Source: an uncultured Oscillospiraceae bacterium (GTDB taxonomy: Bacteria; Bacillota; Clostridia; Oscillospirales; Oscillospiraceae). Taken from it: DNA of 62,203 nt. Position numbers and translations under genes: made by a program. The notes below the pieces were generated by a model. It searched no databases and was not told the origin of the DNA. It saw nothing but the letters and a program-made list of their open reading frames with translations. This document shows positions 1 through 62,203 of the stretch, in pieces; positions within the stretch are counted from its first letter, which is position 1; the number at the start of each line of letters is the position of its first letter. Location: contig CANRNF010000007.1 in assembly GCA_947631865.1 (NCBI GenBank), forward strand, positions 1 through 62,203, written 5' to 3'.

Positions 1-27
1 TCTCACCCCTTTCCTTCATTCTAGCAC

Positions 28-66
28 AAAAAGATGGTAGGCACTTTCGTGTCTACCATCTTTTTA
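28..66. terminator. Bidirectional intrinsic terminator
   Basis: A stem of about 11 bp (AAAAGATGGTA pairing with TACCATCTTTT) is flanked by A and T runs on both sides, so it can stop transcription from either direction. On the minus strand it lies just after the arabinofuranosidase stop codon and would end the sortase/arabinofuranosidase transcript. Confidence 0.85.
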
Positions 67-107
67 CCACGTCACCCGCTCGGGCCGGTCTTTTTATCAT
101 GTTGATG

Positions 108-1643
<1,536 letters not shown>

Positions 1644-2903
1644 TCAGCCGCCCTCCACCGGTATCATCAGACCGTGGACAAGAAACCGCGGGTCGTTGTA
1701 GCCGCCGGAGTAGTCGCAGGTGGACAATGTCATCAGCTGGTAGTCCGTGGACACGGCGGCGTGGGTGGCGAAGAAGGAGTGACTTGTCAGCTCGTTCAGG
1801 TAGAGCTGATAGTCGTAGTTATCGTTGAAGTAATAGGGGTAGTTGGTCATGCTGGACTCGGTGATGTGGGCCGCGATGAGCTCCACCCGGTAGTCCCCCT
1901 GGGGGGTGTAGAAGTAGATGGTGGGGTGCTGTTCATAGTAGGTGGCGTCCACGTACTTTTGCAGGGACGCGAACATGGACCCGTCCTTCATGTTGTGGCC
2001 GTAAATGATGAAGTTGTTGTACTGAGAGCCGATGTTGCACACCGAGTCGGCGAACAGGGTGCCGGAGACGTTCTCCTGCTTATCCCAGAAGCTGCGGTGC
2101 AGATAGAAGTCGTTGTCCGTGGTCTGGACTACAGGATAGTTGATGGTGGTGCCGGGGCAGTAGATATATCCTATCACGTCGCTGTTGACGCTGCGCAGAT
2201 AGTCCCAGTTCACCGTGGTGGGCGCGGCGGTGCCGCTGTCGCCGGAGCCCGCCTGGGCGTTGGGGTCGGGGGTAGCGTCCGGCTCCGCCATGTCGGACAG
2301 GGCGTTCTCCGCCAACTCGTCGTAGGCCGACCGGTCCCGCCGGTAGTCCAGCATGATGCCCAGAAGCTTGCCGCCCGCGAACAGCACGCCGAACACCAGC
2401 ACCACCACCAATATGATCAGCGGCAGGCTCTGTTTGTCCAGGCCGCGGCGGCCCCGCCAGGGCTCCGGGTCCTCATAGCGCCGGTCGTCGTAGTACTCCC
2501 GGGCCGGGCGGCGGGCGCGGTCGTCGTAGTATTCCTCCCGGCGGGCGCTCTGACGCTGACGGGGCGCGCTCTGACGTTGCCGGGGCTCGCTGGGATAGAC
2601 CCGTTCCTCGGGCGCGCGCTGGCGCTGCCGGGGCCGGGGCCTCTCCTCCTCGTATTCGTCATAATATTCCCGCTGCCGGGACGGCTGTCTTGTCTGCTGC
2701 CTCGGCTGCTGAGGCCGGGGCTGCTGTCTTGGCTGTTGCTGCTGCCGGGACGGCTGCCGGGTCTCCCGGCGGGGCTCGGGCTGAGGCTCCTCTTCCAGCC
2801 AGTCCATGTCGCCCCAGTCCATCTCAGGACCGGACGCGCGCCGGTTCTGAGGCCGGCTGCCGCCGCCCTCCTCCGGACGCAGATGGCGTCCACCCTCTGC
2901 CAT
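1644..2903 (-). CDS. srtB: Class B sortase with long basic, Gln/Pro-rich N-terminus
   Basis: The C-terminal half (about residues 230-419) is a class B sortase: catalytic His in IIYGHNM (about H303), Cys in TLSTC (C396) and Arg in NDPRF (about R406). Sortases cut a sorting signal and join surface proteins to peptidoglycan outside the membrane. A single membrane segment lies at about 160-182. The roughly 155 residues before it are low complexity, rich in Arg, Gln, Pro and acidic-Tyr patches (REYYDDR-type repeats), and are predicted to be cytoplasmic. Typical sortase B proteins are about 250 residues, so this extension is unusual. No sorting-signal substrate is encoded in the window. GH51 lies immediately downstream. 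Confidence 0.93.
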   Translation of the reverse strand: MAEGGRHLRPEEGGGSRPQNRRASGPEMDWGDMDWLEEEPQPEPRRETRQPSRQQQQPRQQPRPQQPRQQTRQPSRQREYYDEYEEERPRPRQRQRAPEERVYPSEPRQRQSAPRQRQSARREEYYDDRARRPAREYYDDRRYEDPEPWRGRRGLDKQSLPLIILVVVLVFGVLFAGGKLLGIMLDYRRDRSAYDELAENALSDMAEPDATPDPNAQAGSGDSGTAAPTTVNWDYLRSVNSDVIGYIYCPGTTINYPVVQTTDNDFYLHRSFWDKQENVSGTLFADSVCNIGSQYNNFIIYGHNMKDGSMFASLQKYVDATYYEQHPTIYFYTPQGDYRVELIAAHITESSMTNYPYYFNDNYDYQLYLNELTSHSFFATHAAVSTDYQLMTLSTCDYSGGYNDPRFLVHGLMIPVEGG

Positions 2904-3072
2904 AGGCGCCTCCTGTTCTGTCTCCCGGCCCGCGCCGGGGACGATCTGGTGCTTTCTTTGTCAGTATAGCACGATTGTAACCCTTTTGCAATCTCTTTGG
3001 GCCCTCTCACACCATGGTACGCCCGCCAATCGGCCGGTGTGAGGGGCGCGTATACTTTTTTGCAGTACCCTA

Positions 3073-3108
3073 TTGACAAGGCTGTTATGACTGTATATAC
3101 TGTATATG
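3073..3108 (+). promoter_or_regulatory. Promoter with tandem repeat operator for GntR-ABC operon
   Basis: TTGACA (3073-3078) and TATACT (3096-3101) are separated by exactly 17 bases. The -10 is embedded in a tandem repeat ACTGTATAT-ACTGTATAT (about 3090-3107), a reasonable site for autorepression by the YtrA-like GntR protein encoded directly downstream. The promoter is seen in the sequence; the operator role is inferred. Confidence 0.75.
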
Positions 3109-3130
3109 AACACTAAAGTGAGGAACCGCT

Positions 3131-3514
3131 ATGACCATCTTCATCGACAACAAGAGCGGCGCGCCCATCTACGAGCAGATATACGCCCAGCTGAAGAGTC
3201 AGATCATCAGCGGCGAGCTGCGGGAGGACGAGCTCCTCCCCTCCATCCGGAACCTGGCCAAGGACCTGCGCATCAGCGTCATCACCACCAAGCGGGCCTA
3301 TGACGAGCTGGAGCGGGAGGGCTTCATCTACACCGTGGCGGGCAAGGGTTGCTTCGTGGCGCCGAAGAACGTGGAGCTTCTGCGGGAGGAGAATCTGAAA
3401 AAGATAGAGTCCCTCTTGGGAGAGGTCTCCCGCCTGGCCGGGAGCTGCGGCCTCACGAGAAAGGACATACTGGACATGATCGAGATATTGGAGGAAGGGG
3501 ACGAACACACATGA
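3131..3514 (+). CDS. GntR-family (YtrA-type) transcriptional regulator
   Basis: This short 127-residue GntR protein has the N-terminal winged HTH beginning GAPIYEQIYAQLKSQI and the hallmark LPSIRNLAKDL, but only a short helical C-terminus instead of a large effector domain. That size and layout is the YtrA subfamily, which usually represses an ABC exporter operon located next to it. Here the ATPase gene follows with a 4-base ATGA overlap. Repression is likely autogenous through the tandem repeat on the promoter just upstream. The ligand is unknown; relatives respond to cell-wall or membrane stress. Confidence 0.93.
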   Translation: MTIFIDNKSGAPIYEQIYAQLKSQIISGELREDELLPSIRNLAKDLRISVITTKRAYDELEREGFIYTVAGKGCFVAPKNVELLREENLKKIESLLGEVSRLAGSCGLTRKDILDMIEILEEGDEHT

Positions 3515-4353
3515 ACGCCATTGAGATAAAAGGCCTGAAAAAGACCTACGGGGACTTTCACTTAGGGCCTCTGGACCTTACGCTGCCCGCCGGGTGCATC
3601 ATGGGCCTGGTGGGGGAGAACGGCGCGGGCAAGAGCACCACCATCCGGGCCCTGCTGGGCATCATAAAGCCGGACGCCGGTACGGCCTCGGTGCTGGGCG
3701 CGCCCATCGGGCCGGACATGCGCCAGGCCAAGCAGGACATGGGCGTGGTGCTGGACGAGGTGGGCTTCCCCGCCGGCCTGCGGGCGGGCCAGATCGCGAA
3801 GATCATGGCCGCGGCCTACAAAAACTGGGACCAGTCCCTCTTTGAACAGTATTTGCGGGACCTGGACATCCCCACGGACAAGAAGTTCTCCGCCCTGAGC
3901 CGGGGCAACCGGATGAAGATGGGCATCGCCGCCGCCATGAGCCATGACGCGAAGCTGCTCATCCTGGACGAACCCACCGGCGGCCTGGACCCGGTGGTCC
4001 GGGACGAGGTAGTGGACCTCTTCTCCGACTTCACCCGGGACCCGGGCCACTCCATCCTCATCAGCTCCCATATCGTCAGCGACCTGGAAAAGCTCTGCGA
4101 CTACATCGCCTTCCTCCACAAAGGGAAGCTCCTGCTCTGTGAGGAGAAGGACCGGCTTTTGGAGGAATACGGCATTTTGCAGTGCGACCAGGCGTTTTTG
4201 GACGGCCTCCCCGCCGGAGCGGCGCTGGGCAAGCGGGTCACGCCCTATCACATCGAGGCGCTGGTGCGCCGGGACGCGGTGCCCGCAGGCACGGAGATAC
4301 AGCCCGTGACCATCGAAGAGCTTTTCGTGCTGCTGGTAAAGGGGGATATGTGA
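3511..4353 (+). CDS. ABC transporter ATP-binding protein (exporter type)
   Basis: The 280-residue ABC ATPase has Walker A GENGAGKS, Walker B LLILDEPTGGLD and the switch His in SSHI. The signature helix reads LSRGNRMKMGIA, so the usual LSGGQ is altered to LSRGN, as in the YtrB/BcrA-like group. The ATG lies in the ATGA overlap with the GntR stop codon; the frame is open upstream, but that part is only the shadow of the regulator. The next gene, a membrane protein, begins on the stop codon (TGATG). Together they should form a small ABC-2 exporter controlled by the GntR repressor. The substrate cannot be read from the sequence. Confidence 0.93.
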   Translation: MNAIEIKGLKKTYGDFHLGPLDLTLPAGCIMGLVGENGAGKSTTIRALLGIIKPDAGTASVLGAPIGPDMRQAKQDMGVVLDEVGFPAGLRAGQIAKIMAAAYKNWDQSLFEQYLRDLDIPTDKKFSALSRGNRMKMGIAAAMSHDAKLLILDEPTGGLDPVVRDEVVDLFSDFTRDPGHSILISSHIVSDLEKLCDYIAFLHKGKLLLCEEKDRLLEEYGILQCDQAFLDGLPAGAALGKRVTPYHIEALVRRDAVPAGTEIQPVTIEELFVLLVKGDM

Positions 4354-4991
4354 TGAAAGCGCTGTTTTTGGCCGATCTCTATCAGCTGTGGATCAATTTC
4401 AAATTCTACGGCCTCTTTGTCGTCGTCGCCATGGGCATCACGGCCTTCTCCAGCGGGGATGGCGATCTGGGCACTTTCTTCCCTATGTACGCGGTCTTTA
4501 TGTGCTCCATGATGGGCATGAGCCTGCTGCAGCTGGACGAGGGCAGCCGCTGGAACATCTGCGCCCAGACTCTGCCCTGCACCCGCCGGGACCAGGTGAC
4601 GGGAAAATATGCCGTCACCATGGCCAGCTTCGCTGTCACCTGGATCCCCTTCGTCCTGCTCTACGCGGTGCTGGCGGTCCTGGACCGGATGACCTGGCAG
4701 ATGATGGCGGTCCAGTCGGTCCTGCTGTTGATCATGGGGCTGCTGGCCCCTGCCGTGAGTCTGCCCACCCTGTTCCGCTGGGGCAGCGCCAAGGGCCGCG
4801 TCATCTATATCGCCATGGTGATATTGATGGCCGCCGGCGTCGGGGGTGCGTTGGCCGGGCTGGCCAGTCTGGACCACCTGCCGGAGCTGTCCATGCCCCT
4901 GCTGGCGGTCCTGGCGGTGATCGTTCCCATCGCCCTGTTCATCGGCAGCTGGACCCTGTCCGTACGGTGGTATAATAAAAGAGAATTGTAA
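4353..4991 (+). CDS. ABC-2 type membrane permease subunit
   Basis: The 212-residue protein has about six hydrophobic segments (for example around 17-35, 43-60, 88-110, 118-140, 150-172 and 183-203) and a central loop with the pattern CTRRDQVTGKY that is common in ABC-2 permeases of the YtrC/ABC2_membrane_5 kind. It starts within the stop codon of the ATPase (TGATG), so translation is coupled, and it is the last gene of the GntR-ATPase-permease operon. A family A repeat and a terminator follow. It probably dimerises with the ATPase to export or extract a membrane-active compound; the substrate is unknown. Confidence 0.88.
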   Translation: MKALFLADLYQLWINFKFYGLFVVVAMGITAFSSGDGDLGTFFPMYAVFMCSMMGMSLLQLDEGSRWNICAQTLPCTRRDQVTGKYAVTMASFAVTWIPFVLLYAVLAVLDRMTWQMMAVQSVLLLIMGLLAPAVSLPTLFRWGSAKGRVIYIAMVILMAAGVGGALAGLASLDHLPELSMPLLAVLAVIVPIALFIGSWTLSVRWYNKREL

Positions 4992-5005
4992 AAGAAGCTT
5001 CATAA

Positions 5006-5118
5006 GCCCCCCTTGTTAAAGGGGGGTGGCCGCAGGGCCGGGGGGATTGCCGTTGGTCCAAGTACAATCCCTCAGTCACCGCCTAACGGCGCTGCCAGCC
5101 CCCTTTCACAAGGGGGCC
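5006..5118. repeat. Family A palindromic intergenic repeat, copy 1
   Basis: The element is about 113 bp. It begins with a GCCCCCCTTG/AAAGGGGGG hairpin followed by TGGC, and ends with the near-inverse hairpin CCCCCTTTCACAAGGGGG. Two small internal hairpins (CGCAGGGCCG region and CGCCTAACGGCG) flank a central GGGGGATTG...CAATCCC pairing. Near-identical copies occur at 36149 and 41644. It sits between an operon end and a terminator, with no open frame. Confidence 0.9.
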
Positions 5119-5130
5119 TCCATAATGAAA

Positions 5131-5157
5131 GGACGCGCTTCGCAGCGCGTCCTTTTT
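5131..5157. terminator. Intrinsic terminator
   Basis: GGACGCGCTTCG/CAGCGCGTCC forms a perfect GC-rich hairpin followed by TTTTT on the plus strand. It ends the GntR-ABC operon; with the AAA on its other side it may also slow minus-strand transcripts leaving rny. Confidence 0.9.
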
Positions 5158-5175
5158 CTATGGATCGTATGTAGT

Positions 5176-6717
5176 TTATTTCGCATACTCCACGGCCTTG
5201 GTCTCCCTCAATACATGGACCTTGATCTGGCCGGGATAGGTGAGCTCGTTTTCGATCTTCTTGGCGATGTCCCGGGCCAGGAGGGTCATCTGGTCCTCGC
5301 TGACCTGGTCGGGCTTCACCATGACCCGGATCTCCCGGCCCGCCTGGATGGCGTAGCAGGAGTCGATGCCTGGGAAGGACATGGACACCTCTTCCAGCTT
5401 CTCCAGACGCTTGACGTAGTTTTCGATGTTCTCCCGCCGGGCGCCGGGGCGGCTGGCGGAGATGGCGTCCGCCGCCTGGACGATGCAGGCGATGACCGTC
5501 TGGGGCTCCACGTCCCCGTGATGGGCGTGGATGGCGTGGATGACCTCGGGGGATTCCTTATACTTCTTGGCGATGTCCACGCCGATGGTGACGTGGCTGC
5601 CCTCCACCTCGTGGTCGATGCTCTTGCCGATGTCGTGCAGCAGGCCCGCCCGCTTGGCGGTGGCGATGTCCACGCCCAGCTCCGCGGCGATGAGCCCGGA
5701 GATGTGGGCCACCTCCATGGAGTGGTTCAGCACGTTCTGGCCGTAGCTGGTGCGGTATTTCTGCCGGCCCAGGAGCTTGATGAGCTCCGGGTGCAGGCCG
5801 TTGACGCCGGTCTCGAACACGGCCCGCTCGCCCTCGGCCTTGATGGTGGCGTTGACTTCCTTCTGGGCCTTGGCGATCATTTCCTCGATGCGGGCCGGGT
5901 GGATGCGACCGTCCGCGATGAGCTTCTCCAGGGCCAGCCGGGCGACCTCGCGGCGCACCGGGTCGAAGCAGGAGACCGTGATGGCCTCCGGGGTGTCGTC
6001 GATGATCAGGTCGACGCCGGTGAGATTTTCGATGGAGCGGATGTTCCGCCCCTCGCGGCCGATGATGCGGCCCTTCATCTCATCGTTGGGCAGGTTCACC
6101 ACGGAGACGGTGACCTCGCTGGCATGGTCGGCGGCGCAGCGCTGGATGGCCAGGGCGATGACCTCCCTGGCGCGCTGGTCGGCCTCCTCCTTGAATTGTG
6201 CCTCGATCTCCCGTACCTTGACGGCCTGTTCGTGTGTCACCTCGCTCGCAAGGGATTCGATGAGGAGGTTCTTGGCCTCCTCGGCGGTGTAGCCGGAGAT
6301 GTGTTCCAGGACCTCCAGCTGACTGTTCTTCAGCTTCTGGACCTCTTCCTCCTGGGCCTCGACCTCGCTGATCTTCTTGGTCAGCAGCTCGTTCTTCCGG
6401 TCGATGGCGTCGGTCTTCCTGTCCAGGTGCTCTTCCTTCTGCTGTAAGCGGTGCTCCTGCTTGGAAAGCTCCGCTCGTCTCTCCTTGACCTCGCGCTCAT
6501 ATTCGGCGCGGTTCTTGTGTATCTCTTCCTTTGCCTCCAGGAGCGCCTCGCGCTTTTTGCTCTCCCCGGATTTTATGGCTTCGTTAAGTATCCGTTTCGC
6601 TTCCTCCTCTGCGGAGCCGATCTCCCGCTCGCCCACACGCTTGCGGTATATCACGCCCGAGCCGAAGCCCAGGACCAGGCCCACGAGGATAAGAAGGATC
6701 GTTAACCATACAGGCAT
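5176..6717 (-). CDS. rny: Ribonuclease Y
   Basis: RNase Y is the membrane-anchored endonuclease that starts mRNA decay in many Firmicutes. The protein is 513 residues: one N-terminal membrane helix (about 3-21, with the Gly-rich LGFGSGV), a long charged coiled coil (about 30-200), a KH RNA-binding domain with [12 protein letters not shown], and an HD domain with LLHDIGKS and the later HHGD. Length and order are exactly those of the family. A GTG five codons upstream overlaps the AGGAGGT ribosome binding site (6731-6737), so the ATG at 6717 is the better start. It stands alone between two terminators. Confidence 0.97.
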
Positions 6718-6891
6718 TGTAAGTATACACACCTCCTATCCTATTCAGTTTTCGCATACGGCGGGTATCAAGCACCCCATCCGATAAATCAAGGACGCAA
6801 CAGCGGGAAATACATCCAATCCTCCCACTGTAACTAATTAATTTTAATGCCGTTTTGTTTTTATGTCAAGTATAAACTTCTTTTATTTTCC

Positions 6892-6922
6892 AAAAAAGGA
6901 GGCGCCCTCCGGAGAGAGCGCC
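6892..6922 (-). terminator. Terminator of lysine-controlled ABC operon
   Basis: On the minus strand, GGCGCTCTCTCC pairs with GGAGGGCGCC and is followed by TCCTTTTTT. It lies directly after the stop codon of the ATPase gene and ends the three-gene amino-acid transporter operon. Confidence 0.85.
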
Positions 6923-6936
6923 GCATTGCGGTGTTT

Positions 6937-7677
6937 TCAGTTGTTCCTGAATCGTGACAGGAAATCCTTCGTCTCCTGCTTCTGGGGGTCGCCCAGCACC
7001 TGGGCCGGGGAACCCTGCTCGCAGATGACGCCCTGGTTCATGTACACCACCTGGGTGGATACGTCCCGGGCGAAGGCCATTTCGTGGGTCACCACCAGCA
7101 TGGTCATGCCGCCGGATGCCAGGTCCTGCATGACGGCCAGCACCTCGCCCACCATCTCCGGGTCCAGGGCGGAGGTGGGCTCGTCGAACAGCAGCACCTC
7201 GGGGCCCATGGCCAGGGCCCGGGCGATGGCGACGCGCTGCTTCTGGCCGCCGGACAGCTGCCGGGGCTTGGCGTTGATGTAGGGGGCCATGCCAACCTGC
7301 TGCAGATAGCGGATGGCGGTCTCCTTCGCCTCGGCCTGGGACTTTTTCAGCACCTTCATCTGGCCCACCATGCAGTTTTTGAGGACCGACATGTTGTTGA
7401 AGAGGTTGAAGGATTGAAACACCATGCCCACATGGGAGCGGTATTCCGGGGCGTTCACTCCCCGGCCGGTCACGTCCTTGCCATGGAAGAGGATCTCCCC
7501 GCTGGTGGGGGTCTCCAGCAGATTCACGCACCGCAGAAGGGTGCTCTTGCCGGAGCCGGAGGCGCCGATGATGGCGGTCACGTCCCCCTTGGAGACGGTG
7601 AAGTCGATGTCGCGGAGCACCTCGTGGGAGCCAAAGCTCTTGGACAGGTGGCGTATCTCAAGGATGGTATCTGCCAT
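6937..7677 (-). CDS. Polar amino acid ABC transporter ATP-binding protein
   Basis: The 246-residue GlnQ/HisP-type ATPase has Walker [11 protein letters not shown]-loop VFQSFNLF, signature [15 protein letters not shown], Walker [14 protein letters not shown] and switch His in VTHEM. It powers uptake of a polar amino acid together with the permease and binding protein encoded upstream. The start at 7677 (MADTIL) has a GGGGGG-type ribosome binding site; an in-frame ATG 12 codons upstream lies inside the permease gene and is not preferred. Only one base separates it from the permease stop codon. The lysine riboswitch in front of the operon makes lysine, or a lysine precursor, the most likely substrate. 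Confidence 0.95.
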
Positions 7678-7678
7678 G

Positions 7679-8563
7679 TCACCGGTCCCCCCTCTGCTTG
7701 CCGAATTTGACATCCTGGATCACCTGGTCCCGGGAGGGCTTGTGCCGCTCGTCGAAGGGCGTGCCCTTGTCGGGGTAATTGTAGGTGCCCGCGGCCATGA
7801 CCAGCCGGTCGTCGTTCACCAGCTCATAGTTGTCCGAGCCGTCCAGGTGCTTTTCCAGCCACCGCAGCAGGAAGCTGGCCGCCAGGGTCAGGCACAGGTA
7901 CCCCACCATCTCGATGGCGGCGGAGGGGAAGTATTTCAGATTGTTGCCCACGATGTTCCGGTGGGTGGCGAAAAACTCCACGAAGCCGATGACGAACATC
8001 ACGGAGGTGTCCTTGATGTTGATGATGAAGTTGTTGCCGATCTGGGGAATGATGTTCCTCAGGGCCTGGGGCAGGATGACGTTCATCATGGTCTGCACGT
8101 GGGTCATGCCGATGGCCTTGGCGCCCTCGGTCTGGCCCGGGTCGATGGAGATGATGCCGCCCCGGACGGACTCGGCCATGTAGGCGCCGGTGTTGATGGA
8201 CACCACCAGCAATGACGCGATCCAGATGCCGCTGTTGCCTTTGAAGGCCACGGCCCCGTCGGTGAAGTAGGGCAGGCCGTAGTAGATGAACACCGCCTGG
8301 AGCACCATGGGGGTGCCCCGGAAGACCTCCACGTATATCCGGACCATCACCCGGATGGCCGCCAGGACGAACCGCTTCACCGGGTTGTCCGTCTTGCTGT
8401 GGGGGATGGTGTTGAGGATACCGCAGAGAAAGCCGATGACGCACCCGGCCAGGGTGGCGGCGATGGCCACGATGAGGGTGTTACGGATGCCCGTCAGGTA
8501 GGCGGGCATGTATGTCCCCCACAGCAGGGAGATATCGTCGATGAGCTTGGCGAACTTATTCAC
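7679..8563 (-). CDS. Amino acid ABC transporter permease (HisM/GlnP type)
   Basis: The 294-residue inner-membrane permease shows the family N-terminus [19 protein letters not shown] and the EAA-like coupling segment around [20 protein letters not shown], which contacts the ATPase. Membrane helices are evident at about 21-50, 75-100, 115-140 and 195-265. A C-terminal tail of about 60 residues after the last helix is longer than in most relatives. It lies between the binding protein gene (separated by a family B repeat) and the ATPase gene. As the only permease gene present it probably forms a homodimer. Confidence 0.94.
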
Positions 8564-8608
8564 AGGGAAGCTCCTTTTCGTTGCGCCGCAGGCGCACTAT
8601 ATCGAAAG

Positions 8609-8682
8609 GCTCCCTCTGACGAGGGAGCTGTCAGCGCCGTGGCGCTGACTGAGGGAGAGACCGTTATCTCTCCCCCAGTCTC
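8609..8682. repeat. Family B palindromic repeat, incomplete, inside an operon
   Basis: The first hairpin (GGCTCCCTCTGACGAGGGAGC), the second hairpin (GTCAGCGCC/GGCGCTGAC) and the central GGGAGAGA...TCTCTCCC pairing of family B are present; the last outer hairpin is missing. It lies between the binding protein and permease genes of one operon, so it will be transcribed as a strong stem-loop. Confidence 0.85.
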
Positions 8683-8691
8683 AGAATGTTC

Positions 8692-9606
8692 TTACACCTC
8701 AGGCTGTACGGCGATGGCCTGGTCCATGAGGGCGTTGAACTGATCGGCGTCCAGCTCGCCCACCACGGCGTTGATGGCGTCCAGCAGCTCGGTGTTGCCC
8801 TTCAGGACGGAGATACCGATGTTGACCTCCTCGTCGGACACGTCGAAGTCGTCGTCGGAGCCGGAGAAGTCCAGGATGACCAGATCGTCATAGGTGCTCA
8901 CGGCGCCCAGGGCGGTGGGCATGTCGGTGCAGATGAAGTCCACGGTGCCGCTCTCCACGGCCATGATCATGGCGGGGGCAGTCTCGGCCTCGGGCATCAT
9001 CTCGGCGCCCTCGATCTGGGGCAGGCAGGTGTCATACCAGATGGTGCCGGTCTGGGCGGTGCAGGTGCCGCCGGCCAGGTCGCTCAGACCCTGGGCGTCG
9101 GCAAAGTCGCTGTCCGCCTTGGTCACGCACACGATGGAGGCGTAGATGTAGGGGCCCGCCATGTCCACTTCCTGCAGCCGGTCGGCGGTCATGGACTGGC
9201 CGGCGATGTTGGCGTCCAGAGTGCCGGAGGCCAGCGCCGGGCAGAGCCCGCCCCAATCCACGGCCATGACCTCAAGGTCCCAGCCGTAGGCGTCGCAGAT
9301 GCGCTGGGCCATCATCACGTCGTAACCGTTGGCATAGGCGCCGGGGTTGTTGACGATGGGCACGGCGCCGTTGGAGTCGTCCATCTGGGTCCAGTTGTAG
9401 GGGGCGTAGGCGCACTCCATGCCCACGGTGAACACGCCGTCTTCCAGGCCGGGGATGGCGCTGGTGTCCACATCGGTGAAGTCGGGGACTTCGGGGATAG
9501 TGACCTCTTCGGTCTCGGCGGCCTCTTCGGCCTCGGCGGCAAAGGCGGCGGCGCTCATGCTGAGCACCAGGCACAGGGCCATCAGGATAGCGGTGATTCT
9601 TCTCAT
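8692..9606 (-). CDS. Amino acid ABC transporter substrate-binding protein
   Basis: The 304-residue family 3 solute-binding protein is secreted: an N-terminal signal peptide (MRRITAILMALCLVLS, probable cut after AAAFA) is followed by an acidic linker and the SBP_bac_3 core with GYDVMMAQRIC and SGTLDANIAGQSMTADR. There is no lipobox cysteine at the cut site, which is unusual for a Gram-positive binding protein, so retention at the cell surface is unexplained. The ATG at 9606 has an AAGGAG site about 9 bases upstream. It is the first gene of the operon and is preceded by a leader of about 330 bases containing a lysine riboswitch and its terminator. Confidence 0.94.
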   Translation of the reverse strand: MRRITAILMALCLVLSMSAAAFAAEAEEAAETEEVTIPEVPDFTDVDTSAIPGLEDGVFTVGMECAYAPYNWTQMDDSNGAVPIVNNPGAYANGYDVMMAQRICDAYGWDLEVMAVDWGGLCPALASGTLDANIAGQSMTADRLQEVDMAGPYIYASIVCVTKADSDFADAQGLSDLAGGTCTAQTGTIWYDTCLPQIEGAEMMPEAETAPAMIMAVESGTVDFICTDMPTALGAVSTYDDLVILDFSGSDDDFDVSDEEVNIGISVLKGNTELLDAINAVVGELDADQFNALMDQAIAVQPEV

Positions 9607-9684
9607 TGTTTTGTTCTCCTTTTTAAAAATTCTTTCCGGCGCCGTTTGAATTTGTTTCCGGCGGCGGCGCCCCTCCGCCGGGAA

Positions 9685-9714
9685 CAAAAATTGGATCGCT
9701 TTGTCAAGCGATCC
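9685..9714 (-). terminator. Riboswitch-controlled transcription terminator
   Basis: On the minus strand GGATCGCTT-GACA-AAGCGATCC makes a perfect 9-bp hairpin followed by AATTTTTG. It stands between the lysine aptamer and the first structural gene, where an off-switch terminator is expected. Confidence 0.92.
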
Positions 9715-9758
9715 ACGGAAATCTCAGGTTGCGCCCGCGAGGGGCTTTCCATCGGCCA

Positions 9759-9921
9759 TGACAGCGCTCCACAAATTCATGTGACAGTCCGGCGGATGTT
9801 CTCCGTCGGCCCAGCGGGAGGGGAGCAGACACTCTCCACTCGCTTCGGCGGCGTTCCCTTTCCCCGGTCCCGGCTGTCTGGCCTTGGGAGCGGATACTCT
9901 TGAAAACCGCGCCTCTGTTCA
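9759..9921 (-). promoter_or_regulatory. Lysine riboswitch (L-box) aptamer
   Basis: The minus strand carries the conserved L-box landmarks in order: AGAGGCGCG, TTTTCAAGAGTA, GGAAAGGGAACGCCGCCGAAG, GACGGAGAACA, GACTGTCAC and TTTGTGGAGCGCTGTCA. A P1 stem forms between TGAACAG (5' side) and CTGTCA (3' side), and a P5 stem between CACA and TGTG. In this family lysine binding stabilises the aptamer and allows the downstream terminator to form, turning the operon off. This identifies the transporter as lysine-responsive. The aptamer fold was traced by eye, not computed. Confidence 0.92.
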
Positions 9922-9942
9922 AGCGATTCAATTTTCGAGCGT

Positions 9943-9971
9943 ATGATACCATCGCTTTTGCGCCCTGTCAA
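9943..9971 (-). promoter_or_regulatory. Promoter of lysine-riboswitch operon
   Basis: On the minus strand TTGACA (9971-9966) and TATCAT (9948-9943) are 17 bases apart. Transcription would start some 15 bases before the P1 stem of the lysine aptamer. Confidence 0.85.
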
Positions 9972-10060
9972 CCGCTCAGGGCGGATTTTGTAGGAATAGA
10001 TAAACCGTTCCGGGGCTTTTCCGCTTTCCTTTAGTAAATCGCAACAGCAAAATGCCCATT

Positions 10061-10336
10061 TTATAGCAGATACTTCACCGCCCACAAAAGGCCCACCCCG
10101 GGCACGCCCAGGATGGCGGACACGGGAAGCGTCAGGCCGTTCAGGCCCACGCCCAGGCCCGCCAGCGCCCCCAGCAGGTCCGCCGTGAACAACGCCGCGA
10201 GGCCCGACGCGGCGTGCAGCGCCGTCCGGCCCTTCCAGCTCTTCACCTGTCCCGCCAGGGCCCCGGCTCTCCAAATGAACACCAGCCCCACGCCCGCGCA
10301 CAGGGCCTTCAGCACATTGTCCGGTATGGGAATCAT
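10061..10336 (-). CDS. bofA: Pro-sigma-K processing inhibitor BofA family protein
   Basis: The 91-residue membrane protein has two to three hydrophobic segments and the BofA-family C-terminal signature NGLTLPVSAILGVPGVGLLW. In Bacillus, BofA restrains the SpoIVFB protease that activates sigma-K in the mother cell during sporulation. Its presence fits the dipicolinate synthase genes at 34 kb and suggests a spore former. The ATG at 10336 has a GGGGG-rich ribosome binding site; an ATG seven codons upstream has none. It lies alone, divergent from the topoisomerase operon, and ends close to the lysine-operon promoter. Confidence 0.87.
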   Translation of the reverse strand: MIPIPDNVLKALCAGVGLVFIWRAGALAGQVKSWKGRTALHAASGLAALFTADLLGALAGLGVGLNGLTLPVSAILGVPGVGLLWAVKYLL

Positions 10337-10455
10337 ACAGCGTGTCCCCCTTTCCATAAATTGTATTTGCCTTCCGCCGGATTTAGACGTATACTATCCC
10401 CAGAGAGAGAAACGCGTATCCATCTCGGGCGGGGGCTTCGGTCCCCGCCTTCTTC

Positions 10456-10483
10456 TTGCTTTTTTTCTTAAATATGGTATACT
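10456..10483 (+). promoter_or_regulatory. Promoter of topoisomerase operon
   Basis: TTGCTT (10456-10461) and TATACT (10478-10483) are 16 bases apart, inside the only AT-rich part of the gap. The transcript would carry a leader of about 180 bases before the first ATG at 10674. Confidence 0.6.
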
Positions 10484-10560
10484 GTGGTTATAATTGGTAG
10501 ATTATGTCCACTTAAACACCAGATGTAGGTATGCGTGAGCGAAGCCCGGTCAGGGCGAGC

Positions 10561-10650
10561 CGCGCGGCATTCCCGCGCGTCAAAGTCAAAAGCCGCAAAA
10601 CAACAGGCTTTTGACTTTCTGCCGCCGGGATTCACTCCTGGCGAGCAGTT
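10561..10650 (+). other. Three consecutive stem-loops in topoisomerase leader
   Basis: Stem 1 is CGCGCGG/CCGCGCG with a 5-base loop (10561-10579). Stem 2 is a perfect 13-bp helix, AAAGTCAAAAGCC with GGCTTTTGACTTT (10582-10618), with an 11-base loop. Stem 3 pairs CTGC-GCC with GGCGaGCAG (about 10619-10648). No T-run follows, so these are not ordinary terminators. They may be a repeat unit or a structured 5' leader; function is unknown. Confidence 0.65.
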
Positions 10651-10673
10651 CATATCATTGAAATGAGGAAACT

Positions 10674-12656
10674 ATGGCAAAGGCAAAGAAGGAAGAATAC
10701 GGCAACGAATCCATCAGCCAGCTGAAAGGCGCGGACCGGGTGCGCAAGCGCCCCAGCGTCATCTTCGGCTCCGACGGGCTGGAGGGCTGCGAGCACTCGG
10801 TGTTCGAGATACTGTCCAACTCCATCGACGAGGCCCGTGCGGGCTTCGGCGACATCATCACCGTCACCCGGTTCGAGGATAAGTCCATCCAGGTGGAGGA
10901 CTTCGGCCGGGGCTGTCCGGTGGACTACAACGCCGCCGAGGGGCGCTATAACTGGGAGCTGGTGTACTGCGAGCTGTACGCCGGCGGCAAATACGACAAC
11001 GACGAGGGCGAGAGCTACGAGTACTCCCTGGGCCTGAACGGCCTGGGCGCCTGCGCCACTCAGTACGCCTCCGAGTACATGGACGTGACCGTGTGGCGGG
11101 ACGGCAGCCGCTACGACCTGCACTTTGAAAAGGGCGAGATCGTGGGCGGTCTCAAGAAGTCCCCCATGGACCGGAAGAAGACCGGCACCACCCACCGGTG
11201 GAAGCCGGACCTTGATGTATTCACGGACAACGACATCCCCGAGGAGTGGTTCCGGGACACCCTCCGCCGCCAGGCGGTGGTGAACGCGGGGGTCACCTTC
11301 CGCCTGCGCATCCAGCACGGCAGCAAGTTCGAGACCACCGATTATCTCTACGACAACGGCATTTTGGACTACGTGGCGGAGACGGTGGGGGAAAACGGCC
11401 TCACCGCGCCGGTGTTCATCGAGGGGTCGCGCCGGGGCCGGGACCGGGAGGACATGGCCGACTACAAGGTGAAGCTCACCGCGGCCTTCTGCTTCTCCAA
11501 CCGGGTGAATCTGCTGGAATACTACCACAACTCCTCCTGGCTGGAGCACGGCGGCGCGCCGGACAAGGCGGCCCGCCTGGGCTTTGTCTACGCCATCGAC
11601 GCCTACATCAAGAAGATAGGCAAGTACCAGAAAAATGAGTCCAAGATCTCCTTCCAGGACGTGCAGGACTGCCTGGTGCTGGTGACCAACTGCTTCTCCA
11701 CCCAGACCAGCTACGCCAACCAGACGAAGAAGGCCATCACCAACCGCTTCATCCAGGAGGCCATGACCGATTTCTTCCGGGAGAAGCTGGAGATCTGGTG
11801 CATCGAGCACAAGGCCGAAGCGGACAAAATGGCCGAGCAGGTGCTCATCAACAAGCGCAGCCGGGAGCAGGCGGAGCGCCAGCGGCTCAATATGAAGAAA
11901 AAGCTCACCGGCTCCATGGATATCGTGAGCCGTGTGGAGAAGTTCGTGGACTGCCGCAGCCGGGACCCGGAGCGGCGGGAGCTGTACATCGTGGAGGGCG
12001 ACAGCGCCCTGGGTTCCTGCAAGATGGGCCGGGACGCGGAGTTCCAGGGCATCATGCCCGTGCGGGGCAAGATATTGAACTGCCTGAAGGCCGACTACGG
12101 CCGCATCTTCAAAAGCGACATCATCACGGACCTATTGAAGGTCCTGGGCTGCGGCGTGGAGGTGGAAAAGCACGGCAAGGAGCTGAATAACTTCGACCTT
12201 GGAAACCTCCGCTGGAACAAGGTGGTCATCTGCACCGACGCGGACGTGGACGGCTTCCAGATACGCACGCTCATCCTCACCATGCTCTGGCGGCTGACCC
12301 CCACCCTCATCAAAAAGGGATACGTGTACATCGCCGAGTCGCCCCTTTACGAGATCACCTGCCGGGAGAAGACCTGGTACGCCTACTCCGACGGAGAGAA
12401 GAACAAGATCGTGGAGGAGCTGGGCAAGGCCAAGTTCGCCGTCAACCGCTCCAAGGGTCTCGGCGAGAACTCGGCGGAGATGATGTGGCTCACCACCATG
12501 AACCCCGAGACCCGCCGCCTCATCCGGGTCATGCCCGAGGAGGCCCAGCGCACGGCCTATTATTTCGAGCTGTTCGAGGGCAACGACCTGGACGGCCGCA
12601 AGGAGCACATCGCCAAAGAGGGCTATAAATATCTGGAACTGGCGGACATCTCATAA
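10674..12656 (+). CDS. Divergent type IIA topoisomerase subunit B (GyrB/ParE-like)
   Basis: The 660-residue protein has the GHKL ATPase, transducer and TOPRIM domains of GyrB/ParE. The ATP site motifs are altered but present: VRKRPSVIFGSDGLEG, the Mg-binding Asn in EILSNSIDEA, and GRGCPVDY. TOPRIM reads EGDSALGSCKMGRDAEFQ and DADVDGFQIRTL instead of the usual EGDSAGGSAK and DADVDGxHI. It is therefore a clear paralogue rather than the housekeeping GyrB. Its partner subunit A is two genes downstream at 13736. The complex should pass DNA duplexes and may act as topoisomerase IV (decatenation). The start has a GAGG site and follows a long structured leader. Confidence 0.93.
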   Translation: MAKAKKEEYGNESISQLKGADRVRKRPSVIFGSDGLEGCEHSVFEILSNSIDEARAGFGDIITVTRFEDKSIQVEDFGRGCPVDYNAAEGRYNWELVYCELYAGGKYDNDEGESYEYSLGLNGLGACATQYASEYMDVTVWRDGSRYDLHFEKGEIVGGLKKSPMDRKKTGTTHRWKPDLDVFTDNDIPEEWFRDTLRRQAVVNAGVTFRLRIQHGSKFETTDYLYDNGILDYVAETVGENGLTAPVFIEGSRRGRDREDMADYKVKLTAAFCFSNRVNLLEYYHNSSWLEHGGAPDKAARLGFVYAIDAYIKKIGKYQKNESKISFQDVQDCLVLVTNCFSTQTSYANQTKKAITNRFIQEAMTDFFREKLEIWCIEHKAEADKMAEQVLINKRSREQAERQRLNMKKKLTGSMDIVSRVEKFVDCRSRDPERRELYIVEGDSALGSCKMGRDAEFQGIMPVRGKILNCLKADYGRIFKSDIITDLLKVLGCGVEVEKHGKELNNFDLGNLRWNKVVICTDADVDGFQIRTLILTMLWRLTPTLIKKGYVYIAESPLYEITCREKTWYAYSDGEKNKIVEELGKAKFAVNRSKGLGENSAEMMWLTTMNPETRRLIRVMPEEAQRTAYYFELFEGNDLDGRKEHIAKEGYKYLELADIS

Positions 12657-12669
12657 GGGAGGAGTATCC

Positions 12670-13713
12670 ATGAAAAAGCTCACGAGCATCCTTTTGGTCC
12701 TGGCTCTGGTCCTGACCGGGCCCGCGGCCCTGGCCGCGGAGGCGCCCCCGGAGCCGGAAAAAGCAAGCGCCCCCGCGCCGGACTTCGACGCCACGGTCAC
12801 GGACGCCTTCTCCTATGAGAGCGGCGACGGGCTCACGTTCCGCGTCCCCAAGATCGAGTACGGGGGCGAGGGCATCCAGGCGGTGAACGACGCCATCTGG
12901 GCGGACCTGTATGAAGACCAGCTCTACAGCGAGTACGGGGCCATGACCGCCATCGAAGAGGGCTGGTCCCCGGAGCCCTATCGCGTGAGCTATGAGTGGT
13001 CCCTGAACGGGGACGTGCTGAGCCTGCTCACCGTGAGCTCCTACAGCGGGGACTACGACGTCTATTCCGTGTACAACGTGTCCCTGTCCGCCGGGCGGCG
13101 GATAGCCGACCATGAGCTGCTGGACGTGCTGGGCATAGCGCCGGAGGATTTCTACGACTTGGCAGGGATGGCGCTGACCAACGCCTTTGAGGAGAGCAAC
13201 GCGCCCATGCCGGAGGATGAGTTCAAGGCCCAGCAGCGCCAGGCCAACAACGCCGAGGCCAACGTCCGGGCCGTCCGGCCCTACCTGGACGGCAGCGGGG
13301 ACCTGTGCGTGGTGGCCACGGTGTACGCCCTGGCCGGCGCCGGGCAGTACTACCGGCCTCTGACGATCCTGGAAAGCGGCGAACTCCCGGCGGTCATCAC
13401 CAGCGCGGGCCTGCCGGAGGAAGCCCCCGCGGACAGCCGTCTGGCATACTTTTTGGAGCGGTGCGACAGCGAAGCCCTCACCCGGACGGATCTTGACGGC
13501 TTCGACGCGCAGATGTGCCTCTATGCCCGCAACGGCATATACGCCCGCTCCGGCCGGAAGTTCCTGGACCAGGACCTGCAGCGCTTCTATGAGCAGTTCG
13601 ACTGGTACGACCCCGCCGTGGAGCCCGCCCAGTTCACCGATAGCATGCTCAACGGCTATCAGGTCAAAAATCTTGCCCTGGTCCTGGCCTACGAGGCGGA
13701 CATGGGATACTAA
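12670..13713 (+). CDS. Secreted protein of unknown function (possibly DUF3298/RsiV-like)
   Basis: The 347-residue protein has a clear signal peptide (MKKLTSILLVLALVLTGPAALA) and no later membrane segment or lipobox. It has an acidic extracellular region with a pattern such as TFRVPKIEYGGEGIQAVNDAIW and a repeated Tyr/Ser-rich beta pattern that resembles DUF3298/DUF4163 domains, which occur in anti-sigma factor RsiV and lysozyme-binding proteins. That assignment is tentative. It lies between the two topoisomerase subunit genes with gaps of only 13 and 22 bases, so it must be cotranscribed with them. A secreted protein in this place has no obvious mechanistic reason. Confidence 0.75.
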   Translation: MKKLTSILLVLALVLTGPAALAAEAPPEPEKASAPAPDFDATVTDAFSYESGDGLTFRVPKIEYGGEGIQAVNDAIWADLYEDQLYSEYGAMTAIEEGWSPEPYRVSYEWSLNGDVLSLLTVSSYSGDYDVYSVYNVSLSAGRRIADHELLDVLGIAPEDFYDLAGMALTNAFEESNAPMPEDEFKAQQRQANNAEANVRAVRPYLDGSGDLCVVATVYALAGAGQYYRPLTILESGELPAVITSAGLPEEAPADSRLAYFLERCDSEALTRTDLDGFDAQMCLYARNGIYARSGRKFLDQDLQRFYEQFDWYDPAVEPAQFTDSMLNGYQVKNLALVLAYEADMGY

Positions 13714-13735
13714 TTTAAAGGCAGCGTAAGAGAGA

Positions 13736-15976
13736 ATGGCGAAAAAACCGAAAGAACAAAAACCGGTCAAACGGGGCATGGACCCCAACGTGATGGGCCT
13801 CAGGGGCGAGGTCATCGACCAGCCCATCACCGACACCCTGGAGCTGAACTTCATGCCCTACGCCATGAGCGTCATCGTCTCCCGGGCCATCCCGGAGATA
13901 GACGGGTTCAAGCCCAGCCACCGGAAACTCCTCTATTGCATGTACAAGATGGGCCTTCTGAACGGCGCCCGGACCAAGAGCGCCAACATCGTGGGCCAGA
14001 CCATGCACTACAACCCCCACGGCGACGCGGCCATCTACGAGACGATGGTGCGCCTTACGAAGGACAACGAGGCGCTGAACGTGCCCTTCGTGGACTCAAA
14101 GGGCAACTTCGGCAAGGTCTACTCCCGGGACATGGCCTACGCCGCCAGCCGGTATACCGAGGCGAAGCTGGCCCCCATCTGCGCGGAGCTGTTCCGGGAC
14201 ATCGACAAGGACACGGTAGACTTCGTCCCCAACTACGATAACTCCACCACCGAGCCCAGCCTGCTGCCCACCACCTTCCCCAACGTGCTGGTGAGCGCCA
14301 ACCTGGGCATCGCCGTGGGCATGGCCAGCCAGATATGCGGCTTCAACCTGGCGGAGGTGTGCCAGACCACCATCGAGCTCATCCGAAACCCGGACCACGA
14401 GATCCTCTCCACCCTGCCCGCCCCCGACTTCCCCACCGGCGGCGAGATCGTCTACGACGCCGGCCAGATGGCGGAAATATACCGCACCGGCCGGGGCTCC
14501 TTCCCCGTCTGGGCCCGGTGGCGCTATGTGGAAAAAGAGCACATCATCGAGATATACGAGCTGCCCTACACCACCACCGCCGAGGCGGTGATGGACAAGT
14601 GCCGGGACCTGATCAAAGAGGGAAAGATCCGCGAGATCGCCGACATGCGGGACGAGACGGACCTGGGCGGCCTGAAGCTGGCCATAGACATCAAGCGAGG
14701 CACGGACCCGGAAAAGCTGATGGCGAAGCTCTTTAAGCTCACGCCTCTGCAGGACAATTACCCCTGCAACTTCAACATCCTCATCGCCGGGTCCCCCCAG
14801 GTGCTGGGCGTGGGGGACATCCTCACCGAGTGGGTGGCCTGGCGGACGGAGTGCGTCCGGCGGCGGGTGTGGTTCGACATGACCAAAAAGAAGGAGAAGC
14901 TCCACCTCTTAGAGGGCCTCAAAGCCATCCTTCTGGACATCGACAGGGCCATCCGCATCATCCGGGAGACGGAGTCCGAGGCCGAGGTGGTGCCCAATCT
15001 CATGATCGGCTTCGGCATCGACGAGGTCCAGGCGGATTTCGTGGCGGAGATCAAGCTGCGGAACATCAACCGGGAGTATATCTTAAAGCGCACCGAGGAG
15101 ACCGCCGCCCTGGCGGAGGAGATCAAGGACCTGGAGGACACCCTCTCCTCCAAGCGGCGCCTGCGCTCCATCATCGTGGACGAGCTCAAGGCCGTGCTCA
15201 AGAAGTACCCCTCCCCCCGGCGGACCGGCATCGTCTATGCCCGGGAGATCCAGGACCTGGATGAGGGGCCCGAGCCCGTGGATGACTACCCGGTGCACCT
15301 GTTCCTGTCCCGCCACGGGTACATGAAGAAGATCACCCCCCAGAGCCTTCGCATGAGCGGGGAGCAGAAGTACAAGGAGGACGACGGTCTGGGCTGGTAC
15401 TGGGAGACCACCAACGCCGCGGAGCTGCTGCTGTTCACCGACAGGCAGCAGGCCTACAAGGTCCGCCTGGCCGACTTCGCCGACGGCAAGGCCAGCACCC
15501 TGGGCGACTATCTGCCCGGGGCCCTGGGCTTCGACGAGGGGGAGAGCATGGCCGCCGCGGTGCTGTGCGGGGACTACTCCGGGACCATCCTGCTGTTCTT
15601 TGAAAACGGCAAGTGCGCCCGCCTGCCCCTTTCCGCCTACGCCACCAAGACCAACCGCCGCCGTCTCACCGGCGCCTACTCCGACAAGAGCCCCCTGGCG
15701 GCCCTGCTGCCCCTGGAGGGGGAGCAGGAGATCGCCGTCACCTCGGCGGAGGGCCGGTGTGTGGTGTTCTCCTCGGCGCTCCTGGCCCCCAAGACCAGCC
15801 GCACCACCCAAGGCGTACAGGTCATGACCGTGAAAAAGCATCCCCTGGTCAGCGCCCGGTTTTTGGCAGAGACCGCCATCAAGAACCAGTCCCGCTACCG
15901 GGTCCGCTCCATCCCCGCCGCCGGCGCGATGCTGACGGACGCGGACAGAGGCGAGGAACAGATGACATTGCTGTAA
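13736..15976 (+). CDS. Divergent type IIA topoisomerase subunit A (GyrA/ParC-like)
   Basis: The 746-residue protein is the DNA-cleaving subunit. It begins with the family pattern ELNFMPYAMSVIVSRAIPEIDG, followed by FKPSHRKLLYCMY and the catalytic tyrosine in AASRYTEAKLAP (about Y140). A C-terminal region of beta-propeller type follows (about 490-740). It is shorter than typical GyrA (over 800 residues) and I see no GyrA box, so it may relax or decatenate rather than supercoil DNA. It pairs with the subunit B at 10674. YitT follows after 9 bases, so the operon continues. Confidence 0.93.
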   Translation: MAKKPKEQKPVKRGMDPNVMGLRGEVIDQPITDTLELNFMPYAMSVIVSRAIPEIDGFKPSHRKLLYCMYKMGLLNGARTKSANIVGQTMHYNPHGDAAIYETMVRLTKDNEALNVPFVDSKGNFGKVYSRDMAYAASRYTEAKLAPICAELFRDIDKDTVDFVPNYDNSTTEPSLLPTTFPNVLVSANLGIAVGMASQICGFNLAEVCQTTIELIRNPDHEILSTLPAPDFPTGGEIVYDAGQMAEIYRTGRGSFPVWARWRYVEKEHIIEIYELPYTTTAEAVMDKCRDLIKEGKIREIADMRDETDLGGLKLAIDIKRGTDPEKLMAKLFKLTPLQDNYPCNFNILIAGSPQVLGVGDILTEWVAWRTECVRRRVWFDMTKKKEKLHLLEGLKAILLDIDRAIRIIRETESEAEVVPNLMIGFGIDEVQADFVAEIKLRNINREYILKRTEETAALAEEIKDLEDTLSSKRRLRSIIVDELKAVLKKYPSPRRTGIVYAREIQDLDEGPEPVDDYPVHLFLSRHGYMKKITPQSLRMSGEQKYKEDDGLGWYWETTNAAELLLFTDRQQAYKVRLADFADGKASTLGDYLPGALGFDEGESMAAAVLCGDYSGTILLFFENGKCARLPLSAYATKTNRRRLTGAYSDKSPLAALLPLEGEQEIAVTSAEGRCVVFSSALLAPKTSRTTQGVQVMTVKKHPLVSARFLAETAIKNQSRYRVRSIPAAGAMLTDADRGEEQMTLL

Positions 15977-15985
15977 GAGGCTGAC

Positions 15986-16858
15986 ATGGACAAAGTAAAG
16001 GCATTTCTCAAAACAGACGGCAAAGCCGTCGTCATCAATCTCATCGGCTGCGCCATCGCGGGCATGAGCTTCTCCTTCTTCACCTATCCCAATAACATCG
16101 TCTCCGGCGGGCTCACCGGCGTGTCCCAGATATTGAACCTGCTGCTGGGCCTGCCCGTGGGCGTGATGATCATCGTCATGAACATCCCCCTATTCGTGGT
16201 GGCCTGGAAGAAGTTCGGCATCCGGTTCATCGTCTACTCCCTCATCGGCACGGTCTTCTCCAGCGTGGCCATCGACCTTTTCAACGCACTGCACATCACG
16301 CTGACCCACGACATCCTGCTGGCGGCGGTGTACGGCGGGCTCCTGAAGGGCCTGGGCTACGGCCTCATCTTCGTGGCCGGCGGCACCAGCGGCGGCACGG
16401 ACATCCTGTCCCGGCTGCTGCGGCGGAAATACGGCTACATCCAGCTGGGCACCATCGGCCTGGTGCTGGACGCGGTGGTGGTCGTGGCCTTCGCGGTCAT
16501 CTTCAAGCGCTTCGACGCGGCCATGTACACCATCATCACCATGTTCGTGTCCAGCCGGGTGGTGAACCTGCTGCTGTACGGCACGGCCAATTCCAGCGTG
16601 TGCTACATCATCACCACCGCCCCCCGGGACATCGCCCAGGCCATCGGCGCGGCTCTGCACCGGGGCGCCACCCTCCTGAAGGGCGAGGGCGCCTACACCG
16701 GCGAGGAGCGGGACGTGGTGCTCTGCGCCGTGAAGCGCCACCAGATCCCACAGCTGAAGAAAATGGTGGGCGACATCGATCGGAACGCCTTCGTCATCGT
16801 CACCCAGTCCCACGAGGTGTTCGGCAAGAACTTTCAGGATATTATAAAGACTGATTAA
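15986..16858 (+). CDS. YitT family membrane protein (DUF161/DUF2179)
   Basis: The 290-residue protein has five to six membrane segments in the first 200 residues, with the family motifs FTYPNNIVSGGLTGVSQIL and VAGGTSGGTDILSRLLRRKY. A soluble C-terminal DUF2179 domain follows (about 215-285, RGATLLKGEGAYTGEERDVV). The molecular function of YitT proteins is not established. It is cotranscribed with the topoisomerase genes and with the LUD protein behind it (16-base gap with a GGAGG site). Confidence 0.95.
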   Translation: MDKVKAFLKTDGKAVVINLIGCAIAGMSFSFFTYPNNIVSGGLTGVSQILNLLLGLPVGVMIIVMNIPLFVVAWKKFGIRFIVYSLIGTVFSSVAIDLFNALHITLTHDILLAAVYGGLLKGLGYGLIFVAGGTSGGTDILSRLLRRKYGYIQLGTIGLVLDAVVVVAFAVIFKRFDAAMYTIITMFVSSRVVNLLLYGTANSSVCYIITTAPRDIAQAIGAALHRGATLLKGEGAYTGEERDVVLCAVKRHQIPQLKKMVGDIDRNAFVIVTQSHEVFGKNFQDIIKTD

Positions 16859-16874
16859 GGGAGGATATAAAATC

Positions 16875-17462
16875 ATGGCGGACATCATCGGCAATCTCAA
16901 AAAAAACGGCTTCACCGTCACCGAATTCGACACCAAGGAGGCCGCGGCAGACTATCTGGCGGACAGCATCCACGGCAAGACCGTGGGCATGGGCGGCAGC
17001 GCCACCTTGGGGGCCCTGGACATCTACGACAGGCTCCGGGCAGACAACACCGTCTACTGGCACTCTGTGGATAACGGCCCCGACGTGTGCGTCAACGGCA
17101 TCAACGCCCAGGTGTATCTCACCAGCGCCAACGCCATCTCGGAAGAGGGGTACATACTGAACATCGACGGCCGTGGCAACCGGCTGGCCGCCTCCTCCAT
17201 GAAAAAGGAGCGGGTCATCTTCGTCGTCGGCCAGAACAAGCTCTCCGGCCCCTTCCCCGAGGCGCTGGAGCGGGCCCGGAACGTGGCCGGTCCCCTGAAT
17301 GCCAAGCGGCTGGGCAAAAAGACCCCCTGCGCCGTGGACGGTGTCTGCCACGACTGCCACAGCCCCGACCGCATCTGCAACGCCCTGCTGGTCCTGTGGG
17401 GCAAGACCATGTGGTGCGACAGCATGGAGGTCGTCCTCATCCGCGAGGATCTGGGGTTCTGA
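16875..17462 (+). CDS. LUD domain protein (lactate-utilisation LutC-like)
   Basis: The 195-residue LUD-domain protein has the phosphate-binding-like GMGGSATLGALDIYDRL, the TSANAISEEGYILNIDGRGNR segment and the C-terminal cysteine-containing VDGVCHDCHSPDRICNALL. LutC-type proteins take part in L-lactate oxidation complexes with LutA/LutB, but these partners are absent here. Many stand-alone LUD proteins of anaerobes keep the Cys cluster, whose role is unknown. It is the last gene of the topoisomerase-yitT operon; a family C repeat begins three bases after its stop codon. Confidence 0.9.
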   Translation: MADIIGNLKKNGFTVTEFDTKEAAADYLADSIHGKTVGMGGSATLGALDIYDRLRADNTVYWHSVDNGPDVCVNGINAQVYLTSANAISEEGYILNIDGRGNRLAASSMKKERVIFVVGQNKLSGPFPEALERARNVAGPLNAKRLGKKTPCAVDGVCHDCHSPDRICNALLVLWGKTMWCDSMEVVLIREDLGF

Positions 17463-17464
17463 CC

Positions 17465-17566
17465 CGACGGCGCTCCAAGGAGGCAGCGTCCCTCGAACGA
17501 ACATTGTTGAGCGAAGCGAAACCGTTCGCGAGAGATGCTGTCGACGCAGGGAGCGCCTTTGCCGAG
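17465..17566. repeat. Family C palindromic repeat, copy 1
   Basis: This roughly 102-bp element is bounded by GGCGCTCC at one end and GGAGCGCC at the other. It contains AGGCAGCGTCCCTCGAACGA, then TTGAGCGAAGCGAAACCGTT, and ends in TGCTGTCGACGCAGGGAGCG. A copy at 47826 differs at only a few positions, and an interrupted inverted copy lies at 23844. Confidence 0.9.
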
Positions 17567-17662
17567 GTAGGCAAGTTTTAATCCCATTTTAATTTCCCTT
17601 CCATGCCCTTTTAAAAATACCGTGCTATGATACGGCCAGAATCAAGACAAGGAGGTATCGCC

Positions 17663-18211
17663 ATGGAACGGTATGAAATGGCGGAACTGCTGAGCCAGAA
17701 GGCGGGCGTCTCCCTGGAGGAGGCCCGTCAGGCTCTGGAAGAAAACGATTGGGACATGCTGGACGCCATGGTGGCCCTGGAGCGGGCCCACAAGACGGCG
17801 GACGGCGGCGTCCATGTGGAGACCGGCGGGGAGGAGGCCCCCGGCGTGAAGCCGGTGAAAAATACGGGCTCCGACGGCCCCGGCCTTTTCAGCAACGGCT
17901 TCGCGGCCCTCTGGGACTATGTGAAGAAGCTGTTCCGCATCCTGCTGGACAACGACTTCGTGGTCCTGCGCCACGACAAGCAGATCATGGCCTTCCCGGT
18001 GCTGGTGCTGGTGGTGCTGCTGTTCGCCAGCTTTGGGCTCATGCTGGTGGTGCTGCTGGCGGGGCTGTTCCTGGACTGCAGGTACCACTTCGCCGGGCGG
18101 CAGCTGGGCCAGGAGGGCGTCAACGCCGCCATGGACAAGGTAAGCGACCTGGCCGGGAACATCAAGCAGTCCATCCAGAACGCCGGCGAGGACAAGCATG
18201 ACGACCAATAA
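17663..18211 (+). CDS. UBA-like/DUF4342 domain membrane protein
   Basis: The 182-residue protein begins with a UBA-like three-helix module (about 1-42, LLSQKAGVSLEEARQALEEN), as seen in EF-Ts N-termini and DUF4342 proteins. A linker, an amphipathic region (about 80-105) and one or two membrane segments (about 108-140, VLVLVVLLFASFGLMLVVLL) follow, then a short charged tail. The start at 17663 has a GGAGGT site 6 bases upstream. The biological role of this domain combination is unknown. It is monocistronic, ending in a terminator just before the two-component system. Confidence 0.82.
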   Translation: MERYEMAELLSQKAGVSLEEARQALEENDWDMLDAMVALERAHKTADGGVHVETGGEEAPGVKPVKNTGSDGPGLFSNGFAALWDYVKKLFRILLDNDFVVLRHDKQIMAFPVLVLVVLLFASFGLMLVVLLAGLFLDCRYHFAGRQLGQEGVNAAMDKVSDLAGNIKQSIQNAGEDKHDDQ

Positions 18212-18215
18212 CATC

Positions 18216-18248
18216 ACAGGGGACGGGGTTTCCCGCCCCTGTTCTTTT
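18216..18248 (+). terminator. Intrinsic terminator
   Basis: ACAGGGG pairs with CCCCTGT around a GGG/CCC inner stem and is followed by TCTTTTT. It lies between the DUF4342 gene and the response regulator gene. Confidence 0.85.
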
Positions 18249-18264
18249 TCCGGGAGGTGAGCGT

Positions 18265-18951
18265 ATGGCGGCGAAAATACTGATCGTGGAGGATGAGTCG
18301 GGCATCGCCCGGTTTTTGGAGCTGGAGCTCACCCACGAGGGCTACGCCGTGGACAAGGCTGCCGACGGCCGGACGGGCCTGGCCATGGCTCTGGCGGGAC
18401 ACTACGATCTCATGCTCCTGGACGTGATGCTCCCCGGCCTCAATGGCTTGGAGGTGCTGCGCCGTCTCCGGGCGGAGTCGGCCATGCCCGTCATCCTGCT
18501 CACCGCCCGGGACGCGGTGATGGACAAGGTCAGCGGCCTCGACATGGGCGCCAACGACTACATCACCAAGCCCTTCTCCATCGAGGAGCTGTTGGCCCGC
18601 ATCCGGGCGGCCCTCCGGTCCGGCGGGCTGGAAAAACGGGAGGATAACGCCCTCTCCTGGGGCGCATTGGTCCTGGACCCAGCCCGGCACACCGTGGCCT
18701 ATGACGGGGAGCCCATCCGTCTGACCTACAAGGAATTTGCCCTCCTACAGACCCTTCTGGAGGCCCGGGACATCGTCCAGACCCGGGAGATGCTCCTGGA
18801 GAAGGTCTGGGGCTACGACTACGTGGGGGAGACCAACGTGGTGGACGTGTACATCCGCTATCTGCGGCAGAAGATCGACGACCCCTTCCATGTAAAGCTC
18901 ATCCACACCGTCCGGGGCATGGGCTACGTCATCAAGGGTGACGGGTCATGA
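18265..18951 (+). CDS. OmpR/PhoB-family response regulator
   Basis: The 228-residue protein has a receiver domain (acidic pocket E9/D10, phospho-acceptor D53 in LMLLDVMLPG, Lys in ITKPFS) and a C-terminal winged helix with RLTYKEFALLQTLLEAR and NVVDVYIRYLRQKID. It pairs with the histidine kinase whose ATG overlaps its stop codon by 4 bases. Targets cannot be read directly; the phospholipid operon begins 200 bases after the kinase and is an attractive candidate, given the palindrome in its promoter. The signal is unknown. Confidence 0.96.
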   Translation: MAAKILIVEDESGIARFLELELTHEGYAVDKAADGRTGLAMALAGHYDLMLLDVMLPGLNGLEVLRRLRAESAMPVILLTARDAVMDKVSGLDMGANDYITKPFSIEELLARIRAALRSGGLEKREDNALSWGALVLDPARHTVAYDGEPIRLTYKEFALLQTLLEARDIVQTREMLLEKVWGYDYVGETNVVDVYIRYLRQKIDDPFHVKLIHTVRGMGYVIKGDGS

Positions 18952-20273
18952 GCCGCAATACCAGCCGCACCACCTCCATCGCCCGGCGCATCGCCTGGAG
19001 CCAGCAGTGGAAAAAGCTGTGGCGCATCCTGTGGCAGACGGCGGCGCTGTTCGCCGTGGCTGTGGTGGCGTGGTGCGCGGCAGCGGCCCAGGCAGCGGGC
19101 GTGCCCCTTATCCACGGCACAGAGTTCTATATGCAGATGGCCGACGACAGCCATCACACCGTCTCCGACGTGGTGCTGCCGGATCCCGGCACCGCCCTGC
19201 ATCTTTTGCAGCACGGCGGCGAAAACCCCTGCGCCGGCGACGTGCTGTTCCACGCGGGGGATACGGTGGTGCAAATGGGCGGCTTCCTCTTCTGGCTGGG
19301 CTTCGCCCTGGAGTGCCTCACGGCGGCGCGGCTGGCCTGGTGGCTTCTCAGCTGCCTCTGGGCCACCCGGCGCATCCGCCGGTATCTGCGGCCCATCGAC
19401 GACATCGCCCAGGTGACGGAGAGCATCTCCGCCCAGGGCTTCGACGAGAGCAAGTTCCACTCCCTGGAGGAGGCCATCGACCACCTGGGGGTGGCCTCCC
19501 CCGACGAGCAGCTCCGGGTAGGGGACGACGACCTGGCCGGCCTGGAGACAGCGGTGAACAACCTCATCGTGCGCATGCACGAGGGCTACCGCCAGCAGGT
19601 CCGCTTCGTGGACGACGCAAGCCACGAGCTGCGCACGCCCATCGCCGTCATCCAGGGCTATGCGGACATGCTGGACCGCTGGGGCAAGACGGACGAGAAG
19701 GTGCTGAACGAGTCCATCCGGGCCATCCAGACCGAGGTGGCCCACATGAAGGCCCTGGTGGAGCAGCTTCTGTTCCTGGCCCGGGGCGACGCGGGCCGCC
19801 AGGAGCTGAACATGCAGGACATGGATCTGGCCGTCCTGGTGCGGGAGGTCTGGGAGGAGAGCCGGATGATCGACCCCAGCCACGAGTACGCCGTGGACGC
19901 CCCTGCGCCTGTGCCCGTCCGGGGAGACGAGGCCCTTTTGAAGCAGGCGGTGCGCATCCTGGTGGACAACGCCTGCAAATACTCCTCCATCGGTACCCGC
20001 ATCACCCTCCGGGCCTACCGGGACGGGGCGAATGCCTGCGTGGACGTGCAGGACAACGGCATCGGCATCGACCCCCAGGACGCGCCCCGGATCTTCGACC
20101 GGTTCTACCGCGCCGACGCCGCCCGAAAGACGGACGACAAGGGCAGCGGCTTAGGGCTGTCCATCGCCAAGTGGATCGTCACCCGCCACGGCGGCCGCTT
20201 CTCCGTCCGCTCCTACGAGGGGGTGGGCACCCGAGTCACCATCCTCCTGCCCGCCGAATTAAAAAAGACTTAA
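18948..20273 (+). CDS. Membrane sensor histidine kinase
   Basis: The 441-residue kinase has two membrane helices (about 29-50 and 112-138) enclosing a roughly 60-residue extracellular sensor with two cysteines nearby. A HAMP-like linker is followed by the H-box DDASHELRTPIAVIQGYADM (phospho-acceptor H226), N-box LVDNACKYS, G1 DNGIGIDPQD and G2 GSGLGLSIAKW. The cytoplasmic N-terminus of about 28 residues is rich in Arg, Lys and Trp. The start overlaps the response regulator stop codon (ATGA). It should phosphorylate that regulator in response to an envelope signal that I cannot identify. Confidence 0.96.
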   Translation: MSRNTSRTTSIARRIAWSQQWKKLWRILWQTAALFAVAVVAWCAAAAQAAGVPLIHGTEFYMQMADDSHHTVSDVVLPDPGTALHLLQHGGENPCAGDVLFHAGDTVVQMGGFLFWLGFALECLTAARLAWWLLSCLWATRRIRRYLRPIDDIAQVTESISAQGFDESKFHSLEEAIDHLGVASPDEQLRVGDDDLAGLETAVNNLIVRMHEGYRQQVRFVDDASHELRTPIAVIQGYADMLDRWGKTDEKVLNESIRAIQTEVAHMKALVEQLLFLARGDAGRQELNMQDMDLAVLVREVWEESRMIDPSHEYAVDAPAPVPVRGDEALLKQAVRILVDNACKYSSIGTRITLRAYRDGANACVDVQDNGIGIDPQDAPRIFDRFYRADAARKTDDKGSGLGLSIAKWIVTRHGGRFSVRSYEGVGTRVTILLPAELKKT

Positions 20274-20416
20274 AACACGCCCCAGCCGGTCCGTGTTATG
20301 ATATCCGACGCGGAGGAAAAGCTTTACCCTCTCCTTTACCGCTCTCTTTACAGCGGGACGGTACGCTGTCTTCCAAAGGGTGACGAAACTGTAAGGGGAT
20401 TGTAATATCATTCCGA

Positions 20417-20445
20417 TTGCGCTATAGCGCGTATTTTGATAAAAT
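20417..20445 (+). promoter_or_regulatory. Promoter of phospholipid operon, with palindrome
   Basis: TTGCGC (20417-20422) and TAAAAT (20440-20445) are 17 bases apart. The perfect 12-base palindrome GCGCTATAGCGC (20419-20430) overlaps the -35 and spacer, where a repressor or activator could bind. It drives the PAP2-flippase-pssA-psd genes. Confidence 0.72.
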
Positions 20446-20474
20446 AGTGACGATAACAGTTTGAAGGAGACGGC

Positions 20475-21149
20475 ATGGGTCCTCCTCTGAAAAAGCTCAT
20501 CCCCCGGGAAGGCTGGAAACCGCTGCTGGCGGCGTTCCTCTTCCAGTGTCTGGTCTACAGCGGCACCCGGCTTCTGAACGCCCCCTGGCGCCATTGGGAC
20601 ATGACCACCGCCCTGGACCGGGCCATCCCCTTTTGGCCCTGGACGGTGGCCATATACGCCAGCGCATTTCTCTTCTGGTTCGTGAACTACAACCTGGCCG
20701 CAGGCGCGGGCGGGGACAGAGCTTGGCGGTTTTTGACGGCGGACATCCTGGCCAAGGCGGTGTGCCTCGTGATATTCCTGGCGCTGCCCACCTCCAATGT
20801 GCGCCCCGCCCTGGCGGCGGACGCGCCTCTGGGCTGGGCCATGCGGTTCATCTGGGCCATGGACACGCCGGACAACCTGTTTCCCTCGCTCCACTGCCTG
20901 AACAGCTGGCTTTGCTGGGCGGCGCTCCGGGGCCGGGGGGATGTCCCCCGGGGATACCGGGTCTTCTGCCTGGTGTATGCCCTCGCCATATGCGCGTCCA
21001 CCCTGACTACATACCAGCACGTGCTCGCGGATGTGGCGGGCGGCATCGCTCTTGCGGAGCTCAACTGGCAGCTCGCGGGCCGGACCGGGCTCAGCCGGGC
21101 GTACCGGCGGCTGTGGGAAAGAAAGAAGCAACACGCCTCCCCTGTGTAA
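20475..21149 (+). CDS. PAP2-family membrane phosphatase/transferase
   Basis: The 224-residue membrane protein has about six helices and the two late PAP2 motifs: LFPSLHCLNSW (motif with catalytic His) and TTYQHVLADVAGGI (second His and Asp). The typical motif 1 (KxxxxxxRP) is not obvious, so it is closer to the inositol-phosphoceramide synthase-like PAP2 branch. It probably acts on a lipid phosphate at the outer face of the membrane, for example phosphatidic acid, phosphatidylglycerophosphate or undecaprenyl pyrophosphate. It is the first gene of an operon with three phospholipid genes. Confidence 0.85.
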   Translation: MGPPLKKLIPREGWKPLLAAFLFQCLVYSGTRLLNAPWRHWDMTTALDRAIPFWPWTVAIYASAFLFWFVNYNLAAGAGGDRAWRFLTADILAKAVCLVIFLALPTSNVRPALAADAPLGWAMRFIWAMDTPDNLFPSLHCLNSWLCWAALRGRGDVPRGYRVFCLVYALAICASTLTTYQHVLADVAGGIALAELNWQLAGRTGLSRAYRRLWERKKQHASPV

Positions 21150-21180
21150 GAGGCCTAAGAACGATGAAAGGAAGCCGCCG

Positions 21181-22236
21181 ATGGCAAAAGACAATCGCAA
21201 AAAGATCCTCGGGAACGGCCTTCTGTTCGCGGCCATCCTGGCGCTGACCATATACGCGGTGTTCCGGGGCGAGGACATGAACGCCGTGGCCGAGGCCATC
21301 CAGTCCTGCGACGTCCGCTGGCTGGCGCCGGCGTTGGGCTGCGTGGTGGTGTTCATCGGCGGCGAGGCGGTCATCCTGAGGCTGCTGCTGGGCTCCGGAG
21401 GCCTTCATCTGGGCCTTTTCCGCTGCTTTCTGGTCTCCTCGGCGGGATTCTTCTTCTCCGCGGTGACCCCCTCTGCCGGGGGCGGCCAGCCCATGCAGGT
21501 CTATTTCCTCCGCCGGGAGAAGATCCCCGTGCCCATCGCCACGGTGACCCTCATGGCAGTGACCATCACCTACAAGCTGGTGCTCATCATCACGGGCTTC
21601 GCCCTGGTCCTGTTCCAATACGACGTTCTCGTGTCCCGCTTCGGGCACATGACCTTCCTCTTCTGGGGCGGTCTCGCCATCACCACGGGCTTCACGGCCC
21701 TGCTGCTTTTGCTGGTGTTCCACCCCCACATGGCCCGGCGGCTGGCGGATAAGGCCCTGGGCCTGCTGGAGCGAATGCACATCCTGCGCCATAATATGGA
21801 GGCCCGGCGGGAGAAGCTACTGCGCGCCATGGACGACTACCACGAGACGGCGGCCTATTTCAAGACCCACATGGGCCTCATGGCCCTGGTCCAGGCCATC
21901 ACCTTCGTGCAGCGCTACGCCCTGTTCACGGTGCCCTGGCTGGTATACAAAGCCTTCGGCCTCACCGGCCACAGCTGGCTGGCCATCGCCACCCTCCAGG
22001 CGGCCATCCAGGCGGCGGCGGACATGCTCCCACTGCCGGGGGGCATGGGCGTGACCGAAGGGCTGTTCCTCACGGTCTTTGAGCCCATTTTTGGCGCCGT
22101 CACCCTGCCGGCCATGGTCCTGAGCCGGGGCACGGATTTCTACTGCCGGCTGCTGCTTTCGGCGGTGTTCACGGCCCTGGCGGCCCTGGTGCTGGGCCGG
22201 CACAGAGTTTCCCCGGAAAAGGAGGCGAGCGCGTGA
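21181..22236 (+). CDS. Flippase-like membrane protein (MprF/YbhN N-terminal family)
   Basis: The 351-residue protein has about eight membrane helices and belongs to the lysylphosphatidylglycerol synthase transmembrane (UPF0104/AglD) family. The marker segments are SSAGFFFSAVTPSAGGGQPM near 90-110 and the late LPLPGGMGVTEGLFL. The aminoacyl-transferase domain of full MprF is absent, so it should move a lipid rather than make lysyl-PG. The ATG at 21181 follows an AAGGAAG site; the open frame upstream is only the shadow of the PAP2 gene. Its stop codon overlaps the GTG start of pssA (GTGA), consistent with coupled work on phospholipids. Confidence 0.9.
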   Translation: MAKDNRKKILGNGLLFAAILALTIYAVFRGEDMNAVAEAIQSCDVRWLAPALGCVVVFIGGEAVILRLLLGSGGLHLGLFRCFLVSSAGFFFSAVTPSAGGGQPMQVYFLRREKIPVPIATVTLMAVTITYKLVLIITGFALVLFQYDVLVSRFGHMTFLFWGGLAITTGFTALLLLLVFHPHMARRLADKALGLLERMHILRHNMEARREKLLRAMDDYHETAAYFKTHMGLMALVQAITFVQRYALFTVPWLVYKAFGLTGHSWLAIATLQAAIQAAADMLPLPGGMGVTEGLFLTVFEPIFGAVTLPAMVLSRGTDFYCRLLLSAVFTALAALVLGRHRVSPEKEASA

Positions 22237-22898
22237 TCGGCATATATGACTACACAGTCTGGATGACCTACGCAAGTCTCGTGTCCTCCCTGGCCGGCAT
22301 GATCCTGGCCAGCATGGGCCACGTCCGCTGGGCGCTGGCGTGCCTCGCCCTGTCCGGCCTTCTGGACGCCTTCGACGGGAAGGTGGCCCGGACAAAAAAG
22401 GACCGCACCGACGCGGAGAAGGCCTTCGGCGTGCAGATAGACTCCCTGTGCGACATCGTCTGCTTCGGGGTGCTGCCCGTGATCACCTGCATGCACCTGG
22501 GGATGCACTCGATCTGGGCCATCGCTATCCTGTGCTTCTACTGTCTCGCCGGCCTCATCCGGCTGGCCTGGTTCAACATCACCGCTGACGCGCCGCCCCG
22601 GCCCGACGGCAAGAAATATTACCAGGGCATGCCCATCACGTCCATCGCTGTGATCCTGCCCATCTTCTACGCCATCGGTACCCTGGCTCCCAATTTCTTC
22701 GCCAGGGGGCTTCCGGTGGTCATGCTGGCCACGGGGGTGCTCTTCATCCTGCGCTTCCCCTTCCGCAAGCCCAGCACGAAGGAGCTGCTGCTCCTCATCG
22801 CCGCGGTGGGCGCCGCCACTCTCTACATCCTGGCCTGCCACCGGTGGGGCGGCATCTTCCCATGGCAGTGGGTGCTGCGCCGGGTGCCCGTCCGATGA
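22233..22898 (+). CDS. pssA: CDP-diacylglycerol-serine O-phosphatidyltransferase
   Basis: The 221-residue CDP-alcohol phosphatidyltransferase joins CDP-diacylglycerol and serine to give phosphatidylserine. The diagnostic motif is complete: DAFDGKVAR followed by GVQIDSLCDIVCFG (D-x2-DG-x2-AR-x8-G-x3-D-x3-D pattern). About six hydrophobic segments follow. It uses a GTG start behind a GGAGGCG site and overlaps the preceding gene by 4 bases. The assignment to serine rather than another alcohol rests mainly on psd being the very next gene. Confidence 0.94.
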   Translation: MIGIYDYTVWMTYASLVSSLAGMILASMGHVRWALACLALSGLLDAFDGKVARTKKDRTDAEKAFGVQIDSLCDIVCFGVLPVITCMHLGMHSIWAIAILCFYCLAGLIRLAWFNITADAPPRPDGKKYYQGMPITSIAVILPIFYAIGTLAPNFFARGLPVVMLATGVLFILRFPFRKPSTKELLLLIAAVGAATLYILACHRWGGIFPWQWVLRRVPVR

Positions 22899-23695
22899 GG
22901 GCGGCGGAATTTCTCTACGGTACGGCCCCGGGGCGCGTTCTGCTCCGGGGCCTGTGCCGTCCCTGGTTCTCCAAACTGGGGGGCGCGGTGCTGTCCACCC
23001 GCCTGTCCGCCCTGGCGGTGGGACCCTTCATCCGGGCCCACGGTATCGACATGAGCGACTGCCCCCGGAGCAGATTTGCCTCCTTCAACGACTTCTTCAC
23101 CCGCACCCTGCCGCCGGAGGCCCGGCCTGTGGACCCGGACCTGGCAGCGTTCATCAGCCCCTGCGACGGGCGGCTCTCGGTCTGGCCCATCGACGGGGCA
23201 GGCCGCTTTCCCGTGAAGGGCACGGACTACACTCTGGCGGGGTTATTGCGGGATGAGACCCTGGCGGAGCGGTTCCGGGGCGGGCTCCTCTGGCTTTTCC
23301 GCCTGTCCCCGGAGGACTACCACCGGTACATCTGGACCGCGGACGGGACGGCGGGGGAGCTGGTGCGCATCCCCGGGGTGCTCCACACCGTCCAGCCCCT
23401 GGAGAAAGGACAGCGGCCGGTGTACCACGAAAACACCCGGCAGTACCGCCTTCTGGAGACCGCCTTCGGGACTATGGCGGTCATGGAGGTGGGGGCCCTG
23501 CTGGTGGGGAAGATAGAGGACCGGCCCCTGGAAAACCCCGTGGTCCGGGGCACGGAAAAAGGCAACTTCGCCTTCGGCGGTTCCACGACCATTCTGGTGA
23601 CGGAAAAAGACGCTGCCGAACCGCTGCCCTCTATCCCCCTCCGCGGCGAAGAAACGCCGGTAAAGCAGGGACAACGAGTGGGGACGATCAAATAA
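22895..23695 (+). CDS. psd: Phosphatidylserine decarboxylase
   Basis: The 266-residue proenzyme converts phosphatidylserine to phosphatidylethanolamine. Visible landmarks are SFNDFFTRTLPPEARP near the N-terminus, FRLSPEDYHRYIWTADG with the catalytic His region, and the self-cleavage site GGST in FAFGGSTTILV, where the serine becomes the pyruvoyl group. The ATG at 22895 overlaps the pssA stop codon (ATGA); a longer upstream reading runs inside pssA. The operon PAP2-flippase-pssA-psd therefore provides phosphatidylethanolamine synthesis. Confidence 0.96.
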   Translation: MRAAEFLYGTAPGRVLLRGLCRPWFSKLGGAVLSTRLSALAVGPFIRAHGIDMSDCPRSRFASFNDFFTRTLPPEARPVDPDLAAFISPCDGRLSVWPIDGAGRFPVKGTDYTLAGLLRDETLAERFRGGLLWLFRLSPEDYHRYIWTADGTAGELVRIPGVLHTVQPLEKGQRPVYHENTRQYRLLETAFGTMAVMEVGALLVGKIEDRPLENPVVRGTEKGNFAFGGSTTILVTEKDAAEPLPSIPLRGEETPVKQGQRVGTIK

Positions 23696-23843
23696 GCCTC
23701 GCCAAACCCGACGCGTGGCGGGTCAGCGACGAGCGGCAGCAGACTGTGCCGGAGGGAACACAATGACGGAAGTATATCGTCGGTGTGACTGGAGGTACAG
23801 GATGTGACGCGAGGAGCAAAAGCGCTAACTTACGTGGTGCCAT

Positions 23844-24043
23844 GGCGCTCCCTGCGTCGACAGCATCCCCCGCGAACGGTTTCGCTTCGCTCAACAATGA
23901 TGGGGGTCCCCACGGGAGCCCAGCGAAGCGGGTCCCGTGGGGAGAGGAGGAGCGCGGGAGCGGGCGGATGCTGCCGGCTTTGCCGGCGGCGTAGCTTAGC
24001 GAACGCCGCGACGACGAGACACTGCCTCCTTGGAGCGCCGTCG
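23844..24043 (-). repeat. Family C repeat, interrupted by a family D element
   Basis: In reverse orientation to copy 1, the left part (23844-23899, ending CAACAATG) and right part (24020-24043, CTGCCTCCTTGGAGCGCCGTC) match family C closely. In between, the expected 15 or so bases are replaced by about 120 bases of a family D element. The downstream flank GCATGCGC...ACCCGACG also matches the flank of copy 3 at 47800. Confidence 0.85.
23902..24019 (-). repeat. Family D repeat nested in family C
   Basis: It starts with GGGGTCCCC, then the hairpin CACGGGAGCCC/GGGTCCCGTG with the AGCGAAGC loop, GAGAGGAGGAGC, a second GC hairpin (GCCGGCTTTGCCGGC), and ends CGACGACGAGA. The same start, hairpin loop and end occur at 34808. 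The rest of the gap from 23696 to 23843 shows no gene and no further repeat. Confidence 0.8.
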
Positions 24044-24105
24044 GCATGCGCATTTACCCGACGTGTGGCAGGCCAGGCCGCCCTGGTACCGGGCCGTCCA
24101 CATAG

Positions 24106-24142
24106 AAAAAATGGCCGCTGCTTTCGCAGCGGCCATTTTTTG
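24106..24142. terminator. Bidirectional terminator after cstA
   Basis: AAAAAATGGCCGCTG pairs with CAGCGGCCATTTTTT around CTTTCG. It ends the minus-strand cstA transcript, and any plus-strand read-through from psd. Confidence 0.92.
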
Positions 24143-24156
24143 TTGTTTGAGGTTTT

Positions 24157-25869
24157 TTAGGCCTTCTTGGCCTTCTTAGCCTGCTTGGAGAAGGTGCCGA
24201 TGCCCTCGATGATGAGGAAGATGGCCAGGATGACCATCGCCACAGCGATGACCAGCTGGAACCAGTTGCCCCACTCGGTGCCGGCGAAGCAGATGGTGAT
24301 CAGGCTCTTGATCTTGATGACCAGGAAGGTCAGGGTAGCGACCAGCATGAAGATCATGGGGATGAAGAACATCTTGTTGTTCTTGCCGATGTTGCCCAGC
24401 CAAGCGGCCACGGCCATCAGAGCAAGACCAGCCAGCAGCTGGTTGGCAGCGCCGAACAGGCCCCAAATGGCGCTCAGGCTCATGCCGCCCAGGTAGCAGC
24501 CCACGACGACCATGAACACGGTGCCGGTCAGGGGGTGAGCCAGGAACTTGCGGGCGCCCTTGGCGTCCTTCCAGGTGGCCTCGCCGTCCTTCAGGAACAG
24601 CTCGGTGAACATGAACCGGCTCAGACGAGTGCCGGTGTCCAGGCTGGTCAGGGCGAACACGGACACGGCCAGGGTCAGCAGCGTGTAGACCACGTTGTAG
24701 ACATGGCTGGCGGTATCCAGGCTGAACATGGAGGCGATGCCGGTGGCGAAGGCCACGGCGGGGGAGCCGAACTTACCATCAACGTAATCCTGGAAGACCA
24801 TGCCAACGGCGATCAGGGACACGACGCCCAGAGCGGACTCGATGAGCATGGAGCCGTAGCCGATGGCCTTGGCGTCCTTCTCGTTGGCCAGCTGCTTGGA
24901 GGAGGTGCCGGTGGAGATCAGGGAGTGGAAGCCGGAGCACGCGCCGCAGGCCACGGTGATGAACAGGGCCGGGAACAGGCCGCCCAGGCTGGTGGACCAG
25001 CCGGTGAAGGCGGGCAGCTCGAAGGTGGCGGTCTTGTCGCCGGTGAAGGCGGAGAAGAAGATGCCGATGATAGCCACGCCCATCATGGCGTACAGCAGGA
25101 AGCTGGACAGATAGTCACGGGGCTGCAGCATGATCCACACAGGGATCAGGGAGGCCACGGCGATGTAGGCACCGATCAGGATGATCCAGGTGGTGCGGCT
25201 CATAGCCAGGCCGAAGTTCAGGCCGACCCAGATGGCGGCCACGATGCCGATGATGCCGATGATGGTGGCGGGCACGGTGCCCAAGCCGGCCTTGTTGGTC
25301 AGCAGGCCATAGATGATGGCCAGGACGATGAACAGGACGGACACCATAGCGGTGGTCTCGTTGCCGGTCACGGCGTCGCCGGTGGTGAAGCCGGTGGCCT
25401 CGGACATGAAGGTGCCGGCCACGACGTTCACGAAGGAGGCGATGACCATGATGAGCACCAGCAGGGCGAAGAGGATGAACAGCTTCTTGGCCCGGTCGCC
25501 CATGGAGGTCTTGATGATCTCGCCGACGGACTTGCCTTCGTTACGGATGGAGGCGAACAGAGAGCCGAAGTCCTGCAGGCCGCCGAAGAAGATACCGCCA
25601 ATGACGCACCACAGGAACACAGGGAGCCAGCCGAAAACGGAGGCCTGGATCGGTCCATTGATGGGGCCAGCGCCCGCAATGGACGAGAAGTGGTGACCCA
25701 TCAGGACGGCGGGCTTGGCGGCGACGTAGTCCACGCCGTCTTCCATCTCCACCGCAGGGGTCTTTCTGCTGGGGTCGATGCCCCACTGCTTTGCCAGCCA
25801 GGAGCCATAGGTCACATAGCCGATGACGAGCAAAACGATTGCCGCGAGGATGATAAGTACTGCAATCAT
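24157..25869 (-). CDS. cstA: Carbon starvation protein CstA (peptide/pyruvate transporter family)
   Basis: The 570-residue protein has about 15 membrane helices with CstA-family markers: DYVAAKPAVLMGHHFSSIAG and GPINGPIQASVFGWLPVFLW near the N-terminus, and FITVACGACSGFHSLISTGT in the middle. Members move peptides or pyruvate across the membrane, often during carbon limitation. Length and helix number are those of the shorter Gram-positive form. It starts 11 bases after the stop codon of an unknown protein at 25881 and has a GGGAG ribosome binding site; the two are clearly cotranscribed. Confidence 0.96.
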   Translation of the reverse strand: MIAVLIILAAIVLLVIGYVTYGSWLAKQWGIDPSRKTPAVEMEDGVDYVAAKPAVLMGHHFSSIAGAGPINGPIQASVFGWLPVFLWCVIGGIFFGGLQDFGSLFASIRNEGKSVGEIIKTSMGDRAKKLFILFALLVLIMVIASFVNVVAGTFMSEATGFTTGDAVTGNETTAMVSVLFIVLAIIYGLLTNKAGLGTVPATIIGIIGIVAAIWVGLNFGLAMSRTTWIILIGAYIAVASLIPVWIMLQPRDYLSSFLLYAMMGVAIIGIFFSAFTGDKTATFELPAFTGWSTSLGGLFPALFITVACGACSGFHSLISTGTSSKQLANEKDAKAIGYGSMLIESALGVVSLIAVGMVFQDYVDGKFGSPAVAFATGIASMFSLDTASHVYNVVYTLLTLAVSVFALTSLDTGTRLSRFMFTELFLKDGEATWKDAKGARKFLAHPLTGTVFMVVVGCYLGGMSLSAIWGLFGAANQLLAGLALMAVAAWLGNIGKNNKMFFIPMIFMLVATLTFLVIKIKSLITICFAGTEWGNWFQLVIAVAMVILAIFLIIEGIGTFSKQAKKAKKA

Positions 25870-25880
25870 AATAACTCTCC

Positions 25881-26381
25881 CTACCTTTGATTTGAAATAT
25901 TGCGAAAGAGCTTCTTCAGCTCCCGGCCCAGGCGGTTATAGGCCAGGGTGCCGGAGGAAGTCTCTAGTGCAACCGCGCGATAATTGCTCCAGCCCTGCAG
26001 ACGGTAGCTGTAGCTCTTGTAGTGCTTCAGCTTTTTCACCGCCGACATGACTTCGGGGTCGATGTGGTCCGCCAGGACGATAAGGGTCACGTCGGAGTTG
26101 CGGTGGGCGCTGTGGGGCTTCACGAAGCTCAGGCCCCGCTCCCAGGCGGCGGCGTCCAGCTCCATGAGCTTGGCCATGTCCACGCTCTCCTCCGCGGCGA
26201 AGTAGACATACTCGTGGGAATCCGCCTCGGAGATGCGGGCGCTCTTGACCAGCACGTACGTCTCCCCGTGGGAGTGGAAGCGGGCCTCCGCCGCGAAGGG
26301 GGGCTCCACATCCTCCCGGATGACGTCGTAGTATCGGACATAGGAGCGCAGGAGCTTCTCCAGGGCTTCTGAGGCTGTCAT
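25881..26381 (-). CDS. Unknown soluble protein cotranscribed with cstA
   Basis: The 166-residue protein has no signal peptide or membrane segment and I do not recognise a domain. It starts with a helix (ASEALEKLLRSYVRYYDVI) followed by an alternating beta pattern (FAAEARFHSHGETYVLVKSA) and a conserved-looking centre with WERGLSFVKPHSAHRNSDVT. It ends in a basic helix. The close spacing to cstA (11 bases) suggests a role in controlling or assisting CstA, which is inference only. The AT-rich gap upstream (26382-26500) probably holds the promoter. Confidence 0.75.
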   Translation of the reverse strand: MTASEALEKLLRSYVRYYDVIREDVEPPFAAEARFHSHGETYVLVKSARISEADSHEYVYFAAEESVDMAKLMELDAAAWERGLSFVKPHSAHRNSDVTLIVLADHIDPEVMSAVKKLKHYKSYSYRLQGWSNYRAVALETSSGTLAYNRLGRELKKLFRNISNQR

Positions 26382-26495
26382 ATCTTCACCCGTTTAAAAG
26401 AAAAAATTATGAGCAAATTGTGAACACATTCAATCAACGATATTCTAGCGCCAAAGTATGAAAAGTGCAAGCCTTTTTTCCGGAAAAACGCTCGA

Positions 26496-26522
26496 AAAAA
26501 CCAGGAAATTTGTCACTCCTGG
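26496..26522 (-). terminator. Terminator overlapping a gene end
   Basis: On the minus strand CCAGGA and TCCTGG pair around GTGACAAATT and are followed by TTTTTTC. The stem includes the stop codon of the gene at 26513. Confidence 0.75.
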
Positions 26523-26896
26523 GTGGTTTCAGGGGCTGGACGGCCGAATTCCGCCTCCGGGACCCGCTGCTTCAGCTCCTCCATGAGGATCTGGGCGGCC
26601 TTTTTGCCGGGCAGCTGGATCTGGGCCAGCTCCCTGTCGTCCGCTCCGCAGACCACCAGGTGCTCGATCTCGAAGTCCCCCTTGCCGCAGCACAGCTTCG
26701 CCGGCACGGCCAGCACCCGCCGGAACATGCGGTGGATGTCGTGGTAGGGGATGTAGTAGGTCTTCAGGCCGGTCTTGACGAACAGCCGCAGCTCGCCCAT
26801 CTTCACCTTCCCGATCTCCCGGGCAGTCTTGTACTCCTTGTTCAGCTCTTCCTCGTCCACAGGGACGATGGCCTCATCCAACGGATAGAATTTCAT
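26513..26896 (-). CDS. Unknown protein, possibly PH-like fold
   Basis: The 127-residue protein is cytoplasmic by sequence, with no signal peptide or membrane helix. It opens MKFYPLDEAIVPVDEEELNK, then strands alternate (KMGELRLFVKTGLKTYYIPY, HLVVCGADDRELAQIQL) before a C-terminal amphipathic helix (KKAAQILMEELKQR). Strands closed by one C-terminal helix resemble bacterial PH-like domains, but this is only a guess. It follows trkH by 66 bases and ends in its own terminator, so it may be the last gene of the trk transcript. Confidence 0.7.
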   Translation of the reverse strand: MKFYPLDEAIVPVDEEELNKEYKTAREIGKVKMGELRLFVKTGLKTYYIPYHDIHRMFRRVLAVPAKLCCGKGDFEIEHLVVCGADDRELAQIQLPGKKAAQILMEELKQRVPEAEFGRPAPETTQE

Positions 26897-26962
26897 GGTG
26901 TCTCCTTTCCCATATCTGCATCGTATGACAAGCTCAGGTTAAATAGTATATACGCTGTTTTC

Positions 26963-28408
26963 TCAGGACTTCCTGCGCCACACACCGGAGGCGAACAGGG
27001 TCAGCACCGGGAAGATCTCCAGCCGGCCCAGGAGCATGCACAGGCTCAGCACCAGCTTGGACCCGCCGCTCCAGATGGCGAAGTTCCCCGTGGGGCCCAC
27101 CAGGGCGAGACCGGGGCCGATGTTGGAAAGGCAGCTGATGACGCTGGTGAAGGTGGTCTCCAGATCGTAGCCCTCCAGGCTCAAAAGCAGGAACGCCATC
27201 AGGGCCAGGAAGGTGTAGAGGATGTAGTAGACCATGGTGTTGCGGATGGCGTCGCTGTCCAAAGCCTCCCCGTCCAGGGTCACCCGGCTCACGGACCGGG
27301 GGAAGAGGAGCTTTCGCACCTCCGCCAGGATGGCCTTGCCCACGATCACGAGACGGGCCACCTTCGTGCCGCCGCCGGTACTGCCGGCGCAGGCGCCCAG
27401 GAGCATCAAAAGCACCAGCAGCGCCCGGGAATAGCTGGGCCACAGGTCGAAGTCCGCCGTGGCGAAGCCGGTGGTGGTGATGATACTGGACACCTGAAAG
27501 AAGGAATAGCGCAGGGACTGGAGGAAGCCGTCGTACAGGTGCATGATGTTCAGGGCGATGGTGACAGTGGCCGCCGCCACCACGAACAGATACAGCTTCA
27601 GCTCCTGGCTCTTCAGGCTCTTCAGAGACCGCTTGACAAGAATAAGATAGTAGAGGTTGAAGTTCACGCCGAACAGGACCATGAACACGCCCACCACGAT
27701 ATCCACATAGGCGCTGTTATAGGCGCCGATGCTGGCGTTGCGCACGCCGAAGCCGCCTGTACCGGCGGTGCCGAAGGCGGTGGTCAGCGCGTCGAACCAG
27801 CCCAGGCCCCCGCACATGAGAAGCACGGTCTCCACGGCGGTCATCACCAGGTAGATGACGTACAGCGCCCGGGCGGTGGAGCGCATCTTGGGCATGAGCT
27901 TGCCCTTCACGGGGCCGGGCACCTCCGCCCGGAGCAGGTGCATGGAGTGCTCGTCGTCCGTGGGCAGAACGGCCATCATGAACACCAGCACGCCCATACC
28001 GCCCACCAGGTGGGAGAAGCTGCGCCAGAACAGCACGCCCTTGGGCACCACCTCCACCGCGGGCAGTACGCTGGCGCCGGTGGTGGTGAAGCCGGAAATG
28101 ATCTCGAACAGGGCGCTGATGTAGTTGGGGATGGCCCCGGAGAAAACGAAGGGGAGCGCCCCCACCAGGGAGATGACCACCCAGCTCAGGGTCACGGACA
28201 CGAACCCCTCCCGGGGGTGGAGCGTGCCCGTGTGCCGGCGGCCCAGCAGGAACAGCAGTCCCGCCCCAAGCAGGGCGATGAGGATGGTCAGCAGAAAGGG
28301 CGTCAGGCTCTCGTGGTAGACGGCCGCCACGGCCATGGGGGCCAGCAGGAGCCCCGCCTCGATGGCCAGCACCCGGCTCAGGATGCTGGATATGATCCGG
28401 TAATTCAC
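26963..28408 (-). CDS. trkH: Trk/Ktr-type potassium uptake channel subunit
   Basis: The 481-residue membrane protein has four M1-P-M2 repeats typical of TrkH/KtrB. Filter-like glycines are visible in SGFTTTGASVLPA, GTAGTGGFGVRN, TTTGFATADFD and CLSNIGPGLALVGP. It forms the K+ channel that the TrkA ring gates. It starts four bases after the trkA stop codon, so the two are made together. No other K+ gene is present. Confidence 0.96.
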   Translation of the reverse strand: MNYRIISSILSRVLAIEAGLLLAPMAVAAVYHESLTPFLLTILIALLGAGLLFLLGRRHTGTLHPREGFVSVTLSWVVISLVGALPFVFSGAIPNYISALFEIISGFTTTGASVLPAVEVVPKGVLFWRSFSHLVGGMGVLVFMMAVLPTDDEHSMHLLRAEVPGPVKGKLMPKMRSTARALYVIYLVMTAVETVLLMCGGLGWFDALTTAFGTAGTGGFGVRNASIGAYNSAYVDIVVGVFMVLFGVNFNLYYLILVKRSLKSLKSQELKLYLFVVAAATVTIALNIMHLYDGFLQSLRYSFFQVSSIITTTGFATADFDLWPSYSRALLVLLMLLGACAGSTGGGTKVARLVIVGKAILAEVRKLLFPRSVSRVTLDGEALDSDAIRNTMVYYILYTFLALMAFLLLSLEGYDLETTFTSVISCLSNIGPGLALVGPTGNFAIWSGGSKLVLSLCMLLGRLEIFPVLTLFASGVWRRKS

Positions 28409-28412
28409 GCCC

Positions 28413-29771
28413 TTACCCTCTCAGTATATCTTCCAGCCGGGTCATACCCCGGCGGGTAGTCACGGCCAGGACGCTGTCCCCGGGGGCGATGGCGTCGCTG
28501 CCGCCGGGGATGAGGCACCGGCCGCTGCGGATGATGGCCGCCACCAGCACGTCCTCCCGGGTGGGCAGGTCCTTGAGGGCCACGCCCACGCAGGGACTGG
28601 CCTCACCGGCCCGGAACTCCAGCACCTCCAGTTTCCCGTCCAGGATGCGCCGGACCATCTCCACGCCGCCGGTACCGCTGGCGTTGTCCATGCTGCGCAC
28701 GTACTGGAGCACCAGCTGGGCGGTGATGTTCCGGGGCTGGACCGGCTCCTCCAGGCCGAAGGACTCGGCCAGGGAGCTCAGGTGGTCCTCGTTCACCTTG
28801 GCGATGGCCTTGGGCACCCCTGCGGAGCGGGCATAGGCGCCCAGGATGATGTTGATCTCGTCGGAGCCGGTGATGGCCACCAAGGCGTCCATGCCCCGCA
28901 GGCCCTCGTCCTCCAGCACCTCCGGACGGGAGCCGTCGGCGCATATCACGTCCGCCTTGGGCAGTAGGTCCTTGATGGCGTCGCACTTGTCCGGGTCGCT
29001 CTCTACGAGGCGCACCCGGATGCCCATGCTGAGGAGCTGGCGGGTCAGGTAGATGCCCGCGTGGCCGCCGCCCACGATCATCACGCTCTTGGCGCCCTTT
29101 TTGAAGATGGCCATGGCCTTGAAGAAGGCGTGTATCTCCCGGGGCGCGCCCACCACGTTCACGCTGTCGCCGGCCTGGAGGACGAAGTCGCCGCCGGGGA
29201 TATGGACCTGGTCGCCCCGTCGCACGGCGCATATCAGAGTACCACGGTCATACCGGCCGTGGAAGTTCTTCAGCATCATGCCGCACAGGGGGTTGTCCTC
29301 CGCCAGCCGGAACTCCACCAGCTCCGCCTGGCCCTTGGCGAAGGGCTCCACCTTCGCCGCCGAGGGGAAGCGCAGCACACGGCTGATCTCCTGGGCCGCC
29401 GCCTGCTCGGGGTTGATGGTCATGGACAGGCCCAGCTCCTCCCGCAGGAAGATGACCGCCTCGTAGTGGTCCCGGCTGCGGACCCGGGCGATGGTGTGCT
29501 TTACTCCCAGCTTCCGGGCCATCATGCAGCAGAGGATATTGGATTCATCGGAGTTGGTGGCGGCGATGAGCAGATCCGCCGTGGCCGCTCCCGCCAGGCG
29601 CAGCAGCTCCAGGTCCACGTTGCCGGTGATGGTGATGGCGTCCAGGGTGGTGTTCACCAGACTGATCCGCTCGCTCTTCCGGTCGATGACCGTCACATCG
29701 TGGCCCTCCCGGGTCAGATATTGGGTCAGGGTGAAGCCGATCTTTCCCGCGCCCACAACGATAATATTCAT
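28413..29771 (-). CDS. trkA: Trk system potassium uptake regulator TrkA
   Basis: The 452-residue cytoplasmic protein carries two tandem RCK units. The first Rossmann fold begins VVGAGKIGFTLTQYLTREG and the second MIVGGGHAGIYLTRQL; each is followed by a TrkA_C domain (about 140-220 and 370-450). The protein binds NAD(H)/ATP and gates TrkH. Duplicated full-length TrkA pairs with TrkH rather than the single-RCK KtrA. It is divergent from the PPIase lipoprotein gene across a 160-base gap. Confidence 0.96.
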   Translation of the reverse strand: MNIIVVGAGKIGFTLTQYLTREGHDVTVIDRKSERISLVNTTLDAITITGNVDLELLRLAGAATADLLIAATNSDESNILCCMMARKLGVKHTIARVRSRDHYEAVIFLREELGLSMTINPEQAAAQEISRVLRFPSAAKVEPFAKGQAELVEFRLAEDNPLCGMMLKNFHGRYDRGTLICAVRRGDQVHIPGGDFVLQAGDSVNVVGAPREIHAFFKAMAIFKKGAKSVMIVGGGHAGIYLTRQLLSMGIRVRLVESDPDKCDAIKDLLPKADVICADGSRPEVLEDEGLRGMDALVAITGSDEINIILGAYARSAGVPKAIAKVNEDHLSSLAESFGLEEPVQPRNITAQLVLQYVRSMDNASGTGGVEMVRRILDGKLEVLEFRAGEASPCVGVALKDLPTREDVLVAAIIRSGRCLIPGGSDAIAPGDSVLAVTTRRGMTRLEDILRG

Positions 29772-29931
29772 AGGCTCCTCACAAAATGGGACAAAATCCC
29801 GCTATTTTGACAGATACATCATATCACCAGCCTCCCGCCCCGTCAAGGTGCTTGTGAACGGGCGGCGAACGTGCTATACTGGTGCGCATGGGCATTTCCA
29901 CGCCCCGCACACGCGCATAAAGGAGGCACCT

Positions 29932-31254
29932 ATGAGAACACGTATCCTCGCCGCGCTGCTGTGTCTGGCCCTCATGGCCGGGCTGCTGATGGGCTGCGGC
30001 TCCAACAAGATACAGACCCTGGACGACCCGGCCCAGGAGGCCACGGAGGCCCCTGCCCAGGCCACGAATGAGCCCGAGGCGGAACCCACCGACGAACCGG
30101 AGGCGGAAGCTGCGGAGGGACCGGAGACAGAGGCTGCGGACGAGCCGGAAACGGAAGCCGCGGACGAGCCGGAGGCCACAGACGAACCCGAGCCCACCGC
30201 CACCCCTGTTCCCGGCCTGGGGCCGGAGGCCTATGAGCCCGACACGGTGGTGGCAACCTTCAACGGCCGGGACGTGACCTGGCGGGAGTATTACTACTGG
30301 CTGAGCTACTTCGTGACCTACACGGGGTATCTGTCCAGCATGGGCATGTTCACCTTCAACGGCTGGGACGCCAGCGACATCACCCCCGACGCGGCCAACG
30401 CCGACGTGGTCCGCCTCAGCGCCTGGAACCGGGTGACCCAGTACTGTGCCGTGGAGGACCTGGCCCAGGAGCTGGGCCTCTCTCTGGACGAGGACGACCT
30501 GGCCCAGGTATCCGCCCGCTTTGAGCAGGACGCGGACAGCTACGGCGACGGGGACGGGGAGTGCACCGAAAACGAGGTGACCGCCTATGAGGGGTACCTC
30601 GGCACCCTGTTTATGGACCGGGACCTCTACCAGCGGATGGACGGGGACGACCTGCTCTACCAGAAGGCCTTCGTCTCCCTCTACGGCGAGAACGGCGCGG
30701 ACTACCCCGACGAGGACGCCCTGGCCTACGGCGAGGCCCAGGGGCTCATGAGCTGCAAGCACATCCTGCTCATGAGCGTGGACTCCTCCACCGGCGAGGA
30801 TCTGTCTGAGGAGGAGCAGGCGGAGAAGAAGGCGAAGGTGGACGAGCTCTACGACCAGCTGGCCGCGGTGCAGGACGACCCGGAGGCTCTGGAGAGCCTC
30901 TTCGACGAACTGATGGAGGCCAACTCCGAGGACACGGGTCTGGCCGCCTATCCGGACGGCTACCTCTTCGTCCCCGGCACCATGGTGCCGGAGTTCGAGG
31001 ACGCCTGCACGGCCCTGGAGGACTACGGCCTTTCTGAGCCCGTCCAGTCCAGCTACGGTTGGCACATCATCCTGCGGCTGCCGGTGGACCCGGACGCTGT
31101 CCCCATGAACAGCCAGGCCAGCCTGCGCACCGCCGCCGCGGACGCCGATCTCATGACCCGCCTGGGCCAGATCGTCACCGACGCGGAGGTGGTCTGGAAC
31201 GGCGATTTTGAGACCATCGATATCGGCGAGATCTTCGGCGAGGCGCTCTACTAA
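29932..31254 (+). CDS. Parvulin-type peptidyl-prolyl isomerase lipoprotein
   Basis: The 440-residue protein is a lipoprotein (lipobox LLMGC, Cys at about 22). A Glu/Pro/Thr-rich repetitive linker follows (EPEAEPTDEPEAEAAEGPET-like, about 40-95), then a SurA/PrsA-like core. The rotamase region is marked by MSCKHILLM (about 280) and by YLFVPGTMVPEFEDACTAL and SSYGWHIILRL towards the C-terminus. It should fold secreted proteins at the outer face of the membrane. The start at 29932 has an AAGGAGG site; the frame is open far upstream but without support. The acidic repeats may act as a spacer through the wall. Confidence 0.9.
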   Translation: MRTRILAALLCLALMAGLLMGCGSNKIQTLDDPAQEATEAPAQATNEPEAEPTDEPEAEAAEGPETEAADEPETEAADEPEATDEPEPTATPVPGLGPEAYEPDTVVATFNGRDVTWREYYYWLSYFVTYTGYLSSMGMFTFNGWDASDITPDAANADVVRLSAWNRVTQYCAVEDLAQELGLSLDEDDLAQVSARFEQDADSYGDGDGECTENEVTAYEGYLGTLFMDRDLYQRMDGDDLLYQKAFVSLYGENGADYPDEDALAYGEAQGLMSCKHILLMSVDSSTGEDLSEEEQAEKKAKVDELYDQLAAVQDDPEALESLFDELMEANSEDTGLAAYPDGYLFVPGTMVPEFEDACTALEDYGLSEPVQSSYGWHIILRLPVDPDAVPMNSQASLRTAAADADLMTRLGQIVTDAEVVWNGDFETIDIGEIFGEALY

Positions 31255-31269
31255 GCCAGAAGAGCACAA

Positions 31270-31304
31270 AAAGGCCTGCTGCAAATGATGCAGCAGGTCT
31301 TTTT
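31270..31304 (+). terminator. Intrinsic terminator
   Basis: CCTGCTGCA pairs with TGCAGCAGG and is followed by TCTTTTTC; an A-run precedes it, so it may work both ways. Confidence 0.9.
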
Positions 31305-31314
31305 CTATATGGAA

Positions 31315-31430
31315 GCCTCCCTCTGACGAGGGAGGTGGCGCGGCGCCAGCCGCGACGGAGGGAGAGATAGACGATTTCCCTCCCTCAGTCGCCGCCAAAG
31401 GCGGCGACAGCCCCCTCGTCTGAGGGGGCC
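31315..31430. repeat. Family B palindromic repeat, complete copy
   Basis: The full architecture is visible: outer hairpin GCCTCCCTCTGACGAGGGAGG, TGGC, inner hairpin GCGGC/GCCGC, GGAGGGAGAGA, a short AT loop, TCCCTCCCTC, inner hairpin CCGCC/GGCGG, and outer hairpin CCCCCTCGTCTGAGGGGG. It separates convergent genes. Confidence 0.9.
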
Positions 31431-31458
31431 GCAATATGCCGCAATATGGTAAATTATC

Positions 31459-33300
31459 CTATTCTTGAGTATCGTCCGTAGACACGCCCATGTATTCCGA
31501 GAGCATCATGTTCTGGGCCTTGGCCTCCTTGTAGAGGGCGCCGTAATCGTACTCGATGGCCCCCACCAGATTCTCTGCCACGCCCAGAGAGCCGTTGCCG
31601 TACCAGAGCATGTATCCGCCGGGCACGCCCGCGTCGTAGATGCCCAGGATCTCCCGCTGGATGGCTGCGCCGTTGTACTTATAGTCGCTGTCGTCCCAGG
31701 TCTGCAGCCAGGTCCGCACCACGGCGGGGCTGGCGCATTCCTGCTGCCGGTCAAAGACGTGCAGGGACCAGTTGTGCAGCATGAGATAGGGCCGCTTGTA
31801 GGGGATGACCCAGCGGGCGTTTTCCTGATACCGGCCGAAGTGGTCCGGATAGGGCATGCCGCTGATCACGTCCACCACCGTGCTGATGGCGGGCCAGTAC
31901 TGGCCGTAGGGGGCCACATAGTCGTTGGCCACCTCGCCGAACACGTCCGCTCCCACATAGACCCCGTGCTCATGGAGCACGTCGCAGGCGTAGGTGAGAA
32001 ACCGCTGGATGGCCTGGGCCATGGATTCGCCCAGGGCGTTTTTCAGGTCCAGGAAGCCCTCCTTCTGGTTGTCCTGGATGTAGTCGGGGAAGCGGACATA
32101 GTCGAACTGGATCTCGTTGAGGTCGAACAGGTCCGCCGCCTCCGCGGCGAAGCCCACCTTCATCTTCCACACGTCCCGGCAGAAGGGGGAGGGCCAGGAG
32201 CTGCCGCTCATGGTCTTGGGCAGGCCGGAGGCGTCAGTGATGGCCCACTCGGGCCGGGCGTTCGCCAGGGGATCGTCCCGGAAGGTGGTGACGCGGCCGA
32301 TGACGTAGTAGCCCGCGTCCCGGAGGGTCTTAACCACTTCGGCGAAGCCCTCCACGGTGTTGAAGGGGTGGTACTCGTCCATGATACCGTACTGGGCGAC
32401 CCAGTCGGACTCGTAGGCCATCTCCACGCCGTCGTTCAGGGTGATGACGAAGGCGTTGATGGCGGTATCCTTCGCCAGGTCCAGATAATCGTCCACCATG
32501 TCCATGGTGGCCTGGCTGGCGGCTATGTACAGGGCGTACACGTTCTCAGGCATCTCGTTGCCCTCGTCGGCGAAGTCGCCCTTGTCATGGGCCCAGTAGT
32601 CCAGACCGCCGGCGTTGCCGCCGCCCCAGCTGGCCTCGCCCCGGTACTCGTGTATGTCGTAGCCGTCGGCGCCGATCCACACGTCCATGGCGTCGCCGTA
32701 GTCCAGCACCACGTACTCGGACTTGATCCAGCCGAATTCGTCGCCCATTTTCACGTGGTACTTATTGACGGTGCCATCGGGCTTGAAGTAGTCGTAGCCC
32801 ACCACACGCAGGAGCGTGCCCTTCTGCACAAGGCTGCCCAGCTCGATGCCGTCCGCCTCCTGCAGAAGGTTCACCGGCGTGCGCACATACAGCTGTGTCT
32901 CCTGCATGAGCTCGGATTGGTCGTCGGTGATATTGGCGCAGGGGATATAGCCTGTCCGGCCGTTATAATAGATGTGGTAATACTCCTCGTTTGACTCGGT
33001 GAGGAAGGGCTCCCAGCTCTCCAGCTGCACCTGGGTGCCACGGCCGAACTGGTCCACTACGGCGAAGCCCTCGTTATAGAAGGGCGCGGTGAGCTCGCCT
33101 TCCCCCACCATCACATAGGCCTGGATGGGGTCGGCAAAGCCCTCGCCGTTCTCCGGTCCCTCCCCGCTCCGATGGCCGCGGAAGTTCAGAAACAGCGTGC
33201 TGCTCAGGGCAAACACCGCCAGCAGCGCCGCCACCAGGAGCATCTTCCGCCCCGGCGACAGATAGCGCGTCCTTCTTTTTTTCTTGGGAGCACGGGCCAT
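31459..33300 (-). CDS. DUF4015 glycoside hydrolase-like membrane protein
   Basis: The 613-residue protein has a basic start and one N-terminal membrane anchor (about 21-42). An SH3-like region follows (about 90-215, with YYHIYYNGRTGYIPCANI), then a DUF4015 TIM-barrel-like domain (about 225-600). The latter shows NVYALYIAA, the motif EIQFDYVRFPD and the late PMPYPDHFG stretch, all typical of DUF4015. The DUF4015 fold resembles glycosidases, and a polysaccharide or wall glycan substrate is plausible, but no activity is known. The ATG at 33300 has an AGGAGG site; the open frame upstream of it is AT-rich promoter DNA. Confidence 0.9.
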   Translation of the reverse strand: MARAPKKKRRTRYLSPGRKMLLVAALLAVFALSSTLFLNFRGHRSGEGPENGEGFADPIQAYVMVGEGELTAPFYNEGFAVVDQFGRGTQVQLESWEPFLTESNEEYYHIYYNGRTGYIPCANITDDQSELMQETQLYVRTPVNLLQEADGIELGSLVQKGTLLRVVGYDYFKPDGTVNKYHVKMGDEFGWIKSEYVVLDYGDAMDVWIGADGYDIHEYRGEASWGGGNAGGLDYWAHDKGDFADEGNEMPENVYALYIAASQATMDMVDDYLDLAKDTAINAFVITLNDGVEMAYESDWVAQYGIMDEYHPFNTVEGFAEVVKTLRDAGYYVIGRVTTFRDDPLANARPEWAITDASGLPKTMSGSSWPSPFCRDVWKMKVGFAAEAADLFDLNEIQFDYVRFPDYIQDNQKEGFLDLKNALGESMAQAIQRFLTYACDVLHEHGVYVGADVFGEVANDYVAPYGQYWPAISTVVDVISGMPYPDHFGRYQENARWVIPYKRPYLMLHNWSLHVFDRQQECASPAVVRTWLQTWDDSDYKYNGAAIQREILGIYDAGVPGGYMLWYGNGSLGVAENLVGAIEYDYGALYKEAKAQNMMLSEYMGVSTDDTQE

Positions 33301-33527
33301 TTTTATGCCTCCTGGGATCCAAATCCCATAAAAGGATACCATAAATGGCCCAAAATAGCAAGTATGTGGGGGATCGCACCCATATATTGGGTAAAAACTC
33401 CCTGGTTGAATACAATAGAGTGTATAGCAATTTACATAACGTAGTTTTGAAGTTTTTTCCAAAAAAATGATCCCGGCCCATGGACCAAGAGGGCCCCGCC
33501 CACGGGGCCCTCTTACTTTTAAGGTCC

Positions 33528-34097
33528 TTACGCCAGGATGGGCTGGAGCTGCCGGCCCTCGGCCGCCGCTCGGACGGCGGGGACGATGAGCTCGTAGCGG
33601 CAGCTGAGACTCATGGGCTTGGCGGCCGGGTCGTCCTGGCCGAAGGGGACGAAGTAAATGTGTTTGCGGGCAAGGAGCCGGCCTATGTTCTCCGCGGAGC
33701 CGGCAAGGCCGTCGTTGGTGGACACGCCGATGACCACGGGCTTGCCATTTCTCAGATGGCCCTTGGCGGCCATGGTCACGGCAGTATCGGTGACGCCCCG
33801 GCTCAGTTTGGCCAGAGTGTTGCCCGTGCAGGGCACGATGGCCAGCACGTCGATGCGGTTCTGGGGCCCCAGGGGCTCCGCCCCGGCGATGGACGTGACG
33901 GGGGCGCGGCCTGTGGCCCTTTCCAGCCTCGCCATCCAGTCGGCGCCAGGTCCGAAGCGGCTGTCCTTCTGGGCGTTCTCGCTGAATATGGGCAGCACGT
34001 CGAATTCCTCACACAGAGCAGGCAGCACCTTCTCCAGCTTTTCAAAGGAGCAGTAGGAGCCGGTGAGGGCCAGCCCCAGACGCAGTTTATCTTCCAT
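33528..34097 (-). CDS. dpaB: Dipicolinate synthase subunit B
   Basis: The 189-residue flavoprotein-fold subunit (SpoVFB family) starts LRLGLALTGSYCSFEKLEKV and contains VLAIVPCTGNTLAKLSRGVTD. With DpaA it makes dipicolinic acid, the calcium chelator of spore cores, from dihydrodipicolinate in the mother cell. It overlaps dpaA by 11 bases, with its ribosome binding site (GAGGAGG) inside the dpaA end. It is strong evidence that the organism sporulates. Confidence 0.95.
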   Translation of the reverse strand: MEDKLRLGLALTGSYCSFEKLEKVLPALCEEFDVLPIFSENAQKDSRFGPGADWMARLERATGRAPVTSIAGAEPLGPQNRIDVLAIVPCTGNTLAKLSRGVTDTAVTMAAKGHLRNGKPVVIGVSTNDGLAGSAENIGRLLARKHIYFVPFGQDDPAAKPMSLSCRYELIVPAVRAAAEGRQLQPILA

Positions 34098-34704
34098 TAT
34101 CCTCTTCCTCCTCGATCACACGATAGATAGCCTCCGCCATCACATCGGCGGCGGCCTTTGGGGCGTAGAGCCCCGGCAGGCCCGGGGCCTTCAGCACCGG
34201 CGCGTCCGAGGCCCAGCCCCCCGGCGCGCTGGCCAGGTCGATGCACAGGGCCCCGCAGTAGTCCCCCTCCAGCACCGGCGCGGGGATGGTGTTCACCACC
34301 GCGTCGAAGGCGGGCGGGATGTGGGCGAGGTCCACCGCCCCGTAGCCGCGAATGCGGGCGGCGGCCCGGGCCGTCTCGCTCCGGGCCGCCACGGTCACAC
34401 GGGCCCCCAGACCGGAGAGCATCCCGGCCAGAAAGCTGCCGATGCGGCCGTAGCCCGCCACCAGCACCTCCATGCCCGCCAGGCCCCGGTTGGACCGGCG
34501 CATGACCAGCTCCAGAGCCCCCTCCGCCGTGAGGGCGGCGTTCTCGATGACGTATATCTCATCCTTATAGTAGGGCACCCCCTCCCGCCAGGAGGGCGGC
34601 GCGATCTTATGCGTGGCGGCGGGGGAGAGCCGGTGCCCGTCCAGTTCCAGCCGCCGCTTTAAGTACAGGAACCGGGGATCGGTCCCCAGCAGCGTGAATT
34701 CCAA
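34087..34704 (-). CDS. dpaA: Dipicolinate synthase subunit A, short form
   Basis: The 205-residue protein corresponds to SpoVFA: a Rossmann NAD(P)-binding core with VLVAGYGRIGSFLAGML (about 80-96), and GYGAVDLAHIPPAFDAVVNTIP. Bacillus SpoVFA is about 300 residues; here the N-terminal catalytic-lobe part is much shortened (residues 1-75), although the start looks normal. Either this is a clade-specific compact form or part of the usual N-terminal domain has been lost. It is directly followed by dpaB in an overlapping pair. Confidence 0.9.
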   Translation of the reverse strand: MEFTLLGTDPRFLYLKRRLELDGHRLSPAATHKIAPPSWREGVPYYKDEIYVIENAALTAEGALELVMRRSNRGLAGMEVLVAGYGRIGSFLAGMLSGLGARVTVAARSETARAAARIRGYGAVDLAHIPPAFDAVVNTIPAPVLEGDYCGALCIDLASAPGGWASDAPVLKAPGLPGLYAPKAAADVMAEAIYRVIEEEEDNGR

Positions 34705-34769
34705 CTCGCATCACCTCTTGCCATCCTATGACGGATGGGGTAAAATTGATAAAAACACTCTACCTCTTA

Positions 34770-34997
34770 GCCTCCCTCAGACGAGGGAGGTGGCTCGGCC
34801 GAACTTCGGGGTCCCCGCGCGAGCCCAGCGAAGCGGGTCGCGTGGGGAAGAGGAGGAGCTGCGGGCCACTTGAGCTTTGCCGCTTGCGGCAAAGGGAGAC
34901 CTGGCAGCGCGTGCTCCGACGACGAGACGGAGGGAGAGACTAATTATTTCCCTCCCCCAGTCTCGCTGCGCTCGACAGCCCCTCGTCTGAGGGGGCC
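34770..34997. repeat. Family B repeat interrupted by a family D element
   Basis: Left outer hairpin GCCTCCCTCAGACGAGGGAGG at 34770, TGGCTCGGC, then about 120 bases of foreign sequence. The B element resumes at GACGGAGGGAGAGA and ends with CCCCTCGTCTGAGGGGG at 34997. The break falls in the loop of the first inner hairpin (CTCGGC/GCCGAG). This fills most of the 312-base gap between dpaA and the DUF1015 gene. Confidence 0.88.
34808..34926 (-). repeat. Family D repeat nested in family B
   Basis: It begins GGGGTCCCC and contains the CGCGCGAGCCC/GGGTCGCGTG hairpin with the AGCGAAGC loop, GAAGAGGAGGAGC and a second hairpin TTTGCCGCTTGCGGCAAA. It ends CGACGACGAGA, the same layout as the element at 23902. 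Confidence 0.8.
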
Positions 34998-35016
34998 TGA
35001 AAGGAAAGGATATAAT

Positions 35017-36135
35017 ATGACCGACATCTTTACACCCGCGGACATCCTCCTGCCCAAAGAGGGCACGGACATGACCAAGTGGGCCGCGGTGGCCTGCGAC
35101 CAGTTTTCCGCCCGGCCCGACTACTGGCAGACCATGAGCGAGTATGTGGGCGGCGCGCCCTCCGCCCTGCGGCTCATGCTGCCGGAGGCGTTTTTGAACG
35201 CCCCGGATGCCCAGGCGCGCAAGGAGGCCCTCTGCCAGGCCATGGAGGACTATCTGGTGGGGGATATATTCCGAAATATACCTGATTCTTATATCTATGT
35301 GGAGCGAACTCTTCCAAACGGCAAGATAAGAGCCGGCCTGGTGGGGAAATTGGACCTGGAGGCCTACGACTGGTCCCAGGGTTCCCGCTCCCCGGTCCGG
35401 TCCACGGAGGCCACGGTGCCATCCCGGCTGCCCGTCCGGGCGGCCCTGCGGCGCAGGGCGGCGTTGGAGATGCCCCACATCGTGCTGTTCATGGACGACG
35501 TTCATAATACCGTGCTGCCCCTGGCCACCGGGTCGGGAGAGGTCCTTTACGACTTCGATCTCTACCAGGGCGGCGGGCACATCCGGGGCACCCGGGTGAG
35601 CGGAGAGCAGGCCGCGGCGGTGAAGGGGGCCATTGACGCCCTTCCCGGCCCCATCGTGTTCGCCATGGGGGACGGCAACCACTCCCTGGCCGCCGCCAAG
35701 GAGCACTGGGAGGCATTGAAGGCCGCGGGCGCGCCTATGGACCACCCGGCCCGGTATGCCCTGGCGGAGCTGGAGAACCTCCGGGACGAGGCCGTGGAGT
35801 TCTACCCCATCCACCGGGTGGTGTTCGACACGGACGCCGGCGGCTTCGTGGAAGCGCTCTCCGGCGGTGACACCGGCGCGCTGGTGGCGAAGGCCGACGA
35901 GCTGGCCAATGCCTATGTGGCCGCCCACGGGGGCCATGTGGACTACATCCACGGCGAGGAGGAGGCAAGAGCCCTGGCTGCCCGGCCCGGCTGCGGGGCA
36001 TGGCTGCTGCCGGCCCTGGACAAAGGGGAGCTCTTCCCCCATATCGCCGAGCAGGGCAACTATCCGAAAAAGAGCTTCTCCGTGGGCCACAGCCTGGACA
36101 AGCGCTGGTACGTGGAGTGCCGGAAAATACGGTAA
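35017..36135 (+). CDS. DUF1015 family protein
   Basis: The 372-residue cytoplasmic protein belongs to DUF1015. It opens IFTPADILLPKEGTDMTKWA and CDQFSARPDYWQ, has YIYVERTLPNGKIRAGLVGK in the middle, and the family hallmark GDGNHSLAAAKEHWE (about 215-230), the counterpart of the ADGHHR motif. The biochemical role is not established; relatives sit next to serine and amino-acid metabolism genes in many Clostridia. The ATG at 35017 follows AAGGAAAGGA. It stands alone between a family B/D and a family A repeat. Confidence 0.92.
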   Translation: MTDIFTPADILLPKEGTDMTKWAAVACDQFSARPDYWQTMSEYVGGAPSALRLMLPEAFLNAPDAQARKEALCQAMEDYLVGDIFRNIPDSYIYVERTLPNGKIRAGLVGKLDLEAYDWSQGSRSPVRSTEATVPSRLPVRAALRRRAALEMPHIVLFMDDVHNTVLPLATGSGEVLYDFDLYQGGGHIRGTRVSGEQAAAVKGAIDALPGPIVFAMGDGNHSLAAAKEHWEALKAAGAPMDHPARYALAELENLRDEAVEFYPIHRVVFDTDAGGFVEALSGGDTGALVAKADELANAYVAAHGGHVDYIHGEEEARALAARPGCGAWLLPALDKGELFPHIAEQGNYPKKSFSVGHSLDKRWYVECRKIR

Positions 36136-36148
36136 GACGAAATCATAA

Positions 36149-36259
36149 GCCCCCCTTGTGAAAGGGGGGTGGCCCGCAGGGCCGGGGGGATTGTTGTAAG
36201 TCCACTGGCAATCCCCCAGTCAGCGCTTCGCGCTGCCAGCCCCCTTTGACAAGGGGGCC
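36149..36259. repeat. Family A palindromic repeat, copy 2
   Basis: Outer hairpins GCCCCCCTTGTGAAAGGGGGG and CCCCCTTTGACAAGGGGG enclose TGGC, a CCCGCAGGGCCG hairpin, GGGGGATTG, and AGCGCTTCGCGCT. It matches the copies at 5006 and 41644 in order and spacing. Confidence 0.9.
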
Positions 36260-36351
36260 ATATGCTGTCAAAAACCATTTTTGGTCTATGCAAAAAGTTT
36301 CGCATTTGCTATAATTATGGCATCAACTCAATACTTTAAGGAGGTCTCACC

Positions 36352-36813
36352 ATGATCTTTTCCAACATCAACGGCAAGGACGATTTCACCGCCTATCCCG
36401 CCGCCATCCAGCGGGCCATCCAGTGGCTGAAGACCAACGACGTGATGGCCATGGAGCCCGGCAAGGTCCAGATCGAGGGCGCCGACATGTACGCCAACAT
36501 CTCCGACATCACCACCAAGGACACCGCCAAGGCCGAGGCCCATGATAACTTCCTGGATCTGTTTTACTGGCCCGAGGCCGGCGAGCGTATCGGCGTGGCC
36601 CCCCGCAACGGCAAGGAGGTCATCTCCGAGACCCACCCCGAGAAGGACAAGATAAACTACAGCTCCGTGGACCAGGAGAATATCCTGACCACCGCCCCCG
36701 GCGACTTCATCGTCCTGTTCCCCTGGGACATCCACCGTCCCGGTCTGACCATCGGCGGCCAGCCCGCCACCTTCCGCAAGGTGATCATGAAGATCGCCAT
36801 AAAGCTCCTGTAA
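36352..36813 (+). CDS. YhcH/YjgK/YiaL family protein (DUF386)
   Basis: The 153-residue cupin-like protein shows the family patterns DMYANISDITTK, AHDNFLDLFYWPEAGERIGV and FIVLFPWDIHRPGL, the last containing the metal-binding His. Family members include EbgC and proteins of sialic acid catabolism, and they are thought to be sugar-handling isomerases or accessory subunits. No sialic acid or galactosidase gene is nearby, so its substrate is open. It has a GGAGG site, its own gap upstream, and ends in a terminator. Confidence 0.93.
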   Translation: MIFSNINGKDDFTAYPAAIQRAIQWLKTNDVMAMEPGKVQIEGADMYANISDITTKDTAKAEAHDNFLDLFYWPEAGERIGVAPRNGKEVISETHPEKDKINYSSVDQENILTTAPGDFIVLFPWDIHRPGLTIGGQPATFRKVIMKIAIKLL

Positions 36814-36840
36814 ACCGGTAATTTTTGGCATATCGACAAA

Positions 36841-36876
36841 CAGAGGACGTTTCCGTGGAAAACGTCCTCTGTTTTT
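36841..36876 (+). terminator. Intrinsic terminator
   Basis: CAGAGGACGTTT pairs with AAACGTCCTCTG and is followed by TTTTT. Confidence 0.92.
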
Positions 36877-36999
36877 GTTGATTTTATCACTTGATTTTTC
36901 ACAGGCTGGGCTCTATATTAATAAGCTGATGTGTCAGGACACACATTATTTATTAAAATAAATTATTTAACTATATAGCAAAAATCAGGTGATCTCAGT

Positions 37000-38394
37000 A
37001 TGACGACGCTTCTTTCCGTATCTATGGCCATCCTGGCGGGCCTTCTCATGACCCGTATCTCCCGGCTGGCAAAGCTCCCCAACGTGACGGCCTATCTGGT
37101 GTCCGGCGTGGTGATCGGCCCCTTCGTGCTGGGCGCGCTGGGCATCGACCACCTGGGCTTCACCAGCCTGGGCCAGGTGGAGGCGCTGGACCTGGCCTCC
37201 GACATCGCCCTGGGCTTCATCGCCTTCTCCATCGGCAGCGAGTTCCGGCTGGCGGACCTGAAGGCCATCGGCAGGCAGACCTTCGTGGTGGGCGTGTTCC
37301 AGGCCCTGACGGCCACCCTGTTCGTGGACGCGGCTTTGTTCGTGTTCCATATCCTGCGCCCCGACGTACTAAGCGTGGCCCAGACCATCACCCTGGGCGC
37401 CATCGCCACAGCCACCGCCCCGGCGGCCACATTGATGGTGGTGCGCCAGTATAAGGCCAAGGGCCCCCTCACCAATCTGCTGCTGCCGGTGGTGGCCCTG
37501 GACGACGCGGTGGGCCTCATCGTGTTCGCCGTGAGCTTCGGCATCGCCAAGACCCTGGTCACCGGCAACGTGGACATGGTGTCCATCCTGGTGAACCCGC
37601 TGGTGGAGATCGTCTGCTCCCTGGGTCTGGGCGCCTTCATGGGCTGGCTGCTTACCCAGCTGGAAAAGCTCTTCAACTCCAACACCAACCGCCTGAACAT
37701 GACCATCGCCTTCGTGTTCCTGACCGTGGCCCTGTCCATGGCGGAGTTCCAGATCGGCCCCGTGACCGTGGGCTTCTCGTCCCTGCTGGTTTGCATGATG
37801 CTTGGCACGGTGTTCTGCAACTGCTGCCCCCTGTCCGGCGACCTGATGTACCTCGCGGACAAGTGGTCCAGCCCGGTGCTGGCCCTGTTCTTCGTACTGT
37901 GCGGCGCGGAGCTTGACTTAAGCGTGTTCGCCTCCGGCACCATCGTGCTGGTGGGCGTGGTATACATCCTGGCCCGGTCCGCAGGCAAATATCTGGGCGC
38001 CCGGGTCTCCGCCAAGGCCACCCACTGCTCCCCGGAGATATGCAAGTACCTGGGCGTCACCCTCCTGCCCCAGGCCGGCGTGGCCCTGGGCATGTGCACC
38101 ACCGCCATGGAGCTGGGCCCGGAGCAGGGCTCCCTCATCCGGAACATCACCCTGTTCGCCGTGCTCATCTATGAGCTGGTGGGCCCGCTGATGACCAAGA
38201 TGGCCTTGACCGCCGCCGGCGACATCCAGCCCAAGAGCGAGGAGATCACCACCCGCCGCCAGCGGAAGCTGGCCGTGGCCGCCGCCCATTCCGACGTAGC
38301 CGGCCGCATGAACGCGCTGCAGCAGGCCGACCGGAAGGCCGAAGCCCAGGCCGCGGCCCAGTACAAGGACCGGCGCAACCAGAAGGTATCATAA
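37000..38394 (+). CDS. CPA2-family cation:proton antiporter
   Basis: The 464-residue protein has about 12 membrane helices with CPA2 landmarks: PNVTAYLVSGVVIGPFVLG, ALGFIAFSIGSEFRL and the charged unwound-helix motif VVALDDAVGLIVFAVSFG. A soluble tail of about 60 residues, rich in Arg, Gln and Ala, follows without a recognisable RCK domain. It probably exchanges Na+ or K+ for protons, complementing the Trk uptake system. The 185-base region upstream is AT-rich and contains no other gene. Confidence 0.93.
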   Translation: MTTLLSVSMAILAGLLMTRISRLAKLPNVTAYLVSGVVIGPFVLGALGIDHLGFTSLGQVEALDLASDIALGFIAFSIGSEFRLADLKAIGRQTFVVGVFQALTATLFVDAALFVFHILRPDVLSVAQTITLGAIATATAPAATLMVVRQYKAKGPLTNLLLPVVALDDAVGLIVFAVSFGIAKTLVTGNVDMVSILVNPLVEIVCSLGLGAFMGWLLTQLEKLFNSNTNRLNMTIAFVFLTVALSMAEFQIGPVTVGFSSLLVCMMLGTVFCNCCPLSGDLMYLADKWSSPVLALFFVLCGAELDLSVFASGTIVLVGVVYILARSAGKYLGARVSAKATHCSPEICKYLGVTLLPQAGVALGMCTTAMELGPEQGSLIRNITLFAVLIYELVGPLMTKMALTAAGDIQPKSEEITTRRQRKLAVAAAHSDVAGRMNALQQADRKAEAQAAAQYKDRRNQKVS

Positions 38395-38405
38395 CGTCAG
38401 AACGG

Positions 38406-38508
38406 CCCTGAAGATTCTGAGTGCTCGCAAGCGAGCCCTCATCATCGGTCAGAGCCGTTCTTCCTTCTCCCCATGAAACCCGCTTCGCTGGGCTTTCATG
38501 GGGGCCCC
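38406..38508 (+). repeat. Family D repeat, free copy 1
   Basis: CCTGAAGATTCTGAG leads into hairpin GCTCGCAAGCGAGC, linker CATCGGTCAGAGCC, TTCTTCCTTCTCCC, and a second hairpin CATGAAACCC/GGGCTTTCATG with the GCTTCGCT loop. The same order occurs at 39808. Confidence 0.82.
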
Positions 38509-38520
38509 AGAACAACATTG

Positions 38521-38546
38521 AGCCCGGACCGCTCGGTCCGGGCTTT
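38521..38546 (+). terminator. Intrinsic terminator
   Basis: AGCCCGGACC pairs with GGTCCGGGCT (loop GCTC) and is followed by TTTC. It ends the antiporter transcript after the family D element. Confidence 0.85.
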
Positions 38547-38557
38547 TCATATTGGAA

Positions 38558-38692
38558 GGCTCCCTCAGACGAGGGAGCTGTCGAGCGAAGCGAGACTGAG
38601 GGAGGGAAACCCCCTGTTACACTGGCAGTCATCTTTTTCCCTCCCTTCGTCACGCCCTGGCGGGCGTGCCACCTCCCTCGTCTGAGGGAGGC
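38558..38692. repeat. Family B palindromic repeat, long copy
   Basis: Outer hairpins GGCTCCCTCAGACGAGGGAGC and CCTCCCTCGTCTGAGGGAGG bound the element. Inner hairpin GTCGAGCGAAGCGAGAC and a second CACGCCCTGGCGGGCGTG flank GGGAGGGAAA...TTTCCCTCCC, with a central loop longer than in other copies. Confidence 0.9.
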
Positions 38693-38722
38693 TTTTGCTG
38701 CGCTAAATCTCCTCCGGCCTTT

Positions 38723-39694
38723 TTACTTTTTCCGCCCGTGCACCAGGTGAAGAGCAGCGGAGACCGCCCCGAACAGCACCCCGGCCACCGGCCAGACGAT
38801 CCAGGTCTCGTCCCACCGCCGGGTGATAAAGCTCCAGCCCAGATATATCGCCGTGACCGTGCACCAGTATATGACCCAGACCGTCCGAAGCATGGGTGAC
38901 TTCTTCTCCGGGGCATAGTCCCCCTCCTGCAGGAGCATCTGGCAGGCGTCCCAGGGGATGGACGCGCTGACGATGAGATATACCCCCGCGGCTACAACGG
39001 CCAGCAGCAGGCCGATGCCACAGGTCAGCAGAAACTCCTCATCTGCGGCCTCGCACACCAGCAGGGGCACCGCCGACGCCACGCACAGGCATATGCCCGT
39101 CACCATCCGGCAGCTGTGGCTCTCCCGGTCCCGGTCCATGGCCTCCCGGGCCAGAGCCGTCACGCCGGGTGCGGCGGAAAATACCTCTTTCTCAAGGTAT
39201 TCATATCTGCTCAGCCGCCCGCTCCAGGTCACGAACAGGGCCACCGCCGGCACCACGAAGGCGAACAGCACCGCCAGGCCCACCGCCACGGCGATCTGCT
39301 CCCGGACGGGGCGGATCGCGGACAGCCCGCCCAGCAGGATCAGGCACACCGGCGAGAGGATGCACAGCGCCACCGCCAGGGCGGTGGGTCTGGCGCCGGC
39401 CTGCTTCAGCTTAAGGAACGCCTCCGCCTCCTCCAAGGTCACCTGCCGCAGGGCCGGCTCCTCCGGCGCAGGCGCTTCCGCCGCCTCGGGCAGGTCTATC
39501 TCATCCTTTAATAAATAGTCGGTGCTGACGCCGTAAAGCCGGCTCAGCTCCAGGAGCTTGTCGATAGCCGGGGCCGCCAGATCGCCCTCCCACTTGCTCA
39601 CGGACTGGCGGCTCACGTCCAGTTTTTCCGCCAGGTCGTCCTGGGTCCAGCACTCCCGCTTTCTCAATTGTATGAGCTTCTCGCCCATGGTCAT
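38723..39694 (-). CDS. XRE-family regulator with membrane segments
   Basis: The 323-residue protein has an N-terminal Cro/C1-type HTH (about 4-60: LRKRECWTQDDLAEKLDVSR and QSVSKWEGDLAAPAIDKLL), a short acidic linker, and then about six membrane segments (105-150, 190-250, 270-320). Such HTH-membrane proteins are common in Clostridia and are thought to sense envelope or membrane state and control nearby genes. The first ATG has an AAAGGAGGT site eight bases upstream and is used. Its HTH is very like that of the protein at 40571. Confidence 0.9.
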   Translation of the reverse strand: MTMGEKLIQLRKRECWTQDDLAEKLDVSRQSVSKWEGDLAAPAIDKLLELSRLYGVSTDYLLKDEIDLPEAAEAPAPEEPALRQVTLEEAEAFLKLKQAGARPTALAVALCILSPVCLILLGGLSAIRPVREQIAVAVGLAVLFAFVVPAVALFVTWSGRLSRYEYLEKEVFSAAPGVTALAREAMDRDRESHSCRMVTGICLCVASAVPLLVCEAADEEFLLTCGIGLLLAVVAAGVYLIVSASIPWDACQMLLQEGDYAPEKKSPMLRTVWVIYWCTVTAIYLGWSFITRRWDETWIVWPVAGVLFGAVSAALHLVHGRKK

Positions 39695-39807
39695 ATGGCC
39701 TGACCTCCTTTCCTGTTGTCCACAGCATACCCGTTTTCCCCGTTGCAGGCAAGAAAGAAAACTTGAAAATCCCGCAACTAAAAGTTGCGAACGCGCGTCG
39801 AAATACT

Positions 39808-39906
39808 CCTGAAGACGATGAGGACCCGCAAGCGGGTCCTCATTCGTCGGTCAGGGGCATTTCTCCTTCTTCCCACGGAACCCATCGTTGGGCTTCCGTG
39901 GGATCC
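39808..39906 (+). repeat. Family D repeat, free copy 2
   Basis: CCTGAAGACGATGAG, hairpin GGACCCGCAAGCGGGTCC, linker CGTCGGTCAGGGGC, TTCTCCTTCTTCCC and hairpin CACGGAACCC/GGGCTTCCGTG. Stem sequences differ from copy 1 while pairing is kept, which indicates that the RNA or DNA structure is conserved. Confidence 0.82.
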
Positions 39907-39927
39907 TTTTAAGAGGACAGCGCCTCA

Positions 39928-40107
39928 TCAGAGGCAGGCTTTTTCCTCGTCATCCGATGTTTCAATGTAAATGTCTTCCGTCTCGTTCATCGCCTCTTTC
40001 AGACGAAGGAAGCACTCATGGCCCACGCCGGGCTGTCCTTCCAGGTCGTCCAGAGTCTTCGAGACAGCGTCGCAGAGGACCAGATACATTTTTCGGTAGT
40101 CTGTCAT
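39928..40107 (-). CDS. Small conserved-type protein of unknown function
   Basis: The 59-residue protein starts MTDYRKMYLVLCDAVSKTLD and continues as amphipathic helix with acidic residues (KEAMNETEDIYIETSD). Small proteins with this opening (roughly DYKxMYxxLFxAVxxAL) are frequent in Clostridia and lack an assigned role. The ATG at 40107 follows a GAGG site; longer reading upstream lacks one. It is divergent from the XRE regulator at 40224, with an AT-rich gap of 116 bases that should hold both promoters. Confidence 0.72.
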   Translation of the reverse strand: MTDYRKMYLVLCDAVSKTLDDLEGQPGVGHECFLRLKEAMNETEDIYIETSDDEEKACL

Positions 40108-40223
40108 GTCTATCACCTCGTCCTCACAATAGCACATTCCCGTCCTTTCGTCAACAAAACTATACAATTAATGATAATTACATATCATCATCTGCATACT
40201 ATCATTGACACGAGGTGAGGTCA

Positions 40224-40514
40224 ATGCAGATAGGCGATCGGATACGGCAGCTCCGGGAACGGGAGGGCATCAGCCAGTCGGCGCTGGCGGAGGCGCTGGG
40301 CGCCACCCGCGCGGCGGTGAACGCCTGGGAGATGGGCATCAGCAACCCCAGCATGCAGTCGCTGGTGGAACTGTCCCAGTATTTCCGGGTGTCGGTGGAC
40401 CACCTGCTTGGCCTGGCGGACGGGGACACCATTTCCCTGGCCAGACTGACAGCGGAGGAAAAAGCGCTGGTACTGAAAATGATACGGCATTTTGAAAGCG
40501 AACACAACGAATAA
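40224..40514 (+). CDS. Small XRE-family transcriptional regulator
   Basis: The 96-residue protein is almost only a Cro/C1-type HTH (about 5-60: LREREGISQSALAEALGATR, AAVNAWEMGISNPS), followed by a short helix with LARLTAEEKALVLKMIRHF. It is probably an autoregulator acting on the shared AT-rich gap with the 59-residue protein. The ATG at 40224 has a GAGGTGAGG site; a GTG three codons earlier overlaps that site and is rejected. Confidence 0.9.
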   Translation: MQIGDRIRQLREREGISQSALAEALGATRAAVNAWEMGISNPSMQSLVELSQYFRVSVDHLLGLADGDTISLARLTAEEKALVLKMIRHFESEHNE

Positions 40515-40531
40515 GACCTTTGAATAAACCT

Positions 40532-40565
40532 GTAAAGGCCGGGCGCTTCCGCGTCCGGCCTTTAC
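40532..40565. terminator. Bidirectional terminator between convergent genes
   Basis: GTAAAGGCCGG pairs with CCGGCCTTTAC around GCGCTTCCGCGT. It serves both the small XRE gene and the membrane XRE gene. Confidence 0.88.
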
Positions 40566-40570
40566 TTTCA

Positions 40571-41497
40571 CTAGTGATGTTCTTCTGCGTGGTGTTCCAT
40601 CCAGACAGCGCCGCTGTCATGGCGGATATCGCAGGTCTCGATATAGAGGAGCGCGCCGTTTCCATCCGCGCCGCAGTGCTGAAAGTCCCGGACGGTGCGC
40701 ACGTCGATGTCACCCTCGCCAGCGAAATTGCGCATGGTGCCCTGGAAATGGCCGCCGGTCATGCTCTCCCCGTTGGAGGTGAGCACGTCGGTGAACACCC
40801 GGATAGGCTGTCCCTCATAGTACCAGCGGCCGTCCTCACAGGTGATGCCGTAGGGGGCGTACTCCGCCGCGATGGCCGCCAGCGTCGCCTCGTCAAAGCC
40901 GCCCGCAGTGACCGACTCGCCCTCGTAGACATACTCCGTCATACCGTCCTCCACTGCGTCCGGGTCGGCGACGGCCTCCTGGACTGGCTCCTCTGTGACC
41001 GTATCCGTCACAGCCTCTTCCGCCATGTTGGGCGCAGGGGTGGGCGAGGGCTGGGGCAGCTCCTCCGCCAGGAAGGGCGGCGGGGTGGGATCGACCCGAT
41101 AGGCCAGCACGCCCGCCGCTATCAACGCCCAGTTGAGCGCTATCACCAGCACTACCGCGGCCGCCAATATCCAGGGCCACTTCTTCCGGGGTTTCTTCCC
41201 TGTTGGGGGCGGGGCCTCCGGCTCCGGCGCGGGCCCGGACTGGGGCGGCTCCTCTGGCGGGGGAGGGGGCGCATCGGTGGGGCCGCCCTCCGGCATGGGG
41301 GTATCGTCTTTTAATAGGTAGTCAGTGGTGACGGCGAACAGCTCGCTCATTTTGATGATCTTGTCCAGCTCCGGCACGGCCTGGGCCATCTCCCACTTGG
41401 AGACGGACTGACGGCTCACGTCCAGCCGGTCCGCCAGGTCGATCTGGCTCCAGCCCTGCTTTTTCCGCAGCTCGATGATCTTATCGGCCAAAGGCAT
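40571..41497 (-). CDS. Membrane-anchored XRE regulator with extracellular domain
   Basis: The 308-residue protein has an N-terminal HTH (about 4-60: LRKKQGWSQIDLADRLDVSR), a Pro-rich linker (about 70-100), and a single membrane helix (about 108-130, WPWILAAAVVLVIALNWALI). An outer Pro/Thr/Glu linker and a C-terminal domain of about 115 residues with two or three cysteines follow. The topology places a sensor outside and a DNA-binding domain inside. The external ligand is unknown. Its HTH closely resembles that of the protein at 38723. Confidence 0.88.
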   Translation of the reverse strand: MPLADKIIELRKKQGWSQIDLADRLDVSRQSVSKWEMAQAVPELDKIIKMSELFAVTTDYLLKDDTPMPEGGPTDAPPPPPEEPPQSGPAPEPEAPPPTGKKPRKKWPWILAAAVVLVIALNWALIAAGVLAYRVDPTPPPFLAEELPQPSPTPAPNMAEEAVTDTVTEEPVQEAVADPDAVEDGMTEYVYEGESVTAGGFDEATLAAIAAEYAPYGITCEDGRWYYEGQPIRVFTDVLTSNGESMTGGHFQGTMRNFAGEGDIDVRTVRDFQHCGADGNGALLYIETCDIRHDSGAVWMEHHAEEHH

Positions 41498-41643
41498 AGG
41501 GGGAAACCTCCTTTTTGGATTTGGGGTGGTCCACCTGGCTTTAAGTATACCGGTTGCCGGCCAAAATCACAACCAATCCGACCCGGAAATGTGTCAACTG
41601 GTGGTTGCATAGCCCTGTTTTCGGGGAGATGCCGGCACAAAAA

Positions 41644-41752
41644 GCCCCCCTTGTCAAAGGGGGGTGGTCCGAAGGACCGGGGGGATTGCCGTTGGTCCAA
41701 GGACAATCCCCCAGTCATGCTTCGCATGCCAGCCCCCTTTCACAAGGGGGCC
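41644..41752. repeat. Family A palindromic repeat, copy 3
   Basis: Outer hairpins GCCCCCCTTGTCAAAGGGGGG and CCCCCTTTCACAAGGGGG enclose TGGTCC, GGACCGGGGGGATTG, a loop with TTGGTCCAAGG, CAATCCCCCAGTC and the small hairpin ATGCTTCGCAT. Compensating changes in the inner hairpins compared with copies 1 and 2 keep the pairing. Confidence 0.9.
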
Positions 41753-41766
41753 TTAAAATGTCGCTT

Positions 41767-42396
41767 TTATTTTGTCCCGAAAATCCTGTCCCCCGCATCG
41801 CCCAGGCCGGGGACGATGTAGCCATGCTCGTTCAGGTGGTCGTCCAGGGCGGCGGCGAAGATGTCCACGTCCGGGTGGGTCTCCTGGACCGCCTTCACGC
41901 CCTCGGGGGCGGCGATGATGCACATGAACTTGATGTGCTTCACGCCCTCGTCCTTCAGAAACTGGATGGCCGCCACGGCGCTGCCGCCGGTGGCCAGCAT
42001 GGGGTCCACCACGATCACGTCCCGCTCGGTGATATCAGGGGGCATCTTGAAGTAGTACTTCACCGGGGCCAGGGTCTCCGGGTCGCGGAACAGGCCCACA
42101 TGGCCCACCTTGGCGCTGGGGATCAGGTCCACCATGCCGTCCACCATGCCCAGGCCCGCCCGCAGGATGGGCACCACGGCCAGCTTCTTGCCCGCCAGGC
42201 GCCGGCAGGTGGCCTCCGCCACGGGGGTCTTCACCTTGACCTCCTCCAGGGGAAGGTCGCGGGTGGCCTCGTAGCACATCAGCTTGGCGATCTCGCTGAT
42301 CAACTCCCGGAACTCCTTGACGGAGGTGTTCTCGTCCCGGAGGATGGACAACTTATGCTGGATCAGGGGGTGAGAAAATACCATCAGATTGCTCAT
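41767..42396 (-). CDS. upp: Uracil phosphoribosyltransferase
   Basis: The 209-residue enzyme salvages uracil to UMP using PRPP. Markers are [20 protein letters not shown] at the start, the PRPP loop [11 protein letters not shown] (about 130), and the uracil-binding C-terminus [18 protein letters not shown]. Length is that of the family. It lies downstream of tsaB with 24 bases between and is probably the last gene of that transcript. Confidence 0.97.
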
Positions 42397-42420
42397 ATCA
42401 GTGTCTCCTTTTCAGGTAGT

Positions 42421-43116
42421 TTATTCCTTTTCCAATTTTGCGAGGCGCTCCCGCTCGGCCTGGCTGAGGCGCAGGTACTGGGGCAGCAGCTCCCCCGCGG
42501 GGACAGCCTCTTTCCCCATGGCGGCCAGGCCCACGCCCCGGGCGCTCTGGACGCGCAAGGGTTCCGGCGCGAGGAACACCGTCACCTGGCTGCGGTCCAG
42601 GGTATCAAAGCACAGCTCCGCCCCGTCGCCCAGGAGTATCCAAGGCTCCTGGCGGGCGATGAGCTCGCTTTCAAGCTCCCCGATGGATATGGCCCTGTCC
42701 TGGGTGAGGCGCACGGGCTTTCCGCCCTCCACGGTGAACAAGGCGTTGTACACCTGGCCCCGGCGGGCGTCCATGGCGCAGCAGAGCATCTGCCCGTCCA
42801 GCACCGGCCCGCCCCAGGCCATGGCCTCCAGGGTGGACACCCCCACCACGGGCTTTTCCAGCGCCCAGCAGAGACCTTTCGCCTCCGCCATGCCGATGCG
42901 CAGGCCCGTGAAGGATCCGGGCCCCCGGCTCACGGCCACCCGGCCGATATCGGCCGGCGCCTTTCCCAGGTTTTTCAGCATGTCCTCCGCCATGGGCAGC
43001 AGCGTCCTGCTGTGGGTCAGGCCGGCGTTCTGGATGGAGAAAGCCAGCATTTTTTCGTCCTCAAATACCGCCGCGGAGGCGGCTTTGGCGGAGCTCTCCA
43101 GCGCCAGGGTCAGCAT
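42421..43116 (-). CDS. tsaB: tRNA t6A biosynthesis protein TsaB
   Basis: The 231-residue ASKHA-fold protein begins MLTLALESSAKAASAAVFED and contains the family motifs LLPMAEDML and RGPGSFTGLRIGMAEAKG. TsaB binds TsaD and TsaE to transfer threonylcarbamoyl to A37 of ANN-decoding tRNAs. It overlaps tsaE by 7 bases. The gene order rimI-tsaD-tsaE-tsaB groups the whole complex; the TsaC/Sua5 enzyme is not in the window. Confidence 0.96.
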   Translation of the reverse strand: MLTLALESSAKAASAAVFEDEKMLAFSIQNAGLTHSRTLLPMAEDMLKNLGKAPADIGRVAVSRGPGSFTGLRIGMAEAKGLCWALEKPVVGVSTLEAMAWGGPVLDGQMLCCAMDARRGQVYNALFTVEGGKPVRLTQDRAISIGELESELIARQEPWILLGDGAELCFDTLDRSQVTVFLAPEPLRVQSARGVGLAAMGKEAVPAGELLPQYLRLSQAERERLAKLEKE

Positions 43117-43538
43117 AGGCGGGGCCCTCCTTCTATGGTTATTTCCCGGTCATTGTCCCCGGTCTTCTCAAAGCGGATGACGATCTCGTCTCCCTCGAAG
43201 GCCCCGGGCACATTCTCGCTCCACTCCACGGCGCACACGCCGCCCCGGCCCAGGTAGTCCTCCCAGCCGATGTCGAAAAGCTCGTCGGCGCTGGCTAAGC
43301 GGTACATATCAAAGTGGAACAGGGGCCTGGCTCCGTTGTCATACTCGTTCACGATGGTGAAGGTGGGGCTGGACACCACCGCGTCCAGACCCATGCCCCG
43401 GGCCATGCCCCGGACGAAGGCGGTCTTGCCGCAGCCCAAGTCTCCATAGAGGGCGATCACCGCCCCCGCCGGAAGGTTTTCGGCGAATTTGGCCCCCAGT
43501 TCCTCTGTCTCTTTTTCCGAATGGGTGGTGTAGGTCAT
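43110..43538 (-). CDS. tsaE: tRNA t6A biosynthesis ATPase TsaE
   Basis: The 142-residue P-loop protein has Walker A YGDLGCGKTAFVRGMARG (about 34-41) and the SPTFTIVNEY and HFDMYRL motifs of TsaE. It recycles the TsaB-TsaD complex by ATP hydrolysis. The ATG at 43538 follows the tsaD stop codon by one base, with GGAG upstream; an ATG seven codons earlier lies within tsaD. Confidence 0.95.
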   Translation of the reverse strand: MTYTTHSEKETEELGAKFAENLPAGAVIALYGDLGCGKTAFVRGMARGMGLDAVVSSPTFTIVNEYDNGARPLFHFDMYRLASADELFDIGWEDYLGRGGVCAVEWSENVPGAFEGDEIVIRFEKTGDNDREITIEGGPRLC

Positions 43539-43539
43539 A

Positions 43540-44544
43540 TCAAAGCTCCATAGTGGCATAGGCGTTCAAATCAGAGCCGGCCGTGTGGCCGGCGAGGTAC
43601 TCATAGTACCCCTGGGCGCCGATCATGGCCCCGTTGTCGCCGCAAAGGCGCAGGGGCGGCACAAAAAGTTTCTTTCCCGCTTTCCGACAGGCGGCCTCAA
43701 AGTCCGCCCGGACACGGGAGTTGGCGGCCACGCCCCCGGCCACGGCCACCTTATCGTAGCCCAATTGCTCCGCCGCGGCCATGGTCCGGCCCACCAGGGA
43801 TTCGGACACCGCCCGGCACAGGCTGGCGGCGAGGCCCGGCTTGTCCAGCTCCTGGCCGGTCTGCTGGGCGTGGTGGGCCAGATTCACCACCGCCGTTTTG
43901 AGGCCGGAAAAACTCATGTCGTAGGGATTGCCGTCGTTCACCCAGGGCCGGGGCAGGTCGTAAGCCCGGTCGTCCCCCCGCTTGCTGAGGTCGTCGATGG
44001 GCTTGCCGCCGGGATAGCCCAGGCCCAGCACACGGGCGGACTTGTCGAAGCACTCCCCCGCCGCGTCGTCCCGGGTCCGGCCCAGCACGGCCATATCCGT
44101 GTAGCCCCGCACGTCCACCAGCATGGTGTTGCCCCCGGAGATGGCCAGGCACAAAAAGGGGGGCTCCAGCTCGGGAAAGGCCAGGTAGTTGGCCGCGATG
44201 TGGCCCCGGATATGGTGCACCGGGATGAGGGGCACGCCCAGGGCCAGCGCGGCGCTCTTGGCGAAATTCACCCCCACCAGCACCGCGCCGATGAGCCCCG
44301 GCGCATAGGTACAGGCCACGGCGTCGATGTCCTTGCGGCCGATGCCCGCCTTTTCCAGGGCCCGGTCCGCCAGGAGGGTGATGACCTCCAGGTGGCTGCG
44401 GGCCGCGATCTCCGGCACCACGCCGCCGTATATCTCATGCAGGGCCACCTGGGAGAAGATCTCGTCCGCCAGGATTTTGCGCCCGTCCTCCACCACCGCC
44501 ACAGCGGTCTCGTCGCAAGAGGATTCCACAGCCAATATCTTCAT
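43540..44544 (-). CDS. tsaD: tRNA N6-adenosine threonylcarbamoyltransferase TsaD
   Basis: The 334-residue catalytic subunit starts ILAVESSCDETAVAVVEDGR and has the metal-binding HHIRGHIAANY, SGGNTMLVDVRGY and VAGGVAANSRVRADFE. These are all the expected Kae1/Qri7 elements at normal length. It transfers the threonylcarbamoyl group made by TsaC. Its ATG overlaps the rimI stop codon (ATGA). Confidence 0.97.
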   Translation of the reverse strand: MKILAVESSCDETAVAVVEDGRKILADEIFSQVALHEIYGGVVPEIAARSHLEVITLLADRALEKAGIGRKDIDAVACTYAPGLIGAVLVGVNFAKSAALALGVPLIPVHHIRGHIAANYLAFPELEPPFLCLAISGGNTMLVDVRGYTDMAVLGRTRDDAAGECFDKSARVLGLGYPGGKPIDDLSKRGDDRAYDLPRPWVNDGNPYDMSFSGLKTAVVNLAHHAQQTGQELDKPGLAASLCRAVSESLVGRTMAAAEQLGYDKVAVAGGVAANSRVRADFEAACRKAGKKLFVPPLRLCGDNGAMIGAQGYYEYLAGHTAGSDLNAYATMEL

Positions 44545-44969
44545 TGCAGCACCAACGTCATCAAAATGGCGTCCTCTCTGGGTTTTTCGTAGTAATTTGT
44601 CCGGCGGCCCACCGGGGCGAAGCCGTGCTTTTCGTACAGCGCGATGGCCGCCTCATTGGAGGCGCGAACCTCCAGGGTGATGAAGCTGAGCTCCCGGGCC
44701 CGGCCCATGGCCTTGATCGCGGCCAGGAGCCTATCGGCCACGCCCTGCCGCCGCCGCTGGGGCGCCACGGCGATGTTGTCCAGGCTCCCCTCGTCCAGCA
44801 CGCTGGACAAGACCGCGTAGCCCAGGATGGCCCCCTCCTCCTCGGCCACCGCCAGCCCGTTCATCCCCAGGGCGAACACCCGCTCCGGCCAGGGGTCCTC
44901 CGGGAAGCATACCGCCTCCAGCGCCGCCACGGCGGGGATATCTTCTATTTTGGCCATGCGTATCGTCAT
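44541..44969 (-). CDS. rimI: Ribosomal protein S18-alanine N-acetyltransferase
   Basis: The 142-residue GNAT enzyme shows IPAVAALEAVCFPEDPWPE, the acetyl-CoA loop VAPQRRRQGVADRLL and the conserved NEAAIALYEKHGFAPVGRR with NYYEKPREDAI. RimI is regularly linked to tsaD/tsaB. The ATG at 44969 has a GAGG site; a GTG one codon earlier is also possible. First gene of the t6A cluster. Confidence 0.95.
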   Translation of the reverse strand: MTIRMAKIEDIPAVAALEAVCFPEDPWPERVFALGMNGLAVAEEEGAILGYAVLSSVLDEGSLDNIAVAPQRRRQGVADRLLAAIKAMGRARELSFITLEVRASNEAAIALYEKHGFAPVGRRTNYYEKPREDAILMTLVLQ

Positions 44970-44986
44970 CACAGCCTCGCAGAGTT

Positions 44987-45132
44987 TGCGCCCGCAGGCG
45001 CAAATAAAGTGGGATGATTTTTCCGGGGGCGTGTACCTCGGAAAAATCTCTTATCAGCCCGCAAACGTGCGAGCGCAGCGAGTGCGCTGCAGCGGGCTGC
45101 ATCCTTCTCGTTTGAAAGTCTCTGCCTTTCAA
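44987..45132. other. Cascade of four hairpins between polA and rimI
   Basis: In order: TTTGCGCC/GGCGCAAA (8 bp), GATTTTTCCG/CGGAAAAATC (10 bp), AGCCCGC/GCGGGCT enclosing GCGCA/TGCGC, and TCGTTTGAAA/TTTCAAACGA (10 bp). Only short T tracts are near, so terminator activity is uncertain. It may be a repeat element or a structured intercistronic region of the polA-rimI-tsa transcript. Confidence 0.6.
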
Positions 45133-45137
45133 ACGAT

Positions 45138-47699
45138 TTAGTGAGCATCGGCCCAGCTCTGGCCGATCTTGGCGTCGGCGGTGAGGGGGACGGACCACCG
45201 GACCGTGTTCTCCATCTCCTCTTTCAATATGGCCGCGGCCCGTTCGCCCAGGGCCTCCGGGCACTCCACGATGAGCTCGTCGTGGACCTGTAGCAGCAGC
45301 TTCGCCTCCGGCAGCTCCCGGGCCAGCCGGTCGTATACCCGGATCATGGCCAGCTTGATCACATCCGCCGCCGTGCCCTGGATGGGCATGTTCCGGGCCA
45401 CCCGCTCGCCGAAAGAGCGCAGGTTGTAGTTGGAGGCGTGCAGCTCCGGGATGGGCCGCCGCCGGCCGAACAGGGTGGACACATAGCCCTTTTCCTTCGC
45501 CTGGGCGATGGTGGACTCCATATACTCCCGGACCCCGTGGTACCGGGCCAGATACGTGTCGATATAGAGCTTGGCTTCCGCCTGGCTCACGCCGATGTCC
45601 TCCGCCAGGGAGAAGGCGGATATGCCGTAGACGATGCCGAAGTTCACCGCTTTGGCCCGGCCGCGCAGCTCATGGGTGACCGCCTCCAGGGGCAGGCCGA
45701 ATACCTGGCTGGCCGTGACGGCGTGGATGTCCTCCCCAGAGAGGAACGCCTGGCGCATGGTCTCGTCCCCGGAGATATGGGCCAGGAGCCGCAGCTCGAT
45801 CTGGCTGTAGTCCGCGTCCACCAGCACGTTCCCCGGTCCGGCCACGAACATGCGCCGGATGCCCGCGCCCAGCTTCCGCCGGACGGGGATGTTTTGCAGA
45901 TTCGGGTCCCGGGAGGACAGCCGCCCGGTGTCCGTGACGGTCATCTGGAAGGTGGTGTGGATGCGTCCGTCCGGGCCGATGGCCTTCTGCAGGCCGTCGG
46001 TATAGGTGCTTTTGAGCTTGGTGAGCTCCCGGTACTCCAGGATCTCGCCCACGATGGGGTGCTTGTCCCGCAGCCGGTCCAGCACGTCCGCGTTGGTGCT
46101 CCAGCCCCGGTGGGACTTCTTCCCGGTGGGCAGGCCCAGTCTATCGAAGAGCACCTCTCCCAGCTGCTTGGGTGAGTTCAGGTTGAACTGGCCCCCCGCC
46201 TGGGCCCATATATCCTCCTGCAGGGCCGCGATGCCCTCGGACAGCTCCTGCCCGAAGTCATAGAGGGCCTTCCGGTCCACCAGAAAGCCCGCCCGCTCCA
46301 TGTCCGCCAGCACCGGGCAGAGGGGCAGCTCGATATCGTAATAAAGCCTGTGCATATCCAGGCTCTCCAGTTTTCCGGGCAGGGCCTTATATAGCTCGTA
46401 CACGGCCTCCGCCCCGTCCAGCTCCCGGCCCAGATACTTTTCGCTCAGCCGGGGCAGGTCGTAATTGGGGGCGGTGGCCTCCAGCAGATACCCGGCCAGG
46501 GCCGTGTCGAACACGAACCCCCCGGTATCCAGCCCCTCGGCCAGGAGCAGGGCCATGAGCTCCTTCACCTGGTGGGCGGCCTTTTTCACCGGCCGGGCGA
46601 ACACCGCCCGCAGCAGGGCGTTATATTCCTCGCCCCCGTCGGACCAGGCCAGGTCGTAGACCGTCTTCCCGTCGCAGAGGGACAGGCTGTCCAAGTCCGC
46701 CACGGGCCCCAGGGCCACCACCTCCGCCGCCTTTACCGCCGCGAGGGCGGCGGCCACGTCTCCGGTCACATGGGGCAGGGCGGGGACTTCCTCCGCCACC
46801 GGCCCGTCCTCCCCGGGGGTCAGGCCCCAACGCTCGATGAACCGGCCGAAGCCCAGACGCTTGCACAGGGCGTAGAGCTCCCCCGTGCTGTGCAGGGTCC
46901 ATAGGGCGTCCGCCGGGTCGAATTCGATGGGCGCGTCCCGCCGGATGGTGGCAAGAGTATAACTGAGCTTGGCGCTCTCCCGGCCCGCGTCCAGCTTGGC
47001 CCGCTGGCCCGCCTTAATGGAGGCGTCGTCTATATTTTCATATACCCCATCCAGGGTGCCGAACCGGTGCAGGAGGTCCAGGGCGGACTTCTCGCCGATG
47101 CCGGGCACGCCGGGGATATTGTCGGAGCTGTCGCCCATGAGGGCCTTCAGGTCCACCATGGCCAGCGGGGGAAGGCCGTACTCCTCCCGGAACCGGGCGG
47201 GGTCGTACTCCACCGTCTCGGTCTGGCCCATGCGGGTCTTGATGTGGATGACGTGGGTGTCCTCGGTGATGAGTTGGAAGGAGTCCTTGTCCCCGGTGAC
47301 CAGCCGGCAGACGTAGCCTCCCGCCTCGCACCGGGCCGCCATGGTGCCCAGCAGGTCGTCCGCCTCCCAGCCCGCCAGCTCGTACCGGCGGATGCCCATG
47401 GCGTCCAGCAGCTCCTTGAGCAGCGGTATCTGCACCACCAGGTCCTCGGGCATGGGCTTACGGGTAGCCTTGTAGGCCGCGCTCATCTCATGGCGGAAGG
47501 TGGGGGCATGCACGTCGAAGGTCACCGCCACCGCGTCGGGCCGCTCCTGCTCTAAGAGCCGCTGTAAGATAGCGATGAAGCCATAGACCCCGTTGGTGGG
47601 GGTGCCGTCGGGGGCGTTCAGCATGCGGATGCCGAAATAGGCCCGGTTGACGATGGAATTGCCGTCCAGGATCATGACCTTTTTTGCCTCGTCCGCCAT
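45138..47699 (-). CDS. polA: DNA polymerase I
   Basis: The 853-residue protein has an N-terminal 5'-3' exonuclease (about 1-290, ILDGNSIVNRAYFG and GWEADDLLGTMA) and a shortened central domain in which the acidic 3'-5' proofreading motifs are not seen. The polymerase domain has motif A LVDADYSQIELRLLA, motif B GRAKAVNFGIVYGIS and motif C LLLQVHDELIVE. Loss of proofreading is usual for PolA of Firmicutes. It fills Okazaki gaps and repairs DNA. The ATG at 47699 has an AGGAGG site; the open frame upstream runs through repeats. It lies upstream of rimI on the same strand. Confidence 0.96.
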   Translation of the reverse strand: MADEAKKVMILDGNSIVNRAYFGIRMLNAPDGTPTNGVYGFIAILQRLLEQERPDAVAVTFDVHAPTFRHEMSAAYKATRKPMPEDLVVQIPLLKELLDAMGIRRYELAGWEADDLLGTMAARCEAGGYVCRLVTGDKDSFQLITEDTHVIHIKTRMGQTETVEYDPARFREEYGLPPLAMVDLKALMGDSSDNIPGVPGIGEKSALDLLHRFGTLDGVYENIDDASIKAGQRAKLDAGRESAKLSYTLATIRRDAPIEFDPADALWTLHSTGELYALCKRLGFGRFIERWGLTPGEDGPVAEEVPALPHVTGDVAAALAAVKAAEVVALGPVADLDSLSLCDGKTVYDLAWSDGGEEYNALLRAVFARPVKKAAHQVKELMALLLAEGLDTGGFVFDTALAGYLLEATAPNYDLPRLSEKYLGRELDGAEAVYELYKALPGKLESLDMHRLYYDIELPLCPVLADMERAGFLVDRKALYDFGQELSEGIAALQEDIWAQAGGQFNLNSPKQLGEVLFDRLGLPTGKKSHRGWSTNADVLDRLRDKHPIVGEILEYRELTKLKSTYTDGLQKAIGPDGRIHTTFQMTVTDTGRLSSRDPNLQNIPVRRKLGAGIRRMFVAGPGNVLVDADYSQIELRLLAHISGDETMRQAFLSGEDIHAVTASQVFGLPLEAVTHELRGRAKAVNFGIVYGISAFSLAEDIGVSQAEAKLYIDTYLARYHGVREYMESTIAQAKEKGYVSTLFGRRRPIPELHASNYNLRSFGERVARNMPIQGTAADVIKLAMIRVYDRLARELPEAKLLLQVHDELIVECPEALGERAAAILKEEMENTVRWSVPLTADAKIGQSWADAH

Positions 47700-47772
47700 G
47701 CCGCGCCCTCCTTTTGGTATATTGATATGATTGTAGCATGTTTTCGCCAAAAAAGAAACACAAAATAAGAAC

Positions 47773-47927
47773 GCCTTCCTCTGACGAGGGAGGCATATTC
47801 GACGTGCGTCGGGTGAGGGCGCATGCTGACGGCGCTCCAAGGAGGCAGCGTCCCTCGAACGAACATTGTTGAGCGTAGCGAAACCGTTCGCGAGGGATGC
47901 TGTCGACGCAGGGAGCGCCTTTGCCGA
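47773..47927. repeat. Family B fragment fused to family C repeat, copy 3
   Basis: A single outer hairpin of family B (CCTTCCTCTGACGAGGGAGG, 47774-47793) is followed by a flank with CGACG...GGGTGAGGGCGCATGC and then a full family C element from 47826 to 47927 that is almost identical to the copy at 17465. The arrangement is a mosaic. Confidence 0.85.
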
Positions 47928-47971
47928 CACTCTTCATGCGATATAAGTCATACTATAACTCTGCCCAAAGC

Positions 47972-48010
47972 AAAAAGAGGCCATCCATCATTGATGGATG
48001 ACCTCTTTTT
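47972..48010. terminator. Bidirectional terminator after peptide genes
   Basis: AAAAAGAGG-CATCCATC and GATGGATG-CCTCTTTTT pair around ATT with an A-run and T-run at the ends. It ends the minus-strand peptide operon. Confidence 0.92.
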
Positions 48011-48094
48011 CTTTTTGTATTGCCGTCACGATGGACAAATCAAGGGTACATCAGCTTGGGCGTCTTGACTGGTTCCTGGCTGCCATTTCTTCGC

Positions 48095-48280
48095 TTATGA
48101 CTTGTTCTCTCCGTCCTTTTGCAGGAAGTCCATCAACTGCTGATTGGCCTGGTCTGTAAGCTGCCGGGTCTTTTCCTCAAAATTCCCAGAATACCTACCG
48201 GCGCCGGCTGGGTCAAACCCGTTGGCACCGCCGGTCACACCTTCCAGGGCCTTCTCATCCAGTTTCTTTTCCTCGCTCAT
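48095..48280 (-). CDS. Small double-glycine leader-type peptide
   Basis: The 61-residue peptide reads as a short acidic leader MSEEKKLDEKALEGVTGG followed by a 43-residue hydrophilic part (ANGFDPAGAGRYSGNF...). The leader pattern (L-x3-x-L-x2-V-x-GG) is that of peptides cut after GG by bacteriocin ABC transporters with a C39 peptidase, and is also found in many RiPP precursors. The core has no cysteine. The start overlaps the stop of the restored upstream peptide (CCATGAGC). No modification enzyme or C39 transporter is in the window, so the function is inferred from the leader only. Confidence 0.7.
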   Translation of the reverse strand: MSEEKKLDEKALEGVTGGANGFDPAGAGRYSGNFEEKTRQLTDQANQQLMDFLQKDGENKS

Positions 48281-48472
48281 GGCTGCTGCTCCGTATCATC
48301 ATTCGCGCCGAGTATCTCCATTACGGAGTCCCAGGCCTGTGTAACTGCGCCAAGCGAAGTGGGCCGAGGGCCCAATCCACCAGAGACAGCATCAAGGGTA
48401 GCATCATCCAGAGCGGCGTCCTTATGTTCTGGGGTTACCCCCCCCCCGCAAGATTTTCTTCTCTTCAGTCAT
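48277..48472 (-). pseudogene. Double-glycine peptide gene with frameshift at a G10 tract
   Basis: The ATG at 48472 has a GGAGG site. As written, the frame reads MTEEKKILRGGGNPRT and stops after 16 codons. Removing one G from the run of ten (48438-48447) opens a 64-residue frame with the leader LDDATLDAVSGG followed by LGPRPTSLGAVTQAWDSVME and an acidic end. Its stop overlaps the ATG of the next peptide. So the gene is intact apart from the homopolymer. It may be phase-variable, recently inactivated, or a sequencing error. Both peptides share the MxEEKK opening and the GG leader. Confidence 0.7.
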
Positions 48473-48544
48473 TTCTATAATTCCTCCTTCAGCGTCATTC
48501 CCCTGACAGGGTATAACTCTGGAAATTTGATTAAATTTGATTAT

Positions 48545-48573
48545 AGTATCAACCAATCCGAGGCTGTTGTCAA
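48545..48573 (-). promoter_or_regulatory. Promoter of double-glycine peptide operon
   Basis: On the minus strand TTGACA (48573-48568) lies 17 bases before GATACT (48550-48545), which overlaps an alternative TATAAT. The surroundings are AT-rich, unlike the rest of the region. Confidence 0.65.
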
Positions 48574-48626
48574 TAGCTTTGTCCCGAATCGTTATAATTT
48601 GAACCCGATTTGCTGGGGAGATGTTG

Positions 48627-48666
48627 AAAAGCACCCCATCCGACCATTAGAGGCCAGGTGGGGTGC
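48627..48666 (-). terminator. Probable terminator of copper operon
   Basis: GCACCCCA and TGGGGTGC pair on the minus strand and are followed by TTTTC. It lies 180 bases after copA. The gap between (48667-48844) shows no gene on either strand. Confidence 0.6.
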
Positions 48667-48844
48667 GTCGTTCTGGCGTTATAGATAAGCTGGGTTAATC
48701 AATCTTATAGGCAACACAAAAAATTTCATGTCTCCATTTTCACTGTTTTCTGCAAAAATGAATAATCATACAGTAATCGTGTACTCAACCACTAACTTAA
48801 TGACATTGCCTTACATAGGGGAGGCTTTTGGGTGGATGCTTGCC

Positions 48845-49060
48845 TTACGCGATCGCCGTGACCTTGTAGTCCTGGTCCTCCACGGCCTTCTTGAGGGTCT
48901 CGTCGGCCACAGCGGCGGAGAGGGTCACCACGGCGGTGCCCGCTTCGTGGCTCACCTTGGCCTCCTGCACGCCGGACACGGCCTCCAGGGCCTTCTTCAC
49001 ACGGGCCTCGCAGTGGGCGCACATCATGCCCTCGATGTTCATGGTCTTTTCCATCGTCAT
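48845..49060 (-). CDS. copZ: Possible internal-start CopZ copper chaperone within copA
   Basis: In frame with copA, an ATG at 49060 is preceded by AAAGGAGAAC, a strong though close (3-4 base) ribosome binding site. Translation from here would yield a 71-residue HMA protein (MTMEKTMNIEGMMCAHC...), exactly the size of free CopZ. The linker before it is hydrophilic, so the domain would fold alone. This could give both a fused domain and a free chaperone from one gene. It is an inference; no frameshift is needed. Confidence 0.5.
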   Translation of the reverse strand: MTMEKTMNIEGMMCAHCEARVKKALEAVSGVQEAKVSHEAGTAVVTLSAAVADETLKKAVEDQDYKVTAIA

Positions 49061-51364
49061 GTTCTCCTTTTCGCTTTTATGATCTTTATGTCTGAGCCGC
49101 CGGTCGTGGCGGGCATCATGCATGTTGAAGAAATTCAATCTCAGCGCGTTGGTGACCACGCAGAAGCTGGACAGGCTCATGGCCGCCGCGCCGAACATGG
49201 GATTCATCTGCCAGCCCAGGATGGGGATGAACAGCCCCGTGGCAAGGGGGATGCCGAGACTGTTGTAGATGAACGCCCAGAAGAGGTTCTCGTGGATGTT
49301 CCGCAGGGTGGCCCGGCTCAGGCGGATAGCCGCCGGCACGTCCGCGAGAGAGCTCTTCATAAGCACCACGTCCGCCGCGTCGATGGCCACGTCCGTGCCC
49401 GCGCCGATGGCGACGCCTGTGTCCGCGCTGGTGAGGGCCGGGGCGTCGTTCACGCCGTCGCCCACCATGATGACTTTGCCCTCTTTTTTCAGCCGGCGGA
49501 TGACGCTCTCCTTGCCGTCAGGCAGGACCCCGGCCACCACCTCGTCCACGCCCGCCTGGGCCCCGATGGCCTTGGCGGTGCGCTCGTTGTCGCCGGTGAG
49601 CATGACCACCCGCACGCCCATGTTCTGCAGTTCTTTCACCGCCTGGGGGCTGTCGGCCTTGATCACGTCCGCCACGGCGATGACGCCCAGAAGCCGCCCG
49701 TCCCGGGCGAAGTACAGGGGCGTCTTGCCCGCCGCCAGCTCGTTTGCCTTGGTCTTCACGGCGTCGGGCACCGGTACCTGGCCGCTGATAAAGCTGCCGC
49801 TGCCGCCCAGAAGGGCGCGCCCGGATACCGTCCCGGCGAGCCCGTTGCCGGGCAAGGCCCGGAAGTCGGCTGCTTCCAGGGGCTCCAGGCCCGCGGCCTC
49901 GGCATATTCGTTCACCGCCTTGGCCAGGGGGTGCTCGCTCTTCCGCTCCAGGGCCCAGGCGAGGCCCAGCAGTTCCTTCTCCGTCACGCCCTCTGCCGGG
50001 AGCACGTCCGTCACCCGGGGCTTTCCTTCGGTGATGGTGCCCGTCTTGTCCAGGACCACGATCTCCGTCCGGCCCGTGGCCTCCAGGGAGGCGGCGGTCT
50101 TGAAGAGCACGCCGTTTTTCGCGCCTACGCCGCTGCCCACCATCACCGCCACGGGGGTGGCCAGACCCAGCGCGCAGGGGCAGCTGATGACCAGCACCGA
50201 TATGCCCCTCGCCAAGGCGAAGCCCGGCTCGCGCCCCGCGATGAGCCAGCCTGCGATGGTGACCAGGGCGATGCCGATGACCGTGGGGACGAAGACGCCG
50301 GAGACCTTGTCGGCCACTTTGGCGATGGGGGCCTTGGTGGCGGCGGCGTCGCTGACCATGCGGATGATCTGGGAGAGGGTGGTATCCTGACCCACCCTCG
50401 TGGCCCGGCAGCGAAGGAAGCCGGACTGGTTCATGGTGCCCGAGGACACCGCCGCCCCCGGCTCCTTGTCCACAGGGATGCTCTCGCCGGTGAGAGTGGA
50501 CTCGTCCACGGCGCTCTCCCCTTCCAGCACCACCCCGTCCACGGGGATGTTCTCCCCCGGACGGACTACGAACTGGTCTCCCGCCAGCACCTGCTCTACG
50601 GGCACTTCCGTTTCCCTGCCGTCCCGCAGGACCGTGGCGGTCTTGGGGGCCAGTTTCATGAGGCCCTTGAGGGCGTCGGTGGTCCGGCCCTTGCTGCGGG
50701 CCTCCAATGTCTTGCCCACGGTGATGAGGGTCAGGATGGTGGCGGCGCTCTCAAAGTAGAACTCGTCCATGTAGGGCATGGCCGCGTCCGGGCCGCCGGT
50801 CATCATGGCCCCGCTCGCCGCGAACAGGGCCCACAGGCTGTAGCCGAAGGCCGCCGCGGCCCCCAGGGCCACGAGAGAATCCATGTTGGGCGCGCGGTTC
50901 CACAATGCCTTGAAGCCGGAGACGAAAAAGCGGTTGTTGATGACCATCACCAGCGCCGTCAGCACCAGCTCGTAAATGCCCATGGACACGATGTTTCCAC
51001 GCAAAAAGGACGGCAGCGGCCAGTTCCAGAGCATGTGCCCCATGGACACGTACATCAGCGGCAGCAATATACACACGCTCACGATGAGCCGCCGCAAGAG
51101 CTTCGGCGTCTCGGTGTCTTTGAGCTCATCCTCTCCGGCCGCGGGGGCTGTTCCGGCCTTGGCCGCGCCTTTCAACGACGCGCCGTAGCCCGCCGCCTTC
51201 ACCGCCGCGATGATGTCCGCGGGCGAGGCGGTGCCCTCCACGCCCATGGAGTTGGTGAGAAGGCTCACCGCGCAGGATGTGACCCCCGGCACCTTGCCCA
51301 CCGCCTTCTCCACACGGGCGGAGCAGGCCGCGCAGCTCATGCCGGTCACGTTATACTGTTCCAT
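48845..51364 (-). CDS. copA: Copper-exporting P1B-type ATPase with HMA domains at both ends
   Basis: The 839-residue CopA exports Cu(I). It has an N-terminal HMA (MSCAACSAR, C11/C14), eight membrane helices, the CPC motif in ISCPCALGLATP, phosphorylation site LDKTGTITEG and hinge VGDGVNDAPALTSAD. After the last helix (MSLSSFCVVTNALRLNFFN) comes a His/Lys/Arg-rich linker and then a second complete HMA with MMCAHCEAR (C-terminal 70 residues). A C-terminal HMA is unusual; it resembles the chaperone CopZ fused in frame. The gene follows csoR by 15 bases and shares its promoter. Confidence 0.96.
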   Translation of the reverse strand: MEQYNVTGMSCAACSARVEKAVGKVPGVTSCAVSLLTNSMGVEGTASPADIIAAVKAAGYGASLKGAAKAGTAPAAGEDELKDTETPKLLRRLIVSVCILLPLMYVSMGHMLWNWPLPSFLRGNIVSMGIYELVLTALVMVINNRFFVSGFKALWNRAPNMDSLVALGAAAAFGYSLWALFAASGAMMTGGPDAAMPYMDEFYFESAATILTLITVGKTLEARSKGRTTDALKGLMKLAPKTATVLRDGRETEVPVEQVLAGDQFVVRPGENIPVDGVVLEGESAVDESTLTGESIPVDKEPGAAVSSGTMNQSGFLRCRATRVGQDTTLSQIIRMVSDAAATKAPIAKVADKVSGVFVPTVIGIALVTIAGWLIAGREPGFALARGISVLVISCPCALGLATPVAVMVGSGVGAKNGVLFKTAASLEATGRTEIVVLDKTGTITEGKPRVTDVLPAEGVTEKELLGLAWALERKSEHPLAKAVNEYAEAAGLEPLEAADFRALPGNGLAGTVSGRALLGGSGSFISGQVPVPDAVKTKANELAAGKTPLYFARDGRLLGVIAVADVIKADSPQAVKELQNMGVRVVMLTGDNERTAKAIGAQAGVDEVVAGVLPDGKESVIRRLKKEGKVIMVGDGVNDAPALTSADTGVAIGAGTDVAIDAADVVLMKSSLADVPAAIRLSRATLRNIHENLFWAFIYNSLGIPLATGLFIPILGWQMNPMFGAAAMSLSSFCVVTNALRLNFFNMHDARHDRRLRHKDHKSEKENMTMEKTMNIEGMMCAHCEARVKKALEAVSGVQEAKVSHEAGTAVVTLSAAVADETLKKAVEDQDYKVTAIA

Positions 51365-51379
51365 GCGATGCGCGCCTCC

Positions 51380-51688
51380 TTATTTGATCAGCTTCTGCAG
51401 CACGTCCACCAGCTCGTCGGCCACGCCGTCCCGGCCGTCGTGGATATCCCGGACCACGCAGCCTTTGATGTGGCTGGCCAGCAGCTCCCGCTCGAAGGCG
51501 CTCACCGCCGCGTTCACCGCCGCCGACTGGACCAGCACGTCCGCGCAGTAGGCGTCCCGCTCGATCATGCCCCGCAGCCCGCGGATCTGGCCCTCGATGC
51601 GGTTCAGCCGGTGGATGAGCTTCGTCCGCTCCGCCTCCGTCCGCTCCGTCTTCTTCCCGCCGCAGCAGCAGGATTTTGCCTCTTCCAT
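51380..51688 (-). CDS. csoR: Copper-sensing repressor CsoR
   Basis: The 102-residue helical repressor has the Cu(I) site residues Cys48 (RDAYCADVL), His73 and Cys77 (SHIKGC) and the DNA-binding HRLNRIEGQIRGL. An extra N-terminal CCC cluster (C7-C9) is not usual. Copper binding releases it from DNA and turns on copA. The ATG at 51688 has a GGAGG site; the frame is open far upstream but through promoter and repeat DNA. It is the first gene of the csoR-copA operon. Confidence 0.96.
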   Translation of the reverse strand: MEEAKSCCCGGKKTERTEAERTKLIHRLNRIEGQIRGLRGMIERDAYCADVLVQSAAVNAAVSAFERELLASHIKGCVVRDIHDGRDGVADELVDVLQKLIK

Positions 51689-51708
51689 CCCGGCGCCTCC
51701 TCGTCCGA

Positions 51709-51759
51709 TATACCCCCGCGGGGTATCTTTATCATATACCCCCACAGGGTATATGTCAA
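51709..51759 (-). promoter_or_regulatory. csoR promoter with two CsoR boxes
   Basis: TTGACA (51759-51754) and TATGAT (51736-51731) are 17 bases apart on the minus strand. The spacer is filled by the palindrome-like TATACCCTGTGGGGGTATA; a second box, GATACCCCGCGGGGGTATA, lies just after the -10 where transcription starts. Both match the GC-rich core with flanking AT of CsoR operators, so the operon should be repressed in low copper. Confidence 0.9.
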
Positions 51760-51805
51760 GAGGATTTCTTATGTAGTATGCCCAAGTGATAGGCAACAAA
51801 CAAAA

Positions 51806-51860
51806 GCCTCCCTCGGCCGAGGGAGGTGGCCGCCGCTCCGCGGCGGACGGAGGGAGGGAA
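51806..51860. repeat. Family B repeat, half copy
   Basis: Outer hairpin GCCTCCCTCGGCCGAGGGAGG, TGGC, inner hairpin CCGCCGC/GCGGCGG and GGAGGGAGGGA are present; the right half is replaced by the terminator of the lysozyme gene. Confidence 0.85.
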
Positions 51861-51863
51861 AAA

Positions 51864-51889
51864 TAGACCTGCCGTTTGGCAGGTCTTTC
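51864..51889 (-). terminator. Terminator of lysozyme gene
   Basis: On the minus strand AGACCTGCC and GGCAGGTCT pair around AAAC and are followed by ATTTTTCCC. It lies directly after the GH25 stop codon. Confidence 0.88.
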
Positions 51890-51893
51890 AATT

Positions 51894-52859
51894 CTATCCC
51901 GTCTGTCCCGCGGCGGGCTCCGGGGAGACGCTGGGCTCGGGGGACGGGGAGGGCACGATGGGCGGCGGCTCATTGGCCTTTATGTACATGGCGTCCAGGT
52001 CCACGTCCACGCTGATGCCCGGCACGGAGCCGGTGTAGGAGTACTGCCAGAAGTCGTGGTCGTAGTAGAAGATGGGCTTGGTGCCCGGGTCGCCCATCCA
52101 GAGGGACAGGTCGGTGAGCTGGTTCAGGTCGTAGGTGAAGTAAGCCAGGGTCAGGTAGCTGTACATGCCCGGCAGATAGCCGGCGGCCCGGACCAGGCGG
52201 GTGAACTCAAGACACGCGGCGGTGACGGCCTCGCCGGGCACGTCCGCGGTGCGGGACCCCTCATAGGGCAGGGGCTCCCAGTCGAAGAACACCGGCAGCT
52301 TCACGTCGTAGTCCTCGATGAGGTGGATGGTATAGATGGCCTCCTCGGCGGCCTCCACGATGTTGAGGGCCTGAGAGAAGAAGTACACGCCCACGTCCAG
52401 ACCCGCGTCCAGAGCGCCCTGGATGTTGGCCCGGAACCGGCTGTCCTCGTAGAGCTCCCCCTCGGCGTAGGAACGGTAGCCGCAGCGTATCACGGCGAAG
52501 TCCACGCCGTAATCCGCCACTGCCTGCCAGTCGATCTCCTTCTGGTGGTCGGACACGTCCACGCCCCGGCGCATGGTGAGGCCTTCGCCGGCATAGGAGG
52601 GCATCTGGTCCTGGACGTTGAAGTCCGTGGCCTCCCGGCCGAACACCGGCATGTCCTCCGCCTCCGGCACCCACATGTATCCGTCCGCCCCGGCCCGCAC
52701 ATATACCTCTCCCTCATGGGGATCCACGGTGGGGGAGGGCACCGGCGTGGGCGTGGGCTCCGGGGGCGCGGCGGGCCGGGCCACATAGTAGATGATGAGC
52801 CCGATGAGTACCGCCAGGAGCACGAATATGACGATTATTAAGGGAAGAAGTCGTTTCAT
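51894..52859 (-). CDS. GH25 lysozyme-type muramidase, membrane-anchored
   Basis: The 321-residue protein has an uncleaved-looking N-terminal membrane anchor (about 5-27), a Pro/Thr linker, and a GH25 catalytic domain (about 100-290). The catalytic domain shows RGVDVSDHQKEIDWQAV with the catalytic Asp, FAVIRCGYR, and the acidic pair in VFFDWEPL. GH25 enzymes cut peptidoglycan between MurNAc and GlcNAc; the anchor suggests work on the cell's own wall. A Pro/Ser-rich tail ends the protein. The start at 52859 is preferred to an earlier ATG because of AAAGGTG. Divergent from prfB. Confidence 0.93.
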   Translation of the reverse strand: MKRLLPLIIVIFVLLAVLIGLIIYYVARPAAPPEPTPTPVPSPTVDPHEGEVYVRAGADGYMWVPEAEDMPVFGREATDFNVQDQMPSYAGEGLTMRRGVDVSDHQKEIDWQAVADYGVDFAVIRCGYRSYAEGELYEDSRFRANIQGALDAGLDVGVYFFSQALNIVEAAEEAIYTIHLIEDYDVKLPVFFDWEPLPYEGSRTADVPGEAVTAACLEFTRLVRAAGYLPGMYSYLTLAYFTYDLNQLTDLSLWMGDPGTKPIFYYDHDFWQYSYTGSVPGISVDVDLDAMYIKANEPPPIVPSPSPEPSVSPEPAAGQTG

Positions 52860-52912
52860 AGCACCTTTACCATACCACAAACGGCCCCATATTGCAAACC
52901 GGCGGAAAAGCC

Positions 52913-52941
52913 TTGATTTTCCAGCCGGTTCAAGGTATGAT
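52913..52941 (+). promoter_or_regulatory. prfB promoter
   Basis: TTGATT (52913-52918), a 17-base spacer, and TATGAT (52936-52941) lie 60 bases before the prfB ATG. Confidence 0.8.
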
Positions 52942-53001
52942 TACCAAGACAGGATATTTATAGTATATTTCGCGGCGATCACTGGAGAGGAACGGATAGA
53001 T

Positions 53002-54111
53002 ATGGCACTGCTGGAATTCGAGGAATACAAGACCAAGCTGAATAACGACAAGCCCGAGCTGGACCACCTGGCCGAGGCCATGCACCTGGCCGACGCCCGG
53101 ATGGAGATCGAGAAGCTCCACGCGGAGGCGGAGGAGCCGGATTACTGGTCCGACCTGGAGCGGAGCCAGAAGGCCCAGCAGCGGCTGAAGAGCCTGCAGT
53201 CGAAGTGCGACAAGCACCAGAAGCTCACCGCCGCCTGGGACGATATGATGACCATATGCGAGATGGCCCTGGAGGAGAACGACGAGAGCATGCTCCCGGA
53301 GCTGAAGGAGAGCTACGAGAAGTTCGCCCAGGACCTGGAGCAGACCAGGCTGTCCACCCTGCTCACCGGGGAGTATGACGCCAACAACGCCATCGTCACC
53401 TTCCACGCCGGCGCCGGCGGCACCGAGGCCCAGGACTGGGCCCAGATGCTCTACCGGATGTACACCATGTGGACCGACCGCCACGGCTTCAAGTACACCC
53501 TCATGGACTGGCAGGACGGGGACCAGGCGGGCATCAAGTCCGCCACCATCAAGATCGAGGGCGACAACGCCTACGGGTATCTCAAGAGCGAGCACGGGGT
53601 GCACCGCCTGGTGCGTATCAGCCCCTTCGACGCCTCCGGCCGCCGCCAGACCAGCTTCGCCGCCGTGGAGGTCATGCCGGAGATCGGCGACGCCGGGGAG
53701 ATCGAGCTGCGGGACGAGGACATCAAGATGGACGTGTACCGCTCCTCCGGCGCCGGCGGCCAGAAGGTCAACAAGACCAGCTCCGCCGTCCGCCTGACCC
53801 ACCTGCCCACGGGCATCGTGGTCAGCAGCCAGGTGGAGCGCAGCCACTTCCAGAACCTGGAGAACTGCAAGGAGATGCTCCGGGCCAAGCTGGCCGAGAT
53901 CAAGGAGCGGGAGCACCTGGAGAAGATCGAGGACATCAAGGGCGTACAGATGAAGATCGAGTGGGGCAGCCAGATACGCTCCTATGTGTTCATGCCCTAC
54001 ACTCTGGCCAAGGACACCCGCACCGGCTACGAGAACAGCAACATCCAGGCGGTGATGGACGGGGATATCGACGGGTTCATCAATGCTTTTCTCGCCATGA
54101 AGGCGGGCTGA
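53002..54111 (+). CDS. prfB: Peptide chain release factor 2
   Basis: The 369-residue RF2 recognises UGA and UAA. The stop-codon anticodon SPF is visible in RISPFDASGRRQTSF and the peptidyl-release GGQ in SSGAGGQKVNKTSSAV. The frame is continuous from the ATG at 53002: the autoregulatory +1 frameshift (CTT-TGA near codon 25) that controls RF2 in many bacteria is absent. The first helix carries MALLEFEEYKTKLNNDKPEL. It has its own promoter, and the tRNA promoter follows 5 bases after its stop codon. Confidence 0.97.
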   Translation: MALLEFEEYKTKLNNDKPELDHLAEAMHLADARMEIEKLHAEAEEPDYWSDLERSQKAQQRLKSLQSKCDKHQKLTAAWDDMMTICEMALEENDESMLPELKESYEKFAQDLEQTRLSTLLTGEYDANNAIVTFHAGAGGTEAQDWAQMLYRMYTMWTDRHGFKYTLMDWQDGDQAGIKSATIKIEGDNAYGYLKSEHGVHRLVRISPFDASGRRQTSFAAVEVMPEIGDAGEIELRDEDIKMDVYRSSGAGGQKVNKTSSAVRLTHLPTGIVVSSQVERSHFQNLENCKEMLRAKLAEIKEREHLEKIEDIKGVQMKIEWGSQIRSYVFMPYTLAKDTRTGYENSNIQAVMDGDIDGFINAFLAMKAG

Positions 54112-54116
54112 AAGGC

Positions 54117-54145
54117 TTGATTTTCCCCCTGCCTGCCTGTATAAT
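54117..54145 (+). promoter_or_regulatory. tRNA-Leu locus promoter
   Basis: TTGATT (54117-54122) and a perfect TATAAT (54140-54145) are 17 bases apart. It lies 11 bases before the truncated tRNA copy; the intact tRNA gene starts about 200 bases further on. Confidence 0.8.
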
Positions 54146-54156
54146 AGGTGGGCCAT

Positions 54157-54200
54157 GCCGGTGTGATGGAATTGGCAGACGTACCGGACTCAAAATCCGG
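54157..54200 (+). pseudogene. Truncated tRNA-Leu(CAA) copy
   Basis: The first 44 bases of tRNA-Leu (acceptor 5' strand, D arm, anticodon arm with CAA) repeat the intact gene at 54347 with one difference in the anticodon loop (C for T). The sequence after it has no T arm and no matching acceptor strand; a remnant CAC...CGGCA may be present at 54211-54220. A small hairpin with a T-run (AAAAACC/GGTTTTT, about 54225-54252) follows. It looks like the scar of a recombination event at the tRNA. Confidence 0.75.
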
Positions 54201-54346
54201 TGCGTCATCCACTGTCGGCAGGCGAAAAAACCTTGAAATCACGGGGTTTTTGACAACTCGATATTTGTAAATTTCCTCATGGACCTCCACGATGGACCTC
54301 CGATTTCCAGAACACGTCATCCGAAGCAGGTCTTTGAAGATAACAC

Positions 54347-54433
54347 GCCGGTGTGATGGAATTGGCAGACGTACCGGATTCAAAATCCGGCGGTGGCGAC
54401 ACCGTGCGGGTTCGACCCCCGCCACCGGCACCA
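54347..54433 (+). tRNA. tRNA-Leu, anticodon CAA
   Basis: The cloverleaf is complete: acceptor GCCGGTG/CACCGGC, D arm with TGGCAGAC, anticodon stem CCGGA/TCCGG with loop TTCAAAA (anticodon CAA), long variable arm GGTGGCGACACC, T arm GCGGGTTCGACCCCCGC and encoded CCA. The variable arm is that of a class II leucine tRNA. It lies next to an integrase gene pointing toward it, the classic arrangement of an integration site. No strong own promoter is seen; it may depend on the promoter at 54117. Confidence 0.97.
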
Positions 54434-54445
54434 TCCCCAAGAAGG

Positions 54446-54486
54446 CCCGGAAACGCTTGATACTCAGGCGTTTTCGGGTTTTTCTT
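54446..54486 (+). terminator. tRNA terminator
   Basis: CCCGGAAACGC pairs with GCGTTTTCGGG (54446-54478) and is followed by TTTTTCTTTTT. Confidence 0.85.
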
Positions 54487-54575
54487 TTTCTCCGGTCCGC
54501 AGTTCGTGATTTGGAGAAGCAGCCCTTTTTCCTCACCATGGCCCTCCTAATGGCCCTCCATTTTTTGAAGTTCAT

Positions 54576-55778
54576 TCAGCTTACCGCCTTGGGATATACC
54601 CCGATGATGGCGTTTGCTGAAGCGACCTTTGAGCTGAAACTCAGGTGGGTGTAGATGTTGGATGTCGTGGAAATGTCGCTGTGGCCTAACCATTCCTGGA
54701 TGTCCTTCAGGCTCACGCCATTTGCGTATAGGAGGCTCGCGCAGCTATGCCGGAGGTCGTGGAAGCGGATCTTCCGCATCCCGCTCTTCTCCAATACCAG
54801 CGGAAAATGCTGGGTGATATATCCCGGCTTGACAAGCTCTCCGATCTCGTTGACGTAGATGTAGCCGTCGTACATTTTGTTATACATATTGCCGCAGAGC
54901 TTTCGGTTTACCTCCTGCTGGGCTTTCAAGCGGTATAACAACTCCTCAAACGGCGGGACCAGCGGTAATGTCCGATAACTGGATTTGGTCTTGGCCCGGT
55001 CTTTCTCAATGATCGTGCTTTTTCCGTCAACGCTGGCCTGCGTTACTGTGTGGCGGATCGTCAGCGTCTTTTGCTCAAAGTCGATGGCTTCCCATTTCAG
55101 ACCCACCGCCTCGCTGCGCCGCAGACCGTAAAATGCCGCCAGGATAACACCCAGCTCCAACGGGTCGCCTCTCACGATTTCAAACAGCCGCTCCAGTTCC
55201 TTCGCGTTGTAGTAGTCGCCAACGTATTTCACTTTCTTCGGCCGCTCAATCCGGTCAGCCGGGTTATTATCCAGCAGGCCCGTCTTATAGGCATATTGGA
55301 GCGCTTTGCGAATATTGGCGTGTCTGTGAATGACCGTATTGGGGGAGATACCGTTCTCTTTCATTTCATAGGTGTAGTAGTCCTGGATGTGCTTCGGCGT
55401 TACTTCCCGCAGACGCAGCCCCGGATAACGCTTGTCAAAGTACGGTATGATCTTGTTCTTGATGCTGAGCGAGTATGAAGAATAGGTCGTGACCTCAATG
55501 CTCGCCTCCATCATATCCAGCCAATCGGTCAGAAACTTCGTGAACGGGATGTCTGCCGGGTCGATTTGTTCCGGGTGACTGTTTTTCTCGATCTGCCGCG
55601 CTAATTCTTCCTCCATTTCCTTGCGAGCCTGTGCGAGCATGGCTTCGGCGCGCTTTTTGTTCCCCTTGACCGGAAGCCCGGTGCTTTTGGTTGGCGTCTT
55701 TCGTTTGCCGTTTTCGTCAGTGTAACTGAGGACGATGTGATAATAGCCTCTCTTTTCTCGCAGATGTCCTGCCACCAT
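54576..55778 (-). CDS. int: Tyrosine recombinase (phage/ICE-type integrase)
   Basis: The 400-residue integrase has an N-terminal arm-binding domain (about 8-50, GYYHIVLSYTDENGKRK), a SAM-like core-binding domain (about 75-175) and a catalytic domain with all key residues: R220 in GLRRSE, H340 and R343 in HDLRHS, H366 in LGHSD and Y376 in NIYTH. It should integrate and excise the island at the tRNA-Leu gene lying 140 bases past its stop codon. The start at 55778 has AAAAGGAGG; open frame upstream lacks a site. The MazF-fusion gene lies 100 bases upstream on the same strand. Confidence 0.96.
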   Translation of the reverse strand: MVAGHLREKRGYYHIVLSYTDENGKRKTPTKSTGLPVKGNKKRAEAMLAQARKEMEEELARQIEKNSHPEQIDPADIPFTKFLTDWLDMMEASIEVTTYSSYSLSIKNKIIPYFDKRYPGLRLREVTPKHIQDYYTYEMKENGISPNTVIHRHANIRKALQYAYKTGLLDNNPADRIERPKKVKYVGDYYNAKELERLFEIVRGDPLELGVILAAFYGLRRSEAVGLKWEAIDFEQKTLTIRHTVTQASVDGKSTIIEKDRAKTKSSYRTLPLVPPFEELLYRLKAQQEVNRKLCGNMYNKMYDGYIYVNEIGELVKPGYITQHFPLVLEKSGMRKIRFHDLRHSCASLLYANGVSLKDIQEWLGHSDISTTSNIYTHLSFSSKVASANAIIGVYPKAVS

Positions 55779-55878
55779 AATAAAATCCTCCTTTTCTTGG
55801 CGCAGCATCCTTCCATCTGCCATTGACATGTACAAGGTTATCACGAGGATAGCACTATGGCAAATGTGCGAATTCATT

Positions 55879-56700
55879 TCATGCGTCGGTTTTTTCTTTA
55901 CCTTCCAAGTAATCAATCACATTGAGCTTGGGAATCCTATAACGTCTCGCGATCACAAAACTCTTGATCGCACCAGATTTCAAAAGGCGGTATCCTGCTT
56001 TTACGCTGATTCCTCCCAACATCTCACATAGCTGCTCTACATTGACTACATCGGGATAATTCGGAAACATGGGCTCATGGCGTTCCGCGGCTTCTTTTTT
56101 CACTCTCTCATCTTCCCGCGCTGGTAGGTAAAGGTGCGTGTTCAGAACTTCTCTTGTGGATTGCATTTCCTGCCGGCTTTGCTTCTTTGGTATCAGTTCA
56201 TAGTCATACCCCTTGCGGCAGTTGCAACAAGTACATGTGTTGCATTCAGTCTGATACGGATCGATCCGGCGCAGAAAGTTGTTGCCCTCGCTGCGAAAGT
56301 TGTCAGCACAGGTTTGACACAGACACATGATAAGCGGATTTGGCACATCTTCAATCAGATTGATGCTGACAGCCAGGGCATGATTCATCCCGGTAATATG
56401 TTCTTTGCTCAGATGTCCGATATATCCATCCAAACGGCGCTTGTCGATAGTGCGTATCTGCTCCATAAGAATAATGGACGGCCATTCAAGCCCGTCCAGT
56501 TTCTCTATATAGTAATGAGTCGGCAGACGAGGTTTCACGTCTGCTTTGCTGGTAATTGCAGCTACGATCACGGTGGGGCTGTACTTGTTACCCATGTTGT
56601 TCTGAATGATGACCACGGGGCGATGGCCCTTCTGTTCGGAGCCGATGCTATCTGGAAGGTCGGCATAGTATATGTCGCCTCGCATATATGTTTTTTCCAT
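55879..56700 (-). CDS. MazF/PemK-type toxin fused to Cys cluster and excisionase-like HTH
   Basis: The 273-residue protein has three parts. Residues 5-115 are a MazF/PemK ribonuclease fold: MRGDIYYADLP, RPVVIIQNNMGNKYSP with the catalytic Arg, and AAITSK with Ser/Thr. Residues 126-161 hold eight cysteines (CLCQTC and CNTCTCCNC), probably metal-binding. Residues 217-266 form a DNA-binding HTH of the excisionase/MerR-like kind (VEQLCEMLGGISVKAGYRLL, ARRYRIPKLNVIDYLEG). No antitoxin gene lies upstream. Placed next to the integrase, the HTH part may act as excisionase while the MazF part ensures retention. This functional reading is inference; the domain order is seen. Confidence 0.85.
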   Translation of the reverse strand: MEKTYMRGDIYYADLPDSIGSEQKGHRPVVIIQNNMGNKYSPTVIVAAITSKADVKPRLPTHYYIEKLDGLEWPSIILMEQIRTIDKRRLDGYIGHLSKEHITGMNHALAVSINLIEDVPNPLIMCLCQTCADNFRSEGNNFLRRIDPYQTECNTCTCCNCRKGYDYELIPKKQSRQEMQSTREVLNTHLYLPAREDERVKKEAAERHEPMFPNYPDVVNVEQLCEMLGGISVKAGYRLLKSGAIKSFVIARRYRIPKLNVIDYLEGKEKTDA

Positions 56701-57376
56701 TCGTCTTGACCTCCCGAAAAAGAAATCTTACGAGGAAAAGTTACTATGTAAAGGCCAGGAGGCTGACGTAATCATGTCGGGGGGTATTGAACCTTCTTAC
56801 TGGTGCTGCCAACCTCCTTGGCCAATATGGGGAAGCGATCCAATTTGTCCTCGACGCCCCGGATCACCGATGGGAAGTCATCAAACGGCTGGTGGCTACC
56901 AGCTCCACGGGAGTCTCACCCTCGCGTGGATCTCACGCGACCGCCCCCATTGCCTGTGACGGCTTCATGTTCGCCAAACAGAAGTACCGCCGACTGTGGC
57001 TGGACGGGAGTATCATTGTACCTGCTGCCTGTCATTGCCTACACCGGGGGCCGCCCGATGGTCATAGTGTCTGTGTGTCGCTTACCGGCGTGTGCTTGTA
57101 AAGCTTCGTAGAACGATAACGGTCTTGCTGGGCTCACGACGGGTCGTTGCGCAGCACTATAGTGGCTCATGCTCCTCGCATCAGCAACAGGAATGTGCCT
57201 GATGAATGGGTATGCAGTTGTAAGCGGCGTGTTCGGTCCGAAAAGAACCGAGCCACAGAAGGGTGTTTCCCTCTGTGGCTCAAATTATAGCCTCTTTTTC
57301 GTTGCTTGGGCGGTCAGGATTAGCAAGGTTTTTGCTCTGTTTTCCGACCAAAATGACTTATTTCAGAAAAACTGTC
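56701..57376. other. Gene-poor stretch of island
   Basis: About 675 bases hold no convincing gene. Plus-strand frames near 56787-57100 read plausible-looking fragments (NLLTGAANLLGQYGEAIQF) but lack a ribosome binding site, overlap each other, and end without domain match, so they may be remains of a decayed gene. The promoter of the MazF-fusion gene should be here. Confidence 0.5.
57242..57281 (-). terminator. Terminator of XRE regulator
   Basis: GAGCCACAGA and TCTGTGGCTC (57250-57281) form a long stem; on the minus strand GGTTCTTTTC follows. It lies about 95 bases after the stop codon of the HTH gene. Confidence 0.6.
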
Positions 57377-57661
57377 CTAAATCTTTGATTGAATTGCTTG
57401 TAGTGTGTGGATCACCTCTCCCAGTTCTTTTCTTAGCTCAAGTCGCTCTTGATCGCCTGTGATGATGTAGGAAACACTAATCTGGAGGTATTCGGATACA
57501 GATAACAAAAAGTCGGAGTGCAAGGTCCTCTCGCCACGTTCAATCCTTCGCAGATGGTCAGCGGAGACCCCAAGGTCATATGACGCCTGCGCCATGGAGA
57601 TATGTAGTTCTTTCCTCCTGTCACGAATTCTTTGCCCTGCCTCTTTTGCAGAAAAAACCAT
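57377..57661 (-). CDS. XRE-family regulator of the island
   Basis: The 94-residue protein is a Cro/C1-type HTH (about 8-62: AGQRIRDRRKELHISMAQAS, DLGVSADHLRRIERGERTL) with a C-terminal helix (RLELRKELGEVIHTLQAIQS) for dimerisation. It resembles immunity repressors of integrative elements, and lies in the same direction as the integrase and toxin-fusion genes. The ATG at 57661 has AAAGGA; the earlier in-frame ATG lacks a site. It may repress excision genes. Confidence 0.88.
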   Translation of the reverse strand: MVFSAKEAGQRIRDRRKELHISMAQASYDLGVSADHLRRIERGERTLHSDFLLSVSEYLQISVSYIITGDQERLELRKELGEVIHTLQAIQSKI

Positions 57662-57923
57662 TGGAAGTTCCTTTCCCCAGTGTAGGGAAGGATGCAAAAG
57701 GTCCCATCAGTGAGAAAAAACGAGTACACAACAAAGGAGGCGTACCAATACGTCAATCTGCCGCCGTCAGAAGGGACGATATTTGCATCCTTACCTAGAT
57801 GTATACAAACATATTAGGTTGTAGAGTAGGTTTTTGTAGAGAAGTGTAAAGTTAGAACCCGGTTTTTATCAATTTTATCACGCTCTTTTGTCGAAAGCCG
57901 TAGAATGCGGCAAAGGATGCAAA

Positions 57924-57956
57924 AAAAGACGCGCTTTTAGCAGTAAGCGCGTCTTT
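57924..57956 (-). terminator. Terminator after FRG gene
   Basis: AAAGACGCGCTT and AAGCGCGTCTTT pair around TTAGCAGT, and an A-run on the plus strand gives TTTTTTT on the minus strand. It ends the TIR-FRG operon. The rest of the gap (57662-58030) is AT-rich with no gene. Confidence 0.9.
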
Positions 57957-58030
57957 GAAGTCATTTTGTCATTGTTCTGTGCTTCCATTGCACTCGTTCT
58001 GATCCAGCGCCCAGCGCTAAACAGCAATGC

Positions 58031-59284
58031 TTATTGACCTCCCTCACGATAGACCATTCTTGTCGAAAGCTGTATCCCATAGTATTCCTCGATGGAAAAT
58101 CCTTCGTCTTTCCTGTTGGCCCGCCTGATCCGTTGTCTGGTTGCACCGAACGACGGATGCTCTTTGCAAATGTGTATGGGGGTGGCGCAGATGCCGCTGC
58201 TTTCCAGCTCGCGCCTATATCTCTCGGCATATGGCGCCAAATCGTTTTTTTCCAGTGCATATCGGAAGGCTTCCTCTGAGAAATCCGTGGCGCTGATGAT
58301 GCTGTCAAGGACATCATAGAAATCGGTCAGTCCTTCCTGCGGGTATATTTTTTCTCCGCCATCCATGAGCTCAAAAACATCCCGCGATAGCTTCTCATTA
58401 TGGCGAAAGCGAAACTGCTCAAAAATGGGATTATCCTGAAGCGGGACCGAGTTCTTCATATACATGCTATATCCGTATTGGGTGTGGCAGCGCATGAATG
58501 GCTGATAGCCTATCGGCAGGATCGCCCCCTCCGCGCTTTTAAAGTCCTGTTGTCCGATCGTCACCATGTTATTTAGATCAACGCTGAACGCTGGCGCGCG
58601 GAAGATCACACCGTATTTGGTGTCTTCCTTTGCCTCGGTCTGCTCTTTTGTCAGCGGGAACCACTTTTTTACAGTGTCATCCCAGTAACAGGTAGCAAAG
58701 AACAGCGCCACATTGAAATCGTTCGTGATATCCAGCCAATCCGTCTTCAGGCCGTAGTGCTGTGCCAGAGCGTCCACAAGCACCGTTAACCCGTTATCAT
58801 CCCAGCACTTTACCCGGTCAAACTTCCTGATGAAAAACTCAAATTCGGCGATGCGCATGTCCGCCACGAGCCGATACAGCAGCTTGTCCTCATCTAATTT
58901 ATAAGCCAGCAGTGCGCGGCTCAACGTAGTGCCGCTTTGAGGATATATCTTTTTCTCTCCGCGGTAATAGCTTCCTCTCTCGCCCTGGCGGATCACTGTT
59001 CCGTGCGGAAGGTCCATCACAAAACCGGCTGTCTTCACATCCCGATACAGGACCTCTCTATAGAACGCATAACGAAAATCATCATACTTTTCAGCGCCGG
59101 GTCTCCCGTCATCCGCGTAATAGGACTCGCCGCGATGTGAGCTCTCTGTGACACGTTCACATTCCTGCGCCTCCAGCAGATTCTCCTCGTACATTCGCTT
59201 GATGTCATCGTATCCGATCATGGAATAGCCGCCCCGCTGTTCCCCTTCCGAGACGATCCCATCACGATCCGTATGTTCGTTCAT
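58031..59284 (-). CDS. FRG-domain protein
   Basis: The 417-residue protein has an FRG domain at about 100-260. The motif YYRGEKKIYP holds the Arg-Gly core, and the second hallmark is HYGLKTDWLDITNDFNVALF (about 176-195, compare HYGLPTRLLDWT). The N-terminal roughly 90 residues are hydrophilic; the C-terminal 150 hold a charged helical region with KNDLAPYAERYRRELESSGI. FRG proteins are widespread in phages and mobile islands and are suspected effectors or ligand-binding domains in defence. It starts 19 bases after the TIR-like gene with a GGGAGAG site, so the two form an operon. Confidence 0.87.
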   Translation of the reverse strand: MNEHTDRDGIVSEGEQRGGYSMIGYDDIKRMYEENLLEAQECERVTESSHRGESYYADDGRPGAEKYDDFRYAFYREVLYRDVKTAGFVMDLPHGTVIRQGERGSYYRGEKKIYPQSGTTLSRALLAYKLDEDKLLYRLVADMRIAEFEFFIRKFDRVKCWDDNGLTVLVDALAQHYGLKTDWLDITNDFNVALFFATCYWDDTVKKWFPLTKEQTEAKEDTKYGVIFRAPAFSVDLNNMVTIGQQDFKSAEGAILPIGYQPFMRCHTQYGYSMYMKNSVPLQDNPIFEQFRFRHNEKLSRDVFELMDGGEKIYPQEGLTDFYDVLDSIISATDFSEEAFRYALEKNDLAPYAERYRRELESSGICATPIHICKEHPSFGATRQRIRRANRKDEGFSIEEYYGIQLSTRMVYREGGQ

Positions 59285-59303
59285 ATATACTCTCCCTGAG
59301 ATC

Positions 59304-60770
59304 TCATTCTCCGTATTCTTTTGGACAGAAATAGCAGGCCTGGTTTTGACCATCTCTTCTCCTTGGGCAAAGAGGCGTTGGAGTCCCTTTAATATCAAAC
59401 TCTCCCTCATGCAGCCAAAGATCCGATAAATAAAGGTCTTCACACTCGTCCGGTGCGGCGTGTTTTAGCAGGAAATCTGTTCCGACGTCACACAGAAGCA
59501 GTGGGAACTCATCCGTACCATCCAAAAAGGAAAAGCCATCTTCAGCGGTATCATCCCTGCAGAGCACCGCACCACGCAGTATCCCCTCCACAAAGCGGCC
59601 TTTTTCCCAGCGCCCCACCAGCCGCTCTTCACCAATGTGATGTATATTCAGGCTATACTCTACCCCTTTGCCGTGCCTGCGTCCCTCCATGAAATAACCC
59701 TGAAAATCCCTCTCTTTTTTCCATCCTGTGACCCTGCCCAAGTCATCTAAGTCCGCATTTATCAACAGCTCACCATCCGGGTCGTAGGCTTCCAAATGCC
59801 GCCCGTTAGAAAAAAACACCTTTTTCCCGTCGTCGGTCTTTCTCCAGTCCTCATATACGATTTTCCTGTCCTCCGGCAGCAGACGGTTCAAAAGCTGAAC
59901 GGTTTTTCTCTGCAGGCACTTTTCCATGGGAAGACGCTCCAAATCCTCGCAGTATTCCCTCCAGACCGGCTCAAAGTAACCCGCCGCCAGCTGCCTGTCG
60001 TACTCTCCCTCACAGGCTTCCTCAGTATCGGATCGCATTTTTTTACAGATATCCAAAATATCTGTTAACATAGCAAATTCATCTTCTGCCAGCTCGAACT
60101 GCAATAATGATGTCTGCTGCAGATGGAAATCCAATACGACCGGCTTCTGCACTACAGGGCCCATCAAAATCTTGGATACGGGCTCCGGCTCATCGTCTGA
60201 CGTTGTTTCAGACACCCAAGTATAACGGAATGCGTCCATGATAAGGCCCGAAAGGGATGTCTTCACACGCTCTTTCGTTTCGGTCGGCTTTGTAAGGACA
60301 CTTCTTATTGCCCCGGTCAGCTTTGCAGTCAGCTGCTTTTTTACACCCGCTGCATCACCTGACGTATCATAGTCGACGATCCTCCGATGACGCACGTCAA
60401 ACGGAAGATCCTTGGTGGTTCCAGACTTACGGTTAAAGACGAGCAGTATCCTCTCCCACGACAGTTTGCCGGCTGCATATCCCAATTCGACCATCACATT
60501 CGGATTTGGCGTTTTTCGTTCCTGTACAGAATCAGGATTGATGATACTGATATCAGCTACAAAAACATCGGCGTTTTCGATCTTGGAAAAAAGCGTCTGC
60601 GGGATATCTGCCGCGCCGGAACTTCCCCGCGTGTCCTGCTCAATCACCACCTTCAGGCCGTCTTTTTCCAGTGTCTTGGAAGCCTTTTTCAGACAATCCC
60701 CAATGAAATAGCGGTATTCCCTGTCATATGGGCCCGATTGCCAGGAATAAAAAACTGATACTTGCTTCAT
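59304..60770 (-). CDS. TIR-like protein with C-terminal MORN-like repeats
   Basis: The 488-residue protein begins with a TIR-like domain of the SWQSD family (1-130): VSVFYSWQSGPYDREYRYFI, ADVFVADISIIN and NPNVMVELGYAAGKLSWERI, with the probable catalytic Glu at E95. This family is known from bacterial defence loci, where TIR domains degrade NAD or make signals. A helical middle (about 150-300) follows, then a MORN-like region (about 318-400, YFMEGRRHGKGVEY, RLVGRWEKGRFVEGILRGAV) and a Cys-containing end. It is the first gene of the pair with the FRG gene, behind its own promoter and a GGAGG site. The role in defence is inferred. Confidence 0.85.
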   Translation of the reverse strand: MKQVSVFYSWQSGPYDREYRYFIGDCLKKASKTLEKDGLKVVIEQDTRGSSGAADIPQTLFSKIENADVFVADISIINPDSVQERKTPNPNVMVELGYAAGKLSWERILLVFNRKSGTTKDLPFDVRHRRIVDYDTSGDAAGVKKQLTAKLTGAIRSVLTKPTETKERVKTSLSGLIMDAFRYTWVSETTSDDEPEPVSKILMGPVVQKPVVLDFHLQQTSLLQFELAEDEFAMLTDILDICKKMRSDTEEACEGEYDRQLAAGYFEPVWREYCEDLERLPMEKCLQRKTVQLLNRLLPEDRKIVYEDWRKTDDGKKVFFSNGRHLEAYDPDGELLINADLDDLGRVTGWKKERDFQGYFMEGRRHGKGVEYSLNIHHIGEERLVGRWEKGRFVEGILRGAVLCRDDTAEDGFSFLDGTDEFPLLLCDVGTDFLLKHAAPDECEDLYLSDLWLHEGEFDIKGTPTPLCPRRRDGQNQACYFCPKEYGE

Positions 60771-60808
60771 GAGAAAACCTCCGCTTTACGCCGAAAATGC
60801 TCGTTAGT

Positions 60809-60838
60809 ATAATAGCATGGTGCACTGCAAGGTGTAAA
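60809..60838 (-). promoter_or_regulatory. Promoter of TIR-FRG operon
   Basis: TTTACA (60838-60833) and TATTAT (60814-60809) are 18 bases apart on the minus strand, about 40 bases before the TIR gene ATG. Confidence 0.65.
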
Positions 60839-60959
60839 GAGAAGTATAAGATGCCAATAGACCACAAACAGTTCTACTGTCATATGTGTCCAAATCGATA
60901 TTCATCGATTCCCTGTATTCTTAAGTGACGGTGTGGCATCGCAGCGTATTGTTCTTTTA

Positions 60960-61325
60960 TCATTGTATTTTTGTGATACCATCTGGGCCGGAAGAAAACT
61001 GTGAGGGTGCAGTCTGCAGCCCATAGTCATTCGACATTGCCACGATGCCTGTTGTAGCCTCGGTATTCATCAAGAGGATTTCTGTGCCGCCAAGTTTGAC
61101 AGAAAATGCTCCGTCATCTGCTGTGGACAATGAGATCGCTCCAAAACTGGAATTTGTATCTTGCCCCGGCTGTAACACGTTAACAGTTTTGGCCACTCTG
61201 TCAGCCAGCACCAGTGCCGGTCCCTGGGAGGGTAACGTACTGGCGTCAATACCTATATTGACCAGCAACGCCCGATATGGCCAAGACCAATGCTCGCTGT
61301 GTGCCAAGAACAGGCAGGCGCTCAA
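60960..61325 (-). pseudogene. Possible gene remnant or weak coding region
   Basis: A 121-codon frame opens at a TTG without ribosome binding site and reads a beta-like hydrophilic stretch (VLADRVAKTVNVLQPGQ, GAISLSTADDGAFSVKLGG). A stop codon ten codons upstream of the TTG rules out a long N-terminal extension. It may be the end of a decayed gene. No domain is recognised. The rest of the 650-base gap between the TIR operon and the next gene shows no other coding sign. Confidence 0.35.
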
Positions 61326-61418
61326 GTGCTTGCCTTGGAGGAGTACAAGATAAAACTATTTATGCACGAATAGTAATTATCTCAACACAAACGTACACGT
61401 TCTCAGCCATCGACATAG

Positions 61419-61922
61419 CTATTCCGACTGCTCTAGGCCAAAGACATTTTGCATCGCACGATACTGCTCCATTATCTGCGGATAATATGCTGTATATAGA
61501 GAAATTGCCTCCTCGTGTTCACTGCCTTCCAGCCCCGTCTCCCTATCATTATTGATACTCATATCCGCATTTACATAGAGAAGATATCCAACCATTTTAT
61601 CAGCATTGTTTTCATCTTCTTTATATAGAATCAGGCCATACTCCTTTATTCCATTGCACATGAACCTGGGCCAAGCAACGATACCAATAGTACCGTTCTC
61701 GTTGCTACTTGATAGACAGCCAGAGAATTCAAACAATGCAGGTTTCCCAACCAAGTATGAATATTTGGTAGAATCTGAATCTGTCACAAACGTCCCAAGC
61801 GTCCTTGGGAAATGTTTGAAAGAACTGCCAACATACTTATGATATGTATAGTAATTTGCTCCCCAAATCATAAAGAATATCATAGAAACACAGAGAATAA
61901 TAAGAAATACTTTTTTCTTCAA
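61419..61922 (-). CDS. Unknown membrane-anchored extracellular protein
   Basis: About 167 residues from a TTG at 61922 (MKKKVFLIILCVSMIFFMIW) behind a CGGAG site: one N-terminal membrane anchor and a roughly 140-residue outer domain with two cysteines (FSGCLSSSNENG and RFMCNGIKEYG). An ATG at 61949 that overlaps the stop codon of the ABC ATPase (TAATG) is the alternative start and gives 176 residues. I recognise no family. Base use is AT-rich compared with the chromosome part. It is cotranscribed with the ATPase and may be an accessory of that transporter. Confidence 0.75.
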   Translation of the reverse strand: MKKKVFLIILCVSMIFFMIWGANYYTYHKYVGSSFKHFPRTLGTFVTDSDSTKYSYLVGKPALFEFSGCLSSSNENGTIGIVAWPRFMCNGIKEYGLILYKEDENNADKMVGYLLYVNADMSINNDRETGLEGSEHEEAISLYTAYYPQIMEQYRAMQNVFGLEQSE

Positions 61923-61948
61923 AATGATCACTCCGTTCTTAATTCGCA

Positions 61949-62203
61949 TTAAAGGGTTATGATCCGGTCGCACATTCTTTTTATTTCCTCATCGTGCGTA
62001 ACAAGGATAATTGTTTTTCCGGCTCGGTTGAGGTCACGCAAGATGTCCATTACGATCTCGGCATTTTCAGCATCCAGCGATCCCGTCGGTTCGTCGGCAA
62101 GAATGACATCATTCTTCTTGTAAAAAGCTCTGGCCAATGCTACACGCTGTTGTTCCCCACCTGAGAGTGTATAGACTTTTTGATCGACTTTCCCATATAG
62201 CCC
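61949..62203 (-). CDS. ABC transporter ATP-binding protein (MacB/LolD type), partial
   Basis: Only the last 84 codons are inside the window; the start lies beyond the right edge. The signature LSGGEQQRVALARAFY, Walker B VILADEPTGSLD and switch His in LVTHDEEIKRM are seen. This is the pattern of ATPases of MacB/LolD/lantibiotic-immunity transporters. The membrane subunit is not seen and may lie outside the window. The unknown anchored protein follows it. Confidence 0.93.
   Translation of the reverse strand, partial: GLYGKVDQKVYTLSGGEQQRVALARAFYKKNDVILADEPTGSLDAENAEIVMDILRDLNRAGKTIILVTHDEEIKRMCDRIITL

What the first reader, a model, noticed from the sequence alone, without database searches (positions are those of the whole stretch)
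58031..60770. Two-gene TIR-like/MORN plus FRG operon on an integrase island: candidate new defence system
A TIR-like protein of the SWQSD family (probable catalytic E95) with a C-terminal MORN-like region is followed after 19 bases by an FRG-domain protein. Both share one promoter and one terminator, and they lie on a tRNA-associated island. TIR domains of this family and FRG domains are each linked with phage defence, but I do not know a described system that pairs them. A plausible model is infection sensing by one protein and NAD depletion by the TIR.
Basis: partly seen in the sequence, partly recalled or inferred. Interest (0 to 1): 0.85.

Follow-up and report, generated by a model that had tools for sequence, protein, structure and literature searches.

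The report
Two neighbouring phage-defence candidate genes
On a small mobile DNA island of a bacterium sit two adjacent genes that may each help it resist viruses, but the relatives examined carry them separately, so they look like two independent passengers and not one new two-part immune system.

Summary
The two genes are real and placed as described: a 488-aa protein with a TIR-like domain and glutamate E95 (60770..59304, minus strand), then after 19 bases a 417-aa FRG-domain protein (59284..58031). Promoter- and terminator-like sites flank them, and an integrase at tRNA-Leu is close by. Their G+C (49-51%) is far below the window's 61%; dN/dS against the nearest relatives is 0.29 and 0.18. 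PF10137 scores above its cut-off and Foldseek ranks TIR-STING first, but a second aligner ranks nucleotide N-glycosidases (DNPH1, MilB) slightly above TIR domains. The main claim, a conserved two-gene system, is not supported. The nearest TIR relative (91% identical, start missing) has no FRG after it. No FRG ORF was found at 19 strong and 9 weak TIR loci, and no such TIR at 34 FRG loci (short flanks in many). In two same-genus genomes the shared island module ends within five bases of the same place, with other genes beyond. Most likely these are two independent, predicted NAD+-using defence genes in one cargo slot. FRG alone is already a PADLOC candidate (PDC-S15); TIR effectors are a known kind. 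A locally formed cooperative pair is not excluded.

The parts
59304..60770 (-). TIR-like (PF10137 type, SWQS motif, E95) protein, 488 aa, with a helical middle and a beta-rich, at most weakly MORN-like C-terminal region (low-confidence model)
58031..59284 (-). FRG-domain protein, 417 aa, matches PADLOC PDC-S15 models
60809..60838 (-). promoter-like site upstream of the TIR gene
   Evidence: consensus match only
57925..57956 (-). terminator-like hairpin downstream of FRG
   Evidence: consensus match only
57377..57697 (-). XRE-type helix-turn-helix protein, last gene of the shared island module
56905..57019 (-). pemK RNA motif (RF02913)
55879..56700 (-). PemK/MazF-like toxin with an HTH_17 domain at its C-terminus
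54576..55916 (-). tyrosine integrase
54347..54433 (+). tRNA-Leu (CAA) next to the integrase
60979..61352 (-). apparent gene fragment, 70% DNA identity to the 3' end of a longer gene elsewhere in the same genome; taken as outer limit of the cargo (inference)

Best explanation
The pair is two independently mobile, predicted anti-phage genes that happen to lie together in the cargo slot (about 57927 to 60978) of a small integrative element at tRNA-Leu. The TIR protein most likely works alone: its C-terminal and middle regions sense infection (inferred) and oligomerise the TIR-like domain, which hydrolyses NAD+ through E95 (inferred from the family), stopping growth of the infected cell. The FRG protein, an ART-superfamily domain by the literature, probably uses NAD+ in a separate effector reaction (inferred). 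Shown here: gene structure, domain families, conservation of E95, deviating composition, purifying selection, variable cargo, and separate occurrence of the two genes in the relatives examined. Not shown: any defence phenotype or enzyme activity.
For: TIR: PF10137 above cut-off; best solved structure by sequence PycTIR 8jsj, weak, E 0.014; all 6 Foldseek matches at E<=0.001 are TIR-STING chains. FRG: PF08867, 12 PDC-S15 models, best E 7.1e-9. Separate occurrence: L002, 91% aa over the 379 residues present, DNA similarity ends at 59314 within the last codons of the TIR gene, and a sortase gene is the next family match; full-length relatives L003 and L004 without FRG; FRG relatives L011, L012, L048, L077 without TIR; profile cross-check 0 of 28 and 0 of 34. 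In 35 same-genus genomes (own included; at most 8 candidate places scored in each) DNA of the TIR gene was matched only in the own genome, DNA of FRG in 2, the own and G662. Variable cargo: G571 shares 52398-57926 (93%), G645 shares 56837-57922 (80%), no DNA match and other genes beyond. G+C 0.495 and 0.510 against 0.613.
Against: The 19-nt spacing, single promoter- and terminator-like site and similar G+C fit a joint transcript and perhaps joint acquisition. The sample of close relatives is small: three TIR relatives with the C-terminal region, one of them a contig that lacks the gene's start; the nearest FRG relative, in G662, has lost its first 104 codons behind what looks like a recombinase tail, so its original neighbour is unknown. 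Many loci carried only about 1.5 kb of flank. VIA-align ranks DNPH1 and MilB above TIR domains. TirB and TirD of the amoeba study showed no NAD+ processing, and TirD toxicity did not need the glutamate (PMC13142454, passages), so a PF10137-type domain need not be an E-dependent NADase.
Confidence: 0.62

Rival explanations
1. A true two-component defence system: one protein senses infection or makes an ADP-ribose signal and the other is the effector.
For: Operon-like layout with a 19-nt gap, shared promoter- and terminator-like sites; both domains belong to NAD+-using families used in prokaryotic immunity (PMC9503650, passages).
Against: Not recurrent: 0 of 28 other TIR loci and 0 of 34 other FRG loci show the partner; the 91% relative lacks FRG downstream.
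Confidence: 0.15
2. The N-terminal domain is not an NADase but a nucleotide N-glycosidase of the 2-deoxyribosyltransferase group (like DNPH1 or MilB), E95 being the nucleophile, and it destroys (deoxy)nucleoside monophosphates during infection.
Confidence: 0.13
3. Cargo unrelated to phage defence (for example stress response, element maintenance or inter-element competition).
For: No phage assay exists; the island also carries a PemK toxin and regulators; genes at this place in two same-genus genomes are not defence-like: S-layer homology protein, sigma factor.
Against: TIR and FRG domains are linked with prokaryotic immunity (PMC9503650, passages); plasmid relatives of the TIR lie near AbiEi/AbiEii or Abi genes in 3 of 7 annotated neighbourhoods, two of the three being one shared gene cluster (an eighth had no annotation).
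Confidence: 0.1

Closest known systems
CAP12/Pycsar-type TIR effectors (PF10137; TIR-STING, PycTIR)
   Same: PF10137 match above cut-off, conserved glutamate, TIR-STING the best Foldseek match
   Different: No STING or cyclic-nucleotide-binding domain found by Pfam and no CD-NTase or cyclase among the five neighbouring proteins scanned; SWQS motif and a C-terminal region of its own
PADLOC phage defence candidate PDC-S15
   Same: 12 PDC-S15 models match the FRG protein, best E 7.1e-9
   Different: Matches cover mainly the FRG core (residues about 97-238); PDC-S15 is called uncharacterised in PMC12482510 (passages)
DNPH1/MilB nucleotide N-glycosidases
   Different: Sequence profile below cut-off; long C-terminal extension

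Membership tests
PF10137 TIR family | Profile score above the curated cut-off | tested here: met
   27.1 against 24.7 bits
PF10137 TIR family | TIR fold | tested here: inconclusive
   Foldseek favours TIR-STING, with low TM-scores of 0.22-0.26 on the whole query; VIA-align puts DNPH1/MilB slightly above SPARTA TIR; residues 1-160 modelled at moderate confidence, most of the rest poorly
PF10137 TIR family | Conserved glutamate at the catalytic position | tested here: met
   E95 invariant in 9 of 9 and aligned with the glutamate of PycTIR in the profile alignment; that it is catalytic is inferred
PF10137 TIR family | NAD+ cleavage | not testable with these tools
   needs an enzyme assay
Pycsar | Cyclic-nucleotide-binding effector beside a cyclase (definition recalled) | tested here: not met
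   No such Pfam domain in the protein nor in the five neighbouring proteins scanned; the rest of the genome was not searched for cyclases
CBASS | CD-NTase gene beside the effector (definition recalled) | tested here: not met
   None among the five neighbouring proteins scanned
FRG family (PF08867) | Profile score above the curated cut-off | tested here: met
   38.2 against 25 bits
FRG family (PF08867) | ART-type fold and NAD+ use | tested here: inconclusive
   Model unusable, mean pLDDT 30.9
Two-gene TIR+FRG system | Recurrence as neighbours | tested here: not met
   0 of 28 and 0 of 34 loci, flanks often short
MORN repeat proteins | Repeats above cut-off | tested here: not met
   one stretch, 11.8 against 22.5 bits

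The most novel reading that the evidence does not exclude
A recently assembled two-enzyme immune module: a SWQS-type TIR-like N-glycosidase, possibly acting on nucleotides other than NAD+, and an FRG ADP-ribosyl-type enzyme that share one transcript and cooperate, caught soon after the two genes met in a cargo slot.
Probability: 0.1. Interest if true: 0.65.

Novelty: new member of a known kind. Interest (0 to 1): 0.33.

Why it matters
It gives an example of how a tRNA-associated element carries different cargo beyond a fixed boundary, and of how operon-like neighbours can be passengers and not partners. It also draws attention to two poorly tested protein groups: TIR-like proteins with the SWQS motif, whose fold comes out as near to nucleotide N-glycosidases as to TIR domains, and FRG proteins, which one paper lists among characterised NAD+-using signal enzymes and also as possible NADases (PMC9503650, passages) and which PADLOC holds as an uncharacterised candidate.

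Tried and rejected
TIR alignment searches found matches, own genome included, in 6 of 300 family, 4 of 391 class and 9 of 219 phylum genomes; FRG searches in 4 of 394 order, 14 of 391 class and 14 of 219 phylum genomes. Genomes were samples of larger groups, except the 35 of the genus.

Not followed: of 67 plasmid records with a TIR match I opened 8; one phage record with an FRG-like match (H22) was not opened. L019 (C-terminal match only) and L021 (29-residue match) do not figure because neither profile found them there. L015 holds the C-terminal region alone without a TIR and is not in the TIR count. The 34 FRG loci and 28 TIR loci are distinct places; overlapping loci of one place (for example L008/L011, L010/L013/L052, L044/L047) were counted once, and the six window loci were left out.

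Attachment repeat: the 54-nt exact copies of the tRNA-Leu 3' half (54380-54433) in the own genome lie on other contigs, C141 and C74; none figures among the 20 largest of 42 direct-repeat families in 54200-62203, so the outer end of the element is not fixed. Structure of FRG: unusable model. NCBIfam gave nothing for either window protein; PHROGs gave only families of unknown function. Papers, listings only: SWQSD none; FRG domain with anti-phage one paper; FRG domain alone 8 papers, of which I read passages of one; MORN with TIR domain and phage one unrelated paper. Passages of PMC11514479 mention PDC genes but not FRG. Most subscription papers are not in the library.

Full report
What is there. 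The minus strand of the window holds a 488-aa ORF (60770..59304) and, 19 bases on, a 417-aa ORF (59284..58031) with a GGGAGAG motif before its ATG. The first matches Pfam PF10137 (CAP12-PCTIR_TIR) above the curated cut-off, with matches to Nuc_deoxyrib_tr, TIR_2 and MORN below theirs; the second matches FRG. PADLOC gives three TIR effector models (best E 7.5e-6) and PycTIR (E 0.0022) for the first, and 12 PDC-S15 models for the second. A promoter-like and a terminator-like site lie at the expected places, though the numbers of such sites are not clearly above shuffled sequence. The genes deviate in composition (0.495 and 0.510 G+C against 0.613 for the window; the integrase 0.515 and PemK 0.474 do too), and both show dN/dS well under 1 against their closest relatives. 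The own genome holds one TIR match, this gene.

Is it a pair elsewhere? The closest TIR relative (L002, a 3.4-kb contig of a MAG labelled Akkermansia; I suspect binning, untested) is 91% identical over the 379 residues present; the start of its gene is cut off. DNA similarity stops at window base 59314, inside the last codons of the TIR gene, and the next recognised gene is a sortase, not FRG. Relatives L003 and L004 (34% and 32%, Lachnospiraceae MAGs) have a DUF2971 protein and an acetyltransferase as next genes. FRG relatives at 43%, 34% and 30% (L048, L011, L012) and one in a viral contig (L077), beside what looks like an integrase (my reading), have no TIR. In the same genus, G662 has an FRG copy at 85% DNA identity that has lost its first 104 residues behind what looks like a serine-recombinase tail (my reading). 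With profiles of both families run over the ORFs (50 codons or more) of 108 fetched loci, only the six loci that are the window itself hold both; 0 of 34 other distinct FRG loci hold the TIR, and 0 of 19 strong (E below 1e-15) plus 9 weak TIR loci hold an FRG (duplicates of one place counted once by me). Many of these loci have only about 1.5 kb of flank, so a partner further off would be missed.

The island. tRNA-Leu, integrase, a PemK-HTH protein and an XRE regulator and a pemK RNA motif form a module. In G571 it lies at the same tRNA, 93% identical over 52398-57926 (the fetched stretch begins there); in G645 the XRE part matches over 56837-57922 (80%). Beyond, BLASTN finds no further match next to the module and the genes differ; a forced alignment shows scattered similarity for some 40 bases more, into the terminator-like hairpin. 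On the other side, 60979-61352 matches the 3' end of a gene that is longer elsewhere in the genome; there (contig C46) a PemK-like fragment lies about 450 bases further on with no such cargo between. The two genes thus fill a slot of about 3 kb (inference).

How it works, most likely. The TIR protein is probably a stand-alone abortive-infection sensor-effector, the FRG protein a second one. PMC9503650 (passages) places FRG in the ART superfamily; one passage lists it among characterised signal-generating enzymes, another says that it might be an NADase. PMC13142454, a preprint (passages), puts PF10137 TIRs in a single clade of its trees; in the amoeba TIR TirC the E162A change removed toxicity and, without a crowding agent, NAD+ cleavage, whereas TirB and TirD showed no NAD+ processing. 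No activity or phenotype was tested here. In the papers that I could search I found no system pairing TIR and FRG (listings, with passages of PMC9503650 only), but most subscription papers are not held.

Verdict. Real genes, a plausible defence role for each, no sign of a conserved two-gene system. New member of a known kind; interest moderate to low.

Noticed in passing
window 56905-57019 (-): pemK RNA motif (RF02913) upstream of a PemK toxin with an HTH_17 domain; similar short stretches occur in several genomes of the genus.
   Followed up: partly
window 54157-54200 and 54347-54433: A 5' half of a tRNA-Leu lies just before the intact tRNA-Leu; a 54-nt exact copy of the 3' half lies on contigs C141 and C74 of the same genome, as if several elements had used this tRNA.
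   Followed up: partly
L015:1324-2265: 313-aa protein resembling the C-terminal region of the TIR protein (33% over residues 266-483) without the TIR domain, next to a transporter-like gene.
   Followed up: partly
L073:9111-10337: FRG gene whose first 104 codons are replaced by what looks like the tail of a serine recombinase.
   Followed up: partly
L012:7508-9765: An FRG gene directly follows an ion-channel-like gene; a similar channel-like gene lies near the TIR relative in L004 (688-1443). Both labels are my reading of the sequence.
   Followed up: no
window 61431-62203: Lipoprotein-like and ABC ATPase-like genes with a 72% identical second copy on contig C107.
   Followed up: no
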